From: Akkermansia sp.
GTDB taxonomy: Bacteria; Verrucomicrobiota; Verrucomicrobiia; Verrucomicrobiales; Akkermansiaceae
Assembly: GCA_017937215.1 (NCBI GenBank)
Contig: JAGBDZ010000028.1
Coordinates: 1 to 64,000, forward strand
Reading direction: 5' to 3'
DNA length: 64,000 nt
Of the stretch, positions 1 to 64,000 are shown one piece after another (position 1 is the stretch's first letter; each line of letters starts with the position of its first letter). Both the position numbers and the translations under genes were made by a program. Below the pieces are notes generated by a model. That model was not told where the DNA came from. It did no database searches and was given only the letters and a program-made list of their open reading frames with translations.

Positions 1-43
1 ACCCGCTCACTTCGTTCGGGGTTCTGATATGTTCTTCGTTTTA

Positions 44-146
44 CCCAGCGTTCCGCCGCGTGGCGGCTCCACGCTGGGCTATTATTATGTCGCCCTGACG
101 GGCTCAGAATTCCTCGGGCTTTCAGCCCGACAAATTCCCATCTATC
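44..146. repeat. Palindromic dispersed repeat (REP-like)
   Basis: This stretch is made of nested inverted repeats, with arms CCCAGCGT/ACGCTGGG at about 44-78 and CGGGCTTTCAGCCCG at about 115-129. Its right half, from GTCGCCCTGACGGGCTC onward, recurs in opposite orientation at 5746-5792. Its last bases (CAAATTCCCAT) also end the longer repeats at 24.1 and 38.0 kb. No protein is supported here. Confidence 0.7.
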
Positions 147-240
147 GAACTGAAAGGGGGAGTATCTTCCCGAGTGGTGCAGATCCCCCTACGGTCGGCA
201 AATCTTTTCCCGGCATGTGCAGCCATGCAGCACTGGCAGC

Positions 241-269
241 TTGACTTGAAAACGCCCGCACGCTAAAAT
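241..269 (+). promoter_or_regulatory. Promoter of the BI-1 family gene
   Basis: TTGACT (241-246) and TAAAAT (264-269) are 17 nt apart. The start codon at 276 begins 6 nt after the -10 box, so the predicted transcript starts at or next to the ATG and would be leaderless. Confidence 0.65.
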
Positions 270-275
270 GAATAC

Positions 276-974
276 ATGAGTTCTGATTCCTACATACCCA
301 ATGAAGAAATACAGGTGGTGGACAGCGCGACGCGGGCGCGTGTATTCCTGAACAAAGTATACATGTGGCTGGCGGTGTGCATGCTGCTCACGGCCGGCGT
401 GGCGGCGTATGCCGCGCAGGATATAGAATCCCTGATCTGGGTCGGGGAGCACCGTCTGCTGGTGTGCCTGAGCACACTGGGCATTGTGGTGGCCATGAGC
501 TTCTGGGCCAACCGCATGACCGTGGGTGCGCTGACTCTTCTGCTGCTGGTGTTTGCCGGCTTGCAGGGGCTTCTGTTCGGGCCGGTACTCATCTGCTATG
601 GGCTGGATTCTGTGGGCAAAGCATTCGGCTGCACGGCGGTTATGTTCGGCGCCATGTCCATCTACGGCATGGTGACCAAGCGCAACCTGAGCACCTGGGG
701 CCGCATGCTGTTCATGCTGCTCATCGGTCTGCTGGTCGCCATTCTGGTCAATATCTTCTGGCAGAACAACATGTTCGACTTCGCCATTTCCTGCGCGGGC
801 GTAGTCATCTTCTCGCTCTTCACGGCATATGATACGCAGAACCTGCTCAAAATCGGGCTCAGCAATGATGCCGAGATTAAGAAGAAGGCCGTGATTCTCG
901 GCGCGCTGAACCTGTATCTGGATTTCATCAACCTCTTCGTCATGCTGCTGCACTTCTTCGACCGCAGCGAGTAA
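276..974 (+). CDS. Bax inhibitor-1 (BI-1/YccA/YbhL) family membrane protein
   Basis: This 232-residue protein has a polar N-terminus of about 27 residues followed by about seven membrane segments, as in the bacterial BI-1 family. The family signature is visible near the C-terminus as AYDTQ (184-188), followed by LGALNLYLDFINLF. Family members are inner-membrane proteins, some with pH-sensitive calcium leak activity, but the role in this group is unknown. The start is set by the promoter ending 6 nt upstream, and there is no Shine-Dalgarno. A Jag-like gene follows after 26 bp on the same strand, so the two may be cotranscribed. Confidence 0.9.
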   Translation: MSSDSYIPNEEIQVVDSATRARVFLNKVYMWLAVCMLLTAGVAAYAAQDIESLIWVGEHRLLVCLSTLGIVVAMSFWANRMTVGALTLLLLVFAGLQGLLFGPVLICYGLDSVGKAFGCTAVMFGAMSIYGMVTKRNLSTWGRMLFMLLIGLLVAILVNIFWQNNMFDFAISCAGVVIFSLFTAYDTQNLLKIGLSNDAEIKKKAVILGALNLYLDFINLFVMLLHFFDRSE

Positions 975-1000
975 CCCACCCCCTTCGCGTCTTTTCTCTC

Positions 1001-1456
1001 ATGGAACGTCTTTCTACACTGGCTACAGAGGCCGCCACGGCCCTGCTTTCCCCGCTGGGCTTCAGTTTCAGCCTGACCACCGAACCCTATGAGGACGGCA
1101 TTTCCCTGCTCATCGACAGCCCGGATGCCCGCTACCTCATCGGCGATGAAGGCGACCGCCTGGATGACCTGCAGTACATGGTGAACCGCCTGGTGCAGAC
1201 CAAATGGGCCGATGCGCCGCGCGTGCGGGTGGATTGCGACGGCTACCGCGCCCGAGCCGAGGCCAAGCTGCTGCGCCGCGCGCGCTCCCGCGCCGAGCGC
1301 GTGCTGAAAACCGGCAAGCCCCTGCTCATGGAAAAGCTGAATGCCTACCAACGCCGCCTGGTGCACAATGAGCTGGCCACCATCCCCGGCATTGTCACCC
1401 AGTCGGAGGAGACGGAATCCCGCTTCAAGCGCATCACCATCAGCCGCGCCGAATAA
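1001..1456 (+). CDS. Jag/KhpB-like KH-R3H RNA-binding protein
   Basis: This 151-residue protein combines a KH-like domain (about 25-85) and an R3H domain (about 88-150). The R3H core is visible as RRLVH (118-122), with Arg and His spaced as in the family. The KH loop reads GDEG (48-51), more acidic than the usual GxxG loops of Jag proteins, which may weaken nucleic-acid binding. There is no N-terminal Jag domain. In many bacteria jag lies directly after yidC; here yidC is about 31 kb away and has no jag neighbour. The next gene starts 2 bp after the stop, so the three genes from 276 probably form one unit. Confidence 0.85.
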   Translation: MERLSTLATEAATALLSPLGFSFSLTTEPYEDGISLLIDSPDARYLIGDEGDRLDDLQYMVNRLVQTKWADAPRVRVDCDGYRARAEAKLLRRARSRAERVLKTGKPLLMEKLNAYQRRLVHNELATIPGIVTQSEETESRFKRITISRAE

Positions 1457-1458
1457 CC

Positions 1459-2187
1459 ATGAAAACCCGCCTCGCAGCCCTGCTCATCGGCGGCGCGCTC
1501 AGCAGCGCCCTGGGTGAGGAATATACCGTGTATTTCCAGCAGGGCACCAACTCTGCCGCCATGGTCAGGATGCTCGCCCCGCTGCGCGCAGCAGTGCCCG
1601 GGGCGGAGTGCCGCTACGTGGTGCTGGATGACGAGGCCGAGACCATGGCCGCCGCCATCAACTCCGCCAATGCGCTGAAAGCCGGCGTGAGCGAGCTGCC
1701 CAGCCTGGTCATTTCCGATGAGCGCGGGGCCTATGCCACCATTCCCCTGCCCCGGTTGAATGCCGCCGCGCTGGAAACCGCCAAAGCCGCCGCCACCGCG
1801 CCGGACCGCGACCAGCAGGCACGCCAGCGCAATTTTGAGGCGCAGCAATACCTGCTCTTTGCGCGCATGGCCCTCATTTCCCCGCTGGAGGGCGAGGCCC
1901 TGCAGCAATGTCTGAGCACCTGCCGCGCCCTCATGGAGCACCCCTTTGCCACCCAGGCCGATAAGCAGCGGCTCGGCTTCCACTGCCTGTATCCCCTGCT
2001 CATGCGCGAGTACACCAACATGTACACCGGTGCCCACACCCCCGCCAGCGAAGCCAAGCTGCTGGAAGCCATCGCCGCGCTGGAAACCGCCCGCGACCTG
2101 GACCGCAACTCCGACATCGGCAAAAAGGCCCACACCGAGCGCGAGCGCCTGCGCACCGCACGCCGCCAGGCCCGCACCATGGAATAA
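1459..2187 (+). CDS. Secreted protein of unknown function, possible thioredoxin-like fold
   Basis: This 242-residue protein has a clear signal peptide (MKTRLAALLIGGALSSALG) and no lipobox. The mature N-terminal half alternates short beta-like and helical stretches (YTVYFQQG, then PSLVISDERGAYATIPLPRL), which resembles a thioredoxin-like domain without a CxxC motif. The C-terminal half is helical, Ala- and Arg-rich and charged. I do not recognise a named family. It begins 2 bp after the Jag-like gene and is followed after 26 bp by an alpha-galactosidase. Function is unknown and the fold is only an impression. Confidence 0.7.
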   Translation: MKTRLAALLIGGALSSALGEEYTVYFQQGTNSAAMVRMLAPLRAAVPGAECRYVVLDDEAETMAAAINSANALKAGVSELPSLVISDERGAYATIPLPRLNAAALETAKAAATAPDRDQQARQRNFEAQQYLLFARMALISPLEGEALQQCLSTCRALMEHPFATQADKQRLGFHCLYPLLMREYTNMYTGAHTPASEAKLLEAIAALETARDLDRNSDIGKKAHTERERLRTARRQARTME

Positions 2188-2213
2188 CGCCTGGTGCACA
2201 ACCGCGAACACCC

Positions 2214-4319
2214 ATGCAGCACTGGCACTTCTTTACCGAAAACAACCAGCTCACCCTCCGGCTGACTGAAACCGGCAAGCTGCAATTCTGCTACCTGGGG
2301 CCACGACTGAATTGCGCAGATGACGCTCTGGCGGCATCCGCCGCCGAATGGCCGCTCTACGCCACCGATTTTGACTCCCGCGGGCAGTGGGGCAACCACT
2401 CCGGCGAATATGCCCTGCACCTGCGCTATGCCGATGGCACCCAGGGCTGCGACCTGCACCTGATGCACCAGGAATGCACCGCCGCCGGCGGGGTATTCAC
2501 ACTGGGCGACCCGCGGCACCCGGAGCTGGTGGTGCAGCTGCAGCTCGAAGTCTTTGCGGCGGAGGACACCTACCGGCTCACCCCCACCCTGCACCACCGC
2601 GGGGAGGGTAGCATCACCCTGCTGCAGGCAGATTCCGCCGCCCTGCCCCTGCGCGCAGCGGCCTACCACCTCAGCACCTTCCGCGGCGGCTGGAGCGGCG
2701 AAAATTACCTGAGCGAGCAAGCAATCGCGCGCGGCAACACACTGAGCGTAGGCAGCACCACCGGCATCAAGACCGCGCAGGAAGGCACCCCCGGCTTTCT
2801 GCTCTCGCTGGGCGGCCCTGCGCGGGAAGAAGGCACCCCCTGCCTGCTGGGTGCCCTGGCCTGGAGCGGCAACTACACCCTGAGCTTCAAACACAGCAGC
2901 TACGGCCACCTCTACCTGCGCCTGGGCCACGATTTTGCCCACAGCCCCTATACCCTCGCCGCCGGCCGGAGCCTCACCCTGCCCGGCGCCATCCTGGTCT
3001 ACAGCCACAGCGGAGCCGCCCACGCCAGCCACTGCATGCACCGCTACCTGCGCCGCCACGTGCTGCCGCATGGGCAGGAACTGCGCCGCACCCTGCTCAA
3101 CAGCTGGGAAGGCGTGCACTTCGATGTGCACGAACCCACCCTGCGCGCCATGATGCAGCGCACCGCCGAGCTCGGAGTAGAACTCTTTGTGCTCGACGAC
3201 GGCTGGTTCGGCCGCCGAAAGGACGACACCTCCTCCCTGGGCGACTGGATCCCCGACCCCGAAAAACTGCCCGGCGGCCTGCAGCCACTCACCGATTTTG
3301 CCCGCAGCTGCGGCCTCGATTTCGGGCTCTGGATGGAACCGGAAATGGTCTGTCCCCGCAGTGAACTCTACACCGCCCACCCGGAATGGGCCATCCGGCT
3401 GCCCGGCATCCCCCCGCGCGAGGAGCGCCACCAACTCGTGCTCGACCTCGCCAACCCCGCCACCGCCATCGACACCCCCGTGCGCCGCACCCTGGCGGCC
3501 AATCCCGGCATCTCCTACATCAAGTGGGACTGCAACCGCAAGATGAGCGACACCGGCTCCACCCATCTGCCGCCGGAGCAGCAGGGCAACCTCTTCTTCG
3601 ACTACATCTCCGGCTACTACGCCCTCATGCGCCGCCTGCGGCAGGAGTTCCCCGATGTCACCTTCCAGTGCTGCTCCGCCGGCGGCGGACGCCTCGACTG
3701 CGGCGCAGCTGCCTTCCACGAGGAATTCTGGCTCTCCGACAACACTGACGCCTGCGACCGCCTGCGCATGCAGTGGGCCGCCTCCTACTTCTTCCCCGCC
3801 AATGCCATCGGCTGCCACGTAACCGCCAGTCCCAACTGCTACACTGGCCGCGAAACCTCGCTCAAATTCCGCTTCGACGTAGCCCTGGCCGGCCGCCTCG
3901 GCCTCGAGCTCGACCCCCGCACCCTCACCGATGCCGAAATGCAGGAAATCCGCAGCCGGGTCGAACTCGCCAAAGAACTGCGCCCCATCACCCAGCTGGG
4001 CGAGCTACACCGCCTCATCTCCCCTTACGAAGGGCCGGACTGCGCCCTGCTCTACACCCACGAAGGCCGCGCCCTGCTCCTGGCCTACACCACCCAGCGC
4101 GTCTACACCGACCAGCACACCCGCATCCCCCTCCGCGGGCTCAACCCCGCCGCCCGCTACACCATCACCGAGCTCGCCCCCGACTCCACCGGCCACCACT
4201 GCCCGCTGCACACCCACACCCTCGGCGGCGATACACTCCTGGCCACCGGTCTCCCCATCCGCTGGACCCGCCCCCAGCAATCCTGCGTCATTCTCCTGCA
4301 GACCACCAACACCCCCTGA
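2214..4319 (+). CDS. Alpha-galactosidase, glycoside hydrolase family 36
   Basis: This 701-residue protein has the usual length of a bacterial GH36 enzyme, with an N-terminal beta-sandwich, a TIM barrel (about 310-620) and a small C-terminal beta domain. LDDGWFG lies near 327. The nucleophile is the Asp of KWD (D439) in YIKWDCNRK. The acid/base region SDNTDA is at 508-513, preceded by CSAGGGRLD. It removes terminal alpha-linked galactose from oligosaccharides such as the raffinose family or host glycans. No signal peptide is visible, so the enzyme is probably cytoplasmic and acts on imported sugars, although no transporter is nearby. The start lacks a Shine-Dalgarno. Confidence 0.95.
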   Translation: MQHWHFFTENNQLTLRLTETGKLQFCYLGPRLNCADDALAASAAEWPLYATDFDSRGQWGNHSGEYALHLRYADGTQGCDLHLMHQECTAAGGVFTLGDPRHPELVVQLQLEVFAAEDTYRLTPTLHHRGEGSITLLQADSAALPLRAAAYHLSTFRGGWSGENYLSEQAIARGNTLSVGSTTGIKTAQEGTPGFLLSLGGPAREEGTPCLLGALAWSGNYTLSFKHSSYGHLYLRLGHDFAHSPYTLAAGRSLTLPGAILVYSHSGAAHASHCMHRYLRRHVLPHGQELRRTLLNSWEGVHFDVHEPTLRAMMQRTAELGVELFVLDDGWFGRRKDDTSSLGDWIPDPEKLPGGLQPLTDFARSCGLDFGLWMEPEMVCPRSELYTAHPEWAIRLPGIPPREERHQLVLDLANPATAIDTPVRRTLAANPGISYIKWDCNRKMSDTGSTHLPPEQQGNLFFDYISGYYALMRRLRQEFPDVTFQCCSAGGGRLDCGAAAFHEEFWLSDNTDACDRLRMQWAASYFFPANAIGCHVTASPNCYTGRETSLKFRFDVALAGRLGLELDPRTLTDAEMQEIRSRVELAKELRPITQLGELHRLISPYEGPDCALLYTHEGRALLLAYTTQRVYTDQHTRIPLRGLNPAARYTITELAPDSTGHHCPLHTHTLGGDTLLATGLPIRWTRPQQSCVILLQTTNTP

Positions 4320-4332
4320 AATCAGCACCACC

Positions 4333-5358
4333 ATGTCATCAATCGAACCCATACCCCATGAATACAACGAGTGGCTCATCTCGCTCAAGAGACAGATTCA
4401 CGCCGCTCAACAGCGTGCGGCTCTGGCCGTCAACCACGAGCTGGTCCGACTTTATTGGAATATAGGAAATAGCATCATCTCACGCAAAAAGCAGTATGGA
4501 TGGGGAGGCAAAGTGATAAAACGCGTTTCCGAGGACTTACAGAAAGAATTCCCCAAAATAAAAGGCTTCTCAGTTCGAAACCTCGACTATATGTGCCTTT
4601 TCGCAAGTTCCTGGACATGGGAAGAAATTACGCAAGCACCACTTGCGCAATTGCCATGGTACCACCTAATCACTTTACAAACAAAGCTTTCCACCAAGGA
4701 AGAACGCCTGCAATACGCGACACTGACCGCCCGGAACGGCTGGTCGCGCAATGTACTGGTACACCAGATAGAATTGGGAACCGCCAGTCGCATCGGGGCG
4801 GCGCAGAATAATTTTGCAATCACGCTGGCACCTCCGCAGTCGGATCTGGCTCGCGAAACCCTCAAGGACCCGTACAAACTGGAGTTTCTGGAGCTTGCGA
4901 CCGATATCAAAGAGCGGGAGCTGGAGCAGGCGCTTGTTTCCCGTGTGTCGGATTTTCTTCTGGAACTAGGCAAGGGGTTCGCTTTTGTCGGCAAGCAGGT
5001 GCACCTGAACGTAGGAGGTGAGGATTTTTACATTGACCTGCTGTTCTACCACATCCGCTTGCACTGCTACGTGGTCATTGAGTTGAAAACCACAGACTTC
5101 AAGCCAGAGCATCTCGGGCAACTGGGCTTCTATATCACCGCAGTTGACGAACAAATGCGCTCCGCACAGGATGCCCCGACCATCGGCCTACTCCTCTGCA
5201 AGAACAAGAACCGGGTTGTGGCAGAATATGCCCTGCGCGATGCCAACCGCCCCATCGGTATATCCAAGTACGAGCTCACCTCTGCTCTCTCCCACGAATG
5301 GAAGAGCAGCTTACCCAGCGTAGAAGATATCGAACGCGAACTTTCTCTGGATTCATGA
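4333..5358 (+). CDS. YhcG/DUF1016-type PDDEXK nuclease-domain protein
   Basis: This 341-residue protein matches the YhcG family. It has an N-terminal helical DUF1016 region (ELVRLYWNIGNSI, SVRNLDYM) and a C-terminal PDDEXK-like nuclease core with FYIDLLFYH (Asp near 235) and VIELKT (E-x-K near 250). Members are predicted DNases found near restriction loci and in mobile regions; exact functions are mostly unknown. Codon use and base composition are clearly more AT-rich than the alpha-galactosidase that ends 13 bp upstream. This suggests acquisition, with insertion just behind that gene. The chosen ATG at 4333 begins the conserved region; the frame is open upstream but is only a shadow of the alpha-galactosidase. 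Confidence 0.85.
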   Translation: MSSIEPIPHEYNEWLISLKRQIHAAQQRAALAVNHELVRLYWNIGNSIISRKKQYGWGGKVIKRVSEDLQKEFPKIKGFSVRNLDYMCLFASSWTWEEITQAPLAQLPWYHLITLQTKLSTKEERLQYATLTARNGWSRNVLVHQIELGTASRIGAAQNNFAITLAPPQSDLARETLKDPYKLEFLELATDIKERELEQALVSRVSDFLLELGKGFAFVGKQVHLNVGGEDFYIDLLFYHIRLHCYVVIELKTTDFKPEHLGQLGFYITAVDEQMRSAQDAPTIGLLLCKNKNRVVAEYALRDANRPIGISKYELTSALSHEWKSSLPSVEDIERELSLDS

Positions 5359-5726
5359 CCCGCTGTCGCACATTTCTGCTCGCCCTCGCCGCGGCTCTGG
5401 CCGCCTGCCAATCAGCCAGAGTAGACATTGCCGAACTCAACGCCCAATACCGAGACTCCGCCTACCAGCAGGCTATCGAGCGCAAGCGCGAACAACACCG
5501 GCAACTGCAGACTGCACTGGCGCAGGCTCCTCGTGCCATGCTGAGGCACCTCAACTGCAGCATTGGCGATGCCCGGATAACCGCACCGATTCCCACCGTA
5601 CAACTCACAAAAGCGGAACTCCCCCGCGCGAAAGAAATACTGCTCCGAGCAGAGCCGTGCACCTCCCCGTACCGCCCGAATGTCGTGCCGGACTCTTACG
5701 AGCATTACTCATTAGGGGACTTCTAA
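5355..5726 (+). CDS. Small lipoprotein of unknown function
   Basis: This 123-residue protein starts at an ATG that overlaps the stop of the YhcG-like gene (ATGA), which implies translational coupling. It has a short signal peptide with a lipobox-like LAAC, followed by a helical charged stretch rich in Gln, Arg and Glu. No family is recognised. An in-frame ATG at 5298 is rejected because it would bury the signal peptide. The predicted location is lipid-anchored in the envelope. Its coupling to a nuclease gene is odd and has no evident explanation. Confidence 0.65.
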   Translation: MTRCRTFLLALAAALAACQSARVDIAELNAQYRDSAYQQAIERKREQHRQLQTALAQAPRAMLRHLNCSIGDARITAPIPTVQLTKAELPRAKEILLRAEPCTSPYRPNVVPDSYEHYSLGDF

Positions 5727-5745
5727 AAACTCACTAAATTGGAAT

Positions 5746-5792
5746 TTGGCGGGCTGAAAGCCCGAGGAATTTTGAGCCCGATAGGGCGACAC
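5746..5792. repeat. Dispersed repeat, inverted copy of the 90-136 element
   Basis: GGCGGGCTGAAAGCCCGAGG and the following GAGCCCGATAGGGCGAC are the reverse complement, with few differences, of the element at about 92-134. The copies at about 0.1 and 5.8 kb therefore face each other and bracket the alpha-galactosidase/YhcG block. Confidence 0.75.
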
Positions 5793-6108
5793 TTTCCATA
5801 TTTATGGGGCAAGATGCGTCACTATCATCGAAACGCTAAAACAAGGGGCTATTTGCTTTCAATTATCTTGATTACCTCTTTTCTTACGGGCATGGTGTAG
5901 ATAAAAAATTCTTTTCTACTGTCATTCCGTCATTGCGTCACTCTGGGCATGCCGGGAAAGAGGAACCCGCCAGGCTGCTGTGGACAGAATGGCGGGGTTT
6001 CCAATGACTAATCAGGAGCAGAGGGAGAGTTCTTTTGCTGCGTGGAGAGAATGAACAAAAGTCTGGAAGCGGTACACCTGAGCATGTCAGAATAGCAGGG
6101 TAGAACAC
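5793..6108. other. Gene-poor AT-richer stretch
   Basis: I see no supported gene here. Only frames of about 20 codons are present. It leads into the toxin promoter at 6109. A 161-codon minus-strand frame (5938-6423) crosses it but resembles no protein. Confidence 0.5.
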
Positions 6109-6137
6109 TTGCATACGCTTCTCCCATCTGATAGAAT
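6109..6137 (+). promoter_or_regulatory. Promoter of the putative toxin mRNA
   Basis: TTGCAT (6109-6114) and TAGAAT (6132-6137) are separated by 17 nt, giving a predicted start near 6144. This would leave a leader of about 135 nt, unlike the very short leaders elsewhere in the window. The leader is structured: TCAGCGG (6189-6195) can pair with CCGCTGA (6214-6220). Confidence 0.5.
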
Positions 6138-6280
6138 CGCCCTGCTCTTCCGCTATCAGTTTCGACTGACAGGTGGTCATGTCACCTCTCAGCGGGGAGT
6201 AAACCGGTCCTGTCCGCTGATGTGATGTGTCCGCAAGGGTACGGAACAGCAGTTGAACCTGACTGGAGGAGAAATGAATC

Positions 6281-6355
6281 ATGCATGCTATCGACATGAT
6301 TGAGCTTCTGTTGCTCATTATACAGGTCACCCTGTTTGTGCTTCGGCACCTCTGA
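6281..6355 (+). CDS. Putative type I toxin: 24-residue hydrophobic membrane peptide
   Basis: The reading frame encodes MHAIDMIELLLLIIQVTL followed by FVLRHL. This is a single hydrophobic segment with Asp and Glu before it and Arg/His at the end, the usual look of small membrane toxins of type I systems and holin-like toxins. A GGAGGAG sequence (6265-6271), one of very few strong Shine-Dalgarno motifs in the window, lies about 9 nt before the ATG. A nine-codon frame starts at 6274 and overlaps it. Bases 6267-6292, covering the ribosome-binding site and start codon, are complementary to the RNA predicted at 6488-6558. Function is inferred from this architecture; no homologue was searched. Confidence 0.55.
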   Translation: MHAIDMIELLLLIIQVTLFVLRHL

Positions 6356-6371
6356 TGAGCTATAGAGCTCC

Positions 6372-6400
6372 GCTCGACTCGGATGACCACCGGGTCGGGC
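6372..6400 (+). other. Hairpin downstream of the putative toxin frame
   Basis: GCTCGACTCGG (6372-6382) and CCGGGTCGGGC (6390-6400) form an 11-bp stem with two G-U pairs and a 7-nt loop. No U-run follows directly, so it may stabilise the mRNA 3' region rather than terminate. An AT-rich stretch with a short CGTC/GACG stem follows at 6411-6440. Confidence 0.4.
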
Positions 6401-6453
6401 GCATGTCTCACGTCAAGAAACAATCAAGACGATTTAATTTTTCGGCTAAATTA

Positions 6454-6481
6454 TTGACAAAACGCCAGGATTGGCTATAAT
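6454..6481 (+). promoter_or_regulatory. Consensus promoter of the putative antitoxin RNA
   Basis: A perfect TTGACA (6454-6459) and a perfect TATAAT (6476-6481) with a 16-nt spacer form the strongest sigma-70-type promoter seen in the window. No protein-coding gene follows it. The predicted start is near 6488. Confidence 0.8.
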
Positions 6482-6487
6482 GGCTTC

Positions 6488-6558
6488 ATCAGATAGCATG
6501 CTGATAAACGATTCTCCTGAAACGCTCCCGCCTAGTCACCGGGGGCGTTTCTATTTGT
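6488..6558 (+). ncRNA. Putative antisense small RNA (type I antitoxin)
   Basis: A perfect promoter and a strong terminator delimit an RNA of about 70 nt. It can fold as a 5' hairpin (ATCAG 6488-6492 with CTGAT 6501-6505) that displays ATAGCATG in its loop, then a single-stranded stretch, then the terminator hairpin. GATAGCATGC (6492-6501) is perfectly complementary to 6283-6292, across the start of the 24-codon toxin frame. TTCTCCT (6512-6518) is complementary to its Shine-Dalgarno region (6267-6273). Between them TGAT pairs with ATCA, giving about 21 pairs in 27 nt. The RNA is encoded on the same strand as its target, about 200 nt downstream, so it would act as a separate molecule rather than as an overlapping antisense transcript. 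Confidence 0.6.
6519..6558 (+). terminator. Intrinsic terminator of the putative small RNA
   Basis: GAAACGCTCCCG (6519-6530) pairs with CGGGGGCGTTTC (6540-6551) over 12 bp with one G-U pair and a 9-nt loop, followed by the U-rich TATTTGT. Confidence 0.8.
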
Positions 6559-6617
6559 AGCACATGACAGAGCCCAGCTACCACCCGAAAAGTGTTTTCT
6601 AACCGCCCACCCTGCCA

Positions 6618-6653
6618 CGGCGTAGCCCGGGAACCGGGCGAAGACGGGTCCCC
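6618..6653. repeat. Partial dispersed palindromic repeat
   Basis: CGGCGTAGCCCG and GGGCGAAGACGG match the core of the longer repeats at 24.2 and 34.2 kb, which carry CGGCGTAGCCCGCAGGGCG. The flanks here differ. Confidence 0.55.
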
Positions 6654-6662
6654 CTTTGCGGC

Positions 6663-6687
6663 GGGGTCGTGTGTTCAAATCCCGCTT
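6663..6687 (+). repeat. tRNA-Pro 3'-end-like fragment, inverted relative to the intact tRNA
   Basis: These 25 nt match the T-arm region of the tRNA-Pro gene at 6757-6781 (minus strand) at 23 of 25 positions. They lie on the opposite strand, so the two copies form an inverted repeat around a terminator palindrome. No full cloverleaf can be drawn around this copy. Confidence 0.6.
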
Positions 6688-6703
6688 TGTGGGGCAAATG
6701 CAA

Positions 6704-6741
6704 AAATGCTCAGCAGCGGTTGTTACCATTGCTGAGCATTT
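6704..6741 (-). terminator. Terminator of tRNA-Pro
   Basis: AAATGCTCAGCA (6704-6715) and TGCTGAGCATTT (6730-6741) form a perfect 12-bp stem. Read leftward, downstream of the tRNA, it is followed by TTTTTGCATTT. It could also stop rightward transcription. Confidence 0.75.
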
Positions 6742-6751
6742 CTGTTTCAAT

Positions 6752-6824
6752 CGGGCAAGCGGGATTCGAACCCACGACCCCTTGCACCCCATGCAAGTGC
6801 GCTACCAGACTGCGCTACTGCCCG
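6752..6824 (-). tRNA. tRNA-Pro (anticodon GGG)
   Basis: The reverse strand folds into a complete 73-nt cloverleaf with acceptor CGGGCAG/TTGCCCG, D-stem GCGC/GCGC, anticodon stem CTTGC/GCAAG and T-stem GTGGG/CCCGC with loop TTCGAAT. The anticodon loop ATGGGGT gives GGG. The C1-G72 pair is typical of bacterial proline tRNAs. CCA is not encoded. The AT-richer toxin-antitoxin segment lies on its 3' side, the usual integration side for genomic islands. Confidence 0.93.
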
Positions 6825-6890
6825 TTGATTTGAGGTTGCCGCTCGCTTTGCAGCGTGGCGACGGGCGGAGTATACACGCAGTTTTTAGGA

Positions 6891-6919
6891 TTGTCAACCA
6901 CTTTTTTTCGTGATATGAT
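6891..6919 (+). promoter_or_regulatory. Promoter of argC
   Basis: TTGTCA (6891-6896) and TATGAT (6914-6919) are 17 nt apart. The ATG at 6930 begins 10 nt after the -10 box, so the leader is only a few nucleotides. Confidence 0.6.
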
Positions 6920-6929
6920 TTTTTTTGCC

Positions 6930-7973
6930 ATGAAGAAGGTGAAAACCGCCGTAGTCGGAGCCAGTGGATATACTGGCCAGGAGCTTTTGCGTATTCTGCT
7001 GCGCCACCCCGGTGTGGAGCTGGTGTGCGCTACGTCCCGCCAGTATGCGGGGCAGAAACTGAGTGATCTTTTCCCGCGTTTCCGGCATGTGCCGGGCGCA
7101 GACCTGTGCTTTACGGATTCGGATGTGGAGGCCATTGCCGCCACCGGGGCCGAGGCCGCTTTCCTGGCGCTGCCGCACGGTGTATCGGTGAGCTACGGCC
7201 GCGGGCTGGTGGAGGCGGGCATCCGCGTGGTGGACCTCTCTGCCGATTTCCGCCTGAATGACCCGGCGGTGTACGAAGATTTCTACGGCAAGCCGCATGC
7301 AGATGTGGAGCTGATGCAGGAGGCGCCGTACGGCATGCCGGAGTGGCACCGCGAGGAGATTGAGAAAGCCCGCATCGTGGGTTCCCCCGGTTGCTACCCT
7401 ACCAGCATCATTCTGCCGCTGGTGCCGCTGCTGAAAGCCGGGCTGGTGCTGCCGGAGGATATTGTGGTGAACAGCGGCAGCGGTGTTTCGGGCGCCGGCC
7501 GCAAGGCGGATGTTTCCCTGCTTTTCTGCGAGTGCAACGAAAGCATGCGTGCCTATGGGGTGCCGCGCCACCGCCACCTCTCCGAAATTGAGCAGGAGCT
7601 TTCCGCCGCAGCCGGTCAGAAGGTCACCATCACCTTCACCCCGCATCTCATGCCGGTGAACACGGGTATCCTGACCACCACGGTGGCCAAGCTCAAGCCC
7701 GGCACCACCATCGAGGAAATCACCGCCTGTTTCGAAGCAGCCTATGCCAAGGCCCCCTTCGTGCGGCTGCAGGGCCCGAACAAGCCGACCGACACCAAGA
7801 ACGTGACCCGCACGAACTTTGTGGACATTGGCTGGGCCATCGATTCGCGCACCAACCGCGTGGTGCTCATGAGCTCCGAGGACAACGTCATCAAGGGTGC
7901 CGGCGGCCAAGGTGTGCATGCCTTCAATATCATGTTCGGTTTCGATGAAACCGAAGGGCTCTGGATTATCTGA
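6930..7973 (+). CDS. argC: N-acetyl-gamma-glutamyl-phosphate reductase
   Basis: This 347-residue enzyme reduces N-acetylglutamyl phosphate to the semialdehyde with NADPH in arginine synthesis. The N-terminal Rossmann motif is VVGASGYTGQEL, and the catalytic cysteine is C155 in GSPGCYPTS. VNSGSGVSGAGRK and the C-terminal DNVIKGAGGQ are family signatures. Length fits type 1 ArgC. The start at 6930 follows the promoter spacing; earlier in-frame ATGs at 6855 and 6915 lie in the promoter region and are rejected. No other arginine gene is nearby. Its stop overlaps the start of the next gene (TGATG), so a response regulator is cotranscribed. Confidence 0.95.
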   Translation: MKKVKTAVVGASGYTGQELLRILLRHPGVELVCATSRQYAGQKLSDLFPRFRHVPGADLCFTDSDVEAIAATGAEAAFLALPHGVSVSYGRGLVEAGIRVVDLSADFRLNDPAVYEDFYGKPHADVELMQEAPYGMPEWHREEIEKARIVGSPGCYPTSIILPLVPLLKAGLVLPEDIVVNSGSGVSGAGRKADVSLLFCECNESMRAYGVPRHRHLSEIEQELSAAAGQKVTITFTPHLMPVNTGILTTTVAKLKPGTTIEEITACFEAAYAKAPFVRLQGPNKPTDTKNVTRTNFVDIGWAIDSRTNRVVLMSSEDNVIKGAGGQGVHAFNIMFGFDETEGLWII

Positions 7974-9373
7974 TGCCTATGAAACCGGTGCTCCTCATCG
8001 TGGATGACGAGAAATCCACACGGACCGCCCTCTGCGCTGCGCTGGAGGACGATTATGAGGTGTACCCCGCCGCCAACGGCAAGGCCGCCCGCGCGATTCT
8101 GGAGACAGAGCCGGTGGACCTGCTGCTGACGGACCTGCGGCTGGGCGGCGAAAGCGGCATGGATTTGATAGACCATGCCGTTTCGCTGCCGCAACCGCCG
8201 CTCTGCATCATGATGACGGCCTACGGCAGCGCCGATGTGGCGGCCGAGGCCAAGCGGCATGGTGCCTACTATTTCCTGAACAAGCCGCTGAATCTGGATG
8301 AGGTGGAGCTGCTGCTGCGCCGCGCCAGCCACACCCGCCGGCTGGAGAAAGAAAACGAGGAACTGACCACCCGACTGGAGCCCACCGGCGGTCTGGACCG
8401 CATGCTGGGCGACAGCCCGCAGATGCAGGATATCTTCAACCGCATCCGCCGCGTGGCTCCCACCCAGGCCACTGTGCTCATCGAGGGCGAGAGCGGCACC
8501 GGCAAGGAACTGGTGGCCCGCGCCCTGCACTCCCTCTCCCCCCGCAGCGGCAGGAAATTCGTGGCTGTGAACTGCGCAGCCCTCTCGCCGCAGCTGATGG
8601 AGAGCGAGCTCTTCGGCCACGAGAAAGGCTCTTTCACCGGGGCCATGCAGCGCCGCATCGGCCGCTTCGAGGAGGCCGACGGCGGCACCCTCTTCCTGGA
8701 CGAAATCGGCGAAATCGATATCCCCACCCAGGTGAAGCTCCTGCGCGTGCTGGCAGAGCGCAGCATTGAGCGCGTGGGCAGCAACACCAGCATCCCCGTG
8801 AATGTGCGCGTCATTGCCGCCACCAACCGCGACCTCGAAGCCATGGTGCGGGAGGGCACCTTCCGCCTCGACCTCTACCAGCGTCTCAACGTCATTTCCC
8901 TGCACCTGCCGCCGCTGCGCGAGCGCAAGGGCGATATCGTGCTCATGGCAAATGCATTCGCCCGAGAGCTCTGCCAGCTGAACAGCAAACCTGCTCTGAG
9001 CCTGAGCCGCAGCGCGCTGGAGCTTCTCCGCGCCTTCGACTGGCCGGGCAATGTGCGCCAGCTGCGCACCGCCGTGGAGCACGGCATCGTGATGTGCAGC
9101 ACCGGGGAAGTGCAGCCCGATGACCTGCCGGAATACCTGCTCCGGCCGGAAACGCCCACGACGCCCGCGCACGCGAAGCGTGGCAGTACGGATTTTGAGC
9201 TTGAAACCGCCCCCTCTCTTAATTTACAATATCTGGAACGCCGGGCCATTCTCCTGGCGCTGCAGCGCACCGAGGGCAACCGCTCTGCGGCTGCCGAACT
9301 TCTGGGCATCAACCGCCGCACCCTGCAGCGAAAAATGGCCGATGCGCCGGACGCATTCAAGCAATTTCTCTAA
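7973..9373 (+). CDS. NtrC-family sigma-54-dependent response regulator
   Basis: This 466-residue protein has a receiver domain (1-120; acidic D11/D12, phospho-acceptor D54, K104), an AAA+ domain (about 145-375; Walker A GESGTGKE 172-179, Walker B LFLDEI 240-245) and a C-terminal Fis-type helix-turn-helix (GNRSAAAELLGINRRTLQRK). The sigma-54 contact loop reads GSFTGA (219-224) instead of the usual GAFTGA, a conservative change. It should activate sigma-54 promoters after phosphorylation. No histidine kinase is adjacent, so its signal is unknown. It is translationally coupled to argC and followed after 17 bp by a membrane protein. Confidence 0.93.
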   Translation: MPMKPVLLIVDDEKSTRTALCAALEDDYEVYPAANGKAARAILETEPVDLLLTDLRLGGESGMDLIDHAVSLPQPPLCIMMTAYGSADVAAEAKRHGAYYFLNKPLNLDEVELLLRRASHTRRLEKENEELTTRLEPTGGLDRMLGDSPQMQDIFNRIRRVAPTQATVLIEGESGTGKELVARALHSLSPRSGRKFVAVNCAALSPQLMESELFGHEKGSFTGAMQRRIGRFEEADGGTLFLDEIGEIDIPTQVKLLRVLAERSIERVGSNTSIPVNVRVIAATNRDLEAMVREGTFRLDLYQRLNVISLHLPPLRERKGDIVLMANAFARELCQLNSKPALSLSRSALELLRAFDWPGNVRQLRTAVEHGIVMCSTGEVQPDDLPEYLLRPETPTTPAHAKRGSTDFELETAPSLNLQYLERRAILLALQRTEGNRSAAAELLGINRRTLQRKMADAPDAFKQFL

Positions 9374-9390
9374 TTCCTTTTTTATAACAG

Positions 9391-11256
9391 ATGGACTCAG
9401 CAACAGGTAAAGCAATCTCTGCGCGTACCAGGCTCCTGGCCATGCGCTGGATTCTCGCTTTTGTCATCGTCAGTCTCAGCATCTTCCAGCTCTGCCTGAC
9501 CTACCGCGGCATGGACCAGCCGGAGGCCATGGACATGGCGCAAATCGGCCGCCAGATTGCCCGTGGTGAGGGCTTCACCTCCAAGTTCATCCGCCCGATT
9601 GACGTCTGGGACCAGAACGAGTTCAGCAAGGGCAAAGCGCTGGATTTTGACCACTTTGCAGATACCAACCATGCGCCGCTCTACCCCTATGTGCTGGCCG
9701 GTGCCATCAAAGCCAGCGGGTACGATGATTTCCAGGCCCACCGCATGGATGACGAAAAATCCAACGTCTACGCCGGCGACCGCGTCATTGCCGCCACCAG
9801 CACCCTGTTTTTCCTGCTGGCGATGCTGCTGGCCTATACCCTGTTCACCCGACTTTTCGATGAGGTAGTGGCCATCACCACCGTAGCGCTCATGGGACTG
9901 AGTGAGCTGGTGCTTCAATATGCGCTGAGCGGATTGCCGCAGATGCTCATGATGTGCCTGATGCTGGGTGCCATGCATTGCCTCACCTCGGCGGTCAAGG
10001 CCGACAAGGAGGACCGGAGCGCCCGGACAGTCCTCTGGAGCTGCCTGATGTATGTTCTGCTGGGGCTGCTCTGCCTCACCAGCCGCATGAGCATATGGTG
10101 CGCACTGGGCATGCTCGCCTTCACCGGCATTTATTTCAGGCCGCGCGGCATGCACGCCGCCATCGGCGCCGCTATTCTGGCTATCATGGTGATACTGCCC
10201 ACCGTGTATCAGCTTGCCCCCACCGGTGGTCTGGAAAAGAAGCTGATGTATGGTATCTTCAATGGTTTCGGCAGCGATGGCGCAGAGATGCTCATGCGCT
10301 CTGCCACCACAGAGGCACTCAGTTTCAACAGCTCCAACTTCTTCCTGCGCTGGCTGGGCTACACCTTTGCCCAGTTCAACAGTATGTATATCAACATGGG
10401 CGCCATTGTCACCACGCCCTTCTTCCTGCTCGCCCTGCTCAACAAGTTCCGCAACCCCGCCGTGCAGGCCGGCAAATGGGCGGTGCTGGCCATGTGGCTG
10501 ATCGCCTGCGCCGGCATGGCTCTGTTCGGCGAGGCCCGGACCATCAGCGCCAGCCAGCTTTCTATTCTGTTCACCCCCTTCTTTGCAGCCTACGGCACGG
10601 CCCTGGTGTTCACCCTCCTGGCCCGCATGCAGCTGGGCAGCGCCTTTAACGGCGTGCGCGGGCTGACCATTGTAGCCATGCTGGTCATTTCCTCCGGGCT
10701 GTTTCTCTTCCAGCTGCCTAAGCAGCTCTACATGGGCATCTGGACCAGCGCACGCGGCATCCCCCACTTCCCGCCCTATTACCCGGCGGCCATGAACGGC
10801 AAGCTGCACAACATGAGCAACGAACAGGAGCTCATCGTGACAGACCAGCCCTGGGGTGTGGCCTGGTATGCCGACCGCAAAGCCCTGTGGCTGCCCCGCA
10901 GCATCGAGGAATACACCCGCAACCTGGAGCCCATCTTCAACCGTGCCAACCAGGGCACCCAGGGGTTCCTCATCACCCCCTCGTCCCACTCCATGCAGGC
11001 AAACGGCGTGAGCGGCGTCATCCGCGAGGCCGGGGATTTTGCCCCCCTGGCACTGGAAGGCAAGTTGCTGCTGCTCGCCCCGCGCCACAACATGGCCTTT
11101 GCCGAGCTCTTTACCACCAACGCCAATCCCAAATCCACGGCCCGCCCGCTGGCCAGTCTGGTTTCCACCCAGGGCATTTACCGCCACCGCAACTTTATCC
11201 TGGGCGCGGAAATGATTTACTACAGCCGCGAAGCTGTAAGCGATAAGAACCCCTGA
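9391..11256 (+). CDS. Polytopic membrane protein, GT-C-like glycosyltransferase candidate
   Basis: This 621-residue protein has an N-terminal membrane segment, an early acidic loop (MDQPEAMDMAQIGRQIARG), about ten further membrane helices up to about 450 and a soluble C-terminal region. The acidic first loop followed by a helix of the AxIGRQIARGEGF type resembles the ArnT/PMT-like GT-C fold, in which a lipid-linked sugar is transferred outside the membrane. Sequence similarity is not strong enough to name substrate or donor. It follows the NtrC-like regulator after 17 bp and precedes xseB after 20 bp, so it may be part of one long transcript from argC. Confidence 0.6.
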   Translation: MDSATGKAISARTRLLAMRWILAFVIVSLSIFQLCLTYRGMDQPEAMDMAQIGRQIARGEGFTSKFIRPIDVWDQNEFSKGKALDFDHFADTNHAPLYPYVLAGAIKASGYDDFQAHRMDDEKSNVYAGDRVIAATSTLFFLLAMLLAYTLFTRLFDEVVAITTVALMGLSELVLQYALSGLPQMLMMCLMLGAMHCLTSAVKADKEDRSARTVLWSCLMYVLLGLLCLTSRMSIWCALGMLAFTGIYFRPRGMHAAIGAAILAIMVILPTVYQLAPTGGLEKKLMYGIFNGFGSDGAEMLMRSATTEALSFNSSNFFLRWLGYTFAQFNSMYINMGAIVTTPFFLLALLNKFRNPAVQAGKWAVLAMWLIACAGMALFGEARTISASQLSILFTPFFAAYGTALVFTLLARMQLGSAFNGVRGLTIVAMLVISSGLFLFQLPKQLYMGIWTSARGIPHFPPYYPAAMNGKLHNMSNEQELIVTDQPWGVAWYADRKALWLPRSIEEYTRNLEPIFNRANQGTQGFLITPSSHSMQANGVSGVIREAGDFAPLALEGKLLLLAPRHNMAFAELFTTNANPKSTARPLASLVSTQGIYRHRNFILGAEMIYYSREAVSDKNP

Positions 11257-11276
11257 TTTTCCCCCCTCTCTTTACC

Positions 11277-11537
11277 ATGTCTCCTCGTGCCAAAGCCAAA
11301 AGCATCAACTTCGAACAGGCCACTGCCCGGCTCGAAGAAATTGTCAACCGCGTAAACAACCCGGAAACCGGACTGGAAGAAATGATCAGCCTGGCAGAGG
11401 AAGGGCTCACCCTCATCCGCAGCAGCGAACAACTGCTGGCAGAGGCCGAACTCAAAATCCAGAAGCTGGAGCAGGCAGACACCGCCCCCACCCAGCAAAA
11501 GCCCCTGAACGACGATGCCGAATTCTCCCTCATCTGA
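11277..11537 (+). CDS. xseB: Exodeoxyribonuclease VII small subunit
   Basis: This 86-residue protein carries the XseB core (FEQATARLEEIVNRVNN, then LEEMISLAEEGLTLI), a helical hairpin that binds the large subunit XseA and regulates single-strand DNA degradation. Length is normal, with a short Glu/Gln-rich tail. The 3' end overlaps dxs by 23 bp, a common bacterial arrangement (xseB next to isoprenoid genes). The large subunit gene is not in the window. Confidence 0.88.
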   Translation: MSPRAKAKSINFEQATARLEEIVNRVNNPETGLEEMISLAEEGLTLIRSSEQLLAEAELKIQKLEQADTAPTQQKPLNDDAEFSLI

Positions 11538-13398
11538 CCTGCTGGGCACCATCAGCTCCCCTCAGGATGTGAAAAACCTGCATGCCGAAAAGCTCGGCGA
11601 GCTGGCTGCAGAAATCCGGCATACCCTCATCCGCACCTTGTCCGAAACCGGCGGTCACCTGGCACCGAACCTGGGTCTGGTGGAGCTGAGCATCGCCCTG
11701 CACCGCGTATTCGACACCCCCAGGGATAAGGTGCTCTTCGATGTTTCGCACCAGTGCTACGTGCACAAGCTGCTCACCGGCCGGGCAGAGCGTTTCCACA
11801 CCATCCGCCAGTTTGAGGGGCTCTCCGGCTTCTGCAAACGCAGCGAATCCGAGCACGATGCCTACGGCGCCGGACACGCCGGCACCGCCCTCTCCGCCGG
11901 TCTGGGCATGGCCGCTGCCCGCGACCTCGCGGGGGATGATTACCACGTCATCTCCGTGGTAGGCGACGGAGCTTTCACCTGCGGCACCACGCTGGAAGGA
12001 CTCAACAACATTGCCACCACCACGCGGAAGTTCATCCTCATCCTCAACGATAACGAGTGGAGCATCGACCGCAACGTGGGCGCCCTCGCGCACTATTTCT
12101 CCTCCCTGCAGGAAACAGACACCTATGCCTGGCTGCGGGAGCGCACCAAGTCCATCATCGAAAAACTGGCCGGCGAAGCTGCCCGCAAGCAGGTCTCCAA
12201 ACTCGTGCACGCGGCCCACAGCATCATCACCCCGCTGAGCTTCTTCCAGGAACTGGGCCTGAGCTACTACGGCCCGGTGGATGGTCATGATACCCAGCGC
12301 CTCGAGAAAATCCTGCGCATTGCCTCCCGCCACAATGGCCCGGTCATCATCCACGTGATTACCGAAAAAGGCCGCGGATACGCCCCGGCCTCCAGCAATC
12401 CCACCAAGTTCCACGGCATCGGCCAGTACAATATCGAGGACGGCAGCACCAGCAAAGGCCCGGTCATCACCTATTCCGAAGCATTCGGCACGCACCTCAG
12501 CACCCTCGCGGCAGATGACCCGGATATCACTGCCATCACCGCGGCCATGCCCACCGGCACGCGCCTGGATATCTTCCGCTCCCGCTTCCCGAAGCGCTAT
12601 TTCGACGTGGGCATTGCCGAGGAACACGCCGCGCTCTTTGCCTGCGGCATGGCCACCCAGGGGCTCAAACCCTACCTGGCCGTCTACTCCACCTTCATGC
12701 AGCGCTGCGTAGATATGATTCAGCACGATGCCGCCCTGCAGAATCTGCCGGTCAAATTCTGCATGGACCGCGCCGGGCTCTCGCCGGACGACGGCCCCAC
12801 GCACCATGGGCTCTTCGACATTGCCATGATGCGCTGCATCCCCAACCTGGTCATGATGCAACCCAAGGATGAAGCCGAGCTGGGCCACATGCTCTGCACC
12901 ATGAACACCATTGCCGACCGCCCCAGCGTGATTCGCTACCCCCGCGGCACCGGCGAGGGCGTGCCCATGCCCGCCGAGCTGCAGCCCCTCCCCATCGGCA
13001 AGGCAGAAATCCTCCGCCCCGGCAGCGGCATCACCCTGCTGGCCCTGGGCAACATGAATGGCTACGCCGCCAAAGTGGCAGAGAAGCTGGCGGCCGAGGG
13101 CATCTCCTGCGCCCATATCAACGCCCGCTTCATCTGCCCGCTGGATGCAGAGTGCATCCTGCGCCAGGCACGCGAAACAGGGCTTATCGTCACCATGGAA
13201 GACCACGTCATCACCGGTGGGTTCGGCTCGGCCGTCATCGAACTGCTCAACGCACACCAGTGCACCACCCCGGTGCTGCGTATCGGCTGGCCGCATGAGT
13301 TCATCGAACACGGCCGCGAAGACCAGCTGCGCGCCAAACATGGTCTCACCGTGGAAGCCATCACCGCCGCCATTCTCAACCACCCGGCAGCCAGATGA
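11515..13398 (+). CDS. dxs: 1-deoxy-D-xylulose-5-phosphate synthase
   Basis: This 627-residue transketolase-like enzyme condenses pyruvate and glyceraldehyde 3-phosphate, the first step of the MEP isoprenoid pathway. The thiamine diphosphate motif GDGAFTCGTTLEGLNN, the YGAGHAGTALSAGLGMA segment, the central domain YFDVGIAEEHAALFACGMA and the C-terminal transketolase domain are present in order. Length is normal. The start overlaps xseB by 23 bp. The product feeds undecaprenyl phosphate and other polyprenoids, linking it to uppP and the squalene/phytoene synthase at the far end of the window. Confidence 0.95.
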   Translation: MPNSPSSDLLGTISSPQDVKNLHAEKLGELAAEIRHTLIRTLSETGGHLAPNLGLVELSIALHRVFDTPRDKVLFDVSHQCYVHKLLTGRAERFHTIRQFEGLSGFCKRSESEHDAYGAGHAGTALSAGLGMAAARDLAGDDYHVISVVGDGAFTCGTTLEGLNNIATTTRKFILILNDNEWSIDRNVGALAHYFSSLQETDTYAWLRERTKSIIEKLAGEAARKQVSKLVHAAHSIITPLSFFQELGLSYYGPVDGHDTQRLEKILRIASRHNGPVIIHVITEKGRGYAPASSNPTKFHGIGQYNIEDGSTSKGPVITYSEAFGTHLSTLAADDPDITAITAAMPTGTRLDIFRSRFPKRYFDVGIAEEHAALFACGMATQGLKPYLAVYSTFMQRCVDMIQHDAALQNLPVKFCMDRAGLSPDDGPTHHGLFDIAMMRCIPNLVMMQPKDEAELGHMLCTMNTIADRPSVIRYPRGTGEGVPMPAELQPLPIGKAEILRPGSGITLLALGNMNGYAAKVAEKLAAEGISCAHINARFICPLDAECILRQARETGLIVTMEDHVITGGFGSAVIELLNAHQCTTPVLRIGWPHEFIEHGREDQLRAKHGLTVEAITAAILNHPAAR

Positions 13399-14156
13399 GA
13401 CACGCGCTGATTCTCCTGGCAGGGCTTGCTGCCCTGCTCCTCCCCGCAGCAGCCCAGGAGCCCCCCATCCCCCGGCAGCAGATAACCACCGCAGAGCTTC
13501 CCCAATGGCTGGTGGAGTTCTCCAACCTCCCCCGGGCCGAGCGCGAGGCCTACCTCGCCTCCTTCCGCCAGGCCAAAATCGCCTACCAGCAGAACCAGTG
13601 GGTACTCTGCATCGGCCACCTGGCCGATTGCGAAATGATTTTCCGCGGCAACCCGAATGTGTGGAACCTCCGCGCCTGCTGCCACATGGAGCAGAAGTAT
13701 TTTGAAGAAGCAGCCGAGGAACTGGAGCGCGCCCGCCAGGCCATGCCGGATGACCCGGTGACCACCCTGAACATAGCGAACCTGCAGCTGGCGAGAGGCC
13801 AGCACGAGGCCTGCATCACAACCCTCCGGCAGCTGAGAGAAGCCCTGCCCTATGACGCGCCCGCAGAGCTCCTGTATACCCTGCAGTTCCGCGAACTGCT
13901 CTGCCTGGTTATGCTGAACCGCAGCCCTGAAGCCCGCGGGCTGATCAAAGGTATCTCCCCGGTCGCAGACACGCCGCTCTACTACTACAGCCAGGCTGTT
14001 TTTGCCCTGGCCGAAGGCAACCGGGCCGAGGCCTCCCGCTGCCTGCGTGTTGCCAGGACCATCTTTGCCAAAAACGCTGCCACCCAGCCCTATCAACGCG
14101 CACTCCAGCTCTCTGATATCGCCAATTTCACCCCTACCCCGGCTTCCGACAAATAA
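13395..14156 (+). CDS. Secreted TPR-type protein of unknown function
   Basis: This 253-residue protein starts inside the dxs stop (ATGA). A signal peptide (MRHALILLAGLAALLLPAAA) is followed by paired amphipathic helices typical of tetratricopeptide repeats: VWNLRACCHMEQKYFEEAAEEL, then PVTTLNIANLQLARGQHEACI, then YYYSQAVFALAEGNRAEASR. It probably acts as an envelope scaffold. Its partner is unknown. Similar TPR genes in such operons are common in Verrucomicrobiota, but I cannot assign a role. Confidence 0.75.
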   Translation: MRHALILLAGLAALLLPAAAQEPPIPRQQITTAELPQWLVEFSNLPRAEREAYLASFRQAKIAYQQNQWVLCIGHLADCEMIFRGNPNVWNLRACCHMEQKYFEEAAEELERARQAMPDDPVTTLNIANLQLARGQHEACITTLRQLREALPYDAPAELLYTLQFRELLCLVMLNRSPEARGLIKGISPVADTPLYYYSQAVFALAEGNRAEASRCLRVARTIFAKNAATQPYQRALQLSDIANFTPTPASDK

Positions 14157-14695
14157 TGGAAAAGGACACCGGCAGCATCCTGCGCCAGCAGCCCCTCGGC
14201 GAGCATGGGCTCATCATCACCTGGTGCACCGAGCAGCACGGCATTGTGCGCACCGCCGCCCGCCTGGCTCGCAAACCCGGCAGTGAACTCAGCGGCCAGG
14301 TTGACCTCTTCCACGAGTGCGAACTCCTCTACCGCCCTGCCACGCAGGGCGATCTGCACACCCTCGTCTCCGTCAACCTCATTTCGCCCCGGCTGGCCCT
14401 GCGCAGCCAGCTCAGCCGCTTGCGACTGGCCAGTTACATGGCCCGGCTCCTCCTGGCCACCGTGGAACCCGGCGCGCAGGATGCAGCCTGGCACAAACTC
14501 ATTTCAGGGGCGCTCGATTACGTGGCACAGAGTGAACCGCGCCGCGCTGTCCTGCTGCATTTTGAAAAGCGGCTGGCCGAGCTGCACGGTCTCTACTCCC
14601 CGGACCAACTGCCCCACCACACGCTGCTGCGCCACTTTCAGCACCTCCCCGCCGGCCGCAACGAACTTCTCCAGTGCCTCGAAGCCGCAAAGTAA
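14156..14695 (+). CDS. recO: RecO-like DNA repair protein
   Basis: This 179-residue protein begins on the last base of the preceding stop (TAATG). The N-terminal 80 residues fit the RecO OB-fold (GSILRQQPLGEHGLIITWCTEQHG, FHECELLYRP). The helical part follows, but the protein is about 60 residues shorter than typical RecO and lacks the Cys4 zinc site. RecO anneals single-stranded DNA and loads RecA with RecR. The reduced form is plausible for this phylum; assignment rests mainly on the N-terminal domain. Confidence 0.7.
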   Translation: MEKDTGSILRQQPLGEHGLIITWCTEQHGIVRTAARLARKPGSELSGQVDLFHECELLYRPATQGDLHTLVSVNLISPRLALRSQLSRLRLASYMARLLLATVEPGAQDAAWHKLISGALDYVAQSEPRRAVLLHFEKRLAELHGLYSPDQLPHHTLLRHFQHLPAGRNELLQCLEAAK

Positions 14696-14758
14696 GCACT
14701 CGAAAGCGGCCGCTCGTGTCCCTTTCTGCTTCGAAATTCCTGCATCTGCCAAAATAAC

Positions 14759-14796
14759 AGAAATCAGCCCTGCTGTTTCCGGCAAGGCTGATTTCT
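14759..14796. terminator. Shared terminator between recO and rpsF
   Basis: AGAAATCAGCC (14759-14769) pairs with GGCTGATTTCT (14786-14796). On the minus strand it is followed by a T-rich run (GTTATTTT), so it mainly ends rpsF; it may also stop recO. Confidence 0.7.
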
Positions 14797-14824
14797 AAAA
14801 GGTATATCGTGTCTGAACCAGCGA

Positions 14825-15103
14825 TTACTTGGTGCGGTAGTACTGGTAGTGCACGCGCTCGTCGATAGCAAGAGCCTCGCGGGCAGTGCGAATCACGCTG
14901 GGCTCAGCGTCGAACTGGAACAGCATGTACTGACCGTGCGTCAGGTGGTTAGACTCATAAGCGAATTCACGACGACCCACATTCGTGGTGCCGGTCACCT
15001 TGGCGCCTGCGGCCTCAAGCTTCTCCGTCATAGCGGCGGTCAGCTCATCGAGGGTGGCAGAACCCTTCATGTTCAGAACGATCAGTGCTTCGTACTTTCT
15101 CAT
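14825..15103 (-). CDS. rpsF: 30S ribosomal protein S6
   Basis: This 92-residue protein matches S6 throughout (MRKYEALIVLNMKG, NVGRREFAYESNHLTHGQYMLFQF, YQYYRTK). It binds 16S rRNA together with S18 in the small-subunit platform. Usually rpsF is followed by rpsR or ssb; here it stands alone, flanked by convergent recO and by kdsD. A possible S6:S18-type leader lies upstream. Confidence 0.95.
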   Translation of the reverse strand: MRKYEALIVLNMKGSATLDELTAAMTEKLEAAGAKVTGTTNVGRREFAYESNHLTHGQYMLFQFDAEPSVIRTAREALAIDERVHYQYYRTK

Positions 15104-15136
15104 AGCTTTTTTTAATGTAAGATCTCTTGCTTTCGC

Positions 15137-15170
15137 AAATGCGGTGGCAGATGATGCACCTTTTTCGCAA
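15137..15170 (-). promoter_or_regulatory. Possible S6:S18-type autoregulatory leader of rpsF
   Basis: On the minus strand a GGTGCA/TGCCACC imperfect stem and a CACCG pentanucleotide (complement at 15142-15146) lie 40-65 nt before the rpsF start. Known rpsF leaders that bind the S6:S18 complex contain a bulged CACCG. The fold was judged by eye only. Confidence 0.25.
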
Positions 15171-15178
15171 AGAAATCA

Positions 15179-15200
15179 AGCCTAAAGTGTGATTAAGGCT
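15179..15200 (-). terminator. Weak terminator of kdsD
   Basis: AGCCTTA and TAGGCT form a short stem just after the kdsD stop on the minus strand, followed by the T-rich TTGATTTCTTT. Confidence 0.4.
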
Positions 15201-15226
15201 AAAATTTCTGCTTTCAGGCCATTAAA

Positions 15227-16195
15227 TCAGATGAGTTTGAGGCGGACCAGGTCCTGAGTGTCGATAAGGCCCACCGGTTTGTTATCGGCATCGAGCACCA
15301 CGAGATCGTCAATCCGGCGGTCGCGGAGGGTCTTTACGGCCACAATAGCGAGCTTATCGGCCTCCACATAAACCGGATTCTTGGTCATGATATCACGCAC
15401 CGGCTGCGTGCCGCAGGAGGGGTCTTTCTGGTATGCGCGTGCAAAGTCACCATGCGTAAACACGCCGGCCAGGGAACCATCCTCATGCACCAGGATACAG
15501 GCACCCACGCGAGCGCTGGACATGGCAATGATGCAGTCCATGATGGTGGAAGCCTCAGGCAGCTTGGCGAACTCCGTACGCATAATATCGCCGATGCGGG
15601 TGAGCAGCGCCCGGCCCAGGGAACCACCGGGGTGGCTGCGGGCGAAGTCTTCCTTGGTGAAATTCTGAGCTTCCAGCAGGGCCATGGCCAGGGCATCCCC
15701 CATCACCAGCATAGCAGTGGAGGAAGAGGTGGGAGCCAGATTCAGCGGGTCAGCCTCGCGCTCCACATAAGTGTTGAGCACCACATCGGAAAGCTGAGCC
15801 AGCGTGGAGTTCGGCTTACCGGTCATACCGATGATATCGATATCAAAACGCTTCAGGAATGGCATGAGCGTGAGTAGCTCGGCAGTCTCACCGGAGTATG
15901 ACATAGCGATGCAGGCATCGCCATCCTGCACGATACCAAGATCGCCATGCAGAGCGTTCATCGTATCCAGCACCACGGAAGGAGCACCGGTAGAAGTGAG
16001 AGTAGCTGCAATTTTATCACCGATAAGGCCGCTCTTGCCCACACCCACAATGATAATCTTGTGACCGGTGTTGATGGCCTTGCGCATGGCTTCCACTGCC
16101 TCGTCGAAAGAATTATCCAGAGAATTGCCGATGACCTTGAGTGCATCGATTTCATCCTCGAATACCTTTTTACCGCGAATGATATGGCTGATCAT
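15227..16195 (-). CDS. kdsD: Arabinose-5-phosphate isomerase (KpsF/GutQ/KdsD family)
   Basis: This 322-residue protein has a sugar isomerase (SIS) domain (about 40-175; GVGKSGLIGDKIAATLTSTG, SYSGET) and two C-terminal CBS domains (about 205-322; DIMRTEFAKLP, DIMTKNPVYVEAD). It converts ribulose 5-phosphate to arabinose 5-phosphate, the precursor of Kdo in the lipopolysaccharide core. SHPGGSLGR is a family signature. TTGCAG and TAGACT with a 17-nt spacer lie about 40 nt upstream on the minus strand. It sits behind the EF-P gene but is separated from it by a strong terminator. Confidence 0.92.
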   Translation of the reverse strand: MISHIIRGKKVFEDEIDALKVIGNSLDNSFDEAVEAMRKAINTGHKIIIVGVGKSGLIGDKIAATLTSTGAPSVVLDTMNALHGDLGIVQDGDACIAMSYSGETAELLTLMPFLKRFDIDIIGMTGKPNSTLAQLSDVVLNTYVEREADPLNLAPTSSSTAMLVMGDALAMALLEAQNFTKEDFARSHPGGSLGRALLTRIGDIMRTEFAKLPEASTIMDCIIAMSSARVGACILVHEDGSLAGVFTHGDFARAYQKDPSCGTQPVRDIMTKNPVYVEADKLAIVAVKTLRDRRIDDLVVLDADNKPVGLIDTQDLVRLKLI

Positions 16196-16253
16196 AGTTC
16201 TTTGAAAACTGTTTTAGTGCTTTGAGTCTATCACACGCTGTAGCAGACTGCAA

Positions 16254-16286
16254 CAAAAAACCGCCGTGGAGTTGCACCACGGCGGT
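16254..16286 (-). terminator. Terminator of the EF-P gene
   Basis: On the minus strand ACCGCCGTGG and CCACGGCGGT (16260-16286) form a 10-bp stem with a 7-nt loop, followed by TTTTTTG. Confidence 0.9.
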
Positions 16287-16310
16287 AGAAAAGCGGAAAT
16301 ATACGCGTTA

Positions 16311-16880
16311 TCAGTTGTTCACGCGGCCCAGGTAGGTGCCATCTTCCGTCTTCACGGAGATACGCTGACCAGCAGTGATGAACAGGGGCACCTGCACCAC
16401 GAGGCCCGTGGTCATAGTAGCGCTCTTGTACACATTGTTGGCAGAGTTGCCCTTCACGCCCTCAGGAGCCTCGGCCACTTCCATGGTGATGGCGGCGGGC
16501 AGCTCGATGGAGCACACGATTTCATCGGTGAAGAGCAGCACATACACATTACCCTCGATGAGGTAGTCCTTCACGGGTTCCACGATATCCTCGCCCACGC
16601 ACACATCTTCGTAGGTCTCGGTATTCAGGAAGTGGTAGCCCATGCCGTCTACATAGGAGAATTCCATCTCCTCGCGGCTGAGCATCACACCCTCAAGGAA
16701 GTCGTTGGAGGTGAGGCGCAGGTTGTAGTCCTTGCCGGTTGCGATGCTGCGGATGGTCATCTGCACATAGGAGGCCATGCGGGGGGGAGTCTTGAGCTGG
16801 CTCTCACGCACAACGCAGATATCGCCGTTGTAGTTCACGGCGTGACCTTTGCGGAGCTGAATAACGGGAACTTTTGCCAT
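16311..16880 (-). CDS. efp: Elongation factor P family protein with an Arg tip (EfpL/YeiP-like)
   Basis: This 189-residue protein has the three EF-P domains and rescues ribosomes stalled at polyproline. The tip loop reads KTPPRMAS, so Arg sits where E. coli EF-P has the modified Lys34. VNYNG, FSYVDG and GVKGNSA also resemble EfpL/YeiP. No Lys-modifying enzymes are nearby. The start is set by a promoter ending 9 nt upstream (16890-16918); longer N-terminal forms would run through that promoter. Whether it is a rhamnosylated Arg type or an EfpL type cannot be told from the sequence alone. Confidence 0.88.
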   Translation of the reverse strand: MAKVPVIQLRKGHAVNYNGDICVVRESQLKTPPRMASYVQMTIRSIATGKDYNLRLTSNDFLEGVMLSREEMEFSYVDGMGYHFLNTETYEDVCVGEDIVEPVKDYLIEGNVYVLLFTDEIVCSIELPAAITMEVAEAPEGVKGNSANNVYKSATMTTGLVVQVPLFITAGQRISVKTEDGTYLGRVNN

Positions 16881-16889
16881 AACGCGCGG

Positions 16890-16918
16890 AGAGTAGCAGA
16901 GCACCCCCTGATAGTCAA
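16890..16918 (-). promoter_or_regulatory. Promoter of the EF-P gene
   Basis: On the minus strand TTGACT (16918-16913), a 17-nt spacer and TACTCT (16895-16890) precede the ATG by 9 nt, predicting an almost leaderless mRNA. Confidence 0.6.
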
Positions 16919-16984
16919 GCTTTTTCTCTACCCTCATTGAAGCGCAGACAAAAAAAGTTCTCTCTGCCCCGCAGAACATCAAAA

Positions 16985-17023
16985 AGTGGCACTCCGCTAT
17001 AATCCGGAGTGCCACTGGATTTT
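16985..17023. terminator. Bidirectional terminator after the first autotransporter
   Basis: AGTGGCACTCCG (16985-16996) and CGGAGTGCCACT (17005-17016) form a 12-bp stem with T-runs on both sides. It ends the autotransporter that is transcribed leftward. Confidence 0.85.
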
Positions 17024-17042
17024 TTTCGGCAGGCTTGCTTTA

Positions 17043-19589
17043 TCAGAAGGCGACCTTCACGCCAACCTGGCCGTCCACGCTGCTGGAATCGCCGCGCAGC
17101 ACTGCCTCAGCCGTGCCGTAGATGGACATGTTGGTGCGCACGGGCACATCCACGCCGGCGCCCAGGTTCCAGCCCCAGCGGTTGCGCGTGGCGCTTTCCT
17201 GGCGGTAGCCGAAGCCGTTGATATCCATATCCACGCCGCTCTTGATATCGCCAATGCTGGCGGTCACACCAGCCTGGGCGGTGAACACACCGGCAGGTGC
17301 GTTACCAATGGCACTCAGGGCGCGGTTGTAGCGCAGACCCACGGTTACATCCGTGGCCCAGGCATCCTGGCTGTCGGCAGAAACCACGCCATCGGAGCAG
17401 CTGTCAATCTCGTTCCAGGAGGATTCGATGGTGCCGAACACCTGCACATTGTCCTTCTCGCGGCTCAGCACCGTGTAGGCAGCATCCTGCAGGAAGTTGA
17501 TGGAGTAGCCGTCCACATCGCCACCGAGCAGCTCATGCTCGTGCATGCCCAGCCCCAGCGAGGTGGCAAAGCTCCAGCGCTTCTTGCCGTACAGGGCGTA
17601 CACGTCGAAGCGGGTGTTATCCTCGTGACGGCTGCTGGCTCCATCGGTGCTCAGCTTGGTGCGGCCATAGGAAACTGCACCACCCAGCGTCACATCATTC
17701 TGAATCACATATTCCACGTTCAGCATGGCACCGGTCTCAGAGCGGTCGTAGCCGTCGCCGCGGGCGTCGCTGTCGATTTCAGTCTCTTCGTGGAACACGG
17801 AAACACCAGCGCGCCAGGGGCTCCCCATGGTGGTAGTACCCATCTTCTCATCCGTCACCATGCCGAGCATCTCGCCCTTGCCCATAGCACCGCGCAGGCG
17901 GCGCAGGTGGCCCAGGTTGCCTTCAATCTGGCTGCTCATGGCGGTGGCATACTCGTGGCCGCTCATAGCATCAATGGCGGCCTTCACGGCGCCCGCGTCA
18001 CGTGCGGAGGCCAGGTCAGCCAACACCTGATTGTTCGGATTGGCGGCAGCGGCAGCCTGAACAGCCTGGTAGAAGCGTCCCTGGTTGCGGCTCAGATTCA
18101 ACGTAGTGGCGCTGGCTTCCTTGATGATGAGGGTACCATCCTCAAAGCTCCACATATCGGAAGAAACGGCGGCTCCATTCAGCGTCAGGGCCACATCTTC
18201 CGCCACGGTCACGCTGTCAAACCCGAACACAGAAACAGCCTCGTTGCCCTCCGCTGCATTCAACACGTTCACCTTGGCGCCATCACCCAGCGTCAGCGTC
18301 TTGCCTGTGGCAGATGCATCGGCACCTTCCATATCCACATTCAGAGTGCCATTCACCGTCACCGCATTGTCAACCTGCAGGGTGCTGGCAGCAATATTCA
18401 ACACACCGGCGCTCCCCACGGTCACGTTGGACACATCGGACATGCTCTCGATGGTGGTCGTGCCCTTGTTCACGTTCACGTCAGAGAAGTCATCCAGCTT
18501 CACCGAACCAGTATAGGAAGCGGAAGCCGTGCCGAAGTCTATTGTCTTGTCTCCACCTACTTTTCCTACTATTTTAGTAACATCGTCGGCCGCCACTTTC
18601 TCAGAAGCACCACCGTGCAGTGTACCATTCACCACAGCATCGCCTGTCAGCACGATGGAGGTGTTACCATTCACGGTATCGCCATAACCACCGCCATACA
18701 CATCTGCGTTGATGATACCACCCGAGATGTTTATCCTGGTGTCTCCCTCAACTACGGAGGAAGTCTTGGCGCCGCCAGCGTGAACATCGGCCGTTATCGT
18801 ACCTCCGCTGATATTGATTTCCGTGGAGCCGACAGTGCTGCGACTTGCACCGGCAAACACAGATGACACAATTTCAGTAGTCTTACCTTCTGCCTGAGAG
18901 ATATTGATGGTCACCTTGCCATCAACGCAGCTGTAAGAACCACCGGCACCCAGAATAGCCTCTTCAAACGGATCATCAGGATTCAAACCTCCAATCTTAC
19001 CACCCGAAATGTTAATCGTCACACCATCAGGCGCAATGGGGCAGTCCACTGCGCCATCGGTCGTATTGTTACCACCGCGAATCTGCTTGACCCAGCCATC
19101 ATACACATTGATGACAATACCGTCCGGAGTCGCCGTGGTGGCGTTGACATTCCATGAACCTACGCTGCAGCCACCAATCAACAAACCGACCTCACCATCA
19201 TAGATGTCTATCTGGGAGTCGCCATCAAACACGTCAATCCAATGATGGGCACTCACCAGAGTGCCAACCTTTCCGCCTTTCATCGTAATCTTTACATCCC
19301 TGACATCCAGCACATAGTCTCTGTAATAATTCGACTGCTCAGTAACATTACCATACCCACTGACAATCAGTACATCCGCCCCGGTTTCAACAGTCGTTGC
19401 AGCATCGAACACGGCGGCATCACCATCGCCTGATACGTGCGTACCTACTCGTTCAACACCCGTTGCAATAAACTTAAAGAGTTCATTTTCCTTGTCCGTT
19501 GTGGTTCCTGCATAGCTGTTCGAGCTGGCTACCACCACAAAGGCAGCGGTGCTCAGCAGAGCCAGAATTCGTTTGTTTGTAATTTTCAT
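17043..19589 (-). CDS. Autotransporter with beta-helix passenger (paralogue 1)
   Basis: This 848-residue protein has a signal peptide (MKITNKRILALLSTAAFVVVASSNSYA). Its passenger is rich in short beta-strand repeats such as INISGG-x-I, separated by GG turns. A conserved helical linker follows (SRNQGRFYQA, SGHEYATAMSSQIEGNLGHL), then a C-terminal beta-barrel of about 260 residues ending in VKVAF. The terminal Phe is the usual outer-membrane insertion signal. The passenger is presumably displayed or released at the cell surface. Barrel, linker and signal peptide closely resemble those of the gene at 19860-22529, so the two arose by tandem duplication while their passengers diverged. An ATG 32 codons upstream would destroy the signal peptide. 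Confidence 0.88.
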   Translation of the reverse strand: MKITNKRILALLSTAAFVVVASSNSYAGTTTDKENELFKFIATGVERVGTHVSGDGDAAVFDAATTVETGADVLIVSGYGNVTEQSNYYRDYVLDVRDVKITMKGGKVGTLVSAHHWIDVFDGDSQIDIYDGEVGLLIGGCSVGSWNVNATTATPDGIVINVYDGWVKQIRGGNNTTDGAVDCPIAPDGVTINISGGKIGGLNPDDPFEEAILGAGGSYSCVDGKVTINISQAEGKTTEIVSSVFAGASRSTVGSTEINISGGTITADVHAGGAKTSSVVEGDTRINISGGIINADVYGGGYGDTVNGNTSIVLTGDAVVNGTLHGGASEKVAADDVTKIVGKVGGDKTIDFGTASASYTGSVKLDDFSDVNVNKGTTTIESMSDVSNVTVGSAGVLNIAASTLQVDNAVTVNGTLNVDMEGADASATGKTLTLGDGAKVNVLNAAEGNEAVSVFGFDSVTVAEDVALTLNGAAVSSDMWSFEDGTLIIKEASATTLNLSRNQGRFYQAVQAAAAANPNNQVLADLASARDAGAVKAAIDAMSGHEYATAMSSQIEGNLGHLRRLRGAMGKGEMLGMVTDEKMGTTTMGSPWRAGVSVFHEETEIDSDARGDGYDRSETGAMLNVEYVIQNDVTLGGAVSYGRTKLSTDGASSRHEDNTRFDVYALYGKKRWSFATSLGLGMHEHELLGGDVDGYSINFLQDAAYTVLSREKDNVQVFGTIESSWNEIDSCSDGVVSADSQDAWATDVTVGLRYNRALSAIGNAPAGVFTAQAGVTASIGDIKSGVDMDINGFGYRQESATRNRWGWNLGAGVDVPVRTNMSIYGTAEAVLRGDSSSVDGQVGVKVAF

Positions 19590-19802
19590 AGTTGTTGCAG
19601 AGTGATGGGTTAGAAGCACCACCCGGAAGCGTAGTGTATCGCTTTTCAGATGCGATGTACAGCATATTTTTCGTAATTGTTTCATTTTCTCAGGATTCGC
19701 GAAACCCTTTAGTCAAACGGCATATCGCCTTGGCAGAAGAAAACAGAAACAGACATTTGTAGTAAACGGCTTACTGTAAAAAAAATGTCTATCGCATCTG
19801 AA

Positions 19803-19833
19803 ACGCCCGCCCCGGATACATCGCGGAGCGGGC
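19803..19833 (-). terminator. Terminator between the two autotransporters
   Basis: CGCCCGC (19803-19809) and GCGGGCG (19827-19833) form a GC-rich stem with a partly paired interior, just downstream of the second autotransporter on the minus strand; a T-run follows about 30 nt on. Confidence 0.55.
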
Positions 19834-19859
19834 GAAATATGCAGTGCACGCAGCAGTAA

Positions 19860-22529
19860 TCAGAAAGCAACCTTCACACCCACCTGGGCATCGAAGGAGT
19901 GGGAATCGCTGCGGATAATACCTTCAGCCGTGCCGAAGAGAGACACGTTATCACAGACAGGTACATCCACCCCGGCGCCGACTTCCCAGCCCCAGCGGTC
20001 GCGGCGGGCGCAATTCTGGCGGTATTTGTAGCCATCCAGGCTGAGCTTGGCAGCAGGGTTCACATTGCCTACGGAGCCGACAGCACCGGTCTGGATGGAG
20101 AACATGCCCGCCGGAGCCGACCAGACAGCCGGGAGCTCCATATTGAAACGCAGGCCCATGTTCACATCTGTGGCCCAGGCGGTCTGCTTGCGGAGACGGA
20201 GGTTATAGTCGCCGCCGGATTCGCGCATGCTGTCCATCTTATTCCACGAGGTTTCCACCCCGCCATATACCTGCACATTGGCCGATTCGGTCTGCATGAG
20301 AGCATAGGCGGTTTCGTGCATGAAGTTAATGGCATAGCCATCCACATCTGACTTACGGACCATGTGGCGGCGCATGTGGTGAGTGTGCAGCCCCATGCCG
20401 ATGGAAGTGGCAAAGGTCCAGCGCTGGTCGTGGCAGAGGCTGTACAGGTCAAAGCGGGTATTATCCTCGTGGCGGGTGCGGGCGTGGTCCGTGCGCAGAC
20501 TGGTGCGACCGTAGGAAAGAGCACCGCCCATCACGAGTCCGTTGCGCACCAGATACTCGGCAGTAAGCATGGCGCCGGCCTCGCTGCGGTCATAACCATC
20601 GCCGTGGGAATCGCTGTCGATATCGGATTCATCATAGAATCCCTGCACACCTACACGCCAGCGGCGCGGGTTGGTGATGGCGGCCACCTCAGTCACAGCG
20701 CCGGTCTTTTCATCCACGGCAGTCTCCACCAGGGTAGAGCCCATCTGCAGCGGCGTCCCCTTGCCCATAGCGGCGCGCAAGCGGCGCAAGTGGCCCATAT
20801 TGCCGTCAATCTGGCTGCTCATGGCGGTGGCATATTCATGGCCGCTGAGGGCATCCAGCCGGGCTTTCACGGCAGACTCATCTCGCGAAGCGACCAGCTC
20901 AGAGAGTTCCGGGGCGGCAGCACCATCCGCATCCATGGCCACCAGGGTGTTGTAGAATCGGCTCTGATTAGGGCTGAGTGACAAATTGCCGGCGTTGAGC
21001 TCCTGAATGATCAGTATACCATTCGTCATATTCCACATGCTGGCAGAGACCGGCTTACCATTCAGAGTGAGGGACACATCATCGGCCGAGTCCACAGCAT
21101 CGAACCCTAACACGAAAATAGACCGAGAATCATCGGCCGCGTTGGTCACGTTGATAGTGGAACCACCGGCCAGCGTAAGACTTTTGCCGGATATGGCAGA
21201 ATCATTGCTTCCGGCCATATCCACATTCAGCGTTCCGCCCTGCACATCCAAACGCTCCAGGTCCGCCAATACCCCAGCCCTGGTATTCAGTGTAGCACTC
21301 TGCGCCACAGTCACCGCGGTACCCTCAACTGCGTTGCTCATGGATTCAATGGAGGTCGTGCCGTTATTCACATTCACCGCATTAAAATCCGCCAGGCGCA
21401 CAGCGCCGGAATAGGCAGCATCTGCCGTGCCCAGATCAATCGACTTGGCACCACCCACACTGCCGGGAGTGGGCGCAGCGCTGTTGTCGGCCCCGCCGTG
21501 CAAGGTGCCGCTCACCACAGCAGAATCACCGGTCATCACGATACGAGTATTGCCACCCACCTGGTCATTCATGCCGGCAGCATACACATCGCCATTGATA
21601 GAACCACCGGAGATGGTCACCCTGGTATCGTTTGTCACCGTGGCCACACCGTCATCATAGGTGCCGCCGCCGTACACATTGCCCTCAATGCTGCCGCCGG
21701 AGATATTGATTTCGGTGGAATTCACCGTGGAAACCCGGCCGCCGGCATACACATCGCCAATCACGTCGCTCTCGCCGGAGATGTTGATGGTCACCTTACC
21801 ATCCACGCCATTGTAGGAGCCACCGGCGCCGCGGATGGCATCCTGCTGCCCTTCCTTCCCGACCACACCGCCACTGATGTTCACGGTGACACCGCCTGCT
21901 CCCACATTCTGCGCCGAATCAGCCCCGCCCTCACCCGAGGAATTGCCCGCTCGAATCTGCCCCACGTTGCCGCCGCTCATGTTGATAACAATGCCCTGCA
22001 CCTGCGCCGGGGTGTAGCCGGTCTGCGCATTCGTAGAGTTATTCAGATTGGCGCCACCATACAGGCGCCCCACCTCACCACCGGAGATGTTGTGCATGAT
22101 CATTCCTGAAGGCACATCGGAATACTGGTAACTCCCCCAGAGCTGCCCCACACTGCCGCCTTCCATGCGGATGGTCACATCACGCACATCTGCCACACCG
22201 TCCAGATACGGCACCTCCGTAACACTGCTGTTCACAAAAGGCGCCTCATATGGACCGCTTACCACCCCAGCCGTATTGGTTGCGGGTGAAATAGTCGTCT
22301 CAACATCAAACACAGCCGCTGCACCGGTACCACCCACCAGCATAGCCACGCGGCTCACGCCGGCCACATCATCCGGCAAGGCATATCCACCCACCAGCAC
22401 ACGATTTGTGCCGTCCAGATAGGTCTGCTTATCCGTTGTTTCATCTGCGTGTACATTCATCATGCCGGCAACCACCACAAATGAAGTGGTGCTCAGCAGA
22501 GCCAGAATTCGTCTATTTCTAATCTTCAT
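19860..22529 (-). CDS. Autotransporter with beta-helix passenger (paralogue 2)
   Basis: This 889-residue paralogue of the preceding protein has a signal peptide (MKIRNRRILALLSTTSF, then VVVAGMMNVHA). Passenger repeats follow the NISGG pattern (HNISGGEVGRLYGG, NMSGGNVGQIRAG, NISGGVVGKEG, NISGGSIEGNVYGGG). The linker reads SPNQSRFYNT, then SGHEYATAMSSQIDGNMGHL, and the barrel ends in VKVAF. It is predicted to expose a right-handed beta-helix on the cell surface, possibly as an adhesin. It has its own promoter and a leader of about 35 nt that can form a GGCTG/CAGCC hairpin. Confidence 0.88.
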   Translation of the reverse strand: MKIRNRRILALLSTTSFVVVAGMMNVHADETTDKQTYLDGTNRVLVGGYALPDDVAGVSRVAMLVGGTGAAAVFDVETTISPATNTAGVVSGPYEAPFVNSSVTEVPYLDGVADVRDVTIRMEGGSVGQLWGSYQYSDVPSGMIMHNISGGEVGRLYGGANLNNSTNAQTGYTPAQVQGIVINMSGGNVGQIRAGNSSGEGGADSAQNVGAGGVTVNISGGVVGKEGQQDAIRGAGGSYNGVDGKVTINISGESDVIGDVYAGGRVSTVNSTEINISGGSIEGNVYGGGTYDDGVATVTNDTRVTISGGSINGDVYAAGMNDQVGGNTRIVMTGDSAVVSGTLHGGADNSAAPTPGSVGGAKSIDLGTADAAYSGAVRLADFNAVNVNNGTTSIESMSNAVEGTAVTVAQSATLNTRAGVLADLERLDVQGGTLNVDMAGSNDSAISGKSLTLAGGSTINVTNAADDSRSIFVLGFDAVDSADDVSLTLNGKPVSASMWNMTNGILIIQELNAGNLSLSPNQSRFYNTLVAMDADGAAAPELSELVASRDESAVKARLDALSGHEYATAMSSQIDGNMGHLRRLRAAMGKGTPLQMGSTLVETAVDEKTGAVTEVAAITNPRRWRVGVQGFYDESDIDSDSHGDGYDRSEAGAMLTAEYLVRNGLVMGGALSYGRTSLRTDHARTRHEDNTRFDLYSLCHDQRWTFATSIGMGLHTHHMRRHMVRKSDVDGYAINFMHETAYALMQTESANVQVYGGVETSWNKMDSMRESGGDYNLRLRKQTAWATDVNMGLRFNMELPAVWSAPAGMFSIQTGAVGSVGNVNPAAKLSLDGYKYRQNCARRDRWGWEVGAGVDVPVCDNVSLFGTAEGIIRSDSHSFDAQVGVKVAF

Positions 22530-22569
22530 GATAACAAAAGGCTGCTATTTGCGACAGCCGCTGTGGTGT

Positions 22570-22599
22570 AGAATACCGCAGTTAGAAGATTGCGCTCAA
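22570..22599 (-). promoter_or_regulatory. Promoter of autotransporter paralogue 2
   Basis: On the minus strand TTGAGC (22599-22594), an 18-nt spacer and TATTCT (22575-22570) lie about 40 nt before the start codon. Confidence 0.45.
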
Positions 22600-22692
22600 G
22601 TAGTTAGAATAACTATTATCCATCGCACTCATAAGCGAAGCCCCCCAAAAAACTCTGATTGCTGCTGTGCGGGGGTCACTCTCTTCCCCAAA

Positions 22693-23166
22693 TCAGCGTT
22701 TGAGAAAATAACGCACCATGAGGAAATTCACCGGCACCACAATGAGATACACCGGCAAAGGAAGCAGAGATTCCGGGCGCCCGAGCACCGGCAGCATATC
22801 CACCAGCCAGGGCGTCAGCCAGATGAGCAGCATACTCAGCGCATCCCCTGCCCCGAGTGAGCAGAAAAAGTTCAGCAGAAGCAGGTGCAGCCCCGCATTC
22901 ACCAGATGAGAAAAAGCAAAACCCAGGCCCTTCCCCACACTGCCGCGGGTCCGGAAGGTCCATCGCAGGGAAACAACGTAATTGGCCACAAAACTCACCG
23001 CATAACCGGCGGCATAAGTCAGGGTGATACCCAGGGCATCCTGCTCCGATAAATCAAACAGCCAGTTGAGCAGCATGTAGACCACCAGATGCAACAGCGT
23101 GGCGCCTACACCCACCGCAAAAAAGCGACAAAACTCCCCGCCTGTCTGTTTCAGCGCTGGCACCAT
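22693..23166 (-). CDS. GtrA-family membrane protein
   Basis: This 157-residue protein has four predicted membrane helices and the GtrA pattern (FFAVGVGATLLHLVVYMLLNW, YAAGYAVSFVANYVVSLRWTF). Many GtrA proteins help flip polyprenyl-phosphate-linked sugars for envelope glycans. The start codon overlaps the stop of the upstream SDR-like gene (TGATG), so the two are translationally coupled and probably act on the same glycan. A longer frame starting upstream lacks the family N-terminus and is rejected. Confidence 0.85.
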   Translation of the reverse strand: MVPALKQTGGEFCRFFAVGVGATLLHLVVYMLLNWLFDLSEQDALGITLTYAAGYAVSFVANYVVSLRWTFRTRGSVGKGLGFAFSHLVNAGLHLLLLNFFCSLGAGDALSMLLIWLTPWLVDMLPVLGRPESLLPLPVYLIVVPVNFLMVRYFLKR

Positions 23167-23960
23167 CACAGCAAATCCGGAGCAAAATAGAACTTCAGCA
23201 GCTCCATCTGGTCTTCCTTGGTCACCAGGTAACCATCCTTCGGGTCCAGCCACTGGAAGGAATGAATTGACTTGCGGTCTGACCCGCGCGGGTCACTCGT
23301 CTCCGGATCGCGCAGCCGCTTGGCCAACGAAGGATTCAGCAGATTCACCAGCTCGGTGGTAGTCAGCTGCGGCATGGCGGGAATGATGGCAGGAATTCCC
23401 AGAGGAATGCAACGGTCCACATCGCCCATGATTCGCTGCGGCAGGTAAAGCTGGTGGTACTCCAGGGGTGCAAAAGGCAACGGCTTCTTCGAAGCATCCG
23501 GGTTCAGCAAAGTATACAGCAGCGGGTTGAAATCCGGCGTGGGACTGGCAATCTCCGTGAGGTGCACGTTGAGCACGCGGCCGTACTGGCGGTTCAGTTC
23601 GCGGTAGAGATTGATGCGGTTCTGCACATAGGGATCATCGCTACTCTCCAGCGCGGGCGTGTTCTCATCCGCCGTCTCCGGCAGCATATCGCACGTAGTC
23701 ACAAACACCGTAAGTTCCGGTTTGATGTCAGCCAGGTGGTTCATCAGGTAATGGGTGGCACGCGTATCGGCCTCCACATCCGCCCGAACCTTGGCAGGTC
23801 CATTCGCCACAGCATTGTCCAGATACACCATCATGCGGAAACTGCGCCCGAAGGTCAACCTGAAGTTCTCCTTATCAATCAGGTAATCAAAATAGCGGCG
23901 CTTCGTCCAATACTGGCCGAAAACCGTGCTCGCACCCAGGAATGCTGTTTCGTGTGCCAT
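23166..23960 (-). CDS. Atypical SDR-like sugar epimerase/dehydratase homologue
   Basis: This 264-residue protein resembles extended short-chain dehydrogenases acting on nucleotide sugars: AFLGASTVFG at the N-terminus, VFVTTCDMLPETADENTP, then DPYVQNRINLYRELNRQYG where the catalytic YxxxK would lie. The Lys is replaced by Arg (Y-x-x-x-R), and the usual glycine-rich Rossmann motif is absent. The fold is therefore likely but activity is uncertain. A TATCAT ends 7 nt before the ATG. It is coupled to the downstream GtrA gene, which suggests surface polysaccharide synthesis. Confidence 0.5.
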   Translation of the reverse strand: MAHETAFLGASTVFGQYWTKRRYFDYLIDKENFRLTFGRSFRMMVYLDNAVANGPAKVRADVEADTRATHYLMNHLADIKPELTVFVTTCDMLPETADENTPALESSDDPYVQNRINLYRELNRQYGRVLNVHLTEIASPTPDFNPLLYTLLNPDASKKPLPFAPLEYHQLYLPQRIMGDVDRCIPLGIPAIIPAMPQLTTTELVNLLNPSLAKRLRDPETSDPRGSDRKSIHSFQWLDPKDGYLVTKEDQMELLKFYFAPDLL

Positions 23961-24119
23961 GAGAGTGATGATATGCTACGCTCCCGCATTCTAACTCATT
24001 TCTCCTCCAATAGCAAGCAGGAAAAATTCAGTCCTGCGAACTGCCGCACGTGTGTCCCAATGATTTTGTAAGCAATAGAAATATCAACAGCATTTTTATA
24101 GAAGCCCCTCCCTCTGCGC

Positions 24120-24285
24120 AATAAATGGGAATTTGCGGGGGAGGAACTTTGTCGAAGCACGGGACTTTCTTGTCTCGGCGTAGCCCGCAGGGCGAAGACG
24201 GAAGTCCCGATTAAATGCACCGTGAGCACGGGACTGAAGTCCCGTGCTCCGATAACGATAAACATCAATTTATCGAGCTTCGTAC
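24120..24285. repeat. Long palindromic dispersed repeat
   Basis: This element contains GCACGGGACTT arms facing AAGTCCCG, an inner CGGCGTAGCCCGCAGGGCG core and the outer part GTTTATCG/CGATAAAC. Reverse-complemented, its two ends match the element at 37950-38066, which lacks the inner core. The core segment matches 34213-34275 almost exactly. It fills most of the 430-bp space between two genes; I see no gene in that space. Confidence 0.85.
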
Positions 24286-24389
24286 TCAAACTTTGGGACA
24301 CGTGTGCCGCATGCACCACAAAGTTTCTGCAGGAGACAGGAGAGCAAGGCCATTCCGGAGTGCTGCCAAAGTCAGGTCTCGGGCGAACT

Positions 24390-25667
24390 TTATTTTGAGC
24401 AGCCCTCATCCGCCGGCGGCGGGGGAAGTTGCATCTGCAGCACCATGTCGTTTTCCCAGAGGAACACCAGGTGAGCGCCGCCATCCGGCGTTTCGTACGA
24501 GGCTGCCCAGTAGATGGGGCCGGGGAACTCGCCCGGAGGCAGGAGTTCCTGCACGTAGTCGGCCAGGGCCTGGCCGCGCGCGCTGGCTTCGTCCTCCGCC
24601 TGTTGATTCATCTGGTTTACCCAGCACCACATTCCCAGCGCGACGAGCACCGGCACCACCACCGTGGCGCCAAAAAGCGCCAGACTCATTCGCCAGCGTT
24701 TCACCGGCACCGGCTGCGGCAGCTCCGCCGGCGCGGGCACACTGCGGCTGATTCCCAACACCCCGCCTCCCTGCACTACATAGACATATGAAAGGCGCTG
24801 CAGCTTCGCACCGGTCACCAGAGAGAGGGGCAGACAGGACCACGCCACGCCGGGGGTGTAGGCCAGCAGCTTTCCGCCGTGAATATGCGCAGTGCTCTCA
24901 ATATCGTGCCGCACCCACCTGGTGAGTACCCACCCCGGGTGCAGGAAGGCCCGGCCCCAGAGAAAAAGCATACCCACCACGATGCTCAGCCCGAACATCT
25001 TTTCCTCGCCAGTGACGACCCAGGTCCAGCTTAGCACCACAATCCCGCCGGCCATGAACGCCACCATAAGCAGATACACCCAGCGAGCCAATGAGGATTG
25101 CTGGCATGATATCTCATCCGCCACCTCCTGCCGCGCCGCCACACCGGCGGCACACGGCAGAGCGGGCGCTGCGAGCAGATCGGCTGGCGGTGCCACCTGT
25201 TTATCCGGCGGCACCGGTTTGCCGGCATGCTCCGTGCAATAATCGCACAGTTCCTTTGCCCGCTCCGGGCTCAGAGAAGCCAGCGGCAAAAAATGATTCA
25301 TTCCATTCTTCAGGGCCAGCAAAAGAAGATTGTTCCGCAGCATCACTTTTGCGACGAACTCCCAGTTCACGTAAGCAGTGGTTCCCTCCGCCGTTTTTTC
25401 GAGCATGAAACCGGCTTCGGTCACAGTTACAAACCAGTCACCCTGTCCGTGATATGTCCTGAATCTTTTTCCCAGCTGGCTGCACATGAACAGAGTCGTC
25501 AGCAGCGATATCAACAGACTGAACACGATGATGACGCCCCAACCGACATTCATCATACCGCCAATCAACACCGCGAGCCCCCAGGCCAGGATGCCATACG
25601 GCAGGCTTAAACTAAGCACGGCTTTCCGGCTTACCGTCTTTCCAGGCGCTGTCAGTTTGTATACCAT
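24390..25667 (-). CDS. Membrane protein of unknown function with YcxB-like segments
   Basis: This 425-residue protein has two membrane-helix pairs, each followed by a cytoplasmic segment with alternating beta strands (WFVTVTEAGFMLEKTAEGTTAYVNW, then FLPLASLSPERAKELCDYC), which recalls the YcxB-like domain. A further helix near residue 340 precedes an extracytoplasmic C-terminal tail. No enzyme motif is visible. It is monocistronic with its own leaderless-type promoter. Function is unknown. Confidence 0.7.
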   Translation of the reverse strand: MVYKLTAPGKTVSRKAVLSLSLPYGILAWGLAVLIGGMMNVGWGVIIVFSLLISLLTTLFMCSQLGKRFRTYHGQGDWFVTVTEAGFMLEKTAEGTTAYVNWEFVAKVMLRNNLLLLALKNGMNHFLPLASLSPERAKELCDYCTEHAGKPVPPDKQVAPPADLLAAPALPCAAGVAARQEVADEISCQQSSLARWVYLLMVAFMAGGIVVLSWTWVVTGEEKMFGLSIVVGMLFLWGRAFLHPGWVLTRWVRHDIESTAHIHGGKLLAYTPGVAWSCLPLSLVTGAKLQRLSYVYVVQGGGVLGISRSVPAPAELPQPVPVKRWRMSLALFGATVVVPVLVALGMWCWVNQMNQQAEDEASARGQALADYVQELLPPGEFPGPIYWAASYETPDGGAHLVFLWENDMVLQMQLPPPPADEGCSK

Positions 25668-25673
25668 GCGGTC

Positions 25674-25702
25674 ATTCTAGCAGCGCTAAAAGGCCATTTC
25701 AA
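25674..25702 (-). promoter_or_regulatory. Promoter of the 24390-25667 gene
   Basis: On the minus strand TTGAAA (25702-25697), a 17-nt spacer and TAGAAT (25679-25674) end 6 nt before the ATG, predicting a leaderless mRNA. Confidence 0.65.
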
Positions 25703-26344
25703 GCCCCATTTTCACCACTGCAGAAAAGGCATAAAATCAGGCATTTCAGCCCCGGTGTTTAACCACCTGAAAAAGCATTTCACACACTTGATACAGGCAA
25801 CATCCCATATTATCTTTCTGTTCGCTTTCAGCTCCATAATTTAAAATATTGAAACCAACTTTTCTTAGATATCTTTCTCATACATTTTTCACGCCGTTTA
25901 CTGTATATACTTACACCTCGTTTTATACCTTTCTTATTTGTTTTCTATTTGTTTGTTATAAACGTATATGTCACTTTTCTCAACGGGTATTGTCAAGTTT
26001 TGCAATACTCATGCTTTTATCATATATTTCTTGATACACTATGAACCAATTTTTACTATCTTTCTACAATTTCACACCACGATTTTCATCGTACAATCCC
26101 AACACAAGCCACACAGATTTTTCCATCGGCTGAGTGCAGCGCCTCTCCGCCGTTGTCTAAACACCCAACAGAGCCGAATCTGCCCTGAAATACCCATTTT
26201 ACGCGCAAATTTCACGTACAAATACCCACAACAGTCCCTCCACGCCCGCCATTTGAGCCTATTTCGGCCTATTTTTCTTTGTATCGTGTTCATTTTGCAC
26301 CTGTTGCAACTTTTTACAAAAATAAGGCAAAATGATATTTTCTA
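25703..26344. other. AT-rich intergenic stretch without a supported gene
   Basis: About 640 bp of T- and A-rich sequence separate two divergent genes. It holds no conserved frame, no dispersed repeat and no strong hairpin. A frame running through it from 25968 is only an extension over the ferredoxin gene in another frame. An upstream regulatory region or remnant DNA is possible. Confidence 0.5.
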
Positions 26345-26373
26345 TTGCATTCTCCGAGCAGGAGCTATAAAAT
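26345..26373 (+). promoter_or_regulatory. Promoter of the membrane ferredoxin gene
   Basis: TTGCAT (26345-26350), a 17-nt spacer and TAAAAT (26368-26373) end 6 nt before the ATG at 26380. Confidence 0.65.
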
Positions 26374-26379
26374 GGTCAC

Positions 26380-27063
26380 ATGAGCAAGAAAAGGAGCAAA
26401 ATCCAGGTTCTGCGATTTCTGGTGCAGGCAGTATTCATGGCAGGTCTGATTTTCAGTTTCACACCAAATACCAAAAATGTGAGCCAGTGGATGCTGCCCG
26501 CCGTTCTGCTGCTGGGAGTCTTCTTCTGCGGCTGGGTTTGCCAGCTGGGCGCTGCGCAGGATTGGATGGCGAAGCTGGGGCGCCTGCTCCACCTGCCGCG
26601 CGTGCGCGTGCCGCAGGGCATCCAGCGCTACCTGCAGGTGCTGCGCTACGGCTTCTACCTGGCGCTGACCCTGGGGCTCACCATCGGGCTGCTGCAGGGG
26701 CCGAAGAACTTTGCCATGATGTGGCACGGGCACCTGCTGACCGCAGCGGGTGGCATCATCGTCTTCTTCCTGCTGCTCGGCCTCTTCATCGACCGGCCGT
26801 TCTGCAACTACTTCTGCACCGGCGGCGCCCGCCAGGGGCTCTTCAGCGTGCTGCGAATCTTCGGCATCAAGCGCGACACGGAGAAGTGCCGCCAATGCGG
26901 CAACTGCACCCGCAACTGTCCCATGAACATCGACGTGGCCCACACGGAGTTTGTGCGTCACCCGAACTGTATAGGCTGCCTCAGCTGTATCGCAGCCTGC
27001 CCGAAAGGACACCTTAGGTACGGCCTCATGCCCCGCCCGAAAGGAGAGAAAAGCGCGAAATGA
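26380..27063 (+). CDS. Membrane-bound 4Fe-4S protein, NapH/NosR/YccM-like
   Basis: This 227-residue protein has about four membrane helices, a CNYFC motif after the last one (as in NapH/NosR-type proteins), and two ferredoxin motifs near the C-terminus, CRQCGNCTRNCP and CIGCLSCIAACP, each able to hold a [4Fe-4S] cluster. Such proteins pass electrons from the quinone pool or cytoplasm across the membrane. No partner reductase is nearby, so the acceptor is unknown. The start follows the promoter spacing. Confidence 0.88.
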   Translation: MSKKRSKIQVLRFLVQAVFMAGLIFSFTPNTKNVSQWMLPAVLLLGVFFCGWVCQLGAAQDWMAKLGRLLHLPRVRVPQGIQRYLQVLRYGFYLALTLGLTIGLLQGPKNFAMMWHGHLLTAAGGIIVFFLLLGLFIDRPFCNYFCTGGARQGLFSVLRIFGIKRDTEKCRQCGNCTRNCPMNIDVAHTEFVRHPNCIGCLSCIAACPKGHLRYGLMPRPKGEKSAK

Positions 27064-27120
27064 ATGCACGCGCAAGCCTGAAACTGTAGGTAAAGTAAGC
27101 GAGCACTTTTTTCAAACGTT

Positions 27121-27142
27121 GAGCCCCGCGGAAGCGGGGCTC
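27121..27142. terminator. Hairpin between convergent genes
   Basis: GAGCCCCGC and GCGGGGCTC form a perfect 9-bp stem with a 4-nt loop between the ferredoxin gene and hemL. Neither side has a strong T-run. Confidence 0.55.
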
Positions 27143-27151
27143 AAATGAAAC

Positions 27152-28432
27152 TCATTTTGCGGCGTGAAGGGCGCGCTGCATGGCGGCGAGGGTGGCATCG
27201 ATATCCGCCTCGGTGTGGGCGGTGGAGATGAAGCCGGTCTCGTAGGGCGAGGGCGCCACGTACACCCCCTGCTCCAGCATGGAGTGGAAGTAGCGGCGGA
27301 ACATATCGAAATTGCCACTCATGGCCGTATCCAGGTCGTAGACATCCTGCGTGGTGAAGTGCAGGCAGAACATGGAACCGTCGCGCTTGAAGGTGAGCGG
27401 AAGCTGCTCATCGCGGAGGATGCGGCGCACCCCCTCCTCCAGGCGGGCACCCAGCTGCTCCAGGCGGGCGTAGGAATCGTGCTGCTCCAGATAATTCAGC
27501 TGGGCGAGCCCCGCCGCCATGGCCACGGGGTTGCCGCTGAGGGTGCCGGCCTGGTACACCGGCCCCAGCGGAGACACGCAGTCCATAATATCGCGGCGGC
27601 CGCCGAAGGCCCCCACCGGCAGACCACCGCCGATAATCTTGCCCAGAGTCGTGATATCCGGAACAATTCCCATCTTCCCCTGCACACCGGCGGCGGAAAT
27701 GCGGAAACCGGTCATCACCTCGTCAAAAATGAGCAGCGCACCGTTCTTCTCGGTAATCTCGCGCAGGAACTCCAGATAGCCGGACTTGGGCAGGTAGAAA
27801 CCGGCATTGCCCGGGAAAGGCTCCACGATGATACCGGCAATCTCTCCGGGGTGCTGCGCGAAAGCCCGTTCCACCGCCGCCCGGTCATTATAGGGCAGCA
27901 CGATCGTGAGGTTCGCAAACTCGGCAGGCACACCGGCACTATCCGGCTCGCCATGCGTGAGCGCACCGCTGCCCGCCGCCACCAGCAGGCTATCCACATG
28001 CCCGTGGTAGCACCCGGCAAACTTGATGATGTACTTGCGCCCGGTGTAGCCACGGGCCAGGCGCACGGCGCTCATGGTGGCCTCCGTGCCGCTGTTGGTC
28101 ATGCGCACTTTCTCGATGCTGGGAATCCAGCGGCAGACCGTCTCAGCCATATCCACCTCAATGCGGGTGGGAATGCCATAGCCCAGTCCCTGCGGCACCG
28201 CGGCCTGCACGGCAGAAATCACGCACTCCGGCGCATGCCCCAGAATAGCCGGTCCCCAGGTACCCACATAGTCGATATACTGCTTACCGTCCTCATCCGT
28301 CAGGTGCGCCCCGGCAGCCTTTGCCACGAAAAACGGCGCCCTCTCCAGCCGCCGGAACGCACGCACCGGCGAATTCACCCCACCGGGAATCACCCGGCAC
28401 GCCCGCTCAAAAAGCTCTTCAGATATAGACAT
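27152..28432 (-). CDS. hemL: Glutamate-1-semialdehyde 2,1-aminomutase
   Basis: This 426-residue PLP enzyme converts glutamate-1-semialdehyde to 5-aminolevulinate in the C5 route of heme synthesis. It shows PGGVNSPVRAF near the N-terminus, YVGTWGPAILGHA, MTNSGTEATMSAVRLARG, and the PLP lysine in TTLGKIIGGGLPVGAFGG. Length and motifs are normal. It lies 5 bp downstream of a membrane transporter on the same strand, so both are probably cotranscribed. Confidence 0.95.
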   Translation of the reverse strand: MSISEELFERACRVIPGGVNSPVRAFRRLERAPFFVAKAAGAHLTDEDGKQYIDYVGTWGPAILGHAPECVISAVQAAVPQGLGYGIPTRIEVDMAETVCRWIPSIEKVRMTNSGTEATMSAVRLARGYTGRKYIIKFAGCYHGHVDSLLVAAGSGALTHGEPDSAGVPAEFANLTIVLPYNDRAAVERAFAQHPGEIAGIIVEPFPGNAGFYLPKSGYLEFLREITEKNGALLIFDEVMTGFRISAAGVQGKMGIVPDITTLGKIIGGGLPVGAFGGRRDIMDCVSPLGPVYQAGTLSGNPVAMAAGLAQLNYLEQHDSYARLEQLGARLEEGVRRILRDEQLPLTFKRDGSMFCLHFTTQDVYDLDTAMSGNFDMFRRYFHSMLEQGVYVAPSPYETGFISTAHTEADIDATLAAMQRALHAAK

Positions 28433-28437
28433 AGTGA

Positions 28438-29733
28438 TTACAGATAACGAAGCCAGAGGTAGATGGCGGAAATCCCGATGCTCATGAGCATGAGCGGGAA
28501 ACCGATGACGAAATACTGCATGAAGCTCACGCGCAGGTTATGCTGGCGGGCCAGGCCCAGAGCCACCACGTTGGCACTGGCGCCGATAACGGTGCCATTG
28601 CCACCCAGGCAAGCACCGAGGGAGAGCGCCCACCAAAGGGGCTCCAGATTAGCATAGCCCATGGCGCCCATATCCTGCACCAGCGGAATCATGGTAGCCA
28701 CAAAGGGGATATTATCAACAAACGCGCTCATAATGGCGCTGAGCCAGAGTACGCTCATGGTGGTGGCTATCGGCTCGCCGCCGGTGAGCTGCATAGTCTG
28801 TGCAGCCATCCAGTTGATGATACCGTTCACCTCCAGGCCACCCACCAGCACAAACAGCCCCACGAAGAAGAAGATGGTAGTCCACTCCACCTTGGACAGT
28901 ATGAGCTCCAGCGCTTTCTCGCGGTCTGGCATGGTGAGCAGCAACAGCAGGGAAGCACCGGTCACGGCAATGGTGCCGCTCTCCAGCCCCCAGGCGGGAA
29001 GCAAACCATGCGTGCAGAACAGCAGAATGGTGAAAGCCAGGGTAAACAGGCAGCGCCACAGCAGCTTCGGGCTGCGGATCAGGCCGCCCAGCTTGATGTT
29101 CATGATGCGGTTGTGATTCTTGCTCACCTTGGCAAATTCCTTGCGGTACAGGAAAATCAGAATCGCCACCGTCAGCACGAAGGAAATCAGGCAGGGCAGC
29201 GTCAGATTCACAATGAAATCATTAAAGCTCAGCTCCTTCACCTGGCTGGCAATCATGATGTTGGGCGGGTCGCCAATCATGGTGCAGGTACCGCCTATGT
29301 TGGATGCCAGAATCTGCGCTATAACGAAGGGCAGCGGGGAGATTTTGAGGTCCCTGGTCAGCGTGAAGGTAATCGGCACCGTGAGCAGCACCGTGGTCAC
29401 GTTGTCCAGAAAAGCGGAACACCCCGCAACCATCACCGAAAGAGCGATGAGCAGCGCCACCGGATTGCCGTTTGTCTTCTGCGCCGCCCACACGGAAAGA
29501 AAACGGAACACGCCGGTCTTGCTGAGCACCAGCACCTGAATCATCATGCCGATGAGCAGCGCCAGCGTATTGAAATCGATATGCTCAATAGCCTGCTGCT
29601 GGCTGATAACCCCGGAAAGCACCATGAGCATGGCGCCAAACAGAGCAATAACCGTGCGCTGCACCTTCTCGGAAACAATCAGCGCGTAAGTAATGAGGAA
29701 AATGACAAGTGCAGCTGTGACGTGATACGACAT
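28438..29733 (-). CDS. ArsB/NhaD-superfamily ion transporter
   Basis: This 431-residue polytopic protein has about 11-12 helices and an inverted-repeat organisation typical of the ion transporter superfamily. FLDNVTTVLLTVPIT and AFVDNIPFVATMIPL are the paired half-repeats, and NIGGTCTMIGDPPNIMIA is the family signature seen in NhaD sodium/proton antiporters and ArsB-like carriers. Substrate cannot be fixed. An ATG 11 codons upstream would add a charged extension and is less likely. hemL follows after 5 bp. Confidence 0.88.
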   Translation of the reverse strand: MSYHVTAALVIFLITYALIVSEKVQRTVIALFGAMLMVLSGVISQQQAIEHIDFNTLALLIGMMIQVLVLSKTGVFRFLSVWAAQKTNGNPVALLIALSVMVAGCSAFLDNVTTVLLTVPITFTLTRDLKISPLPFVIAQILASNIGGTCTMIGDPPNIMIASQVKELSFNDFIVNLTLPCLISFVLTVAILIFLYRKEFAKVSKNHNRIMNIKLGGLIRSPKLLWRCLFTLAFTILLFCTHGLLPAWGLESGTIAVTGASLLLLLTMPDREKALELILSKVEWTTIFFFVGLFVLVGGLEVNGIINWMAAQTMQLTGGEPIATTMSVLWLSAIMSAFVDNIPFVATMIPLVQDMGAMGYANLEPLWWALSLGACLGGNGTVIGASANVVALGLARQHNLRVSFMQYFVIGFPLMLMSIGISAIYLWLRYL

Positions 29734-29851
29734 AGAAAAAAGCGGTCTGGAAAGGTACACCCGCAAGGCGATTTTGGCAAGCTTTTTCTAACGCGCGCGT
29801 GCGAAATTTGCATTTCCCACAAACTAACTTGGCGAAAAAGCTAGATTTTAC

Positions 29852-29880
29852 TTCACAAAGGCAGAAAAAATGTGTATGAT
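29852..29880 (+). promoter_or_regulatory. Promoter of lpxC-fabZ
   Basis: TTCACA (29852-29857) and TATGAT (29875-29880) are 17 nt apart. The -10 box overlaps the earlier in-frame ATGs, so the first ATG transcribed is probably that at 29894. Confidence 0.55.
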
Positions 29881-29893
29881 GCAGGTACGAGTT

Positions 29894-31213
29894 ATGGCTA
29901 CACGCATGCAAAAGACCCTCGCCAAGTGCACCTCCACCCTGGAGGGCACATCTCTGCACACCGGTCAGACGGTGAAGCTGATTATCAAACCCGCAGAGCC
30001 GAATACGGGCTTCAAGTTCCGCCGCATTGACCTGCCGGACAAGCCCTTCCTGGATGCCTCGGCCTCCAAGGTGCAGGCAGTGGAGCGCGCCACCACCATT
30101 GCAGATGGCGCGGTGAAGGTGCACACCGTGGAGCACATTCTCTCCGCCCTCACCGGCATGGGCGTGGACAACGCCATCATCGAGATGGATGCGAACGAAC
30201 CGCCCATCGGCGATGGTTCCGCCCTGCCCTATGTGGAGATGATTAAGAAGGCCGGCGTCGTGGAGCAGAACGCCCCGCTGAAGGTCTGGGAAATCCGCGA
30301 ACCCATCATGGTGGAAAACAAGAACGGCTCCACTATCGTCATCATGCCCTCCCGCGATTTTCGCATCTCCCTCACCGCCGTGGGGCCGAACGGGCGCGTG
30401 ACGCAGTATTTCGACAGCGTCATCACCCCGGAGACCTACGAGAAGGAACTTTCCAATTCCCGCACCTTCTGCTTCTACGAGGATATCCAGCCCCTGCTGG
30501 AGAAGGGGCTCATCCAGGGCGGCACGCTGGATAACGCCATTGTCATCAAGGGCGATGAATACCTCTGCGCCGGTGGTCTGCGCTTCCACAACGAATGCGC
30601 CCGCCACAAGGCCATGGACCTCATCGGCGACATCATCCTCTGTGGCCGCCGCATCATGGGCCACGTGATTGCCATCATGCCCGGCCACGGCATCAACACC
30701 CAGATGGCCGCCAAGCTCCAGCAGAAGTACGAGAGCATGGAGGCCAAGCGCCCGCAGCCCATCACCATTCCCAACGGCGAGGCTGTGCTCGACACGCTGG
30801 AGGTCATGAAGCTCCTGCCGCACCGTTTCCCCTTCCTCATGGTGGACCGCATCATCGACTTCGAGGGCGACCACAAGTGCATCGGCCAGAAGAACGTGAC
30901 CATGAACGAGCAGTTCTTCCAGGGGCACTTCCCCGGCCACCCGGTCATGCCCGGCGTGCTCCAGGTGGAAGCCATGGCCCAGGTAGCCTCCATCCTCATG
31001 CTCCGCATGCCGGAAAACATGGGCAAGATCGGCTACTTCATGAGCTGCGACAAGGTGAAGTGGCGCCGCCCCGTCGTTCCGGGCGATGTTCTCATCATTG
31101 AAACAGAGCTTACAAAGATGCGCGGTGCCATCGGTATGGCAACTGGCCGCTGTCTGGTAAATGGAGAGGTAACCTGCGAAGCTGAGCTGAAGTTCATGCT
31201 CTCCGACGCGTGA
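29894..31213 (+). CDS. lpxC-fabZ: Bifunctional UDP-3-O-acyl-N-acetylglucosamine deacetylase / 3-hydroxyacyl-ACP dehydratase
   Basis: This 439-residue fusion joins LpxC (about 1-290), which commits UDP-GlcNAc to lipid A, with FabZ (about 300-439), which dehydrates 3-hydroxyacyl-ACP. LpxC zinc ligands are visible in VHTVEH and HKAMDLIGD; FabZ shows LPHRFPFLMVDRI and GHFPGHPVMPGVLQVEAMAQ. The fusion is known in Bacteroidota and related phyla and couples two uses of hydroxyacyl-ACP. The start at 29894 is preferred because earlier ATGs at 29870-29879 fall in the promoter. A ribosomal cluster follows with its own promoter. Confidence 0.95.
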   Translation: MATRMQKTLAKCTSTLEGTSLHTGQTVKLIIKPAEPNTGFKFRRIDLPDKPFLDASASKVQAVERATTIADGAVKVHTVEHILSALTGMGVDNAIIEMDANEPPIGDGSALPYVEMIKKAGVVEQNAPLKVWEIREPIMVENKNGSTIVIMPSRDFRISLTAVGPNGRVTQYFDSVITPETYEKELSNSRTFCFYEDIQPLLEKGLIQGGTLDNAIVIKGDEYLCAGGLRFHNECARHKAMDLIGDIILCGRRIMGHVIAIMPGHGINTQMAAKLQQKYESMEAKRPQPITIPNGEAVLDTLEVMKLLPHRFPFLMVDRIIDFEGDHKCIGQKNVTMNEQFFQGHFPGHPVMPGVLQVEAMAQVASILMLRMPENMGKIGYFMSCDKVKWRRPVVPGDVLIIETELTKMRGAIGMATGRCLVNGEVTCEAELKFMLSDA

Positions 31214-31250
31214 TTTTCGCTGCGAAAGCGAAAAAAATGAAGAACGGTGC

Positions 31251-31278
31251 TTGACATACGCCGATTTTCGGGTATCAT
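31251..31278 (+). promoter_or_regulatory. Promoter of the rpmH-rnpA-yidD-yidC cluster
   Basis: A perfect TTGACA (31251-31256) and TATCAT (31273-31278) with a 16-nt spacer lie about 60 nt before rpmH. The leader is longer than elsewhere. Confidence 0.75.
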
Positions 31279-31338
31279 ATCGCACCCGGCCGTTTCATGC
31301 GGCCTCACAGAAACCACTTCAAAACCAGATAAAGAATT

Positions 31339-31521
31339 ATGAGCAAGAGAACATACCAGCCTTCCAAGCGCTGCCGCAAGCGCCAGTTCGGTTTCCGCGC
31401 CCGCATGGCTACCAAGAACGGCCGCGCCATCCTCGCCCGCCGTCGCGCCAAGGGTCGCAAGCGTCTTCTGCCCAAGGGTGCAGAGGTGCACTACAAGCGC
31501 CACATCATCCAGCACGGCTAA
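31339..31521 (+). CDS. rpmH: 50S ribosomal protein L34
   Basis: This 60-residue basic protein has the L34 core ([20 protein letters not shown], then [21 protein letters not shown]) and a C-terminal extension of about 14 residues compared with the usual 44-46. It is the first gene of the conserved rpmH-rnpA-yidD-yidC order found near dnaA/oriC in many bacteria, although dnaA is not present here. Confidence 0.96.
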
Positions 31522-31597
31522 AGCCCCGGCAGGGTTTCTGTAAGAGAGTGCCCCGGGTGCTCCCTGCCCTGCAGGAGAAACCAACGCCCTGTTTACG

Positions 31598-31954
31598 ATG
31601 CAGCTGACGCGGCACCAAACCATGAAGCGAGCCAGTGAGTTCGCCATGGTGCGTGCGCAAGGCTCGTCCGCAGCAGGGCGTTTTCTTGTACTCAGCACCC
31701 TGGCCTACACCGGCGAGGGTGCGGGTGCGAAGGAATCCCGCTTCGGGATTATCACGACCAGGCGACTGGGCCATGCCGTAGTGCGCAACCTGCTGCGCCG
31801 CCGCATCCGCGAGATTCTGCGCGCCCACGGGGAACCGCTGCAGCATGGGCACTACGTGGTGCTCATACCGCGGCACACAGCCGCCACCGCCGCCTATACC
31901 GAGCTTGAGAAGGACTTCAACCGCCTCCTCAAGCGCAAACATTTTACAAACTAA
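31598..31954 (+). CDS. rnpA: Ribonuclease P protein component
   Basis: This 118-residue basic protein carries the RNR motif of RNase P proteins (RNLLRRRIREILR near residue 67), preceded by FGIITTRRLGHAV. It assists the RNase P RNA in trimming tRNA 5' ends. It lies 76 bp after rpmH and 15 bp before yidD in the expected order. An internal ATG at residue 9 (MKRASEF) could also be the start. Confidence 0.92.
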   Translation: MQLTRHQTMKRASEFAMVRAQGSSAAGRFLVLSTLAYTGEGAGAKESRFGIITTRRLGHAVVRNLLRRRIREILRAHGEPLQHGHYVVLIPRHTAATAAYTELEKDFNRLLKRKHFTN

Positions 31955-31969
31955 CCATCCCCCTGTCGG

Positions 31970-32215
31970 ATGCTGAAACGCCTCGTCATTCTCCCTGTGC
32001 TGTTCTACAAGCGCTTCATCAGCAAACCGCTGCACATACTCTGCGGGCCGAACAGCGGATGCCGGTTTGAACCCAGCTGCTCCACCTACTTCATCCAGGC
32101 CGTGGAAACACACGGCGTGATCAAGGGCGTGGGGCTGGGCGTGTGGCGCATTCTGCGCTGCAACCCCTGGGGCGGGTGCGGTCACGACCCCGTGCCACCC
32201 CGCCGCCGAAAGTAA
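31970..32215 (+). CDS. yidD: Membrane protein insertion efficiency factor
   Basis: This 81-residue protein has the YidD pattern: an amphipathic N-terminus ([15 protein letters not shown]) followed by [19 protein letters not shown] and [16 protein letters not shown] with conserved cysteines. It sits at the inner face of the membrane and assists YidC. Placement between rnpA and yidC is the usual order. Confidence 0.95.
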
Positions 32216-32270
32216 AGTTTTCCCTCACCCAATAATCATTTAACAACTAACTCCCCCCACAATAACAACC

Positions 32271-34151
32271 ATGGATAAGACAGGATGGATTGTCGTATCG
32301 CTCTGCACGGCCCTGCTGGGTCTGCAGTGGTACTACAACAGCAACCAGGAACCTGCCCCGCAGGCGCCCGCCGCCCCTGCTGCCGCCACCGCCCCGGCGG
32401 ATCCCGCAGCAGCAGCCACCCCCACCGCAGCCCCGGCTGCAGCCGTAGCCACCACCCCGGCACCGGCCCAGCCCGCTGTGGAGAAGAAGGTGGTTGCCAC
32501 CCTCACCAGCAAGGATGCCGAGGGCAAGCCCGTGGCCAAGTATAACTTCTGCAACATCGGCGGCGCCATCAGCGGCGTTGAGATGCTCGGCCAGGTCATC
32601 AACAGCACCCGCGAGGAACTCAATGGCACCGACGTGAGCATCAACTCCAACCCGGATGCCGGCATCGGCGCCCTGGTGTTCGGCCTTTCCAACGACCGCG
32701 CTCCTCAGTTTGACCAGGCTGTATACGAATATCGCGCCGACCTGAGCAACGAAAACCAGGTGACCCTGCTGGGCCGCGTGGGCGACCTCATCGTCCGCAA
32801 GGTCTACACCCTGAAGCCCCTGCAGCAGGGCGACAAGACCATCGACGGCAACGCCTACGTGCTCAACCTGAAGGTGGACGTGCAGAACACCTCCGGCCAG
32901 ACACTCAACGCCCAGGACTGGGGGCTCTATGCCGGCGGCATGGGCCAGATTTCCAAGGACGAATCTGCCTACTACACCTACTACGTACACCTGGAGGACG
33001 GCAGCTTCGAGAAAAACAGTGCCAGCGATTTCCGCCCCTGGCTCAGCAAGGAAAAAGAGCGCAGCTATGACAAGGACTTCGATAACCTCGAGTGGGCCGG
33101 CGTCATGAACCAGTACTACGCCTCCATCGTAAAGCCCGACAAGAGCAGCGGCAACAACGCCCTCTACGCCGCACCCGCCCAGCTCCCCCTCCAGGTGAGC
33201 GGCGATAAGACCGAATGCGTGGAAGTCGCCCTCGGCATGCCCGATTTCTCCCTCGCCGGCAAGACAGACGCCATGATGGGCGGCCAGAAGAGCTTCTCCT
33301 TCGATATCTTCACCGGCCCGAAGCTCAACCTCATGCTCAACGACATGACGGATGACTTCCGCATGATTGACCGCGTGATGGACTATGGCATCTTCACCAT
33401 CATTGCCTACCCCATGAACTGGCTCGTGAACCTCTACCACGGCTGGCTGGGCAACTGGGGCTGGGCTATCATCGCCATGACCATCACCATCCGTCTGCTC
33501 ATCTGGCCGCTCTACCGCAAGAGCTACACCAGCATGAAGCGCATGAGCCTGCTGCAGCCGCAGATGCAGGCCCTCAAGGAAAAGTACCCGAACGACCAGC
33601 AGAAGGTGCAGATGGAGATGATGAAGCTCTACCAGCAGTACGGCATTTCCCCCATGGGTGGCTGCCTGCCCATGCTGCTGCAGATGCCCATCTTCTTCTC
33701 CTTCTTCTACGTGCTGCAGACCGCTGCCGAGTTCCGCGGCGAAGGCTTCATCGGCTGGGTGACCGACCTCTCGCAGATGGATACCGTCTTCTCCTTCCCC
33801 TTCATGGGCTATGAAGTGCCGGTGAATATCCTGCCCATCCTCATGGCCGTGTCCACCATCATCCAGATGCACATGACCCCCGCCACCGGCGATGCCACGC
33901 AGGTCAAGATTATGCGCTGGATGCCGCTCATGTTCTTCCTGTTCTGCTACACCTACCCGAGCGCCCTCGGCCTCTACTGGACCACCAGCAACCTCATCTC
34001 CATCCTGCAGACCATCATCATCCGCCGCATGCCCGCACCGGAACTGGTGAAGGTGCAGAAAAAGAAGGGTGCCAAGAAGTCCTTCATGGAGCGCATGATG
34101 GAACAGCAGGCCGCCCTCGAGCGCCAGCGCCAGGCCCAGCAGGGCAAGTAA
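32271..34151 (+). CDS. yidC: Membrane protein insertase YidC
   Basis: This 626-residue protein has an N-terminal membrane anchor, an Ala/Pro-rich linker (about 25-70), the periplasmic beta domain of Gram-negative YidC (to about 380) and the conserved five-helix insertase core (NWGWAIIAMTITIRLLIWPLY, MGGCLPMLLQMPIFFSFFYVL). It inserts and folds inner-membrane proteins alone or with Sec. The C-terminal tail is basic. A strong terminator follows, so no jag gene is cotranscribed, unlike in many bacteria. Confidence 0.96.
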   Translation: MDKTGWIVVSLCTALLGLQWYYNSNQEPAPQAPAAPAAATAPADPAAAATPTAAPAAAVATTPAPAQPAVEKKVVATLTSKDAEGKPVAKYNFCNIGGAISGVEMLGQVINSTREELNGTDVSINSNPDAGIGALVFGLSNDRAPQFDQAVYEYRADLSNENQVTLLGRVGDLIVRKVYTLKPLQQGDKTIDGNAYVLNLKVDVQNTSGQTLNAQDWGLYAGGMGQISKDESAYYTYYVHLEDGSFEKNSASDFRPWLSKEKERSYDKDFDNLEWAGVMNQYYASIVKPDKSSGNNALYAAPAQLPLQVSGDKTECVEVALGMPDFSLAGKTDAMMGGQKSFSFDIFTGPKLNLMLNDMTDDFRMIDRVMDYGIFTIIAYPMNWLVNLYHGWLGNWGWAIIAMTITIRLLIWPLYRKSYTSMKRMSLLQPQMQALKEKYPNDQQKVQMEMMKLYQQYGISPMGGCLPMLLQMPIFFSFFYVLQTAAEFRGEGFIGWVTDLSQMDTVFSFPFMGYEVPVNILPILMAVSTIIQMHMTPATGDATQVKIMRWMPLMFFLFCYTYPSALGLYWTTSNLISILQTIIIRRMPAPELVKVQKKKGAKKSFMERMMEQQAALERQRQAQQGK

Positions 34152-34174
34152 AACAAGCCTCCTCGTTCATTATC

Positions 34175-34210
34175 ACCGCCCCGCAGCACCCCTGCGGGGC
34201 GGTTTCTTTT
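34175..34210 (+). terminator. Terminator of yidC
   Basis: ACCGCCCCGCAG (34175-34186) and CTGCGGGGCGGT (34192-34203) form a 12-bp stem with a 5-nt loop, followed by TTCTTTT. Confidence 0.92.
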
Positions 34211-34212
34211 CG

Positions 34213-34275
34213 GAGCACGGGACTTTCTTGTCTCGGCGTAGCCCGCAGGGCGAAGACGGAAGTCCCGATTAAGTT
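34213..34275. repeat. Dispersed palindromic repeat (core copy)
   Basis: GAGCACGGGACTTTCTTGTC, CGGCGTAGCCCGCAGGGCG and AAGACGGAAGTCCCGATTAA match the core of the element at 24.2 kb almost base for base, directly behind the yidC terminator. Confidence 0.85.
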
Positions 34276-34407
34276 TTCCAGGATTTACCCCCGACAAATT
34301 GCACAAAATCATTGGGAGTCGCCGCTGAAGATGGCGTTTTTCTGACATTGAGCGTGACGAAACGGGTAGAATGTGGTAGAATGTCGCGCGCATCCAGCAT
34401 ACAGGCG

Positions 34408-36006
34408 ATGACTACAACAGACTTTCTAGTAATCGGCAGCGGTGTGGCGGGACTGAGTTTTGCCCTGCGCGCCGCCGAATATGGCAAGGTGACCATTCTC
34501 TGCAAGAGCGATCCCCTCATCTCCAGCTCGGCCAAGGCCCAGGGCGGTATTGCCGCCGTAATGGATAAGGACGATACCTTCGAGGAGCACGTGGCGGACA
34601 CGCTTGACGCCGGAGCCGGCCTGTGCGATGAAGCGGCTGTGCGCACCATCGTGGAGGAAGCTCCCGCCGCCATCGAAGAGCTGCTCAACTGGGGCGTAGA
34701 CTTTGATACTGAGAAGGACGGCGAGTTCGACCTGGGGCGCGAGGGCGGCCACGGCAAGCGCCGCATCCTGCACTCCAAGGATACCACGGGCCTTGAAATC
34801 AGCACCAAACTGCTGCGCTGCGTGCAGCGGCACCCGAATATCACCCTGCTGGACCACCGCATCGCCATCGACCTCATCACCACCGCCAAACTCGGCTGCG
34901 TGACCGAGGACCGCGTGCTGGGCGCCTATGTGCTTGACCCCGCCACCGGCGAGGTGGAAATCTTCCGCAGCGACCGCATCATGCTGGCCACCGGCGGCAC
35001 CGGGCGCGTGTACATGTACACCACCAACCCCGCCACCGCCACCGGCGACGGCGTTGCCATGGCCTGGCGAGCCGGGGCAAATGTCTCCAACCTGGAGTTC
35101 GTACAGTTCCACCCCACCACCTTCTACAACCCGAAGAGCAGCGACCGCGATGGCCTCACCTTCCTCATCTCCGAAGCCGTGCGCGGCGAAGGTGGCGTGC
35201 TCCGCGGCCCGGACGGCCAGGAATTCATGCAGAAGTATGACCACCGCAAGAGCCTGGCTCCGCGCGACATTGTGGCCCGTGCCATCAACCGCGAGATTCT
35301 GCGCACCGGCCACCCCTGCATGTATCTGGACATGACCCACAAGCCCAAGGGCTTCATGGCCGAGCGCTTCCCCTACATTTACGAGACCTGCAAGAGCTAC
35401 GGCGTGGATGCCGAGGTGGACTACATCCCCGTGGTGCCCAGCGCCCACTACCAGTGCGGTGGCGTGCAGACGGATACGGACGGCCAGACCTCGCTGCGCG
35501 GTCTGTTCTGCGCGGGCGAAACCGGCTGCACCGGTCTGCACGGAGCCAACCGCCTGGCCAGCAACTCCCTGCTGGAATGCGTGGTCATCTCCAAGCGCGC
35601 CCTGCAGCGCATGCTGCGCACCCTGCCCCTGGCCCATAAGATGGAGGAATACCCCATCCCCGAGTGGAAGCACGGCGAACGCGCTCAGCAGGACGACCTG
35701 GCCATTCTCTACCACTGCTGGGATGAAGTGCGCCGCACCATGATGGACTACGTGAGCATCGTGCGCACCAACCACCGTCTGCAGCGCGCGGCCACCCGCC
35801 TGCGCAACATCAACCGCGAAATCAACGAGTACTACTGGGGCTACCGCGTGACCCCGGAAATCATCGACCTGCGCAACCTGGCGCTCACCGCCTCGCTGAT
35901 TGTGGATTGCGCCATCCGCCGCCAGGAATCCCGCGGCCTGCACTACACGCTGGACGCCCCGGACAAGCTGCCCATTGCCCGCCCGAGTGTGCTGCACAAC
36001 TGGTGA
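34408..36006 (+). CDS. nadB: L-aspartate oxidase
   Basis: This protein of about 532 residues oxidises L-aspartate to iminoaspartate, the first step of NAD synthesis. It has the FAD motif VIGSGVAGLSFAL near the N-terminus, SSSAKAQGGIAAV, the substrate region HFHP-like VQFHPTTFY, and HGANRLASNSLLECVV with the second FAD contact. The C-terminal helical domain matches the fumarate reductase/succinate dehydrogenase flavoprotein family. An alternative ATG at 34381 lies 7 nt after a TAGAAT (34368-34373) and may be the true leaderless start. nadA and nadC are not in the window. Confidence 0.93.
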   Translation: MTTTDFLVIGSGVAGLSFALRAAEYGKVTILCKSDPLISSSAKAQGGIAAVMDKDDTFEEHVADTLDAGAGLCDEAAVRTIVEEAPAAIEELLNWGVDFDTEKDGEFDLGREGGHGKRRILHSKDTTGLEISTKLLRCVQRHPNITLLDHRIAIDLITTAKLGCVTEDRVLGAYVLDPATGEVEIFRSDRIMLATGGTGRVYMYTTNPATATGDGVAMAWRAGANVSNLEFVQFHPTTFYNPKSSDRDGLTFLISEAVRGEGGVLRGPDGQEFMQKYDHRKSLAPRDIVARAINREILRTGHPCMYLDMTHKPKGFMAERFPYIYETCKSYGVDAEVDYIPVVPSAHYQCGGVQTDTDGQTSLRGLFCAGETGCTGLHGANRLASNSLLECVVISKRALQRMLRTLPLAHKMEEYPIPEWKHGERAQQDDLAILYHCWDEVRRTMMDYVSIVRTNHRLQRAATRLRNINREINEYYWGYRVTPEIIDLRNLALTASLIVDCAIRRQESRGLHYTLDAPDKLPIARPSVLHNW

Positions 36007-36016
36007 AGATTGGAAG

Positions 36017-36943
36017 ATGCTGACGCGCGCCCTGTCCTGTCTGCTGCTCCTTGCCCTGCTGTCGCTCCCGGCGGCAGAGGCGCAGCGCGTGCGCTCCAGC
36101 ATCGGGGCCTCAGCGGTGAACCGCAGCACCGCCAAGCCGCCCAAGCGGCGCATGACCACCGAACGCCTGCGCGAAGCCGCCATCAAGGCCGGCCCGCTGC
36201 GCCCCACCTTCGACCAGAGCCACCGCCGCAACTTCCCGGACCCCAAGACCCGCCCGCAGCGCCCACGCCCTGGAGCCTACCCCTGGCATTTCGATATCAC
36301 GGCCACCTATTTCTACATCGGCGAGCGCGCCACGAAAAACAACCCGGTGCCCAACACCGCCAGCAGCTGGGACAGCGCGTGGGATGATAATTACGGCGGT
36401 TTCGATGATCCGAACCCCGCCAACCGCGACCCGCGCACCTTTGCCCCGCTGGGCTTCACCCCGCAGCTCAATCCCTTCTACATCGCCCTGCCCTACAATG
36501 ATATCGACAAAGGCGGGCCCAAGCCGGAAGCCTCTAAGGTCATCCCCTGGTACCGCCATTTCAAGGATGGTAAGTACGAATCCGTATGCCGCGGCACCTG
36601 GGTGCAGATTTACTACAACGGCCGCTACTGCTTCGCCCAGTGGGAAGACTGCGGCCCCTTCAACACAGATGACTGGGAATACGTCTTCCTCGGCAAGCGC
36701 CCCCGAAACAAGTCCAACAAGTGCGCCGGCATCGATATTTCCCCCGCCGTGCGCGATTACCTGGGCATCAAGGGCGGCACGGCCACCGTGCACTGGCGAT
36801 TTGTGGATTTCCACCTGGTGCCGGGTGGCCCCTGGGCCCGCTACGGCAAGGATAATCCCTTCATCAACCCCGAGTTGAAACACGCCATCTTCAAGTTCCA
36901 GAAACGGCACAACATCATCACCACCGACCGCCGCAAACCCTGA
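36017..36943 (+). CDS. Secreted protein with possible double-psi beta-barrel domain
   Basis: This 308-residue protein starts 10 bp after nadB with a signal peptide (MLTRALSCLLLLALLSLPAAEA), then a basic linker. A beta-rich domain follows (about 95-270) with FYIALPYNDID, CFAQWEDCGPF and GIDISPAVRDYLGI. The pattern of a cysteine or aspartate before GPF followed by GIDISPAVRDYLG resembles RlpA/3D-type double-psi barrels that act on peptidoglycan, but the family is not certain. It probably works in the periplasm. It is cotranscribed with nadB and a HAD-FolB fusion, with no evident shared pathway. Confidence 0.65.
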   Translation: MLTRALSCLLLLALLSLPAAEAQRVRSSIGASAVNRSTAKPPKRRMTTERLREAAIKAGPLRPTFDQSHRRNFPDPKTRPQRPRPGAYPWHFDITATYFYIGERATKNNPVPNTASSWDSAWDDNYGGFDDPNPANRDPRTFAPLGFTPQLNPFYIALPYNDIDKGGPKPEASKVIPWYRHFKDGKYESVCRGTWVQIYYNGRYCFAQWEDCGPFNTDDWEYVFLGKRPRNKSNKCAGIDISPAVRDYLGIKGGTATVHWRFVDFHLVPGGPWARYGKDNPFINPELKHAIFKFQKRHNIITTDRRKP

Positions 36944-36954
36944 TTCTCCGTCCC

Positions 36955-37941
36955 ATGTTCAAGAACCTCCTTTTCGACTGGTCCGGCACGCTGTGCGATG
37001 ACCTGGCCCTCACCCTGGAAGCCACCAACTACGTGCTGGCCCAGTACGACCGCCCCGCCCTCACCCGCGAACAGTTCCGCGATGAGTTCCAGCTGCCCTA
37101 CCCGGATTATTACGCCCGCAAAACCCCGGAGGCCAAACTGGTCGATTTGGAGAAATACTACCGCCACGCCTTCGACAACGCCGTGACGCAGGTCACCATC
37201 ATCCCGCACGCAAAGGCATTTCTGGAGTTCTGCCGCAGCCGCGGCATCCGCTGCTTCATCCTCACCAGCATGGACCCCCGCGCCTTCGATGAGCAGGCCC
37301 GTTTCCTGGGGCTCAAAGACTATTTCGAGCATATCCACTCCGGCGTGCGCAACAAAGAGGAATACATCTACACCCTGCTGCGCCAGCACAACCTGAACCC
37401 CGCCGATACTGCCTTCATCGGCGACATGCAGCACGACATCAACGCCGCCCACTGCGCCGGCATCATCGGCATCGGCGTGCTCACCGGCTACAACAACGCC
37501 GCCCAGCTCTCCGTCTCCAACCCTGACCTCACTGTGCCCCACCTCGGCGCCCTGCAGAGCTTCATGGAGCGCAGCGGCACGGCCCCCGCAGCACCGGTGG
37601 CCGATACCATCCACATCAACGGACTGGAAATCAACTGCCACATCGGCGTTCCGGCGGAGGAACGAGCAGAGCCCCAGCGTCTGGTGGCCAACGTGAGCCT
37701 TACCCCCGCCACCACCTTCAGCAGCATGGGCGAAGAGCTGGAGCGCACCATCAACTACGATGCCCTGGCCCGCCACCTCATTGCCCTGGCGCAAGCGCAA
37801 CCCACCGTGCTGCTGGAAACCCTCTGCCACCGTCTGGCCACCGCCTGCGTGCAGGATTTCGGCGCCACAACCGCCACCGTGGAGCTGCACAAATTCATCC
37901 TGCCCTTCACCTCCTCCGTCTCCGTGCGCTGCACGGTGTAA
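36955..37941 (+). CDS. HAD-superfamily hydrolase fused to dihydroneopterin aldolase (FolB)
   Basis: This 328-residue fusion has an N-terminal HAD domain (1-205) and a FolB domain (218-328). HAD motifs are FDWSGTL (nucleophile D8; the usual D+2 is Ser10), ILTSMD, K134, and FIGDMQHD (D157, D161). FolB motifs are INGLEINCHIGVPAEERAEP, NYDAL (Y268) and ELHKFILP (K313). FolB cleaves 7,8-dihydroneopterin in folate synthesis. The HAD part could remove phosphate from dihydroneopterin monophosphate just before that step, but Ser at D+2 recalls phosphonatase-type HADs and leaves this open. It follows the previous gene by 11 bp. Confidence 0.85.
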   Translation: MFKNLLFDWSGTLCDDLALTLEATNYVLAQYDRPALTREQFRDEFQLPYPDYYARKTPEAKLVDLEKYYRHAFDNAVTQVTIIPHAKAFLEFCRSRGIRCFILTSMDPRAFDEQARFLGLKDYFEHIHSGVRNKEEYIYTLLRQHNLNPADTAFIGDMQHDINAAHCAGIIGIGVLTGYNNAAQLSVSNPDLTVPHLGALQSFMERSGTAPAAPVADTIHINGLEINCHIGVPAEERAEPQRLVANVSLTPATTFSSMGEELERTINYDALARHLIALAQAQPTVLLETLCHRLATACVQDFGATTATVELHKFILPFTSSVSVRCTV

Positions 37942-37949
37942 GGAGCGAC

Positions 37950-38066
37950 AAATTGATGTTTGTCGTTGTCGGGGCACGGGACTTCAGTCCCGAAATAACG
38001 GTGCATTTAATCGGGACTAAAGTCCCGTGCTTCGACAAAGTTCCTCCCCCACAAATTCCCATTTAT
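37950..38066. repeat. Dispersed palindromic repeat (shorter copy)
   Basis: This element carries GCACGGGACTTCAGTCCCG, GGTGCATTTAATCGGGACT and CGTGCTTCGACAAAGTTCCT. Its reverse complement matches both ends of the 24.2-kb element, but the inner CGGCGTAGCCCG core is missing. It fills most of the gap before the efflux operon. Confidence 0.85.
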
Positions 38067-38149
38067 CTGCTGCTTGACCCGTAGATTCTGCCGCCGCGTT
38101 TCCGTTCTTCAGAGCAGGAAAATGTGGCGGATATGTCACCATTTGCTGC

Positions 38150-38178
38150 TTGCGTGCGCGCGGAAGCAGTGGTATGAT
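38150..38178 (+). promoter_or_regulatory. Promoter of the RND efflux operon
   Basis: TTGCGT (38150-38155), a 17-nt spacer and TATGAT (38173-38178) give a predicted start near 38185 and a leader of about 26 nt. Confidence 0.55.
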
Positions 38179-38210
38179 AAGCGCATCAGATATTTTAACT
38201 TTTCAAGAAA

Positions 38211-40340
38211 ATGCGAAAGAGTTCAATATATGCCATTTCCCTGTTGCTGTGCGGGGTAGCGGCAGCACAGATGCCAGGCAAAATGGCTACCTATGTGCAA
38301 GCCGAAAAAGCAGTTCTCGGGCAGGATAAGATTGTACGCAAGAGCATAGGCCACACCGAGGCCGTGCGCCACGTGACGGTGCGCTCCGCGGTGGAAGGCC
38401 GCCTGGTGAAGGCGCATTTCCAGGAAGGAGCCATCGTGAAGGAAGGCGACCTGCTGCTGGAGATTGACCCGCTGCGCTATGTGGCTGCAGTGGAGGAAGC
38501 CGAGGCCGCCATTGCCCAGCTCGATGCGCAGATCACCTACGCCACCAGCCGCTACAACCGCCTCAACACTCTGGCAGCCCAGCAGGCTGCTTCCCGCGAG
38601 GACATGGAAACTGCCAGGGCCGCCATGGAAGAGCTCAAGGCCCGTAAAGCCGGCGCCAGCGCCGAACTGGCTCGCGCCGCCAAAGACCTGGCTGACTGCA
38701 AAATTTACGCTGAAATCAGCGGTCGCATCGGTCGCCTGCCCAAGGGCGAGGGCAACTACATCACCCGCGGCGAGGCTATCACCACCATCACGCAGATGGA
38801 TCCCATCTATGTGCGTTTCCCGCTCAGCCAGAACGATGTGAATGGCATCTTCCGCGGGCCGAAAGAAATCGGCCACGTGACCGATGTGCAGCTGGTCACC
38901 GCCAATGGCCGCAACTACCCCGCCAAGGGTCGCATCACCATCGTGGATAACCAGCTCAGCGGCAGCACGGACTCCTACACCCTGTGGGCCGAGTTTGCCA
39001 ACCCGGATGAACTGCTGACCCACCGCGGCATCGGTGCGCTGTATGTAAGCCTGAACACCATGCGCGAAGTCTGCATGATTCCCCTCACCGCCGTGCACTA
39101 CGACACCAACGGCGCATTCGTCTACATCATCGATGCGGAAAACAAGGTATCCCGCCGCAATGTGACTGCCGGCACCGTGCAGGGCCGTCTGCAATCTATC
39201 TACGAGGGCATCCAGCCCGGCGAAATCGTCATCAGCGACGGTTCGCACAAGACCCGCCCCGGCGCCACGGTGCACCCGGTCTTTGCGGATGCAGCCATCG
39301 ATGAGCCCGGCTCTGCCCAGGGCGGCGAACTGGCCCCGGTGGAGGTAGAAGCCGCCACCGTGCGGGAAATGGCAGACCCCACAGTGCTGACCATTGAGAC
39401 AGCCCGACTGGAAGCCATCAACACTGTTGAACTGCGCCCGCTGGTGCAGGGTGTGCTGCAGGAGCGCAACTTCACCGAAGGTGAGCGCGTGCAGAAGGGG
39501 GCCGAGCTCTTCCACATCGACCCCACGCGCTACCAGGCCACAGTGGATGCCTGCCAGGCTGCTGTAGAGCAGCTGGACGTGAAAATAAACGATGCCCGCA
39601 CCAAGTATGAGCGCCAGCAGAAGCTCATGGAGGTGAACGCCAGCAGCAAGGACGACCTGGAAAACGCCCGCGCCACCCTCAACGAACTGCAGGCCGCCAA
39701 GGATGCCGCACAGGCTCGTCTGGCCGTGGCGCAGGACGACCTGGACCGCTGCGTGGTGAAAGCCCCGCTGGGAGGCCGCATCGGCCGCACACTCGTGTCC
39801 AAGGGCAACTACGTGACCGATATCAAGACCCCGCTGGCGCGTGTGGTGCAGCTCAGCCCCATCTATGCCCGCTTCCCGCTCAGTGAAAAGGATATCCTTT
39901 CCATCTACGGCAGTGCCGATAAGCTGGAGCAGCAGGCCGAGCTGACCCTCGTGACCTCCACCGGCCAGAAACTGCCCGAAAAGGGCCGCGTGGCCTTCTG
40001 CGACAATGAAATCCAGCCCGGCACCGGCACCCAGAATGTGTGGGCCGTATTCGAAAATGCAGACCACAGCCTGGCGCCCGGTGGCGTTATCACCGTACAA
40101 GTGCGCCGCAAGGCCGAATGCCCGGTGATGGGCGTGCCGGCGGATGCAGTGCTCACGGATACGAAAGGCAACTATGTATATGTAGTGAAACACAACCGCG
40201 CCCTGGTGCGCCGCATCATCTGCGGCAGCGTGGCAGAGGATGGCCGGGTGGCCGTTTTCTCCGGGCTGCTGCCGGGCGAGCAGGTCATCACCTCACACCT
40301 GGCAGACATGGAAGAAAACACCCCCGTGCAGGTCAAGTAA
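38211..40340 (+). CDS. Tandem-duplicated RND efflux membrane fusion protein
   Basis: This 709-residue protein has a signal peptide (MRKSSIYAISLLLCGVAAAQ) and contains two complete periplasmic adaptors end to end. Each copy (about 25-355 and 375-709) has its own barrel-sandwich half-motif (VEGRLVKAHFQEGAIVKEGD; VQGVLQERNFTEGERVQKGA), coiled-coil hairpin (QLDAQITYATSRYNRL; QLDVKINDARTKYERQ), second lipoyl half (ISGRIGRLPKGEGNYI; LGGRIGRTLVSKGNYV) and beta-barrel. Normal AcrA/MexA-like adaptors are about 380 residues, and six of them surround a pump trimer. Fusion would reduce this to three chains. The RND pump follows after 21 bp; no outer-membrane channel gene is present. Confidence 0.9.
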   Translation: MRKSSIYAISLLLCGVAAAQMPGKMATYVQAEKAVLGQDKIVRKSIGHTEAVRHVTVRSAVEGRLVKAHFQEGAIVKEGDLLLEIDPLRYVAAVEEAEAAIAQLDAQITYATSRYNRLNTLAAQQAASREDMETARAAMEELKARKAGASAELARAAKDLADCKIYAEISGRIGRLPKGEGNYITRGEAITTITQMDPIYVRFPLSQNDVNGIFRGPKEIGHVTDVQLVTANGRNYPAKGRITIVDNQLSGSTDSYTLWAEFANPDELLTHRGIGALYVSLNTMREVCMIPLTAVHYDTNGAFVYIIDAENKVSRRNVTAGTVQGRLQSIYEGIQPGEIVISDGSHKTRPGATVHPVFADAAIDEPGSAQGGELAPVEVEAATVREMADPTVLTIETARLEAINTVELRPLVQGVLQERNFTEGERVQKGAELFHIDPTRYQATVDACQAAVEQLDVKINDARTKYERQQKLMEVNASSKDDLENARATLNELQAAKDAAQARLAVAQDDLDRCVVKAPLGGRIGRTLVSKGNYVTDIKTPLARVVQLSPIYARFPLSEKDILSIYGSADKLEQQAELTLVTSTGQKLPEKGRVAFCDNEIQPGTGTQNVWAVFENADHSLAPGGVITVQVRRKAECPVMGVPADAVLTDTKGNYVYVVKHNRALVRRIICGSVAEDGRVAVFSGLLPGEQVITSHLADMEENTPVQVK

Positions 40341-40361
40341 CCCCCAACCGACTTTCCCCAT

Positions 40362-43300
40362 ATGTTTTCACAATTCTTCATCTATCGTCCCAAGTTTGCC
40401 TTCGTCGTCTCCATCCTGATGATGCTGGCCGGTCTGCTCTGCCTGAGCAAAATGCCGGTTTCGGAATACCCGGAGGTATCGCCGCCCACCATTTCGGTGC
40501 GCATGACCTATGCCGGTGCCAGTGCCGAGGAAGTAGCCCAGGTGGTAGCCGCCCCGGTGGAAGAACAGCTCATCGGCATGGATGACCTGGAATACTTCTA
40601 CTCCTCCTGCGGCAACGACGGCTCCTTCAGCCTCACGCTTATTTTCCGCTCAGGCACGAATGACGACATGGCCATGGTGAACGTGTCCAACGCCATCAAG
40701 CGCGTGGAATCCAAGCTGCCCAGCGAAATCAAGCAGACCGGCTACGAAGTGCGCAAACGAAGCGGCGATATGCTCTGCTTCATCAACTTCATGTGCGATG
40801 AAAATAAGATGAGCATCCTCCAGCTCTCCAACTGGCTGCGCATGAATGTGAAAGACAAAATCTGCCAGGTGGACGGTGTTTCCAGCGCAGATATCATCCC
40901 GAGCCGCAACTACTCCATGCGCGTGTGGATGAACACCACCCGCATGAGCGCCATGAACATCACCCCCGCAGATGTGAGCGAGGCCATCAAGGCACAGAAC
41001 GTACAGGCCGCCGCCGGCTCCGTGGGCTCTGAAGACGTGCAGTCCTACGCCACTTTCAAGGTGACCGCCACCGGCCGCCTCAAGACCGCTGAAGAGTTCG
41101 GCAACATCATCGTGAAACGCGGTCAGAACGGCCACGTGACCAAGCTCAAGGATATCGCCACCGTGGAGCTGGGCGCTGAGAAGAACACCGGCTACAGCCG
41201 CCTCAACGGCATGGACAACGTGGGCATGATTATTCACCAGAATAACGATGCCAACGCCCTGGCCACCGTGGCCAAGGTGCAGGAGGCCATGAAGCAGATT
41301 GAAAAGAACTTCCCGGACGGCATGGAATGGCGCATGGGCTATGACCCGACCCAGGCCATCGATGCCACCATGGACGAAATCGTGGAGACACTGGTGGTAG
41401 CCCTGCTGCTGGTGGTGCTGGTTACCTACCTTTTCCTGCAGGACTGGCGCGCCACACTCATTCCGGCCATTGCCATTCCGGTTTCGCTGCTGGGAGCGTT
41501 CATGGTGATGTACCCGCTGGGCTACTCCATCAACGTGCTGACCATGTTCGGTCTCATCCTGGTTATCGGCTCCCTGGTGGACGACGCCATCGTGGTGGTG
41601 GAAAACGTGATGCGCATCATCCAGGAGGAGAAGCTCTCCCCGAAGGAAGCCACCATCAAGAGCATGAAGCAGATTACCGGTGCCATCATCGCCACCACCC
41701 TAGTGACCCTGGCCGTGTATGTGCCCATCGCCTTCTACGGCGGCATGGTGGGTGTGATTTACACCCAGTTCTCCGTGACCATGTGCGTGGCGCTCTGCAT
41801 CTCCACCATCAACGCCCTCACCCTCTCCCCTGCCCTCTGCGCGCTGATTCTGCGCCCGGCCGGCACCAAACCCAGCAAGGTGGCCACGGTCCTCTTCTGG
41901 CCGTTCAACTGGATTCTGGAAACAAGCCGCCGCATCTACCTGTGGGGAGCCGGTATTCTGGTGCGCCACGCCTGGCTCACCGTACTCTGCCTGCTGCTGG
42001 TGATTGGCGGCAACTACGTGTACTTTGCCGGCGCGCCTGACAGCTGGCACCAGCTCGTGGGCAGCAACAAGAAGCCCGCTACCGCCGGTGAGCTCAACCC
42101 GATGGCCCTGCTCGCACCGCCCGCGTTGAACAACTCGTTCATCCCCACCGAAGACAAAGGCAGTCTTTTCGTGATGGTGACCATGGAAGGCACCGCCACC
42201 GCCAAGCAGCGCACAGATAAAGTGATGCGCCAGATTGAGAAGCGAGTCATCGGCATGCCCGGGGTGGACATGGTGACCGCCCAGAGTGGTTACAGCTTCG
42301 TGAGCGGCTCCGGCGAACACAGCGGCATGATGATTGTGCTGCTCACCCACTGGAGCGAGCGCCAGGACCCCAGCATGCACGCCAGCCGCATTGCTGAGCG
42401 CATCAATGCCGCCTGCGCCGATATTCCCCAGGCCAGCATCATGGCCATGACCCCGCCCGCCATCCGTGGCCTGGGCATTGCCGGCGGTGTGAGCGCTGTG
42501 CTGCAGGTCTCCGGCGATGCCACGCCGCAGGACCTGGGCGTGGCCGTAAAAGAGGTTCAGGAGCGTCTCATGGCCCGCCAGGACCTCGTCTCCCGCACCC
42601 GCAGTGAGTACGATGCGGAAACCCCGCAGATTCACCTCGAAATCAACCGGGAGAAAGCCCAGTCGCTCAATATTCCGGTGGATACCATCTTCCGCACACT
42701 GCAGAGCGTGATGGCCTCGTCCTACGTGAACGATTTCACCCTGAACGGCTTCAACTTCAAGGTGCAGATTCAGGGTGGCACCCCCGACCGCCGCACGGCA
42801 GATGACATCCTGAACCAGATGGTGCGCAACGAGCGCGGCGAAATGGTGCCGCTCTCCGCCGTGTGCTCGCTCTCCTACCGCATGGGACCGGGCCGCTATA
42901 ACCGATTCAACCAGTACATGAGCGCGGATATCTCCGTGACCCCGGCCATGGGCGTGGGCTCCGGCCAGATCATGCAGCTCATCGAGCAGACCATTGCGGA
43001 CATGAATAAGGAGGAACGCGCCAAGGGCCGCGACCTGCTCTGGGAAGTCAGCTGGAAGGACCTCTCCTACCAGGAACGCCAGAACGATGGCAAAATCGGC
43101 CCGCTCATCGCCATGGCCATGCTCTTTGCCTACCTCTTCCTGGTGGCGCAGTATGAGAGCTGGACCACCCCGGTGCCGGTGATGCTCTCCGTGAGCGTGG
43201 CCACCATGGGTGCGCTCATGGGCGCCCAGCTCTTCGGGCTGAGCATGTCCATCTACGTGCAGCTGGGTCTGCTCATGCTCATCGGCCTGGCGGCCAAGAA

Positions 43301-43616
43301 CGCCATTCTCATGGTGGAATTCAGCAAGGAAAACCACGAGGAAGGAGTGCCGGTAAAGCAGGCCGCCCTCAATGGCGCCGGCATGCGCTATCGCGCCGTA
43401 CTCATGACCGCCGTATCCTTCCTCTTCGGCGTATTCCCGCTGGTGGTAGCCTCCGGCTCCGGTGCAGCCAGCCGTATCGAAATCGGCGTAACCACCTTCT
43501 TCGGCATGTTGCTGGCTACCATCTTCGGTATCTTCATGGTGCCGGGGCTCTACTCCGTATTCGCCCGCATGCGCGACTGGACCGCCTCCAAGGTCCGCGG
43601 CGAAAAACTGCCGTAA
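40362..43616 (+). CDS. RND multidrug efflux transporter (HAE1/AcrB type)
   Basis: This 1084-residue protein has 12 membrane helices, two large periplasmic loops and the proton-relay aspartates in GSLVDDAIVVVENVMR (near residue 410). FIYRPKFAFVVSILMMLAGL opens the protein and PVSEYPEVSPPTISV follows, as in AcrB/MexB. It is about 35 residues longer than AcrB. An insertion near 555-590 (SWHQLVGSNKKPATAGELNP) lies in the second periplasmic loop. It exports hydrophobic compounds using the proton gradient together with the tandem adaptor upstream and an unlinked TolC-like channel. Confidence 0.95.
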   Translation: MFSQFFIYRPKFAFVVSILMMLAGLLCLSKMPVSEYPEVSPPTISVRMTYAGASAEEVAQVVAAPVEEQLIGMDDLEYFYSSCGNDGSFSLTLIFRSGTNDDMAMVNVSNAIKRVESKLPSEIKQTGYEVRKRSGDMLCFINFMCDENKMSILQLSNWLRMNVKDKICQVDGVSSADIIPSRNYSMRVWMNTTRMSAMNITPADVSEAIKAQNVQAAAGSVGSEDVQSYATFKVTATGRLKTAEEFGNIIVKRGQNGHVTKLKDIATVELGAEKNTGYSRLNGMDNVGMIIHQNNDANALATVAKVQEAMKQIEKNFPDGMEWRMGYDPTQAIDATMDEIVETLVVALLLVVLVTYLFLQDWRATLIPAIAIPVSLLGAFMVMYPLGYSINVLTMFGLILVIGSLVDDAIVVVENVMRIIQEEKLSPKEATIKSMKQITGAIIATTLVTLAVYVPIAFYGGMVGVIYTQFSVTMCVALCISTINALTLSPALCALILRPAGTKPSKVATVLFWPFNWILETSRRIYLWGAGILVRHAWLTVLCLLLVIGGNYVYFAGAPDSWHQLVGSNKKPATAGELNPMALLAPPALNNSFIPTEDKGSLFVMVTMEGTATAKQRTDKVMRQIEKRVIGMPGVDMVTAQSGYSFVSGSGEHSGMMIVLLTHWSERQDPSMHASRIAERINAACADIPQASIMAMTPPAIRGLGIAGGVSAVLQVSGDATPQDLGVAVKEVQERLMARQDLVSRTRSEYDAETPQIHLEINREKAQSLNIPVDTIFRTLQSVMASSYVNDFTLNGFNFKVQIQGGTPDRRTADDILNQMVRNERGEMVPLSAVCSLSYRMGPGRYNRFNQYMSADISVTPAMGVGSGQIMQLIEQTIADMNKEERAKGRDLLWEVSWKDLSYQERQNDGKIGPLIAMAMLFAYLFLVAQYESWTTPVPVMLSVSVATMGALMGAQLFGLSMSIYVQLGLLMLIGLAAKNAILMVEFSKENHEEGVPVKQAALNGAGMRYRAVLMTAVSFLFGVFPLVVASGSGAASRIEIGVTTFFGMLLATIFGIFMVPGLYSVFARMRDWTASKVRGEKLP

Positions 43617-43644
43617 GCCTTTGGCACATCTGCACCACCACCCC

Positions 43645-43673
43645 GCCGCCGGCTCACACGCCGGCGGCTTTTT
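43645..43673 (+). terminator. Terminator of the RND operon
   Basis: GCCGCCGGC (43645-43653) and GCCGGCGGC (43660-43668) form a 9-bp stem with a 6-nt loop, followed by TTTTTC. Confidence 0.9.
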
Positions 43674-43748
43674 CTGTGGTGTCCGCCGCGGTAAATCCGG
43701 AAAGCCTTCGGGGCGCGCGTATTGTCTGGGCGCGGGCAGAATAAAATC

Positions 43749-43777
43749 TTGCTATTGCGCGCGCGAATGGGTAGAAT
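43749..43777 (+). promoter_or_regulatory. Promoter of the 43785-47081 gene group
   Basis: TTGCTA (43749-43754), a 17-nt spacer and TAGAAT (43772-43777) end 7 nt before the ATG at 43785. Confidence 0.55.
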
Positions 43778-43784
43778 GATGCGC

Positions 43785-44324
43785 ATGAGTAAGATGATTC
43801 GCCGATGGATGTTCCTGTTCGCTGTAGCCGTGGCGGCTGCGGCACCTGCTGCGCAGGCACAAAGCGCGGAGGTCATGAACGAAACCGGCGACATGGTGCG
43901 CGTGATGCGCCACCCGGATGGCACCCGCGCCATCTACCAGCGCCAGAAAGGCTGGCGTGGCATGCGCTGCTCCTCCTACACAGCCAGCGGCCGCCTGGCA
44001 GCAGTGAATGACTACACCGAAGGCAAATACGGCCAGCTGGTGGGCTGCATCATCTACGACCACACCAAGAAAAACATCATCTACAAAGTGGCCTACGGCT
44101 ACGACAGCCGCGCACGCCTGGTGGAAGAGCGCATGTACTCCCACCCGCAAGGCAAACTGGTGCAGCGCGTGATTTACAAGTACGACAACCGAGGCAACCG
44201 CTCCAAGCCCCTCATCATCTCTCTGAACACCGCCGGGCCGGTCACCGAGATTGCCCCCACCATGCAGGATGATGTGAATGCCATCAACCGCCAGATGAAG
44301 CAGCAGAGCCGCGGCCGCCGCTAA
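43785..44324 (+). CDS. Secreted protein of unknown function with YD-like repeats
   Basis: This 179-residue protein has a signal peptide (SKMIRRWMFLFAVAVAAAAP, ending in AQA). The mature part contains short strand-turn units such as YTASGRLAAVNDYTEG, YGYDSRARLVEERMYSHPQG and YKYDNRGNRSKPL. These resemble the YD/RHS-type repeat pattern (Y-x-Y-D-x-x-G-R-L), here only three or so copies. The tail is basic. The ATG at 43785 fits the promoter; 43794 is an alternative. It heads a run of same-strand genes through mazG to a TetR regulator. Function is unknown. Confidence 0.65.
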   Translation: MSKMIRRWMFLFAVAVAAAAPAAQAQSAEVMNETGDMVRVMRHPDGTRAIYQRQKGWRGMRCSSYTASGRLAAVNDYTEGKYGQLVGCIIYDHTKKNIIYKVAYGYDSRARLVEERMYSHPQGKLVQRVIYKYDNRGNRSKPLIISLNTAGPVTEIAPTMQDDVNAINRQMKQQSRGRR

Positions 44325-44351
44325 GATTTAACCCGAATTGACCCCGAACAG

Positions 44352-44654
44352 ATGGAAACGTTCTCCTGGCAGGACCGCGATGCCGATGGCAACAAGGTAG
44401 TTTACGAGGCCCAGCACTTTGGTGGCTGGTGGCAGCTGATGGTGGCCCCCAAGCTGGGCCGCTCCCAGCGCGACGAGGTGGTATTCACCCCCGCCGATTT
44501 CACAGAGGAACACTGGCAGACCCTGCGCGACCTGCTCTGGCGCAAGTACCAGCGCCGCCGCGTGGCCTGGGACATGGTGCAGCATATTGACGATATTCTG
44601 GCGGGCAAGGCCACGAATGAGCGCCGCGACCGCCGCAACGGCAAGTCCAAATGA
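44352..44654 (+). CDS. Small conserved-looking protein of unknown function
   Basis: This 100-residue cytoplasmic protein shows no signal peptide. It begins with strand-like segments (METFSWQDRDADGNKVVYEA, then HFGGWWQLMVAPKLGR) and ends in a basic helix. The stop overlaps the mazG start (ATGA), so it is translated together with mazG. No family is recognised. Confidence 0.65.
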   Translation: METFSWQDRDADGNKVVYEAQHFGGWWQLMVAPKLGRSQRDEVVFTPADFTEEHWQTLRDLLWRKYQRRRVAWDMVQHIDDILAGKATNERRDRRNGKSK

Positions 44655-45469
44655 CCGAGCAGGAAATGATCCACTGCCAGGACCCCGCACGCCAGATTGA
44701 GCGCGCAGTGGCCATCATGCACCGCCTGCGCCAGCCCGGCGGCTGCCCCTGGGATGCCGAGCAAACGCACGATTCCATCATCAGCAGCCTTATTGAGGAA
44801 TGCTACGAATGCATAGATGCCATCCGCGAGCGCGACTGGCCCCACCTGCGCGAGGAACTGGGCGATGTGCTGCTGCAGGTCATCTTCCATGCCGAAATGG
44901 CCAGCGAAAACCCGGACGCCGGCTTCGGCATCAACGAGGTGGCCCGCGAGCTGGCCGATAAGCTGGTGCGCCGCCATCCTCATGTGTTCGGCACCGCCGC
45001 AGTGGCAGATGCAGAAGGGGTGGTCTCGCAGTGGGATGCCATCAAGCGCAAGGAACACGCCATCGAGGATAAACCCTACCTCCAGGACTGCGGAAAGGGG
45101 CTCCCCTCCCTGCTGCAGGCGTACAAGATTACCAAAAAAGTGGCCAAGGTAGGCTTCGACTGGCCCGACCACGCCGGCGTAGTGGATAAAATCCGCGAGG
45201 AGACGGATGAGGTGGCCGAAACGCTCGACCTGCCGGATGACGACCCGCACGTGGCCGAAGAACTGGGCGATTTGCTTTTCGTGGTGGTGAATCTCTGCCG
45301 CCGCCGCAAGGTAGACCCGGAGCTGGCCCTCTTCAACGCCAACCGCAAATTTGAGCGCCGCTTCAATGCAGTGGAAGCCGCACTCAAGGCACAGGGCATC
45401 AGTCTGGCTGCTGCCACACCGGATGAAATGGAAGCCGCCTGGCAGGCGGTCAAACGCACTGAAGCCTGA
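44651..45469 (+). CDS. mazG: Nucleoside triphosphate pyrophosphohydrolase MazG
   Basis: This 272-residue protein has two MazG domains. The first shows LRQPGGCPWDAEQTHDSI, EECYE and EELGDVLLQ, with the metal-binding ExxE and ExxD pattern. The second is VGFDWPD, EETDEVAE and EELGDLLFVVVNL. It hydrolyses NTPs or dNTPs to monophosphate and pyrophosphate, cleaning the pool and affecting (p)ppGpp in some bacteria. Length is normal. It overlaps both neighbours by a few bases. Confidence 0.95.
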   Translation: MTEQEMIHCQDPARQIERAVAIMHRLRQPGGCPWDAEQTHDSIISSLIEECYECIDAIRERDWPHLREELGDVLLQVIFHAEMASENPDAGFGINEVARELADKLVRRHPHVFGTAAVADAEGVVSQWDAIKRKEHAIEDKPYLQDCGKGLPSLLQAYKITKKVAKVGFDWPDHAGVVDKIREETDEVAETLDLPDDDPHVAEELGDLLFVVVNLCRRRKVDPELALFNANRKFERRFNAVEAALKAQGISLAAATPDEMEAAWQAVKRTEA

Positions 45470-46464
45470 TGCGCCGTTTTCGCACAGTTCTGTTCTGCCT
45501 GGCCGCGGGAATGCTCTCCTCGTGCAGTCTGATGCAGCCTGAAGAAAAGGTGGAAGAAGACCCCATCCCCCGCCCGGAGGATTTGAACAAGCCCCGCATG
45601 GGGTTCGAGGACCCTTCCATGCCCGGCATGAATCCCCTGCTCACCGGTGGTGCGGTGGATCCGAACGCGCAGAGCTACAACGTATCTACCTCCGAGGAGC
45701 TGGAGCAGATTGATAACGGCGCCGAGGGCGAGGTTTACTTCACCGACCCGGACAACCCGGATGCCGAAATTGAGGGCATCACCGCCGCGTTCGAATCCCG
45801 CCGAAACGGCAACGGCTGGCTGGATAGCTACGGCACGGCCACCCGCTTTGCCCACCGCGAGTGCCGCCCGCTCATCATCTGGTTCCACGATTCCGTGATT
45901 TCCCCGAAAAGCTCACTGCTGGGTGAAGAACTGCTGGATACACCAGCCTTCAATGAGTGGTGCCGCGACCGCGTGGTGCGCCTCAAGCTCGACTCCGGCG
46001 CCGCCATCGACGACCGCACCCGCAACTCCGCCAAATACAGCCGCGACGCCATTGAGCGACTGGCGCGCCGCTATGGGCTCAAACGCAAACCTGCCCTGGC
46101 CGTGGTTTCTCCCCGCGGCAAATTCGTGGTGGGTATCGATGGCTACAACGAGTTCACCCAGCAGATTGAGGCCCTGCTGAAGGAAGGCGTCATCAACGCC
46201 GAAAAGGACATGGACGAGTACCGCGAAAAACTCGCCACCAAAGGCTACCGCACCTGGACCGCCGCCACAGGCAACGTGAGTACCTTCGCCCGCCTGCAGC
46301 GCTTCGACGAGGAGCACCAGATGGTCTACCTCAAGGAATACGGCGGCAAGATTACCCGCACCAAGTTGCGCCGCTTCTGCAAGGAGGACCGTGACTTCAT
46401 TTTCAAAGAGCAGGAAGAAAAAGAGGCTAAAAAGAAAAAACGCCGCAAATCACGCCAGGCATGA
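45469..46464 (+). CDS. Thioredoxin-like lipoprotein with SHD1-like C-terminus
   Basis: This 331-residue protein has a signal peptide with lipobox LSSC and an acidic, Pro-rich linker. A thioredoxin-like domain follows (about 110-240; RPLIIWFHDSVISPKSSLLGEELLDTPAF, then VVSPRGKFVVGIDGY) without CxxC, so redox activity is unlikely. The C-terminal part (ARLQRFDEEHQMVYLKEYGG, KLRRFCKEDRDFI) resembles the SHD1 module frequent in Planctomycetota and Verrucomicrobiota. The tail is very basic. It starts on the last base of the mazG stop and overlaps the TetR gene. Function is unknown. Confidence 0.7.
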   Translation: MRRFRTVLFCLAAGMLSSCSLMQPEEKVEEDPIPRPEDLNKPRMGFEDPSMPGMNPLLTGGAVDPNAQSYNVSTSEELEQIDNGAEGEVYFTDPDNPDAEIEGITAAFESRRNGNGWLDSYGTATRFAHRECRPLIIWFHDSVISPKSSLLGEELLDTPAFNEWCRDRVVRLKLDSGAAIDDRTRNSAKYSRDAIERLARRYGLKRKPALAVVSPRGKFVVGIDGYNEFTQQIEALLKEGVINAEKDMDEYREKLATKGYRTWTAATGNVSTFARLQRFDEEHQMVYLKEYGGKITRTKLRRFCKEDRDFIFKEQEEKEAKKKKRRKSRQA

Positions 46465-47081
46465 GTAAGTCTGATGACACCAAGGCGCAAATCATGCGCG
46501 CTGCCGTGCAGCAGTTCACCCTCATGGGCTATGAGGGTGCTGCCGTGCGCGATATTGCCAACGCCGCCGGCGTGAATATCGGTCTCATCCGCTACCATTT
46601 CGGCCACAAGGCCGACCTCTACCGCGACACCCTGGCCTACCTCTCCACCCAGTACAACGAGGTCTGCCTCGCGGCGCTCGAGGAAGCCCGCGACAGCAAC
46701 GACCCGGAGGCCATCATCGGCTCCTGGTTGCTCGCCCCCATCACCTCCTGGCAGGACAACACCGTAGCCAGCGGTGAAGAAGTGCTCTGTTTCCTCAACA
46801 AAATGGGCTACGAAGCCCCCGAACTCACCCGCGATGTCTACGAATCGCACTACTCCTACGCCCTCCAGGAGTGGCAGGATGCCGTGCAATCCCACTTCCC
46901 AGGCATGCAGCGCGGCGACTGGTTCTGGTTCCTCACCTCGCTCCGCGGCATGTATTTCAACATTGTCGCGCACAACGATTTCACCCTCTGGTCCCTTCCC
47001 GCCATTTCCAACCGCGAGGCCGCTATCCGCCGTCTCGCCGCAGATGCCGTGGCCCTGCTCAAGGTCACCATTCAGGGATAA
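46461..47081 (+). CDS. TetR/AcrR-family transcriptional regulator
   Basis: This 206-residue protein has the TetR helix-turn-helix at the N-terminus (IMRAAVQQFTLMGYEGAAVR, DIANAAGVNIGLIRYHFGHK). A helical ligand domain follows, resembling the CecR/DUF1956 type. It normally represses a nearby target until a small ligand binds. Candidate targets are the RND pump about 3 kb upstream or the palindromic promoter of the phosphoethanolamine transferase at 48241; neither link is shown. The start overlaps the previous stop (ATGA). It converges with the recombinase gene, leaving 9 bp. Confidence 0.9.
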   Translation: MSKSDDTKAQIMRAAVQQFTLMGYEGAAVRDIANAAGVNIGLIRYHFGHKADLYRDTLAYLSTQYNEVCLAALEEARDSNDPEAIIGSWLLAPITSWQDNTVASGEEVLCFLNKMGYEAPELTRDVYESHYSYALQEWQDAVQSHFPGMQRGDWFWFLTSLRGMYFNIVAHNDFTLWSLPAISNREAAIRRLAADAVALLKVTIQG

Positions 47082-47090
47082 TGTGTCTCA

Positions 47091-48098
47091 TTATGCTGCC
47101 CAGAATCGAGCCGCTTGATGCACGCCTCGCTGGTCGACATAGCGTGTGCGGAGCAACGAAGCATCTCGATGCCCGATTTCGCATTGCAACTCGGCGTAGG
47201 AACGGAAATGACTCAAGTGATGGCTGGCGTATGTGTGGCGCAGCGCATCTGCTCTCCATGGATTTTCGCGATTCCAGCCAGCTTCGCTGCGCACTCCCTT
47301 CCAATGTTGCAACCAGTTGGCCGGGCATACTTTGACATGTACCGGCCCCTGGCAATCGCGCAAAATACGCAGCAGCGGGGCATGAATCGTTACGCGCCGG
47401 GCTCCGCCTGTCTTACTGTGCCGGGGTAATATATAAATCGCTTTGTTATCTAAATCAACTTGTTCCCAGCACAATCGCGCAACCTCATGCGGACGGATTC
47501 CGGCATAGAGCATCATCCCCACCGCCGCCAGGCAGTGCCCATTATGGTATTGTCGCGCCGCACGGATGAGGCAGCTGATTTCTCCGGGCGTCAGAATAGG
47601 TAGTTTATTTTCCATCACCTCGGGATTTTTCACCATGCCGACCGGATTCGCATCACACCATCCCTGCCGGACCGCGGTGGAAAACACACCACTGAGGATG
47701 GCTCGAGCCTTTCGCCTCTGGTGTAGTGAGGTAAACGCACGCTCCAGCCATGCGGCACAGTCCGCACTGCTGATGCTCCGCACCCTCCTCTCTGACATCC
47801 CTGGATTATATCTCATCAACCGCTTGCAGAAGTAACGGAAATCAACCAGAGTGCGTGCTCGACGCCCCTTGCGCGCGTCCAAGGCTACTTCTACCGCTTT
47901 CCGGAAACTTACCGTCTTTTCGAGTCTACTCAACTCATGGGCTCCTGCATCCAGACATTTCCGCGCTCGTCTCAATCGTCCGCGGCCTTTTTCCAATGCT
48001 TCCTTGGCTATTAATGCAGCCTCTATGATGTCCACGCCTGTTTGTCTCAAAATGATGAGTGCTGCATACTCTTCTTCTGTTATATCTTGATTCATCAT
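47091..48098 (-). CDS. Tyrosine-type recombinase/integrase
   Basis: This 335-residue protein has an N-terminal SAM-like DNA-binding region and a C-terminal catalytic domain. Catalytic residues are visible as Arg in GIRPHEVARL, Lys in HSKTGGAR, Arg in DALRHTYASHH, His in EIGHRDASLL and Tyr in RTRYVDQ. The first His of the usual HxLR box is Asp here. The start is either ATG at 48098 or 48095. No second mobile gene or clear attachment repeat is seen. The recombinase stands beside an AT-rich phosphoethanolamine transferase gene and may be the remnant of an integrated element, or a chromosomal recombinase. Confidence 0.88.
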   Translation of the reverse strand: MMNQDITEEEYAALIILRQTGVDIIEAALIAKEALEKGRGRLRRARKCLDAGAHELSRLEKTVSFRKAVEVALDARKGRRARTLVDFRYFCKRLMRYNPGMSERRVRSISSADCAAWLERAFTSLHQRRKARAILSGVFSTAVRQGWCDANPVGMVKNPEVMENKLPILTPGEISCLIRAARQYHNGHCLAAVGMMLYAGIRPHEVARLCWEQVDLDNKAIYILPRHSKTGGARRVTIHAPLLRILRDCQGPVHVKVCPANWLQHWKGVRSEAGWNRENPWRADALRHTYASHHLSHFRSYAELQCEIGHRDASLLRTRYVDQRGVHQAARFWAA

Positions 48099-48240
48099 CT
48101 GAATTGTAGTTGAGGTTTCCAAATGGGCAAGAATATAGAGCCAACATTTATACAATAAGCATGTTGTGGATTACTAACCGTAGAGAATGAAAAGCTGTTC
48201 CCTGTTCTCAATCTTTGTTTTTCAATGCCCTGAATTGTGC

Positions 48241-48268
48241 TTGAATACCCATTTGGAATGGGTATAAT
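48241..48268 (+). promoter_or_regulatory. Promoter with palindromic operator of the phosphoethanolamine transferase
   Basis: TTGAAT (48241-48246) and TATAAT (48263-48268) are 16 nt apart. A perfect inverted repeat, TACCCATT-TGG-AATGGGTA (48246-48264), fills the spacer exactly and touches both boxes, so a bound dimeric repressor would block RNA polymerase. The ATG follows after 8 nt. Confidence 0.65.
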
Positions 48269-48276
48269 AAGCCCGC

Positions 48277-50160
48277 ATGGTTGAGCAGGTTAAAAGAGCA
48301 GACTTGATAAATACGGACAAACTTAATAATTTCAGCATATTGCAATTCACATTGGGCCTGATTGCATGGTTGTGGCCGCTTTGGATACACCAGATGGAGA
48401 ACTGGTCGGGAGAGGCATCATCCCTGGCATGTCTCCAAACTCCCATGCGCCAATTTGCTCATCCCATACGCATGTTCGGGCTGCTTTTACTGGCAGGCAT
48501 GCTAATTACCTATTGCAAACGGAAGGGATACCGCATTATTTTAAGCAACTTTTCATTCATCAAACTGCTGGCAGTAAGTATCATCTTTTGCTGCATCATT
48601 GTGGAATCCATCACGCACGACGCTTCGCAGCTCGTGCACGTTGTATACTTCATGGCCTCCTTTATCTTGCTGTCCTTTGCCGCGCTGGGCAGATACGGCA
48701 TTGTGTGTGTCGCACTTGGTTTATTGGTTCTGATTTTTAAATACATAGTCACCCATGTGTTTGGCTTTGCGTTTAATGCCGGGCTTCTGGATGTGATTCT
48801 GGATGCGAACTCCACTGAAATCGCGCATTTCATCACCCCTGCCAATATTGCCTTTGCCACCGGGGCTCTAGTCATCACCACCATGCTCTCCTTGGCTGCC
48901 TATTGGAGTATCAGACGAGAATCACGGATGACGATGGCAACAAGTGCTATAGTTTATGCGTTGTTCGCCTACATAGGCGTTTCCATTACCATACCCCGAA
49001 TAAATCGTACAGCCGACATATACTGTCCCTATAGTTCCTGGTGGAATATTCAGGAGGTTTCATATCAGGCACGCTTAAACAGAGAAAACCTGATACGGCT
49101 GGTAAAGGAATTACCTTCTGCAGCCGATAAAGATTCAGAATGCAAAACACTGAAAGGAAATGAAGGAGCCGTCGTCATCGTCCACATCGGCGAAAGCGTG
49201 CGAACAGACCATATGGGATATGCCGGTTATTACAGAAACACCACCCCTTGGTTAAGCCAGCAAGACAACCTCATCAAGTTCAATCAATGTACATCCTTGG
49301 GGCCTTCGACCAAAGAGGCTGTTTTTGTGATGATGACCAACGCCCGAAGGAATGTCCATACCGGAAAAGTTGAGGCAGAAATGTTGCCCACCTGCTTATC
49401 TTTCGTTGACTTATTTGGACAACATAACTTTGAATGCCATGCTTTCTTACATGAAAGCGCCAAGTCATTTCATCAGGACTGGGAGGTATATTTCAAAACG
49501 ATGATGGATAAATTTCTGCAATGTTGCAAGGGCAGACACTACTATCAAGGCTCGCAGCGAGATCAGACGGAGCAGATAACAAACGTAACCGAAGCGGCTC
49601 AACGAAACAACTTACTACTGATTATCAATAACGAAGGAAGCCATTTACCCTTTCATACATACGATGAACAATCAACCCTGTATACACCTTGCTGCAAGGA
49701 GGCCTTTTTCAACCATACGGACAAAGAGCAGGAGAAAAGGGCTATCAATGCTTACGATAACACCATCGTGCTGCTCGACCAGTGCATAGAATCCATCATC
49801 AAAGGATTAGGAAACAGGCCCTATCTGTATCTATATACCTCCGACCACGGTGAGCCGCTGGGGGATGACGGGACCTGGGATAGAATCCGAGATGAACGAT
49901 ACTATCTCTCGAAATCATCGCAAGTGCCGTTTTTCGTACTGTATTCTGAATCGTTCAAGTCGCTTCATCCGCATTTTAGCCAAGCCATAGAGAACCTGAG
50001 AGCCAATTCAGGCATGTGCATTTCCCACGAGCACCTTTTCCACACCATACTGGGAACGGTTGGCATCCAGTCTCCTTATTATAATCCAACCCTCGATTTG
50101 AGCACTGAAAACCCGCTCCCTTATTCCGGGCCGAAGCCGGGTCCAATGTCTCGAGACTGA
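48277..50160 (+). CDS. Phosphoethanolamine transferase (EptA/MCR-like, sulfatase fold)
   Basis: This 627-residue protein has five N-terminal membrane helices (to about 240) and a periplasmic sulfatase-type domain. The nucleophile motif is GESVR (Ser307), where EptA and MCR enzymes have Thr. Metal-binding residues appear in NNEGSHLPFH and TSDHGEPLGD. Such enzymes move phosphoethanolamine from phosphatidylethanolamine to lipid A or other glycans and can lower sensitivity to cationic peptides. Codon use is far more AT-rich than in most of the window, and a recombinase lies divergently next door, suggesting horizontal acquisition. Expression may be controlled by the palindrome in its promoter. 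Confidence 0.85.
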   Translation: MVEQVKRADLINTDKLNNFSILQFTLGLIAWLWPLWIHQMENWSGEASSLACLQTPMRQFAHPIRMFGLLLLAGMLITYCKRKGYRIILSNFSFIKLLAVSIIFCCIIVESITHDASQLVHVVYFMASFILLSFAALGRYGIVCVALGLLVLIFKYIVTHVFGFAFNAGLLDVILDANSTEIAHFITPANIAFATGALVITTMLSLAAYWSIRRESRMTMATSAIVYALFAYIGVSITIPRINRTADIYCPYSSWWNIQEVSYQARLNRENLIRLVKELPSAADKDSECKTLKGNEGAVVIVHIGESVRTDHMGYAGYYRNTTPWLSQQDNLIKFNQCTSLGPSTKEAVFVMMTNARRNVHTGKVEAEMLPTCLSFVDLFGQHNFECHAFLHESAKSFHQDWEVYFKTMMDKFLQCCKGRHYYQGSQRDQTEQITNVTEAAQRNNLLLIINNEGSHLPFHTYDEQSTLYTPCCKEAFFNHTDKEQEKRAINAYDNTIVLLDQCIESIIKGLGNRPYLYLYTSDHGEPLGDDGTWDRIRDERYYLSKSSQVPFFVLYSESFKSLHPHFSQAIENLRANSGMCISHEHLFHTILGTVGIQSPYYNPTLDLSTENPLPYSGPKPGPMSRD

Positions 50161-50846
50161 GGCTTTCAGACTCCTGATAAATAGTCCATATTTATTCGTA
50201 CTTAAAAACCTCCTTTTTTGATGGCGTTTACAAAATTTGTATCGTTTTTTGTTTCAGCTACCTCCCCTAAGAGTTTGGGCTCTCAACATTAACAAATATT
50301 TATTCATATTTGTTAATTATTATTTGAAATTTTCTGATTTTTCAAATTCGGCTCTTCTATCACAAAAAATCGGCATGCGCAAATCTCAAATTGCTCAATT
50401 AGCCCATTTTAATTTCTGAAAAGTCGGTATAAGCTAAGGTAAAAAGAAAAATACAGAAACTGTTTTCTAACTCATTGTATACCCAGCACTAATATTAACT
50501 TTAGCCGAAGTCCCACTTTCCTTGCTATATCTACGGCTACTGCATATTATCTGACATTTCTCGTTTCCGGTCGGGGCACTGATTTTTTTTATTCAACACA
50601 GTGATTCCCGAGTTTTTCTTTTTAGAAATTTTCTAAAATACTAAAATCCTATATTTTACATAGGGCTAAAGTCCAACAATGCATCTTTTGCAATATTTGA
50701 ATCTTTCAACTTGTATAAGCGGGGCAAATTTTATACTTTACATAATCCAGCGTTTTGGTAGGAGTTTTATCGTTCACCTGCTGCATGCTACACCCACGCG
50801 ACAGGAGTCTACCCCGAAACAACCATAAACCTCAAGCACACCGACG
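50161..50846. other. AT-rich intergenic region with one perfect palindrome
   Basis: This region of about 690 bp holds no supported gene; a 60-codon frame at 50237-50419 looks random. A perfect 11-bp inverted repeat, TTAACAAATAT (50289-50299) and ATATTTGTTAA (50306-50316), may be an AT-rich hairpin or an operator. The promoter of the large autotransporter presumably lies between 50680 and 50760, but no clear -35/-10 pair stands out. Confidence 0.5.
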
Positions 50847-53800
50847 ATGAAAACACACCTTCCCATGGCACTTCGCAAGGCGCTTCTGGCAGCCATCGTA
50901 GCCGTATCGGCATTCGTATATAACAAAGCTCATGCAGCGGAGTTAACAAATATGAAAGACGATGAAAAGAACGTGGAATCGCTTACAGAAACAACCGACA
51001 TTCAGGCTACGCTGGATAACTCCACTCTGAACTCCAAGGGCGCCGTAAGTATAGGTGACCCGGCAGATAACGCAACGGAGAGTGACACCCTCACGCTCAA
51101 GAACGCCTCAGCCCTGATTTCCGGAGGACCGCTCACGATTAATCAGAACGCGGTAGTAAGTTCCTCAGGTCTTGAAAGCGCCGGGAACATGCAGGTTAAT
51201 GGGACACTTACAGGTAATGGGGCAAACTTAAAAACAACTTCCGGCGGCAATGTCGTCATCGACATATTAGCAGCGACAGAAACAAAATATAACACGACTG
51301 AGGATCTGGTCGTGGACTCCGACAATGAATTTCGAAACAACTCTACAGGAAAAGAGCTTCGACTGGTTGATGCCAGCATCAATACAGGCAGTCACTTCAT
51401 TGTCGGCAGTGCCGATACAGCAGACGACGCAAATCTCCTGTATTTCAAAGGGACAGGCACCACAAACGTTCTCACTGGAGGTAACCTCGAAGTTTATCAG
51501 AGCCTGACAGTTGGGCCGGGCCTTGACGAAGGCGAAACCGGAGCCGGAACGGGGTTGACCTCTGTCGGCAAGGCGACAGTAACAGCCGAAGGCTTCATCA
51601 AGGTCAAAGGTAACACCTTTACCGTTACGGAAGGAATTGAAAAAACAGGGGATACACAGACAACCAATCAGACACTGTTTTCCGCAAAAAGCGACATAGA
51701 CGTAGACGCATCGCAGGCCATCAAAATTGCAGGTGATTCCCTTGTGAAAAGCGACGAAGGGAATGTTACCCTGAATGCGCTCGATGAAAATGGCGAGACG
51801 GATGGGAATGTCAACATGTCCGGCTCAGTCCAAGCCGCGCAAGGTTTTGTAAAAATCACGTCTGCTGATAACAGGTTAATAGGGCATGGGAAGTACAGGG
51901 CTTCTGTTTCAGCCAAACAACAGGTCGAGATTAGCATCCCGGCTGAGGCGAAAGCAGAGAGTCGAGAAAACGTGCTGCACGAGAGCGATGTGTCCAGCAC
52001 GGATTCTTACGCATCCATCACAGGTGGAACCCAGGCGACACTTGCAGGCTCAACTGTTAGCGCCAAAACCGGGGCCGCCGTATCCAGTGAAACGGTAACG
52101 GTGGCTGGTTCAAGTATCAAAACAGAGCAAGGCACAGCCAGCATCAACGCAACAGATGAGAATGTTACTGTCAGTGTCAGCAGTGTGAGCAACCAAACCG
52201 GCAATGTCACGATTGCAGCCCAAAAGCTCACTATGATCGAGGCCTCGAGCATCAGCGGTTCTGCGGTAAATGTCAGCGGCCAGAGCAATATCATCTGTGA
52301 TGAATCCAGCATGGAGGCGGATTCCGGAATCACCGTGAACTCCACCGGCACATTGCACCCCTCCGCAGATGGCGCCACTCCGGGCGACGGCAATTTGGTC
52401 TCCCAAGCCACGCTCACAGCTCGTTCAGGAGATGTATTGATTTCGGCGGTACTGGGTAACAGCGTTGAGAAAGCGTCCAAAATAAAAGCAGAAGCAGGTT
52501 CCGTGACACTCCGGGGCAGCACCGTCAACCTGATAACAGGAGACCAGACGGAAATAGTTGCCAACAATGGAGCCGTCACCATGGATGGCGGGGATACAGC
52601 AATCAACCAGATTTCCGGCGCGCTCATTACGGCTACGGATAGTGATAGCTCCGATGATAAGAAGCTCGGCACTGTTGATATTAAAGGCAAGACCAACGTC
52701 ATTACAAATACGGAACAGGTAAAAGCAGCCAACGGCATCGCCATTAAGTCAACCGGCACAGCCACAAACGATGGTAATCTGATTTCAAATGCCTCGGTCT
52801 TGAACCAGAATGGTGATATCACCGTCACTGCGGTCTCTTCCAACAGAGTGACTGCCGGCTCTCAGCTGGTTTCCGAAAATGGGGGTGCCGCCATCATTGG
52901 CGCGCAGCTTAACCTGGTTGAGGGGAGCGATACGCAGGTGAAAGCAGTCAATGGCAACGCGACAATCTCTGCCGGAGAAACAGGGACCAATATCGTGAAC
53001 CAGGCCACAGTGCAGGCAACCGGCGACAATGGAGAAGCTCATATCAAAGGTAAAGCCAATGGTATCATTGCAGGAGCGAGCCTCAAAGGCCATGCCGGAG
53101 TCTCGCTGGAGGCTACCGGCACAGATGAATCCGATGGCAACCTCATTTCTGCTTCCACAGTGGAAAGCCATTCTGGTGATGTTTCAGTGACCGCCGTCCA
53201 TATCAACCGGGTCACCGGCAATTCAACGCTGCAATCTGAGAACGGCGCAGTCAGCATGGTCGGCAACGCCAATGTGATAGAAGGCAAATCCAAAATGCTT
53301 GCCTCTAAGGGCATCACCATCACCGCCGACAATGCAGCAGACGGAGCGGGCAACAGAATCACCGATGAGGGCACTGTAGTCAGCTCAACAGAAGACGATG
53401 TTGCGATTCTGGCAAAGAATGCCAATGTCGTGACCAACAAGGCAACGATTGAAGCCGGGAGCGGCTCCATCACTGTCGGAGAAAAAGACAGCACCTGTAG
53501 CAGCGTTGATAACTACATCGCCAACGGAGCCGCCCTGAAAGCCAAGGAAACTATCACCGTAGCCGGCGCCTACAATGAAATCACCAGCGCAAACGCAGCC
53601 ACGACAGACCGCACCACTCTCACGGCGGAAAAAGGAATCCACGTCAGCAACAACAGCATCATTCGTCACGCCACACTTCAGGCCACCGGTGAAAATGGGA
53701 CTATACTCATCACAACCGGCGCTGATGAGCAGACGTCCACGATTGATGGCGCGCACCTGCAGGCAAAAGGCGCAATCACCATAAAAGGCGATACCAGTTC

Positions 53801-56021
53801 CCGCACCGATGAATCAAACCTGGCATTCCTGACCGGCGGAACTGACCTTCTCATTCAATCTGAAGGCGCAGGTGTCACGCTCGACAATGTGAATGTGCTG
53901 AATACCGGAATGGAGAATCGCAACATCATTGCAATGAATGATGGTGACATCTCCATTCTTAACCGGGTGGATGTTCAGAACGGAGCCCTCACCATTAATG
54001 AAGGAGCCCGCAGCAGCGGGCGCATTGTGGTGAACACAGACGCCGTATTGAACCTGAAAAAAGATTCCACGCTGGCAGGCCGCCTGAGTGGCAACGGCGC
54101 TATCAACAAGTCCGGCGGCGATGAGCTTCTGCTCGACCTTGACCACACTGACTACACCGGCACTATCTATGCCAATGGGGCTGCTGGCGGACCGGCCGGC
54201 AGTGCGGCAGACGTGAATAACGAAGGCTCCTGGATTATGGTCACAGGAGCCGGAGTGGGTACCGACGCCAAAATGGTGCTGAAGAACACCGACCTGATTG
54301 TTGCAACCGGCGAAACGCAGATTGGCACGCTGGACACCACACAGGACGCCCAGGCCAACAATGCAGCCACAGGTGGCACCCTGGATGAGGAAAACCTGTA
54401 CACTTCCGATGAGCGGATGCGGGCTGACTTCAGGACCATCGGATCTGTGATTGAGGTGAACAAAGGAACTGCCGGCGACGTGGTGCATGCCACCGACATG
54501 AAGCTGAGCGATGCCACGCTGCTGAAACTTGATGTGGAGGTCAACAATGATGACTCAGTCATCTCTGACCGAATCGCCGCTACAGGCACGGTGAACGCAG
54601 CCGCCGCCACCGGGCTGAACAGCACCAGCACCGCCACTGCACCCAGCACCGCCCGCGTGTTTGCGAATCTCGATGCTGCCGCAGCAGCTTCTGCTGCCGA
54701 GGGAGCACGCACCACCATTCTGACCGGCACCCTGGCAGCGCCCATCAACGAAGACGTGCTCTACGAGGTGAAGAAGGCAACCAACGGAACCTACCAGCGC
54801 ACTCTGCAGGACCGCAACATGCACCTGGAAAACAAAGGCGACCGCGTGGACCTGGTGTTCAGTAAGAACTACCGCAGCGCAGCCAAGACTGCCCCCATGC
54901 AGAAAGTGGCCGACGCTATCCGCCAGTATTCCGATGCCTTCCACCACAGCGAGGGCTGGCTGGCCGCCAGCGATGACCGCATGGCGAAGCTGGTGGATGC
55001 TTTCGACTACACCCGCAGTGAAGCAGCTGCGCAGCGCGGCCTGCAAAGCCTGGCCGGCACGGGGAATGTGCTGCCCCAGCTCATGCTGTTCGACTCCAGC
55101 CGCCACCACCTGAACCAGCTGCGCAAGCAGATGGAGATGCCGGTGTGCCCCCGCACCTGGAAGGGTGCCCCCACCCGCAAGAGCAATGCCTGGCTCGCCT
55201 ATACCGGCGCTTACGACAGCCTGAACGGGGATGCCAATATGGGGGATTACACCCGCTCCGCCCACGGTGCCATGATGGGGGTGGATACCGCCCTGACCTG
55301 CAAGCTGCGCGCCGGCCTCAGCCTGGGTTACGAAACCGCCTCCGGTGAAGCAGACTCCGCCAAAGTGGATGCAGATACCATCTTTGTGGATGCTTACGCC
55401 ACTGGCCGCACAGGGAGCCTCAAGCACCGCGCCTCCATCGGTCTCGCCCTCACCAGCTTCGATGCGCGCCGCTCCGTGGAAGTGGAGGCAGGCTATCACA
55501 GTTTCCATGACTCTACCCGCAGCGACACGGATGCCCTCACCCTCAACTTCGGCTACGAAATCAGCTCCGATTACAAACTCAGTGAGCGCAGCTGGCTGAC
55601 CCGCTATGCCGCAATCAATCTGGCCTGGCATAATCTGGACGACATGAAAGAAAGCGGTCTTGGTGAAATTGGCCTGGTTTCTGAGTATGATTCGGAGTGG
55701 CAGGCGGGGGTGGCCGTGGGGCTGGCCTACAATCGTGAGTTTGCTGCGGTGAAGTACGAGGCGCCGGCGGTGTTCTCAGCCCATGCGGCCGTGCACTTTG
55801 AGCTGCTGGCAGATAAAGCCACGGTAAACAACCGATTCAGCGGGCTTGAAGGGAGCTGGGAGGCTCACAGCATGGACCGCGAGCAGCTCTACCTCGAGCT
55901 TGGAGTCGGCGTCATGGTGCCGCTTTCACCCGCCTGGACCGCCACGGCCGGTGCTGCGGTGGAGGTGGGAGCTGACCGCTCCGCATTCTCCGGAAATGTC
56001 GGTGTGCGCTACGCGTTCTGA
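50847..56021 (+). CDS. Giant autotransporter with repetitive beta-helix passenger
   Basis: This 1724-residue protein has a long signal peptide (about 1-31, ending in AHAA). The passenger (to about 1330) is built of short Ser/Thr/Asn-rich strands such as TVAGSSIKTEQGTASINA. A helical linker (about 1345-1430; FDYTRSEAAAQRGLQSLAG, PQLMLFDSSRHHLNQLRKQM) precedes a 12-strand-type barrel ending in VGVRYAF with terminal Phe. It is probably an adhesin or S-layer-like surface fibre. The passenger is poor in Cys and aromatic residues. It differs from the two autotransporters near 20 kb in passenger, linker and signal peptide, so it belongs to another subfamily. Confidence 0.9.
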   Translation: MKTHLPMALRKALLAAIVAVSAFVYNKAHAAELTNMKDDEKNVESLTETTDIQATLDNSTLNSKGAVSIGDPADNATESDTLTLKNASALISGGPLTINQNAVVSSSGLESAGNMQVNGTLTGNGANLKTTSGGNVVIDILAATETKYNTTEDLVVDSDNEFRNNSTGKELRLVDASINTGSHFIVGSADTADDANLLYFKGTGTTNVLTGGNLEVYQSLTVGPGLDEGETGAGTGLTSVGKATVTAEGFIKVKGNTFTVTEGIEKTGDTQTTNQTLFSAKSDIDVDASQAIKIAGDSLVKSDEGNVTLNALDENGETDGNVNMSGSVQAAQGFVKITSADNRLIGHGKYRASVSAKQQVEISIPAEAKAESRENVLHESDVSSTDSYASITGGTQATLAGSTVSAKTGAAVSSETVTVAGSSIKTEQGTASINATDENVTVSVSSVSNQTGNVTIAAQKLTMIEASSISGSAVNVSGQSNIICDESSMEADSGITVNSTGTLHPSADGATPGDGNLVSQATLTARSGDVLISAVLGNSVEKASKIKAEAGSVTLRGSTVNLITGDQTEIVANNGAVTMDGGDTAINQISGALITATDSDSSDDKKLGTVDIKGKTNVITNTEQVKAANGIAIKSTGTATNDGNLISNASVLNQNGDITVTAVSSNRVTAGSQLVSENGGAAIIGAQLNLVEGSDTQVKAVNGNATISAGETGTNIVNQATVQATGDNGEAHIKGKANGIIAGASLKGHAGVSLEATGTDESDGNLISASTVESHSGDVSVTAVHINRVTGNSTLQSENGAVSMVGNANVIEGKSKMLASKGITITADNAADGAGNRITDEGTVVSSTEDDVAILAKNANVVTNKATIEAGSGSITVGEKDSTCSSVDNYIANGAALKAKETITVAGAYNEITSANAATTDRTTLTAEKGIHVSNNSIIRHATLQATGENGTILITTGADEQTSTIDGAHLQAKGAITIKGDTSSRTDESNLAFLTGGTDLLIQSEGAGVTLDNVNVLNTGMENRNIIAMNDGDISILNRVDVQNGALTINEGARSSGRIVVNTDAVLNLKKDSTLAGRLSGNGAINKSGGDELLLDLDHTDYTGTIYANGAAGGPAGSAADVNNEGSWIMVTGAGVGTDAKMVLKNTDLIVATGETQIGTLDTTQDAQANNAATGGTLDEENLYTSDERMRADFRTIGSVIEVNKGTAGDVVHATDMKLSDATLLKLDVEVNNDDSVISDRIAATGTVNAAAATGLNSTSTATAPSTARVFANLDAAAAASAAEGARTTILTGTLAAPINEDVLYEVKKATNGTYQRTLQDRNMHLENKGDRVDLVFSKNYRSAAKTAPMQKVADAIRQYSDAFHHSEGWLAASDDRMAKLVDAFDYTRSEAAAQRGLQSLAGTGNVLPQLMLFDSSRHHLNQLRKQMEMPVCPRTWKGAPTRKSNAWLAYTGAYDSLNGDANMGDYTRSAHGAMMGVDTALTCKLRAGLSLGYETASGEADSAKVDADTIFVDAYATGRTGSLKHRASIGLALTSFDARRSVEVEAGYHSFHDSTRSDTDALTLNFGYEISSDYKLSERSWLTRYAAINLAWHNLDDMKESGLGEIGLVSEYDSEWQAGVAVGLAYNREFAAVKYEAPAVFSAHAAVHFELLADKATVNNRFSGLEGSWEAHSMDREQLYLELGVGVMVPLSPAWTATAGAAVEVGADRSAFSGNVGVRYAF
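52386..53490 (+). repeat. Three long internal repeats in the giant autotransporter passenger
   Basis: Units open at 52386, 52770 and 53133 with DGNLVSQATL, DGNLISNASV and DGNLISASTV. Each continues with a GD(V/I)-x-(I/V)-(S/T)-A segment, then N-(S/R)-V. Spacing is 128 and 121 codons. The copies are diverged in DNA, so recombination between them would be rare. Confidence 0.65.
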
Positions 56022-56047
56022 CGGGGGACGCCAGCAAACCTCAAGCG

Positions 56048-56071
56048 GCCTGCCGGTGTTTATCGGCAGGC
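56048..56071. terminator. Shared terminator between convergent genes
   Basis: GCCTGCCG (56048-56055) and CGGCAGGC (56064-56071) form an 8-bp stem between the giant autotransporter and the convergent isomerase-like gene. T-runs are weak. Confidence 0.65.
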
Positions 56072-56075
56072 TGCG

Positions 56076-57014
56076 TCATTCCGGCAGAATGGCCATGAGC
56101 GCGTCCCAGCGCAGCCGGGCTTCGCGGATGGCTTCTGCCGTCACAGAGGAGGAAAGCTCCCAGGTGAGGGGCATACTGCGTTTGAAGTAAGCAGGCAGCA
56201 GGTGGTCAAAATCAACGCAGCCGCCCTGGAAGGGGGCGCGGTGATCACGGCTGGGCCACTGCACATCGTTCACGTGAGCACCGTAAAGGTAGGGCTGCAG
56301 CTGCCGCAGGTACTGGGCGTGGTCCAGCAGCAGAAGGTTGTGCTTGCGCTGAATGTGGCCGAAGTCGTGCCAATAGCGCACGTGCGGGTTACCCGCAAAC
56401 TCAGCCATGAGGCGGGGCATTTCCCACTCGCCAGGCACTTGCTCGAAGTGGCTGCGGCCCTCCACCCCCAGCACCAGGTTGAGCTCTTTTGCTTTCTCGG
56501 CCAAGGTATGCAAAGCCTGGCGGGCGCGCTCATAGTAAAGGGGGGCCTGGCGGACCCTGCGGCGCACCAGCTCACCCTTGCGCAGGGCGTATTCACGGCT
56601 GCCTACGCGTTCCTGCCGCAGCATGCGCTCCAGCTCGCGGGTGGGGTGAATCCCCTTCATGAGCTCCACGTTGCCCATATGCAGCACCACGTAACGCGCG
56701 CCCAGGCGGGCGGCCACCAGCAGCGTTTCCAGCGTGAGCCGCATCGCGCGTTCCCGCGTTTCCGGGCGGTGGGAAGTGAAGGGGTAGGCGTCAGGCACAT
56801 CGCCCATCACCTCAATGGGGGCGGGGCAGAAGTTGTGGACTCCTGCCACTTTGATGCGCCCGCCATCCACCGCCTTGAGAAGCCCGGGCATCATATCCAG
56901 GCTCAGACCGTGGGAGGCTTCGATATACTCGAAGCCCAACTCGCGGATTTCATCGCACATGGCGGCGCCGTCCTTGTGGCGGCGGCTGTTCCAGCAGGTG
57001 GAAAAGACATTCAC
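56076..57014 (-). CDS. Sugar phosphate isomerase/epimerase-like TIM barrel protein
   Basis: This 312-residue protein fits the AP-endonuclease-2-like TIM barrel family: FEYIEASHG near the N-terminus, RYVVLHMGN, LGVEGRSHFEQVP with a metal-binding Glu, VRYWHDFGHIQRK with Asp and His, and GAHVNDVQW. Members isomerise or epimerise sugars or inositols; the substrate is unknown. I place the start at GTG 57014 because a promoter (57022-57050) ends 7 nt upstream and an earlier TTG start would lie within the -35 box. Confidence 0.75.
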   Translation of the reverse strand: MNVFSTCWNSRRHKDGAAMCDEIRELGFEYIEASHGLSLDMMPGLLKAVDGGRIKVAGVHNFCPAPIEVMGDVPDAYPFTSHRPETRERAMRLTLETLLVAARLGARYVVLHMGNVELMKGIHPTRELERMLRQERVGSREYALRKGELVRRRVRQAPLYYERARQALHTLAEKAKELNLVLGVEGRSHFEQVPGEWEMPRLMAEFAGNPHVRYWHDFGHIQRKHNLLLLDHAQYLRQLQPYLYGAHVNDVQWPSRDHRAPFQGGCVDFDHLLPAYFKRSMPLTWELSSSVTAEAIREARLRWDALMAILPE

Positions 57015-57021
57015 GAGGAGT

Positions 57022-57050
57022 ATTGTAGAGGCAAACCCCGATACACGCAA
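57022..57050 (-). promoter_or_regulatory. Promoter of the TIM barrel gene
   Basis: On the minus strand TTGCGT (57050-57045), a 17-nt spacer and TACAAT (57027-57022) end 7 nt before a GTG start. Confidence 0.55.
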
Positions 57051-57125
57051 GACATTATCATGCCAAATGTGTAATTCCGGGCCAATAGAACAGCGCCGGA
57101 AAGCGGTTCCTTACGCGAAAGCGGC

Positions 57126-57155
57126 TTGACCCGGGGTATAAAAATAACATATAAT
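57126..57155 (+). promoter_or_regulatory. Promoter of the 57164 lipoprotein gene
   Basis: TTGACC (57126-57131), an 18-nt spacer and TATAAT (57150-57155) end 8 nt before the ATG, predicting a leaderless mRNA. Confidence 0.7.
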
Positions 57156-57163
57156 ACTGGTAT

Positions 57164-57811
57164 ATGAAAAAGCTTTCACTCCTCGTGCTGGCAGCAGTGC
57201 TTGCCTGTTCCTGCCAGCAGGTGCCACGCAGCACCATTCAGGTGGAGGTCCCCCTCTACCAGGCGGGCAGAAAAACACCCTCCATGGTAACCATTTCCGG
57301 GCCGGAGGCAAAGGAATGGGACGTATTTGACCGCGGTGATGCGGTGATGAAATACAACGAAATGCCGCTCAAGGATAAGGAAATTCTGTTCGAAACCATC
57401 GCCAGAGTCTATACCAACCTGCCCCGGAACAATACTTTCAGCAGCGATGCCATCAACACCGGCATCTGGAAAGAAGTGACAGACAAAGGTGTAGACCTTT
57501 CTTTCGGTGACAATCCCGCGGACTGGCATCCCTACCTGATGTACATTCACCCCATCATCATTGGTGAGATGACCAATTTCTTCATCATGGCCAAGGACGG
57601 CAGCATTTCCAACCAGGAACTTGAGCAGTGGAAAAAGGCCGGTTGCAATGTCATCAATGCGCGTCCGGATTCCATCAGCATGGCCGCCATGCTCGCGCGC
57701 CGGCAGGAGCTGAAAAAAGCCGGTATCGTCATCACCGAAACAAAAGATGGCTTCAAGGCCCATTCCGTCTACGTGAATTGGGACAAATACCGGGCTGAGC
57801 ACGCCCAATAA
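57164..57811 (+). CDS. Lipoprotein of unknown function
   Basis: This 215-residue protein has a lipoprotein signal peptide (MKKLSLLVLAAVLACSC). The mature part mixes strands and helices without a recognised motif (WDVFDRGDAVMKYNEMPLKD, HPYLMYIHPIIIGEMTNFF). It is monocistronic, bounded by its own promoter and a strong terminator. Its location is predicted to be lipid-anchored in the outer or inner membrane. Confidence 0.75.
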   Translation: MKKLSLLVLAAVLACSCQQVPRSTIQVEVPLYQAGRKTPSMVTISGPEAKEWDVFDRGDAVMKYNEMPLKDKEILFETIARVYTNLPRNNTFSSDAINTGIWKEVTDKGVDLSFGDNPADWHPYLMYIHPIIIGEMTNFFIMAKDGSISNQELEQWKKAGCNVINARPDSISMAAMLARRQELKKAGIVITETKDGFKAHSVYVNWDKYRAEHAQ

Positions 57812-57835
57812 AACCGGTTCATTACCGTTTCAATC

Positions 57836-57867
57836 AAAAGCCCCGGATGGGAACTCCGGGGCTTTTT
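57836..57867. terminator. Bidirectional terminator
   Basis: AAAAGCCCCGGA (57836-57847) and TCCGGGGCTTTT (57855-57866) form a 12-bp stem, with T-runs in both directions, serving the lipoprotein gene and the convergent lipoate ligase-like gene. Confidence 0.92.
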
Positions 57868-57870
57868 GAT

Positions 57871-58596
57871 TTATCGGGAAGGTTTGCGGCGGCCGTGGCT
57901 CTCATCATTCCACTCGGCAGATTCATACTTTGTGCGGCAAAGCTCCTCGAGCGCACCATTGAAACCGGGGAACGGTTCGAGGCCTTCCACAACGTTCACT
58001 TCCGGAGCCAGTGCCCGGGCCTGTTTCTGCGGCCAGCCTGCCGCCGGGCTGCACTGCTGAATGAGGCCCTGGTGCAGAACAGCGCCTTTGTAACGGCGCT
58101 GGCCGGCGCCGGCCAACTTGTGCCCTGCGGCATTCACAATATCACTCTTCACCGGGCTGGCCCAGCAGGCGCGTCCGCCATCCGGGGCATCCTCCGTGAG
58201 CAGAGTACACTCCACCCCGCTCTGCTGCAGAGCTGTGGCCAAGGCACCGTGTATCCACAGGTAAAGCTGGTCTGCCGGCGGGTACATGACACCCTCCATC
58301 CCCGGCAGCGTCACAGTATAGGTGTAGCCGATGCGGTGGTCCACAATACCCCCCCCCGTCCAGCGGCGGATGTATTCTTCCGCTCCGGGGAAAATGGAAG
58401 CGGCTTCCGTAGCAGTATCGAAATAGCCGAAACTCACCGCAGGGCGCTCCCAGGTGTATATACGAAGCCACGCTTCGCCCCGACGAGCAAGCAATTCATC
58501 CGCCGCCATATTGCGGTAACCGCTACGCGGCACCGGGTCAATCCAAAGCGTGATGGCTCCGGGGAGCACATCACGCTGTTGCGTTTGCATCTGCAT
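57871..58596 (-). CDS. Lipoate/octanoate protein transferase (LplA/LipM family)
   Basis: This 241-residue protein has the cofactor transferase fold with WERPAVSFGYFDT, RRWTGGGIVDH (the RRxTGGGxxxH loop) and the active-site lysine in HKLAGAGQRRYKGAVLHQG. It attaches lipoyl or octanoyl groups to lipoyl domains of 2-oxoacid dehydrogenases or to GcvH; which donor it uses cannot be seen. It lies 11 bp downstream of a pseudopilin gene on the same strand, an unrelated partner. Confidence 0.85.
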   Translation of the reverse strand: MQMQTQQRDVLPGAITLWIDPVPRSGYRNMAADELLARRGEAWLRIYTWERPAVSFGYFDTATEAASIFPGAEEYIRRWTGGGIVDHRIGYTYTVTLPGMEGVMYPPADQLYLWIHGALATALQQSGVECTLLTEDAPDGGRACWASPVKSDIVNAAGHKLAGAGQRRYKGAVLHQGLIQQCSPAAGWPQKQARALAPEVNVVEGLEPFPGFNGALEELCRTKYESAEWNDESHGRRKPSR

Positions 58597-58607
58597 AAAT
58601 GAAAATA

Positions 58608-59591
58608 TCAGAGAGGCTGCGGAAGAGACACCAGTCGGGAATACGAGCGGGTATACTTTGCAAAGAAGTCCGCCATCTTCTTGGGAGCACGGCGGCGGCC
58701 CTGGCGAATCTGTTCCACGAGCGAGGCGCCCTCCTCCGTGAGCACCGTGATGGATACCATGGCAGAATCGATACGAGCATTCTCATATGTGGTACCACCG
58801 GCCACAATGCGGTCGCCGTGGACGGCCACCTTATTGGTACGGCGATGAGAAGCCACAATGGGCACACTGACTACTTCATAGTCCACACGGCCCTCCTCGG
58901 CATCAGCCTGAGATGAAGCATAGCGAATGGTGAAGGTGATATTGAGCTCCAGAATATTCTCGCACAGGAAGTTCTTTTCATCATCCTGCTCAAAGCGCAC
59001 GTAGGCAGACTCCAGGTTATCCTTGCCCAGCAACTGCTCAAATGTGGGACGCGGCGGCACCACCTGGCGATACAGGGAGAAAAGCGGATACACACCCTTA
59101 TCCGTACCATCAGCACCGGGCATGTTGAGAATCTGGTCGCGGAACATGAGGCGGTAGCCAATGGCATTCACATCGCCCTGGGTATCGCGGTTGTGAGCAC
59201 GAGCCTGACGGTAATTCTGGCGCAGCGAAGTGCTGGAACTCACCGAGGGGTTACGGTCGGGGGCACAGGCGAAGAACACGCACTGGGCGGAGCGGGGAAT
59301 CTTGAGACCCTTGGGCACATTGTCCATGCTCTCATCCGCCTTGGCGAAGAGCCACTGATACTTGTTATCATACCCACGCATCTGGAATGATTCAAAGTCT
59401 CGACTGAGAGCCTGCAAAGCGGCACGAGCGCGAGTGGAAGTGCTCACGTCCTCGCTGACAGCGCGCCATAAGTCGATACTCTGATTAGTCAGCTGCATGA
59501 TAACCACCACCAGCATACCGGTAATGGCCATGGCGGTCATCAACTCAATCAGTGTAAAACCGCGGCGGCAAATATTTTTTCCAAGTTTCAT
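58608..59591 (-). CDS. Pseudopilin, Verru_Chthon cassette C-like
   Basis: This 327-residue protein has a type IV prepilin leader (MKLGKNICRRG, cleaved before FTLIELMTAMAITGMLVVVI) with the conserved Glu at position 5 of the mature protein. A large periplasmic domain follows. The third position in a three-pseudopilin cassette and its size recall the Verru_Chthon cassette C proteins; PulJ-like minor pseudopilins are the alternative. It should be processed by a prepilin peptidase and act in a type II secretion-like or pilus machine not encoded here. Confidence 0.78.
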   Translation of the reverse strand: MKLGKNICRRGFTLIELMTAMAITGMLVVVIMQLTNQSIDLWRAVSEDVSTSTRARAALQALSRDFESFQMRGYDNKYQWLFAKADESMDNVPKGLKIPRSAQCVFFACAPDRNPSVSSSTSLRQNYRQARAHNRDTQGDVNAIGYRLMFRDQILNMPGADGTDKGVYPLFSLYRQVVPPRPTFEQLLGKDNLESAYVRFEQDDEKNFLCENILELNITFTIRYASSQADAEEGRVDYEVVSVPIVASHRRTNKVAVHGDRIVAGGTTYENARIDSAMVSITVLTEEGASLVEQIRQGRRRAPKKMADFFAKYTRSYSRLVSLPQPL

Positions 59592-59622
59592 GATTTAATC
59601 AATTGGAAGGGAGGGTAAAAAA

Positions 59623-60372
59623 TCAACGGCGGAAAGACAAGTTAGCGGAGAACAGAGGGCGGCCCAGTTTCTTCCAGGTCTTGCCCTTATAGCGCGCAGG
59701 GTTGGGGGGAGACATATGATAGAACTCTGCACGGCAGAAAATGACGCCGCCCCAGGCATCGCGCTGACCAGCCTGAGATACGTAGTTCTCGGGCGCGGAG
59801 GCCTGGGAAATCACGCCGGGCGAACCGGCCATGCGGTACTCACCATTGCCCTTGAGTTCCAGCTGGGTCATCTTGACCAGGAAAACCGGTCCCACGGCAT
59901 CGCGGATATCATCGCGGTGCAAAGGGTCATCCATCGGGCAGGCTATGGAAACCAACTGCACATCCTTGCCGGGCACGCTCTTACCGGCAGGAACAGCCGG
60001 ATAAGTGCCATCCTTGCGGGCAGGCTTGGACAAATCCGCACGGTATGAGAACACTACAATGGCGCTGCTGGGCTTGGATGTCTTTCTAAGCCAGTGAAAG
60101 CCTTTATCGAATGTGGTCAGGTACTGGTTCTCGCTGGAGCTCTTAGCCCCGCTATCCGCCCGTTCATCTCCACGAAGCATGCTCAGCTCCGAGCGCAGAA
60201 TACCGGTAATGCGCTCCGATTCCTGGCGAGTGAGCGCCTGGCGCACCAGCCCGCGCGCCGGCACAAAAACAGTCAGGAAAATAGAGAGGAGCACACCCAC
60301 CAGGGCAATAGCCAAAAGGGTCTCCATGAGGGTGAAACCGCGACCTGCGCGGATAGAGAACATCTTTTTCAT
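59623..60372 (-). CDS. Pseudopilin, Verru_Chthon cassette B-like
   Basis: This protein of about 249 residues has a prepilin N-terminus (MKKMFSIRAGRG before FTLMETLLAIALVGVLLSIF) with Glu at mature position 5. A periplasmic domain of unknown fold follows. The start could also be at ATG 60393 (7 codons earlier), which lies 3 bp after the upstream stop; the shorter leader is more typical. It is the middle gene of the cassette, so it is coexpressed with the two other pseudopilins. Confidence 0.75.
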   Translation of the reverse strand: MKKMFSIRAGRGFTLMETLLAIALVGVLLSIFLTVFVPARGLVRQALTRQESERITGILRSELSMLRGDERADSGAKSSSENQYLTTFDKGFHWLRKTSKPSSAIVVFSYRADLSKPARKDGTYPAVPAGKSVPGKDVQLVSIACPMDDPLHRDDIRDAVGPVFLVKMTQLELKGNGEYRMAGSPGVISQASAPENYVSQAGQRDAWGGVIFCRAEFYHMSPPNPARYKGKTWKKLGRPLFSANLSFRR

Positions 60373-60396
60373 ATCCATATCAACAAAAATCATTCA

Positions 60397-61158
60397 TTAC
60401 TGTACATCACGGAACACCTGATCATCCGTGCGGAGCAGGCTCACATCGCCCGACGGCCACAGACAGATGCCCTTCGCCCCGGCAGGCCGCACCTCGCGAC
60501 CGTCCTTGATCGTGTCTCGCGGCACAATACCATCTGCTGCTTTACGGCCCTTGCCCGGGCGTCCGTTGATAAGCACCAGGCGCTGGGGGCAGGTCAGATT
60601 CAGCGGGTCGGCCATAGGTGCCACAAAACGGCCTTTTTCGTCAAATTCAACGTAATAAATACGGCTCTGACCACGGCCCGGCAGACGAGTCACCCCCTGA
60701 CCAATCATGGAACCCACCGCACCATCCTCACGAGGAAGCGGCTTACTGAACGTGGGAGAAAAGAACACACCGGGAGGCAGAATCACGCCGGAGGAAGTAG
60801 ATACCCACTTACCATCCTCCGCCACATTGGTGCCATCAAAGGCATCTCCCTTTCCGGTTCCCTTTCTAAACATCTGCACCGTCATATAACGCAGATGCAC
60901 GGTATCAGCGGAATCATCCTTGGGATCGGCCACGATAATCAGACGCGTATAGGTATCATTCCCCTGAGCGGTGGCGCGTGCCTCCGTAACCAGAGATTCC
61001 AGCAATTCAATACCGGACTCAATACCGCGCCCCTTGCCCGCGTCTCTCAACACACCGGCGGCCATCGTCATCACGACGCCCAGGATGGCAATCACCACGA
61101 GGAGTTCCACCAAAGTGAACCCCTTCTTAATCTGACGGGAAATCTTCTTCATATTCAT
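60397..61158 (-). CDS. Pseudopilin, Verru_Chthon cassette D-like
   Basis: This protein of about 253 residues has the prepilin leader NMKKISRQIKKG before FTLVELLVVIAILGVVMTMA. The periplasmic domain includes SLVTEARATAQGNDTYTRLIIV, as in GspH/Verru_Chthon D-type proteins. The start is placed at 61158 (61152 also possible), because a TTGAAG-17-TATGAA promoter overlaps the upstream part of the open frame. It is the first gene of the unit 61158-57871. The large cassette A protein is not found beside it. Confidence 0.75.
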   Translation of the reverse strand: MNMKKISRQIKKGFTLVELLVVIAILGVVMTMAAGVLRDAGKGRGIESGIELLESLVTEARATAQGNDTYTRLIIVADPKDDSADTVHLRYMTVQMFRKGTGKGDAFDGTNVAEDGKWVSTSSGVILPPGVFFSPTFSKPLPREDGAVGSMIGQGVTRLPGRGQSRIYYVEFDEKGRFVAPMADPLNLTCPQRLVLINGRPGKGRKAADGIVPRDTIKDGREVRPAGAKGICLWPSGDVSLLRTDDQVFRDVQ

Positions 61159-61307
61159 TGCAAACGCTGCATGCGAAATTCCGACACTATTCATAGCAGG
61201 TTTTGCACGCTTCTTCAACCTTTTTTTGATGATGCCAGGCTTTTATCTACTCTTTTTCGTTTTATGATTGACCTTTTGTGAAAATTAAGGTACATGAACC
61301 CCCGACC

Positions 61308-62138
61308 ATGACCATACTGCAATCCCTCATACTCGGACTGGTAGAAGGCCTTACTGAATACCTGCCTGTCAGCTCCACCGGGCACCTCATTATCACTCAG
61401 TATCTGTTGGGATTAGAGGAATCCGACGCCTTGAATGCGTATTCCGTGTGCATTCAGAGCGGGGCCATTCTCGCAGTGCTCAATCTTTATTTTGCGCGAG
61501 TGCGAGAAATGTGGCGGGGAGTCTGCGGCAAAAATCCGGCCGGGCTCAAGCTGGGAATCAACCTCCTGCTGGGCTTTATCCCGGCCATGGTCATCGGATT
61601 TTTTCTGGCCAAGCCCATCAAGGATTTTCTCTTCAATGCAGAAACAGTCCTTGTGACCTGGGCTCTGGGCGGCATCGTCATCCTGATTTTTGTGCGATAC
61701 AGCATGAAGACAGGCAAGGGAAGACGCCACGATGGTATCGAACTGGAGGACATGAGCTGGAAACAAGCCCTCACCGTGGGCTTCATGCAGTGCATAGCCA
61801 TGTGCCCCGGCACCAGCCGCAGCCTCATGACCATGCTGGGCGGCCTCATGACCGGCCTGAGCATGGCCGCGGCGGTAGAGTTCAGTTTCCTGCTGGGGCT
61901 TATCACCCTGGGTGCTGCCACGGTGTATGATTTCATGAAATACGGCAGCAACATGGTGGCAGAAATCGGCTGGGGAGCCATGCTGGCCGGCACGTTCATG
62001 TCCTGGCTGAGCGCCATCATCGCCGTCAAATGGATGGTCAGCTACCTCAAGAAGCATGGGCTTTCCCTCTTCGGGTGGTACCGCATCGCGGCAGCGCTGG
62101 TCATGCTCGTCATGATTCTGCATGGTCTGAAAGTATGA
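61308..62138 (+). CDS. uppP: Undecaprenyl-diphosphatase
   Basis: This 276-residue membrane protein matches BacA/UppP: LVEGLTEYLPVSSTGHLII near the N-terminus and CPGTSRSLMTMLGGLMTGLS contain the catalytic Glu, Ser and Arg residues, arranged in two inverted halves. It dephosphorylates undecaprenyl pyrophosphate outside the membrane to recycle the lipid carrier for peptidoglycan and surface glycans; overproduction gives bacitracin resistance. TTGACC-17-TACATG lies 11 nt upstream of the chosen ATG. A start 10 codons earlier is less likely. Confidence 0.95.
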   Translation: MTILQSLILGLVEGLTEYLPVSSTGHLIITQYLLGLEESDALNAYSVCIQSGAILAVLNLYFARVREMWRGVCGKNPAGLKLGINLLLGFIPAMVIGFFLAKPIKDFLFNAETVLVTWALGGIVILIFVRYSMKTGKGRRHDGIELEDMSWKQALTVGFMQCIAMCPGTSRSLMTMLGGLMTGLSMAAAVEFSFLLGLITLGAATVYDFMKYGSNMVAEIGWGAMLAGTFMSWLSAIIAVKWMVSYLKKHGLSLFGWYRIAAALVMLVMILHGLKV

Positions 62139-62209
62139 TGACTGAGCCGGGCGCACTTTCTGCTTTTCTTCCTGCAGCAAAAGTGTAAAATGAATGGCAC
62201 TGACCCGGC

Positions 62210-63439
62210 ATGAAAGAAATTAAGTCCATACTCTACTGGCTTCTGGACAACGCCCTGGCGTGGTTCACCCCCTCCTGGCGCCGCAGTGGCCGCGAAGCCC
62301 TTGCCGCCCTGAGTCGCTACGTGAACTACAATCGGCACGTTTTAAGCGAAGAGGTGCTGCACACCTGCACCACCTACAAAGATGAGCTCTCAGCCGCCCT
62401 GCTGAACTGGAAAAAAGAGGAGTGCATCCGACTGGTGAAATTGATTGAGGTCAAATGCGGAGAACTCCCCGGTTTCAAACGGGGAGGCATCGTGGAAATG
62501 ATCGAATCCTTCTTCGTCATCATGGTCATTTTCCTGGGGCTGCGCACCTACTACGTGCAACCATTCCGCATTCCGACCGGCTCCATGCAGCCCAGTCTGA
62601 ACGGCATCATCGTGCATCCGGTGGATGAAATTCCCGGCGTAGCCCGGCAGGCCTGGGACATGCTGACCCTGGGCAGCGCCTACGTGGAGGCCACGGCAGA
62701 AAACACCAAGTCGCTGGTCAACATAGAGGACCACCCCAAATACCTGCTCTTTACCGAAACCACCCTGACCTTCAGCGATGGCAGCCAGGTCAACATCCCC
62801 TCAGCCAAGGGGGCCGTCATGCAGTATCTCAAGGAGCAAGGCAAGTTCATCGAAACGCCCAACGGCATCCGACTCGGCAGCTACCGCCCCGGCGAAACCA
62901 TCGTCCGCGCCAGAGTGGATGCCGGCGATATGATTCTGGTGAACCGCGTGGCCTACCACTTCCGCCAGCCCCGGCGCGGGGAGACCTTTGTGTTTGATAC
63001 CCGCGGCATCAACACCTCGATGCAGCCACCCTCGGCCATGCGCATGAACGACCAGCAGGACGGCACCCACTACATCAAGCGCCTGTGTGGTCTGCCCGGC
63101 GATACGCTGCAGATAGCCACGCCCTTCCTGCTGGTGAACGGAAAAGCCGCGGTGGAACCCACCATTGCACGCGTTGCCGCGGGCAATGCACCCTACAACC
63201 CGGAGGGGTATCAGCAGCTCTCCCGCATCATGAATCCCCTGGCCTACATGACCGACCTGGGCCCGGTGCACCTGCAAAAGACCAGCGACCCCACCAAACG
63301 AGAATACGCCGCTCTGGGTGATAACACGACCAACTCACTCGACTCCCGCTACTGGGGGCCGGTCCGCCAGTTCAACATCATAGGCCCTGCCTGTTTCACC
63401 CTGTGGCCATTTACCAGCCACTGGGGCAACATTGATTAA
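62210..63439 (+). CDS. lepB: Signal peptidase I
   Basis: This 409-residue protein has a single predicted membrane helix near 97-115 (MIESFFVIMVIFLGLRTYYV), the catalytic Ser125 in PTGSMQPSL, the general base Lys290 in HYIKRLCGLPGD, and the C-terminal GDNTTNSLDSRYWGPV box. The distance between Ser and Lys is about 100 residues longer than in E. coli LepB, because of an extra region (about 145-245). It cleaves signal peptides of exported proteins at the outer face of the membrane. A TAAAAT at 62186-62191 may be its -10 box. Confidence 0.93.
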   Translation: MKEIKSILYWLLDNALAWFTPSWRRSGREALAALSRYVNYNRHVLSEEVLHTCTTYKDELSAALLNWKKEECIRLVKLIEVKCGELPGFKRGGIVEMIESFFVIMVIFLGLRTYYVQPFRIPTGSMQPSLNGIIVHPVDEIPGVARQAWDMLTLGSAYVEATAENTKSLVNIEDHPKYLLFTETTLTFSDGSQVNIPSAKGAVMQYLKEQGKFIETPNGIRLGSYRPGETIVRARVDAGDMILVNRVAYHFRQPRRGETFVFDTRGINTSMQPPSAMRMNDQQDGTHYIKRLCGLPGDTLQIATPFLLVNGKAAVEPTIARVAAGNAPYNPEGYQQLSRIMNPLAYMTDLGPVHLQKTSDPTKREYAALGDNTTNSLDSRYWGPVRQFNIIGPACFTLWPFTSHWGNID

Positions 63440-63465
63440 GCTTTCCAAACACCGTCTCTCCTGCC

Positions 63466-64000
63466 ATGACCGAAGCTGATACCATCACCAACAACGCCAA
63501 ATCCAACCTGGCCTTCACCCTTGTGGACCTCCCGGAAGAGCGCCGCCAGAATATGGCCCGGCTCTATGCTTTCTGCCGCATTGTGGACGACATTGTGGAC
63601 GAACCCGGCATGACCAGCGTGGAAAGACACGCGGCACTTGACCGCTGGGTGGATATCATCACCTGCAAGGCTGAGCCGATTCCGGGCATTGAAGTTGAGG
63701 TGCAGAAACTCATGGTGGAGCAGCAGCTGGACCCGGCCCCGCTGCTGGAGCTCATCAAAGGCTGCCGTGGCGACATAGCCCCCCAGCAACCGGCCACGCG
63801 CATGGAGTTACTTGATTATGCTTACAAAGTTGCTGCTTGTGTCGGCATTTCAAGCGCAGCGGTCATGGGCGCTTCCCCCGCAGCAAAAGATTACGCCATG
63901 GCCCTGGGCTATGCCCTGCAGCTGGTCAACATTCTCCGCGACATAGCCGAGGACTGCCGCAAGCACGGCCGAGTTTACCTGCCGGCGGATGATATGGCTC
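63466..64000 (+). CDS. Squalene/phytoene synthase family protein (3' end beyond the window)
   Basis: This gene is open for at least 178 codons to the window end, starting 26 bp after lepB. It matches head-to-head prenyl synthases: LYAFCRIVDDIVDEPG carries the first aspartate-rich motif, and ALQLVNILRDIAEDCRKHGRVYLP carries the second. It would join two farnesyl or geranylgeranyl diphosphates, as in HpnC/HpnD or CrtB. Which product it makes cannot be told from this part. Dxs in this window supplies the precursors. Confidence 0.88.
   Translation, partial: MTEADTITNNAKSNLAFTLVDLPEERRQNMARLYAFCRIVDDIVDEPGMTSVERHAALDRWVDIITCKAEPIPGIEVEVQKLMVEQQLDPAPLLELIKGCRGDIAPQQPATRMELLDYAYKVAACVGISSAAVMGASPAAKDYAMALGYALQLVNILRDIAEDCRKHGRVYLPADDMA

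Follow-up and report, generated by a model that had tools for sequence, protein, structure and literature searches.

Does the long open frame at 38211-40340 of this Akkermansia contig encode two genuine RND adaptors in one chain, and, if so, have the two halves taken different places in the pump? The window analysed here comprises 64,000 nucleotides of a draft assembly (genome G000, 2.48 Mb in 151 contigs). In pumps of the AcrA type one adaptor sequence serves two different pump sites, and the roles at each site are hard to separate by mutation because a single sequence fills both. A double adaptor, in which evolution appears to have separated the sites within one chain, offers a natural test of why AcrB-type pumps require a pair of adaptors for every subunit of the pump.

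The double adaptor and its permease

The frame is open over 709 codons of the forward strand with no stop and contains the following features, all on that strand.

38211-40340, forward: double RND adaptor, 709 aa, with two complete HlyD/AcrA-type adaptors per chain (open frame, alignment of the halves, TIGR01730, model)
38211-38267, forward: predicted signal peptide, residues 1-19, MRKSSIYAISLLLCGVAAAQ, recognized by eye; helix 3-19 in the model
38283-39290, forward: N-terminal adaptor half, residues 25-360 (TIGR01730 at 38334-39278; model)
38472-38693, forward: alpha-hairpin of the N half, residues 88-161, with the RLS tip motif R117, L121, S128
39291-39338, forward: linker that joins the two halves, residues 361-376 (361-372 with pLDDT below 50)
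39339-40337, forward: C-terminal adaptor half, residues 377-709 (TIGR01730 at 39396-40334; model)
39525-39746, forward: alpha-hairpin of the C half, residues 439-512, with the RLS tip motif R468, L472, S479

The TIGR01730 (RND_mfp) profile matches the whole protein twice (E 5.6e-135, 449.4 bits against a cut-off of 94.9), and the halves scored separately reach 241.2 and 220.0 bits. Aligned to each other over 300 residues, they are 37% identical (193 bits, E 3e-63). An AlphaFold2 model, computed from an alignment of 52 sequences (mean pLDDT 87.2, pTM 0.73), gives each half the full set of adaptor subdomains, with hairpin helices at 88-123/129-161 in the N half and 439-474/480-512 in the C half; its top Foldseek matches are AcrA, MexA, and TMexC. 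Thus two complete adaptors in one chain, each with every adaptor subdomain, as claimed in an earlier sequence-only reading of this DNA, are borne out by the double profile match, the alignment of the halves, and the model. No canonical lipobox was seen by eye in the signal peptide region.

Homologues of about 700 residues with two such domains, which the same reading had proposed to look for, were found at 57 loci in a scan of 84,980 species genomes (49-94% identity); the titles of these loci are nearly all Akkermansia or Akkermansiaceae MAGs, and the hosts are mostly herbivores. Among 76 Akkermansia species genomes, 58 carry the fused form of ~700 aa, 17 have as their best match a single adaptor of ~380 aa instead, and one (G083) has no strong match. 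No fused copy was detected outside Akkermansia at E <= 1e-60 in a 387-genome sample of the phylum, and none on plasmids at 1e-40. Both halves are under purifying selection, with dN/dS among close relatives of 0.02-0.39 in each.

Two observations rule out a frameshift or a wrong join in the assembly near residue 360, which the earlier reading had named as a possible refutation: the frame of ~700 aa recurs in MAGs obtained independently from goat, sheep, yak, buffalo, cattle, roe deer, horse, rabbit, and chicken, and every one of the 52 aligned copies has 37-42 residues in the linker stretch G351-D389. An artefact of assembly or annotation, in which two adjacent adaptor genes were wrongly joined, might be feared in a draft of so many contigs, and yet has practically no chance of being the explanation when dozens of independent assemblies and hosts share the frame, the linker length is conserved, and frameshifts are absent. 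In two MAG copies (G029, contig C3, 28243-30360; G030, contig C122, 43957-46080) the double-adaptor frame contains one in-frame TAG each, which may reflect sequencing error, decay, or another reading of the codon. A triple fusion of two adaptors and a permease, hinted at by open frames of ~2050, was rejected, as the genes are separate.

The AcrB-type gene expected beside the adaptor is indeed adjacent, and it exceeds the TIGR00915 cut-off (1007.7 bits against 940.35).

40362-43616, forward: 1084-aa RND permease of the AcrB/HAE-1 type that partners the double adaptor
42012-42134, forward: long TM7-PC1 loop, permease residues 551-591, specific to the double-adaptor permeases
42993-43025, forward: a further permease insertion specific to the clade, residues 878-888, located before TM8

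The proton-relay residues D407, D408, K979, and R1011, which we take to be the counterparts of AcrB D407, D408, K940, and R971, are invariant in the permease alignment. The TM7-PC1 loop is 40-80 residues long in all 51 permeases that stand beside a fused adaptor; in other permeases it has 10 residues in 36 of 37 cases and 32 in the remaining one. This intermediate loop belongs to a permease from another family of the phylum (L127, 2027-5203), which has a single adaptor alongside. There is no outer-membrane channel gene beside the operon; OEP-family genes lie elsewhere in the genome, on contigs C63, C88, C55, and C68.

Origin of the fusion

In the single-adaptor species the adaptor gene lies immediately upstream of an orthologous permease gene (51-59% identity). 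In the adaptor tree all N halves form one clade (100/99) and all C halves another (100/100); the two clades are sisters (98/90) nested among the Akkermansia single adaptors, and the C stem is longer than the N stem (1.31 versus 0.69). In the DXS tree the 18 sampled fused species form one clade (100/99), whose sisters are G027 and then G012, both with single adaptors, in nearly the same order as in the adaptor tree. One species, G066, changes position: adaptor sequences place it beside the fused clade, whereas DXS groups it with the other species that have a single adaptor. Taken together, the adaptor tree, the synteny of the locus, and the nearly matching species order suggest, as the simplest history, that the adaptor gene at this locus underwent a single tandem duplication with fusion and was then inherited vertically.

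By this phylogeny the duplication preceded the radiation of the fused clade of at least 58 species. The claim that the fusion is not recent thus holds for the single chain, but the chain was not assembled from two unrelated adaptors: such a fusion was rejected because the N and C halves are sisters inside the Akkermansia single adaptors, and the tree points to one gene duplicated in tandem. In sister single-adaptor lineages a short frame of ~155-171 aa, possibly a local regulator, lies just upstream of the adaptor (L043, 5654-6121; L044, 7910-8425; L120, 5152-5628); in the window no counterpart was seen next to the fused gene.

The fusion and the permease loop have one origin each, on the same stem. 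A link between them is plausible and unproven, since two traits that each arose once on one stem give a correlation of a single event. PC1 is the docking subdomain for the PAP1 adaptor (PMC6975555).

Asymmetry of the halves and the geometry of the pump

The AcrA RLS motif touches TolC, and it is intact in both halves of the double adaptor in at least 51 of 52 copies. The halves differ at positions that in AcrA serve the pump.

38349-38351, forward: G47, N half, equivalent of AcrA G58 (binding box 1); G in 48/52 copies
39240-39242, forward: G344, N half, equivalent of AcrA G363 (binding box 9); G in 52/52
39402-39404, forward: A398, C half, changed equivalent of AcrA G58; A in 51/52, S in 1/52
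40296-40298, forward: H696, C half, equivalent of AcrA G363, lost; G in 0/52

At the G58 equivalent, glycine is present in 48 of 52 N halves and all 20 single adaptors, but in none of the 52 C halves; at the G363 equivalent, in all 52 N halves, all 20 singles, and again no C half. The lysine equivalent to K366 follows the same pattern (52/52, 20/20, and 0/52), and the box 4 threonine is present in the C half of all 52 copies. In AcrA, the G58F and G363F mutants resemble an adaptor-free strain (PMC6975555). Over the whole membrane-proximal domain, identity to the Akkermansia singles is 21% for the C halves versus 38% for the N halves; outside this domain both halves are similarly identical to them. 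Since a circular-shift control reached the observed values in 28 and 50 of 338 shifts, the divergence of the whole domain is suggestive only, and the loss of individual residues is the stronger evidence of asymmetry.

The two adaptor positions meet the pump differently, PAP1 at PC1 and PAP2 at PN2 (PMC6975555; also PMC5404916). The idea that the halves could have specialized for the two sites finds sequence support here: they appear alike at the channel-docking tip and different at the pump side, with the RLS motif equal, and with the equivalents of G58 and G363 persisting in the N half but gone from the C half. From the 52 aligned copies one can read off which residues are needed by each half and which are dispensable to it.

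The fusion could instead be structurally neutral, a link between interchangeable AcrA-like halves that sets only copy number or expression, with the differences due to drift. Engineered tandem AcrA dimers are functional according to the account of Xu et al. (2011) in PMC4446572, and the domain-level test of divergence is not strong; both would fit such a view. Drift would nevertheless have to remove the G363 and G58 equivalents from every one of 52 C halves, leaving RLS in place, while 52 and 48 of the N halves and all 20 singles kept them. It would also have to leave the N-C split standing while 58 species radiated and dN/dS stayed well below 1, and we regard neutrality as improbable.

Less probable again, and in our view most unlikely, is a C half that acts as a modifier and stays off the pump, so that the ring would be three-fold or completed by another adaptor, with three adaptors and not a pseudo-six-adaptor arrangement. 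The absence from the C half of two pump-docking residues essential in AcrA would be accounted for in this way. The C half, however, retains the RLS motif, the box 4 threonine, and the full fold, and the model places its hairpin beside that of the N half in an OMF-like geometry.

The paired hairpins of the model superpose on a TolC protomer (9tg4_A; 1.7 A over 155 residues, Z 15.7), on CusC (4k34_A; 2.1 A, Z 16.4), and on TOprJ1 (9j3d_A; 2.2 A, Z 16.2), values to be read as support and not as proof, since long helical matches reach middling Z by chance. The superpositions support side-by-side packing of the two hairpins as in one TolC subunit. The internal repeat of that subunit gives six tips per trimer (PMC5404916), and the double adaptor would mirror it.

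We therefore return to the specialized heterodimer: the adaptor of this tripartite HAE-1 pump is probably an obligate covalent heterodimer, with three chains per trimeric pump. An ancestral single adaptor gene was duplicated in tandem and fused, and three of the resulting chains would make up a six-adaptor ring on the trimeric pump, each presenting two side-by-side hairpins to one TolC-type subunit with its internal two-hairpin repeat. After the duplication both halves retained the channel-docking tip; the ancestral pump-docking residues stayed in the N half, while the C half altered its membrane-proximal domain and lost the two residues essential in AcrA. The permease acquired its TM7-PC1 loop at the same evolutionary step. 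We infer efflux activity and a 3:3:3 assembly in which each half occupies one of the two non-equivalent sites; it is a weaker guess that the C half occupies the PC1-facing (PAP1) site, next to the new loop, and the N half the PN2-facing (PAP2) site. The view of the ring as a trimer of dimers is favoured by the TolC-like double hairpin and by the 2:1 ratio that a single chain would fix.

Related systems and a second double adaptor

Both covalent and paired adaptors have precedents: the kind is already known from TriABC, from engineered AcrA and TriA-TriB fusions, and from the natural DSY0927. In TriABC-OpmH of Pseudomonas aeruginosa the separate adaptors TriA and TriB are 36% identical and both are required (PMC4338810, PMC13328181). 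The Akkermansia pump likewise has two different adaptors for one RND permease, diverged to a similar degree (37%), but they form one chain that arose by duplication within Akkermansia together with the permease loop. The copies seen contain one gene and not the separate adaptor genes of the TriABC type. The double adaptor is best read as a covalent heterodimer of the TriA/TriB kind.

That such a layout can function is indicated by man-made covalent dimers, namely the tandem AcrA constructs reported through PMC4446572 and the engineered TriA-TriB fusion. The latter is represented by PDB 6vej, a solved chain of 695 residues whose label names two RND adaptors from the TriABC transporter. The Akkermansia chain, in contrast, is natural, its halves being the product of duplication and divergence. 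DSY0927 of Desulfitobacterium hafniense is also a natural two-adaptor chain, but it serves a Gram-positive ABC transporter (PMC4446572, PMC4338810), its N half lacks the coiled coil, and its halves are of two types, whereas in the Gram-negative Akkermansia both are complete and of the RND type. Each half shares the fold and the RLS tip motif with the single adaptors AcrA, MexA, and MexC (TIGR01730), from which the chain differs in carrying two adaptors, in the loss of the G58 and G363 equivalents from its C half, and in the absence of a canonical lipobox.

Our literature searches turned up no previous account of an Akkermansia double RND adaptor. What is new is the combination of two full RND-type halves in a Gram-negative bacterium, their clade-wide occurrence, the asymmetric loss of docking residues, and the co-acquired permease loop. 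Efflux machinery thus differs between uncultured gut Akkermansia and the Akkermansia genomes with single adaptors, complete genomes being among the latter.

A second double RND adaptor, of 990 aa, is encoded on contig C104 of the same genome (L037, 6169-9141, reverse strand), upstream of a 1065-aa HAE-1 permease. It matches TIGR01730 twice and has an N-terminal lipobox-like LPAC. Its family, with copies of ~930-1060 aa, is present in most of the same Akkermansia clade and was not found as a fusion in the single-adaptor species. Its halves are each monophyletic and only ~27% identical to those of the 709-aa adaptor, and it is therefore a separate fusion. The permease loop is missing from this family, for which reason the loop as a general result of double adaptors was rejected; the G58 equivalent has not been lost in it either. 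We advance only tentatively, as an idea somewhat more likely to fail than to hold, that two RND pumps of one Akkermansia clade independently gained rings of three covalent heterodimers, and that the permease in the window changed along with its adaptor, whose C half, devoid of the box 1 and box 9 contacts, docks on the PC1-side loop instead. If true, such docking would represent a natural division of labour between the halves.

Other genes of the window also encode composite or large proteins. LpxC and FabA/FabZ-type domains share one 447-aa chain (29870-31213, forward; Pfam PF03331 and PF07977), and directly upstream of the double adaptor a HAD hydrolase is joined to FolB, a dihydroneopterin aldolase, in a chain of 328 aa (36955-37941, forward). 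Finally, a protein of 1724 aa (50847-56021, forward) ends in a C-terminal autotransporter beta-domain (PF03797).
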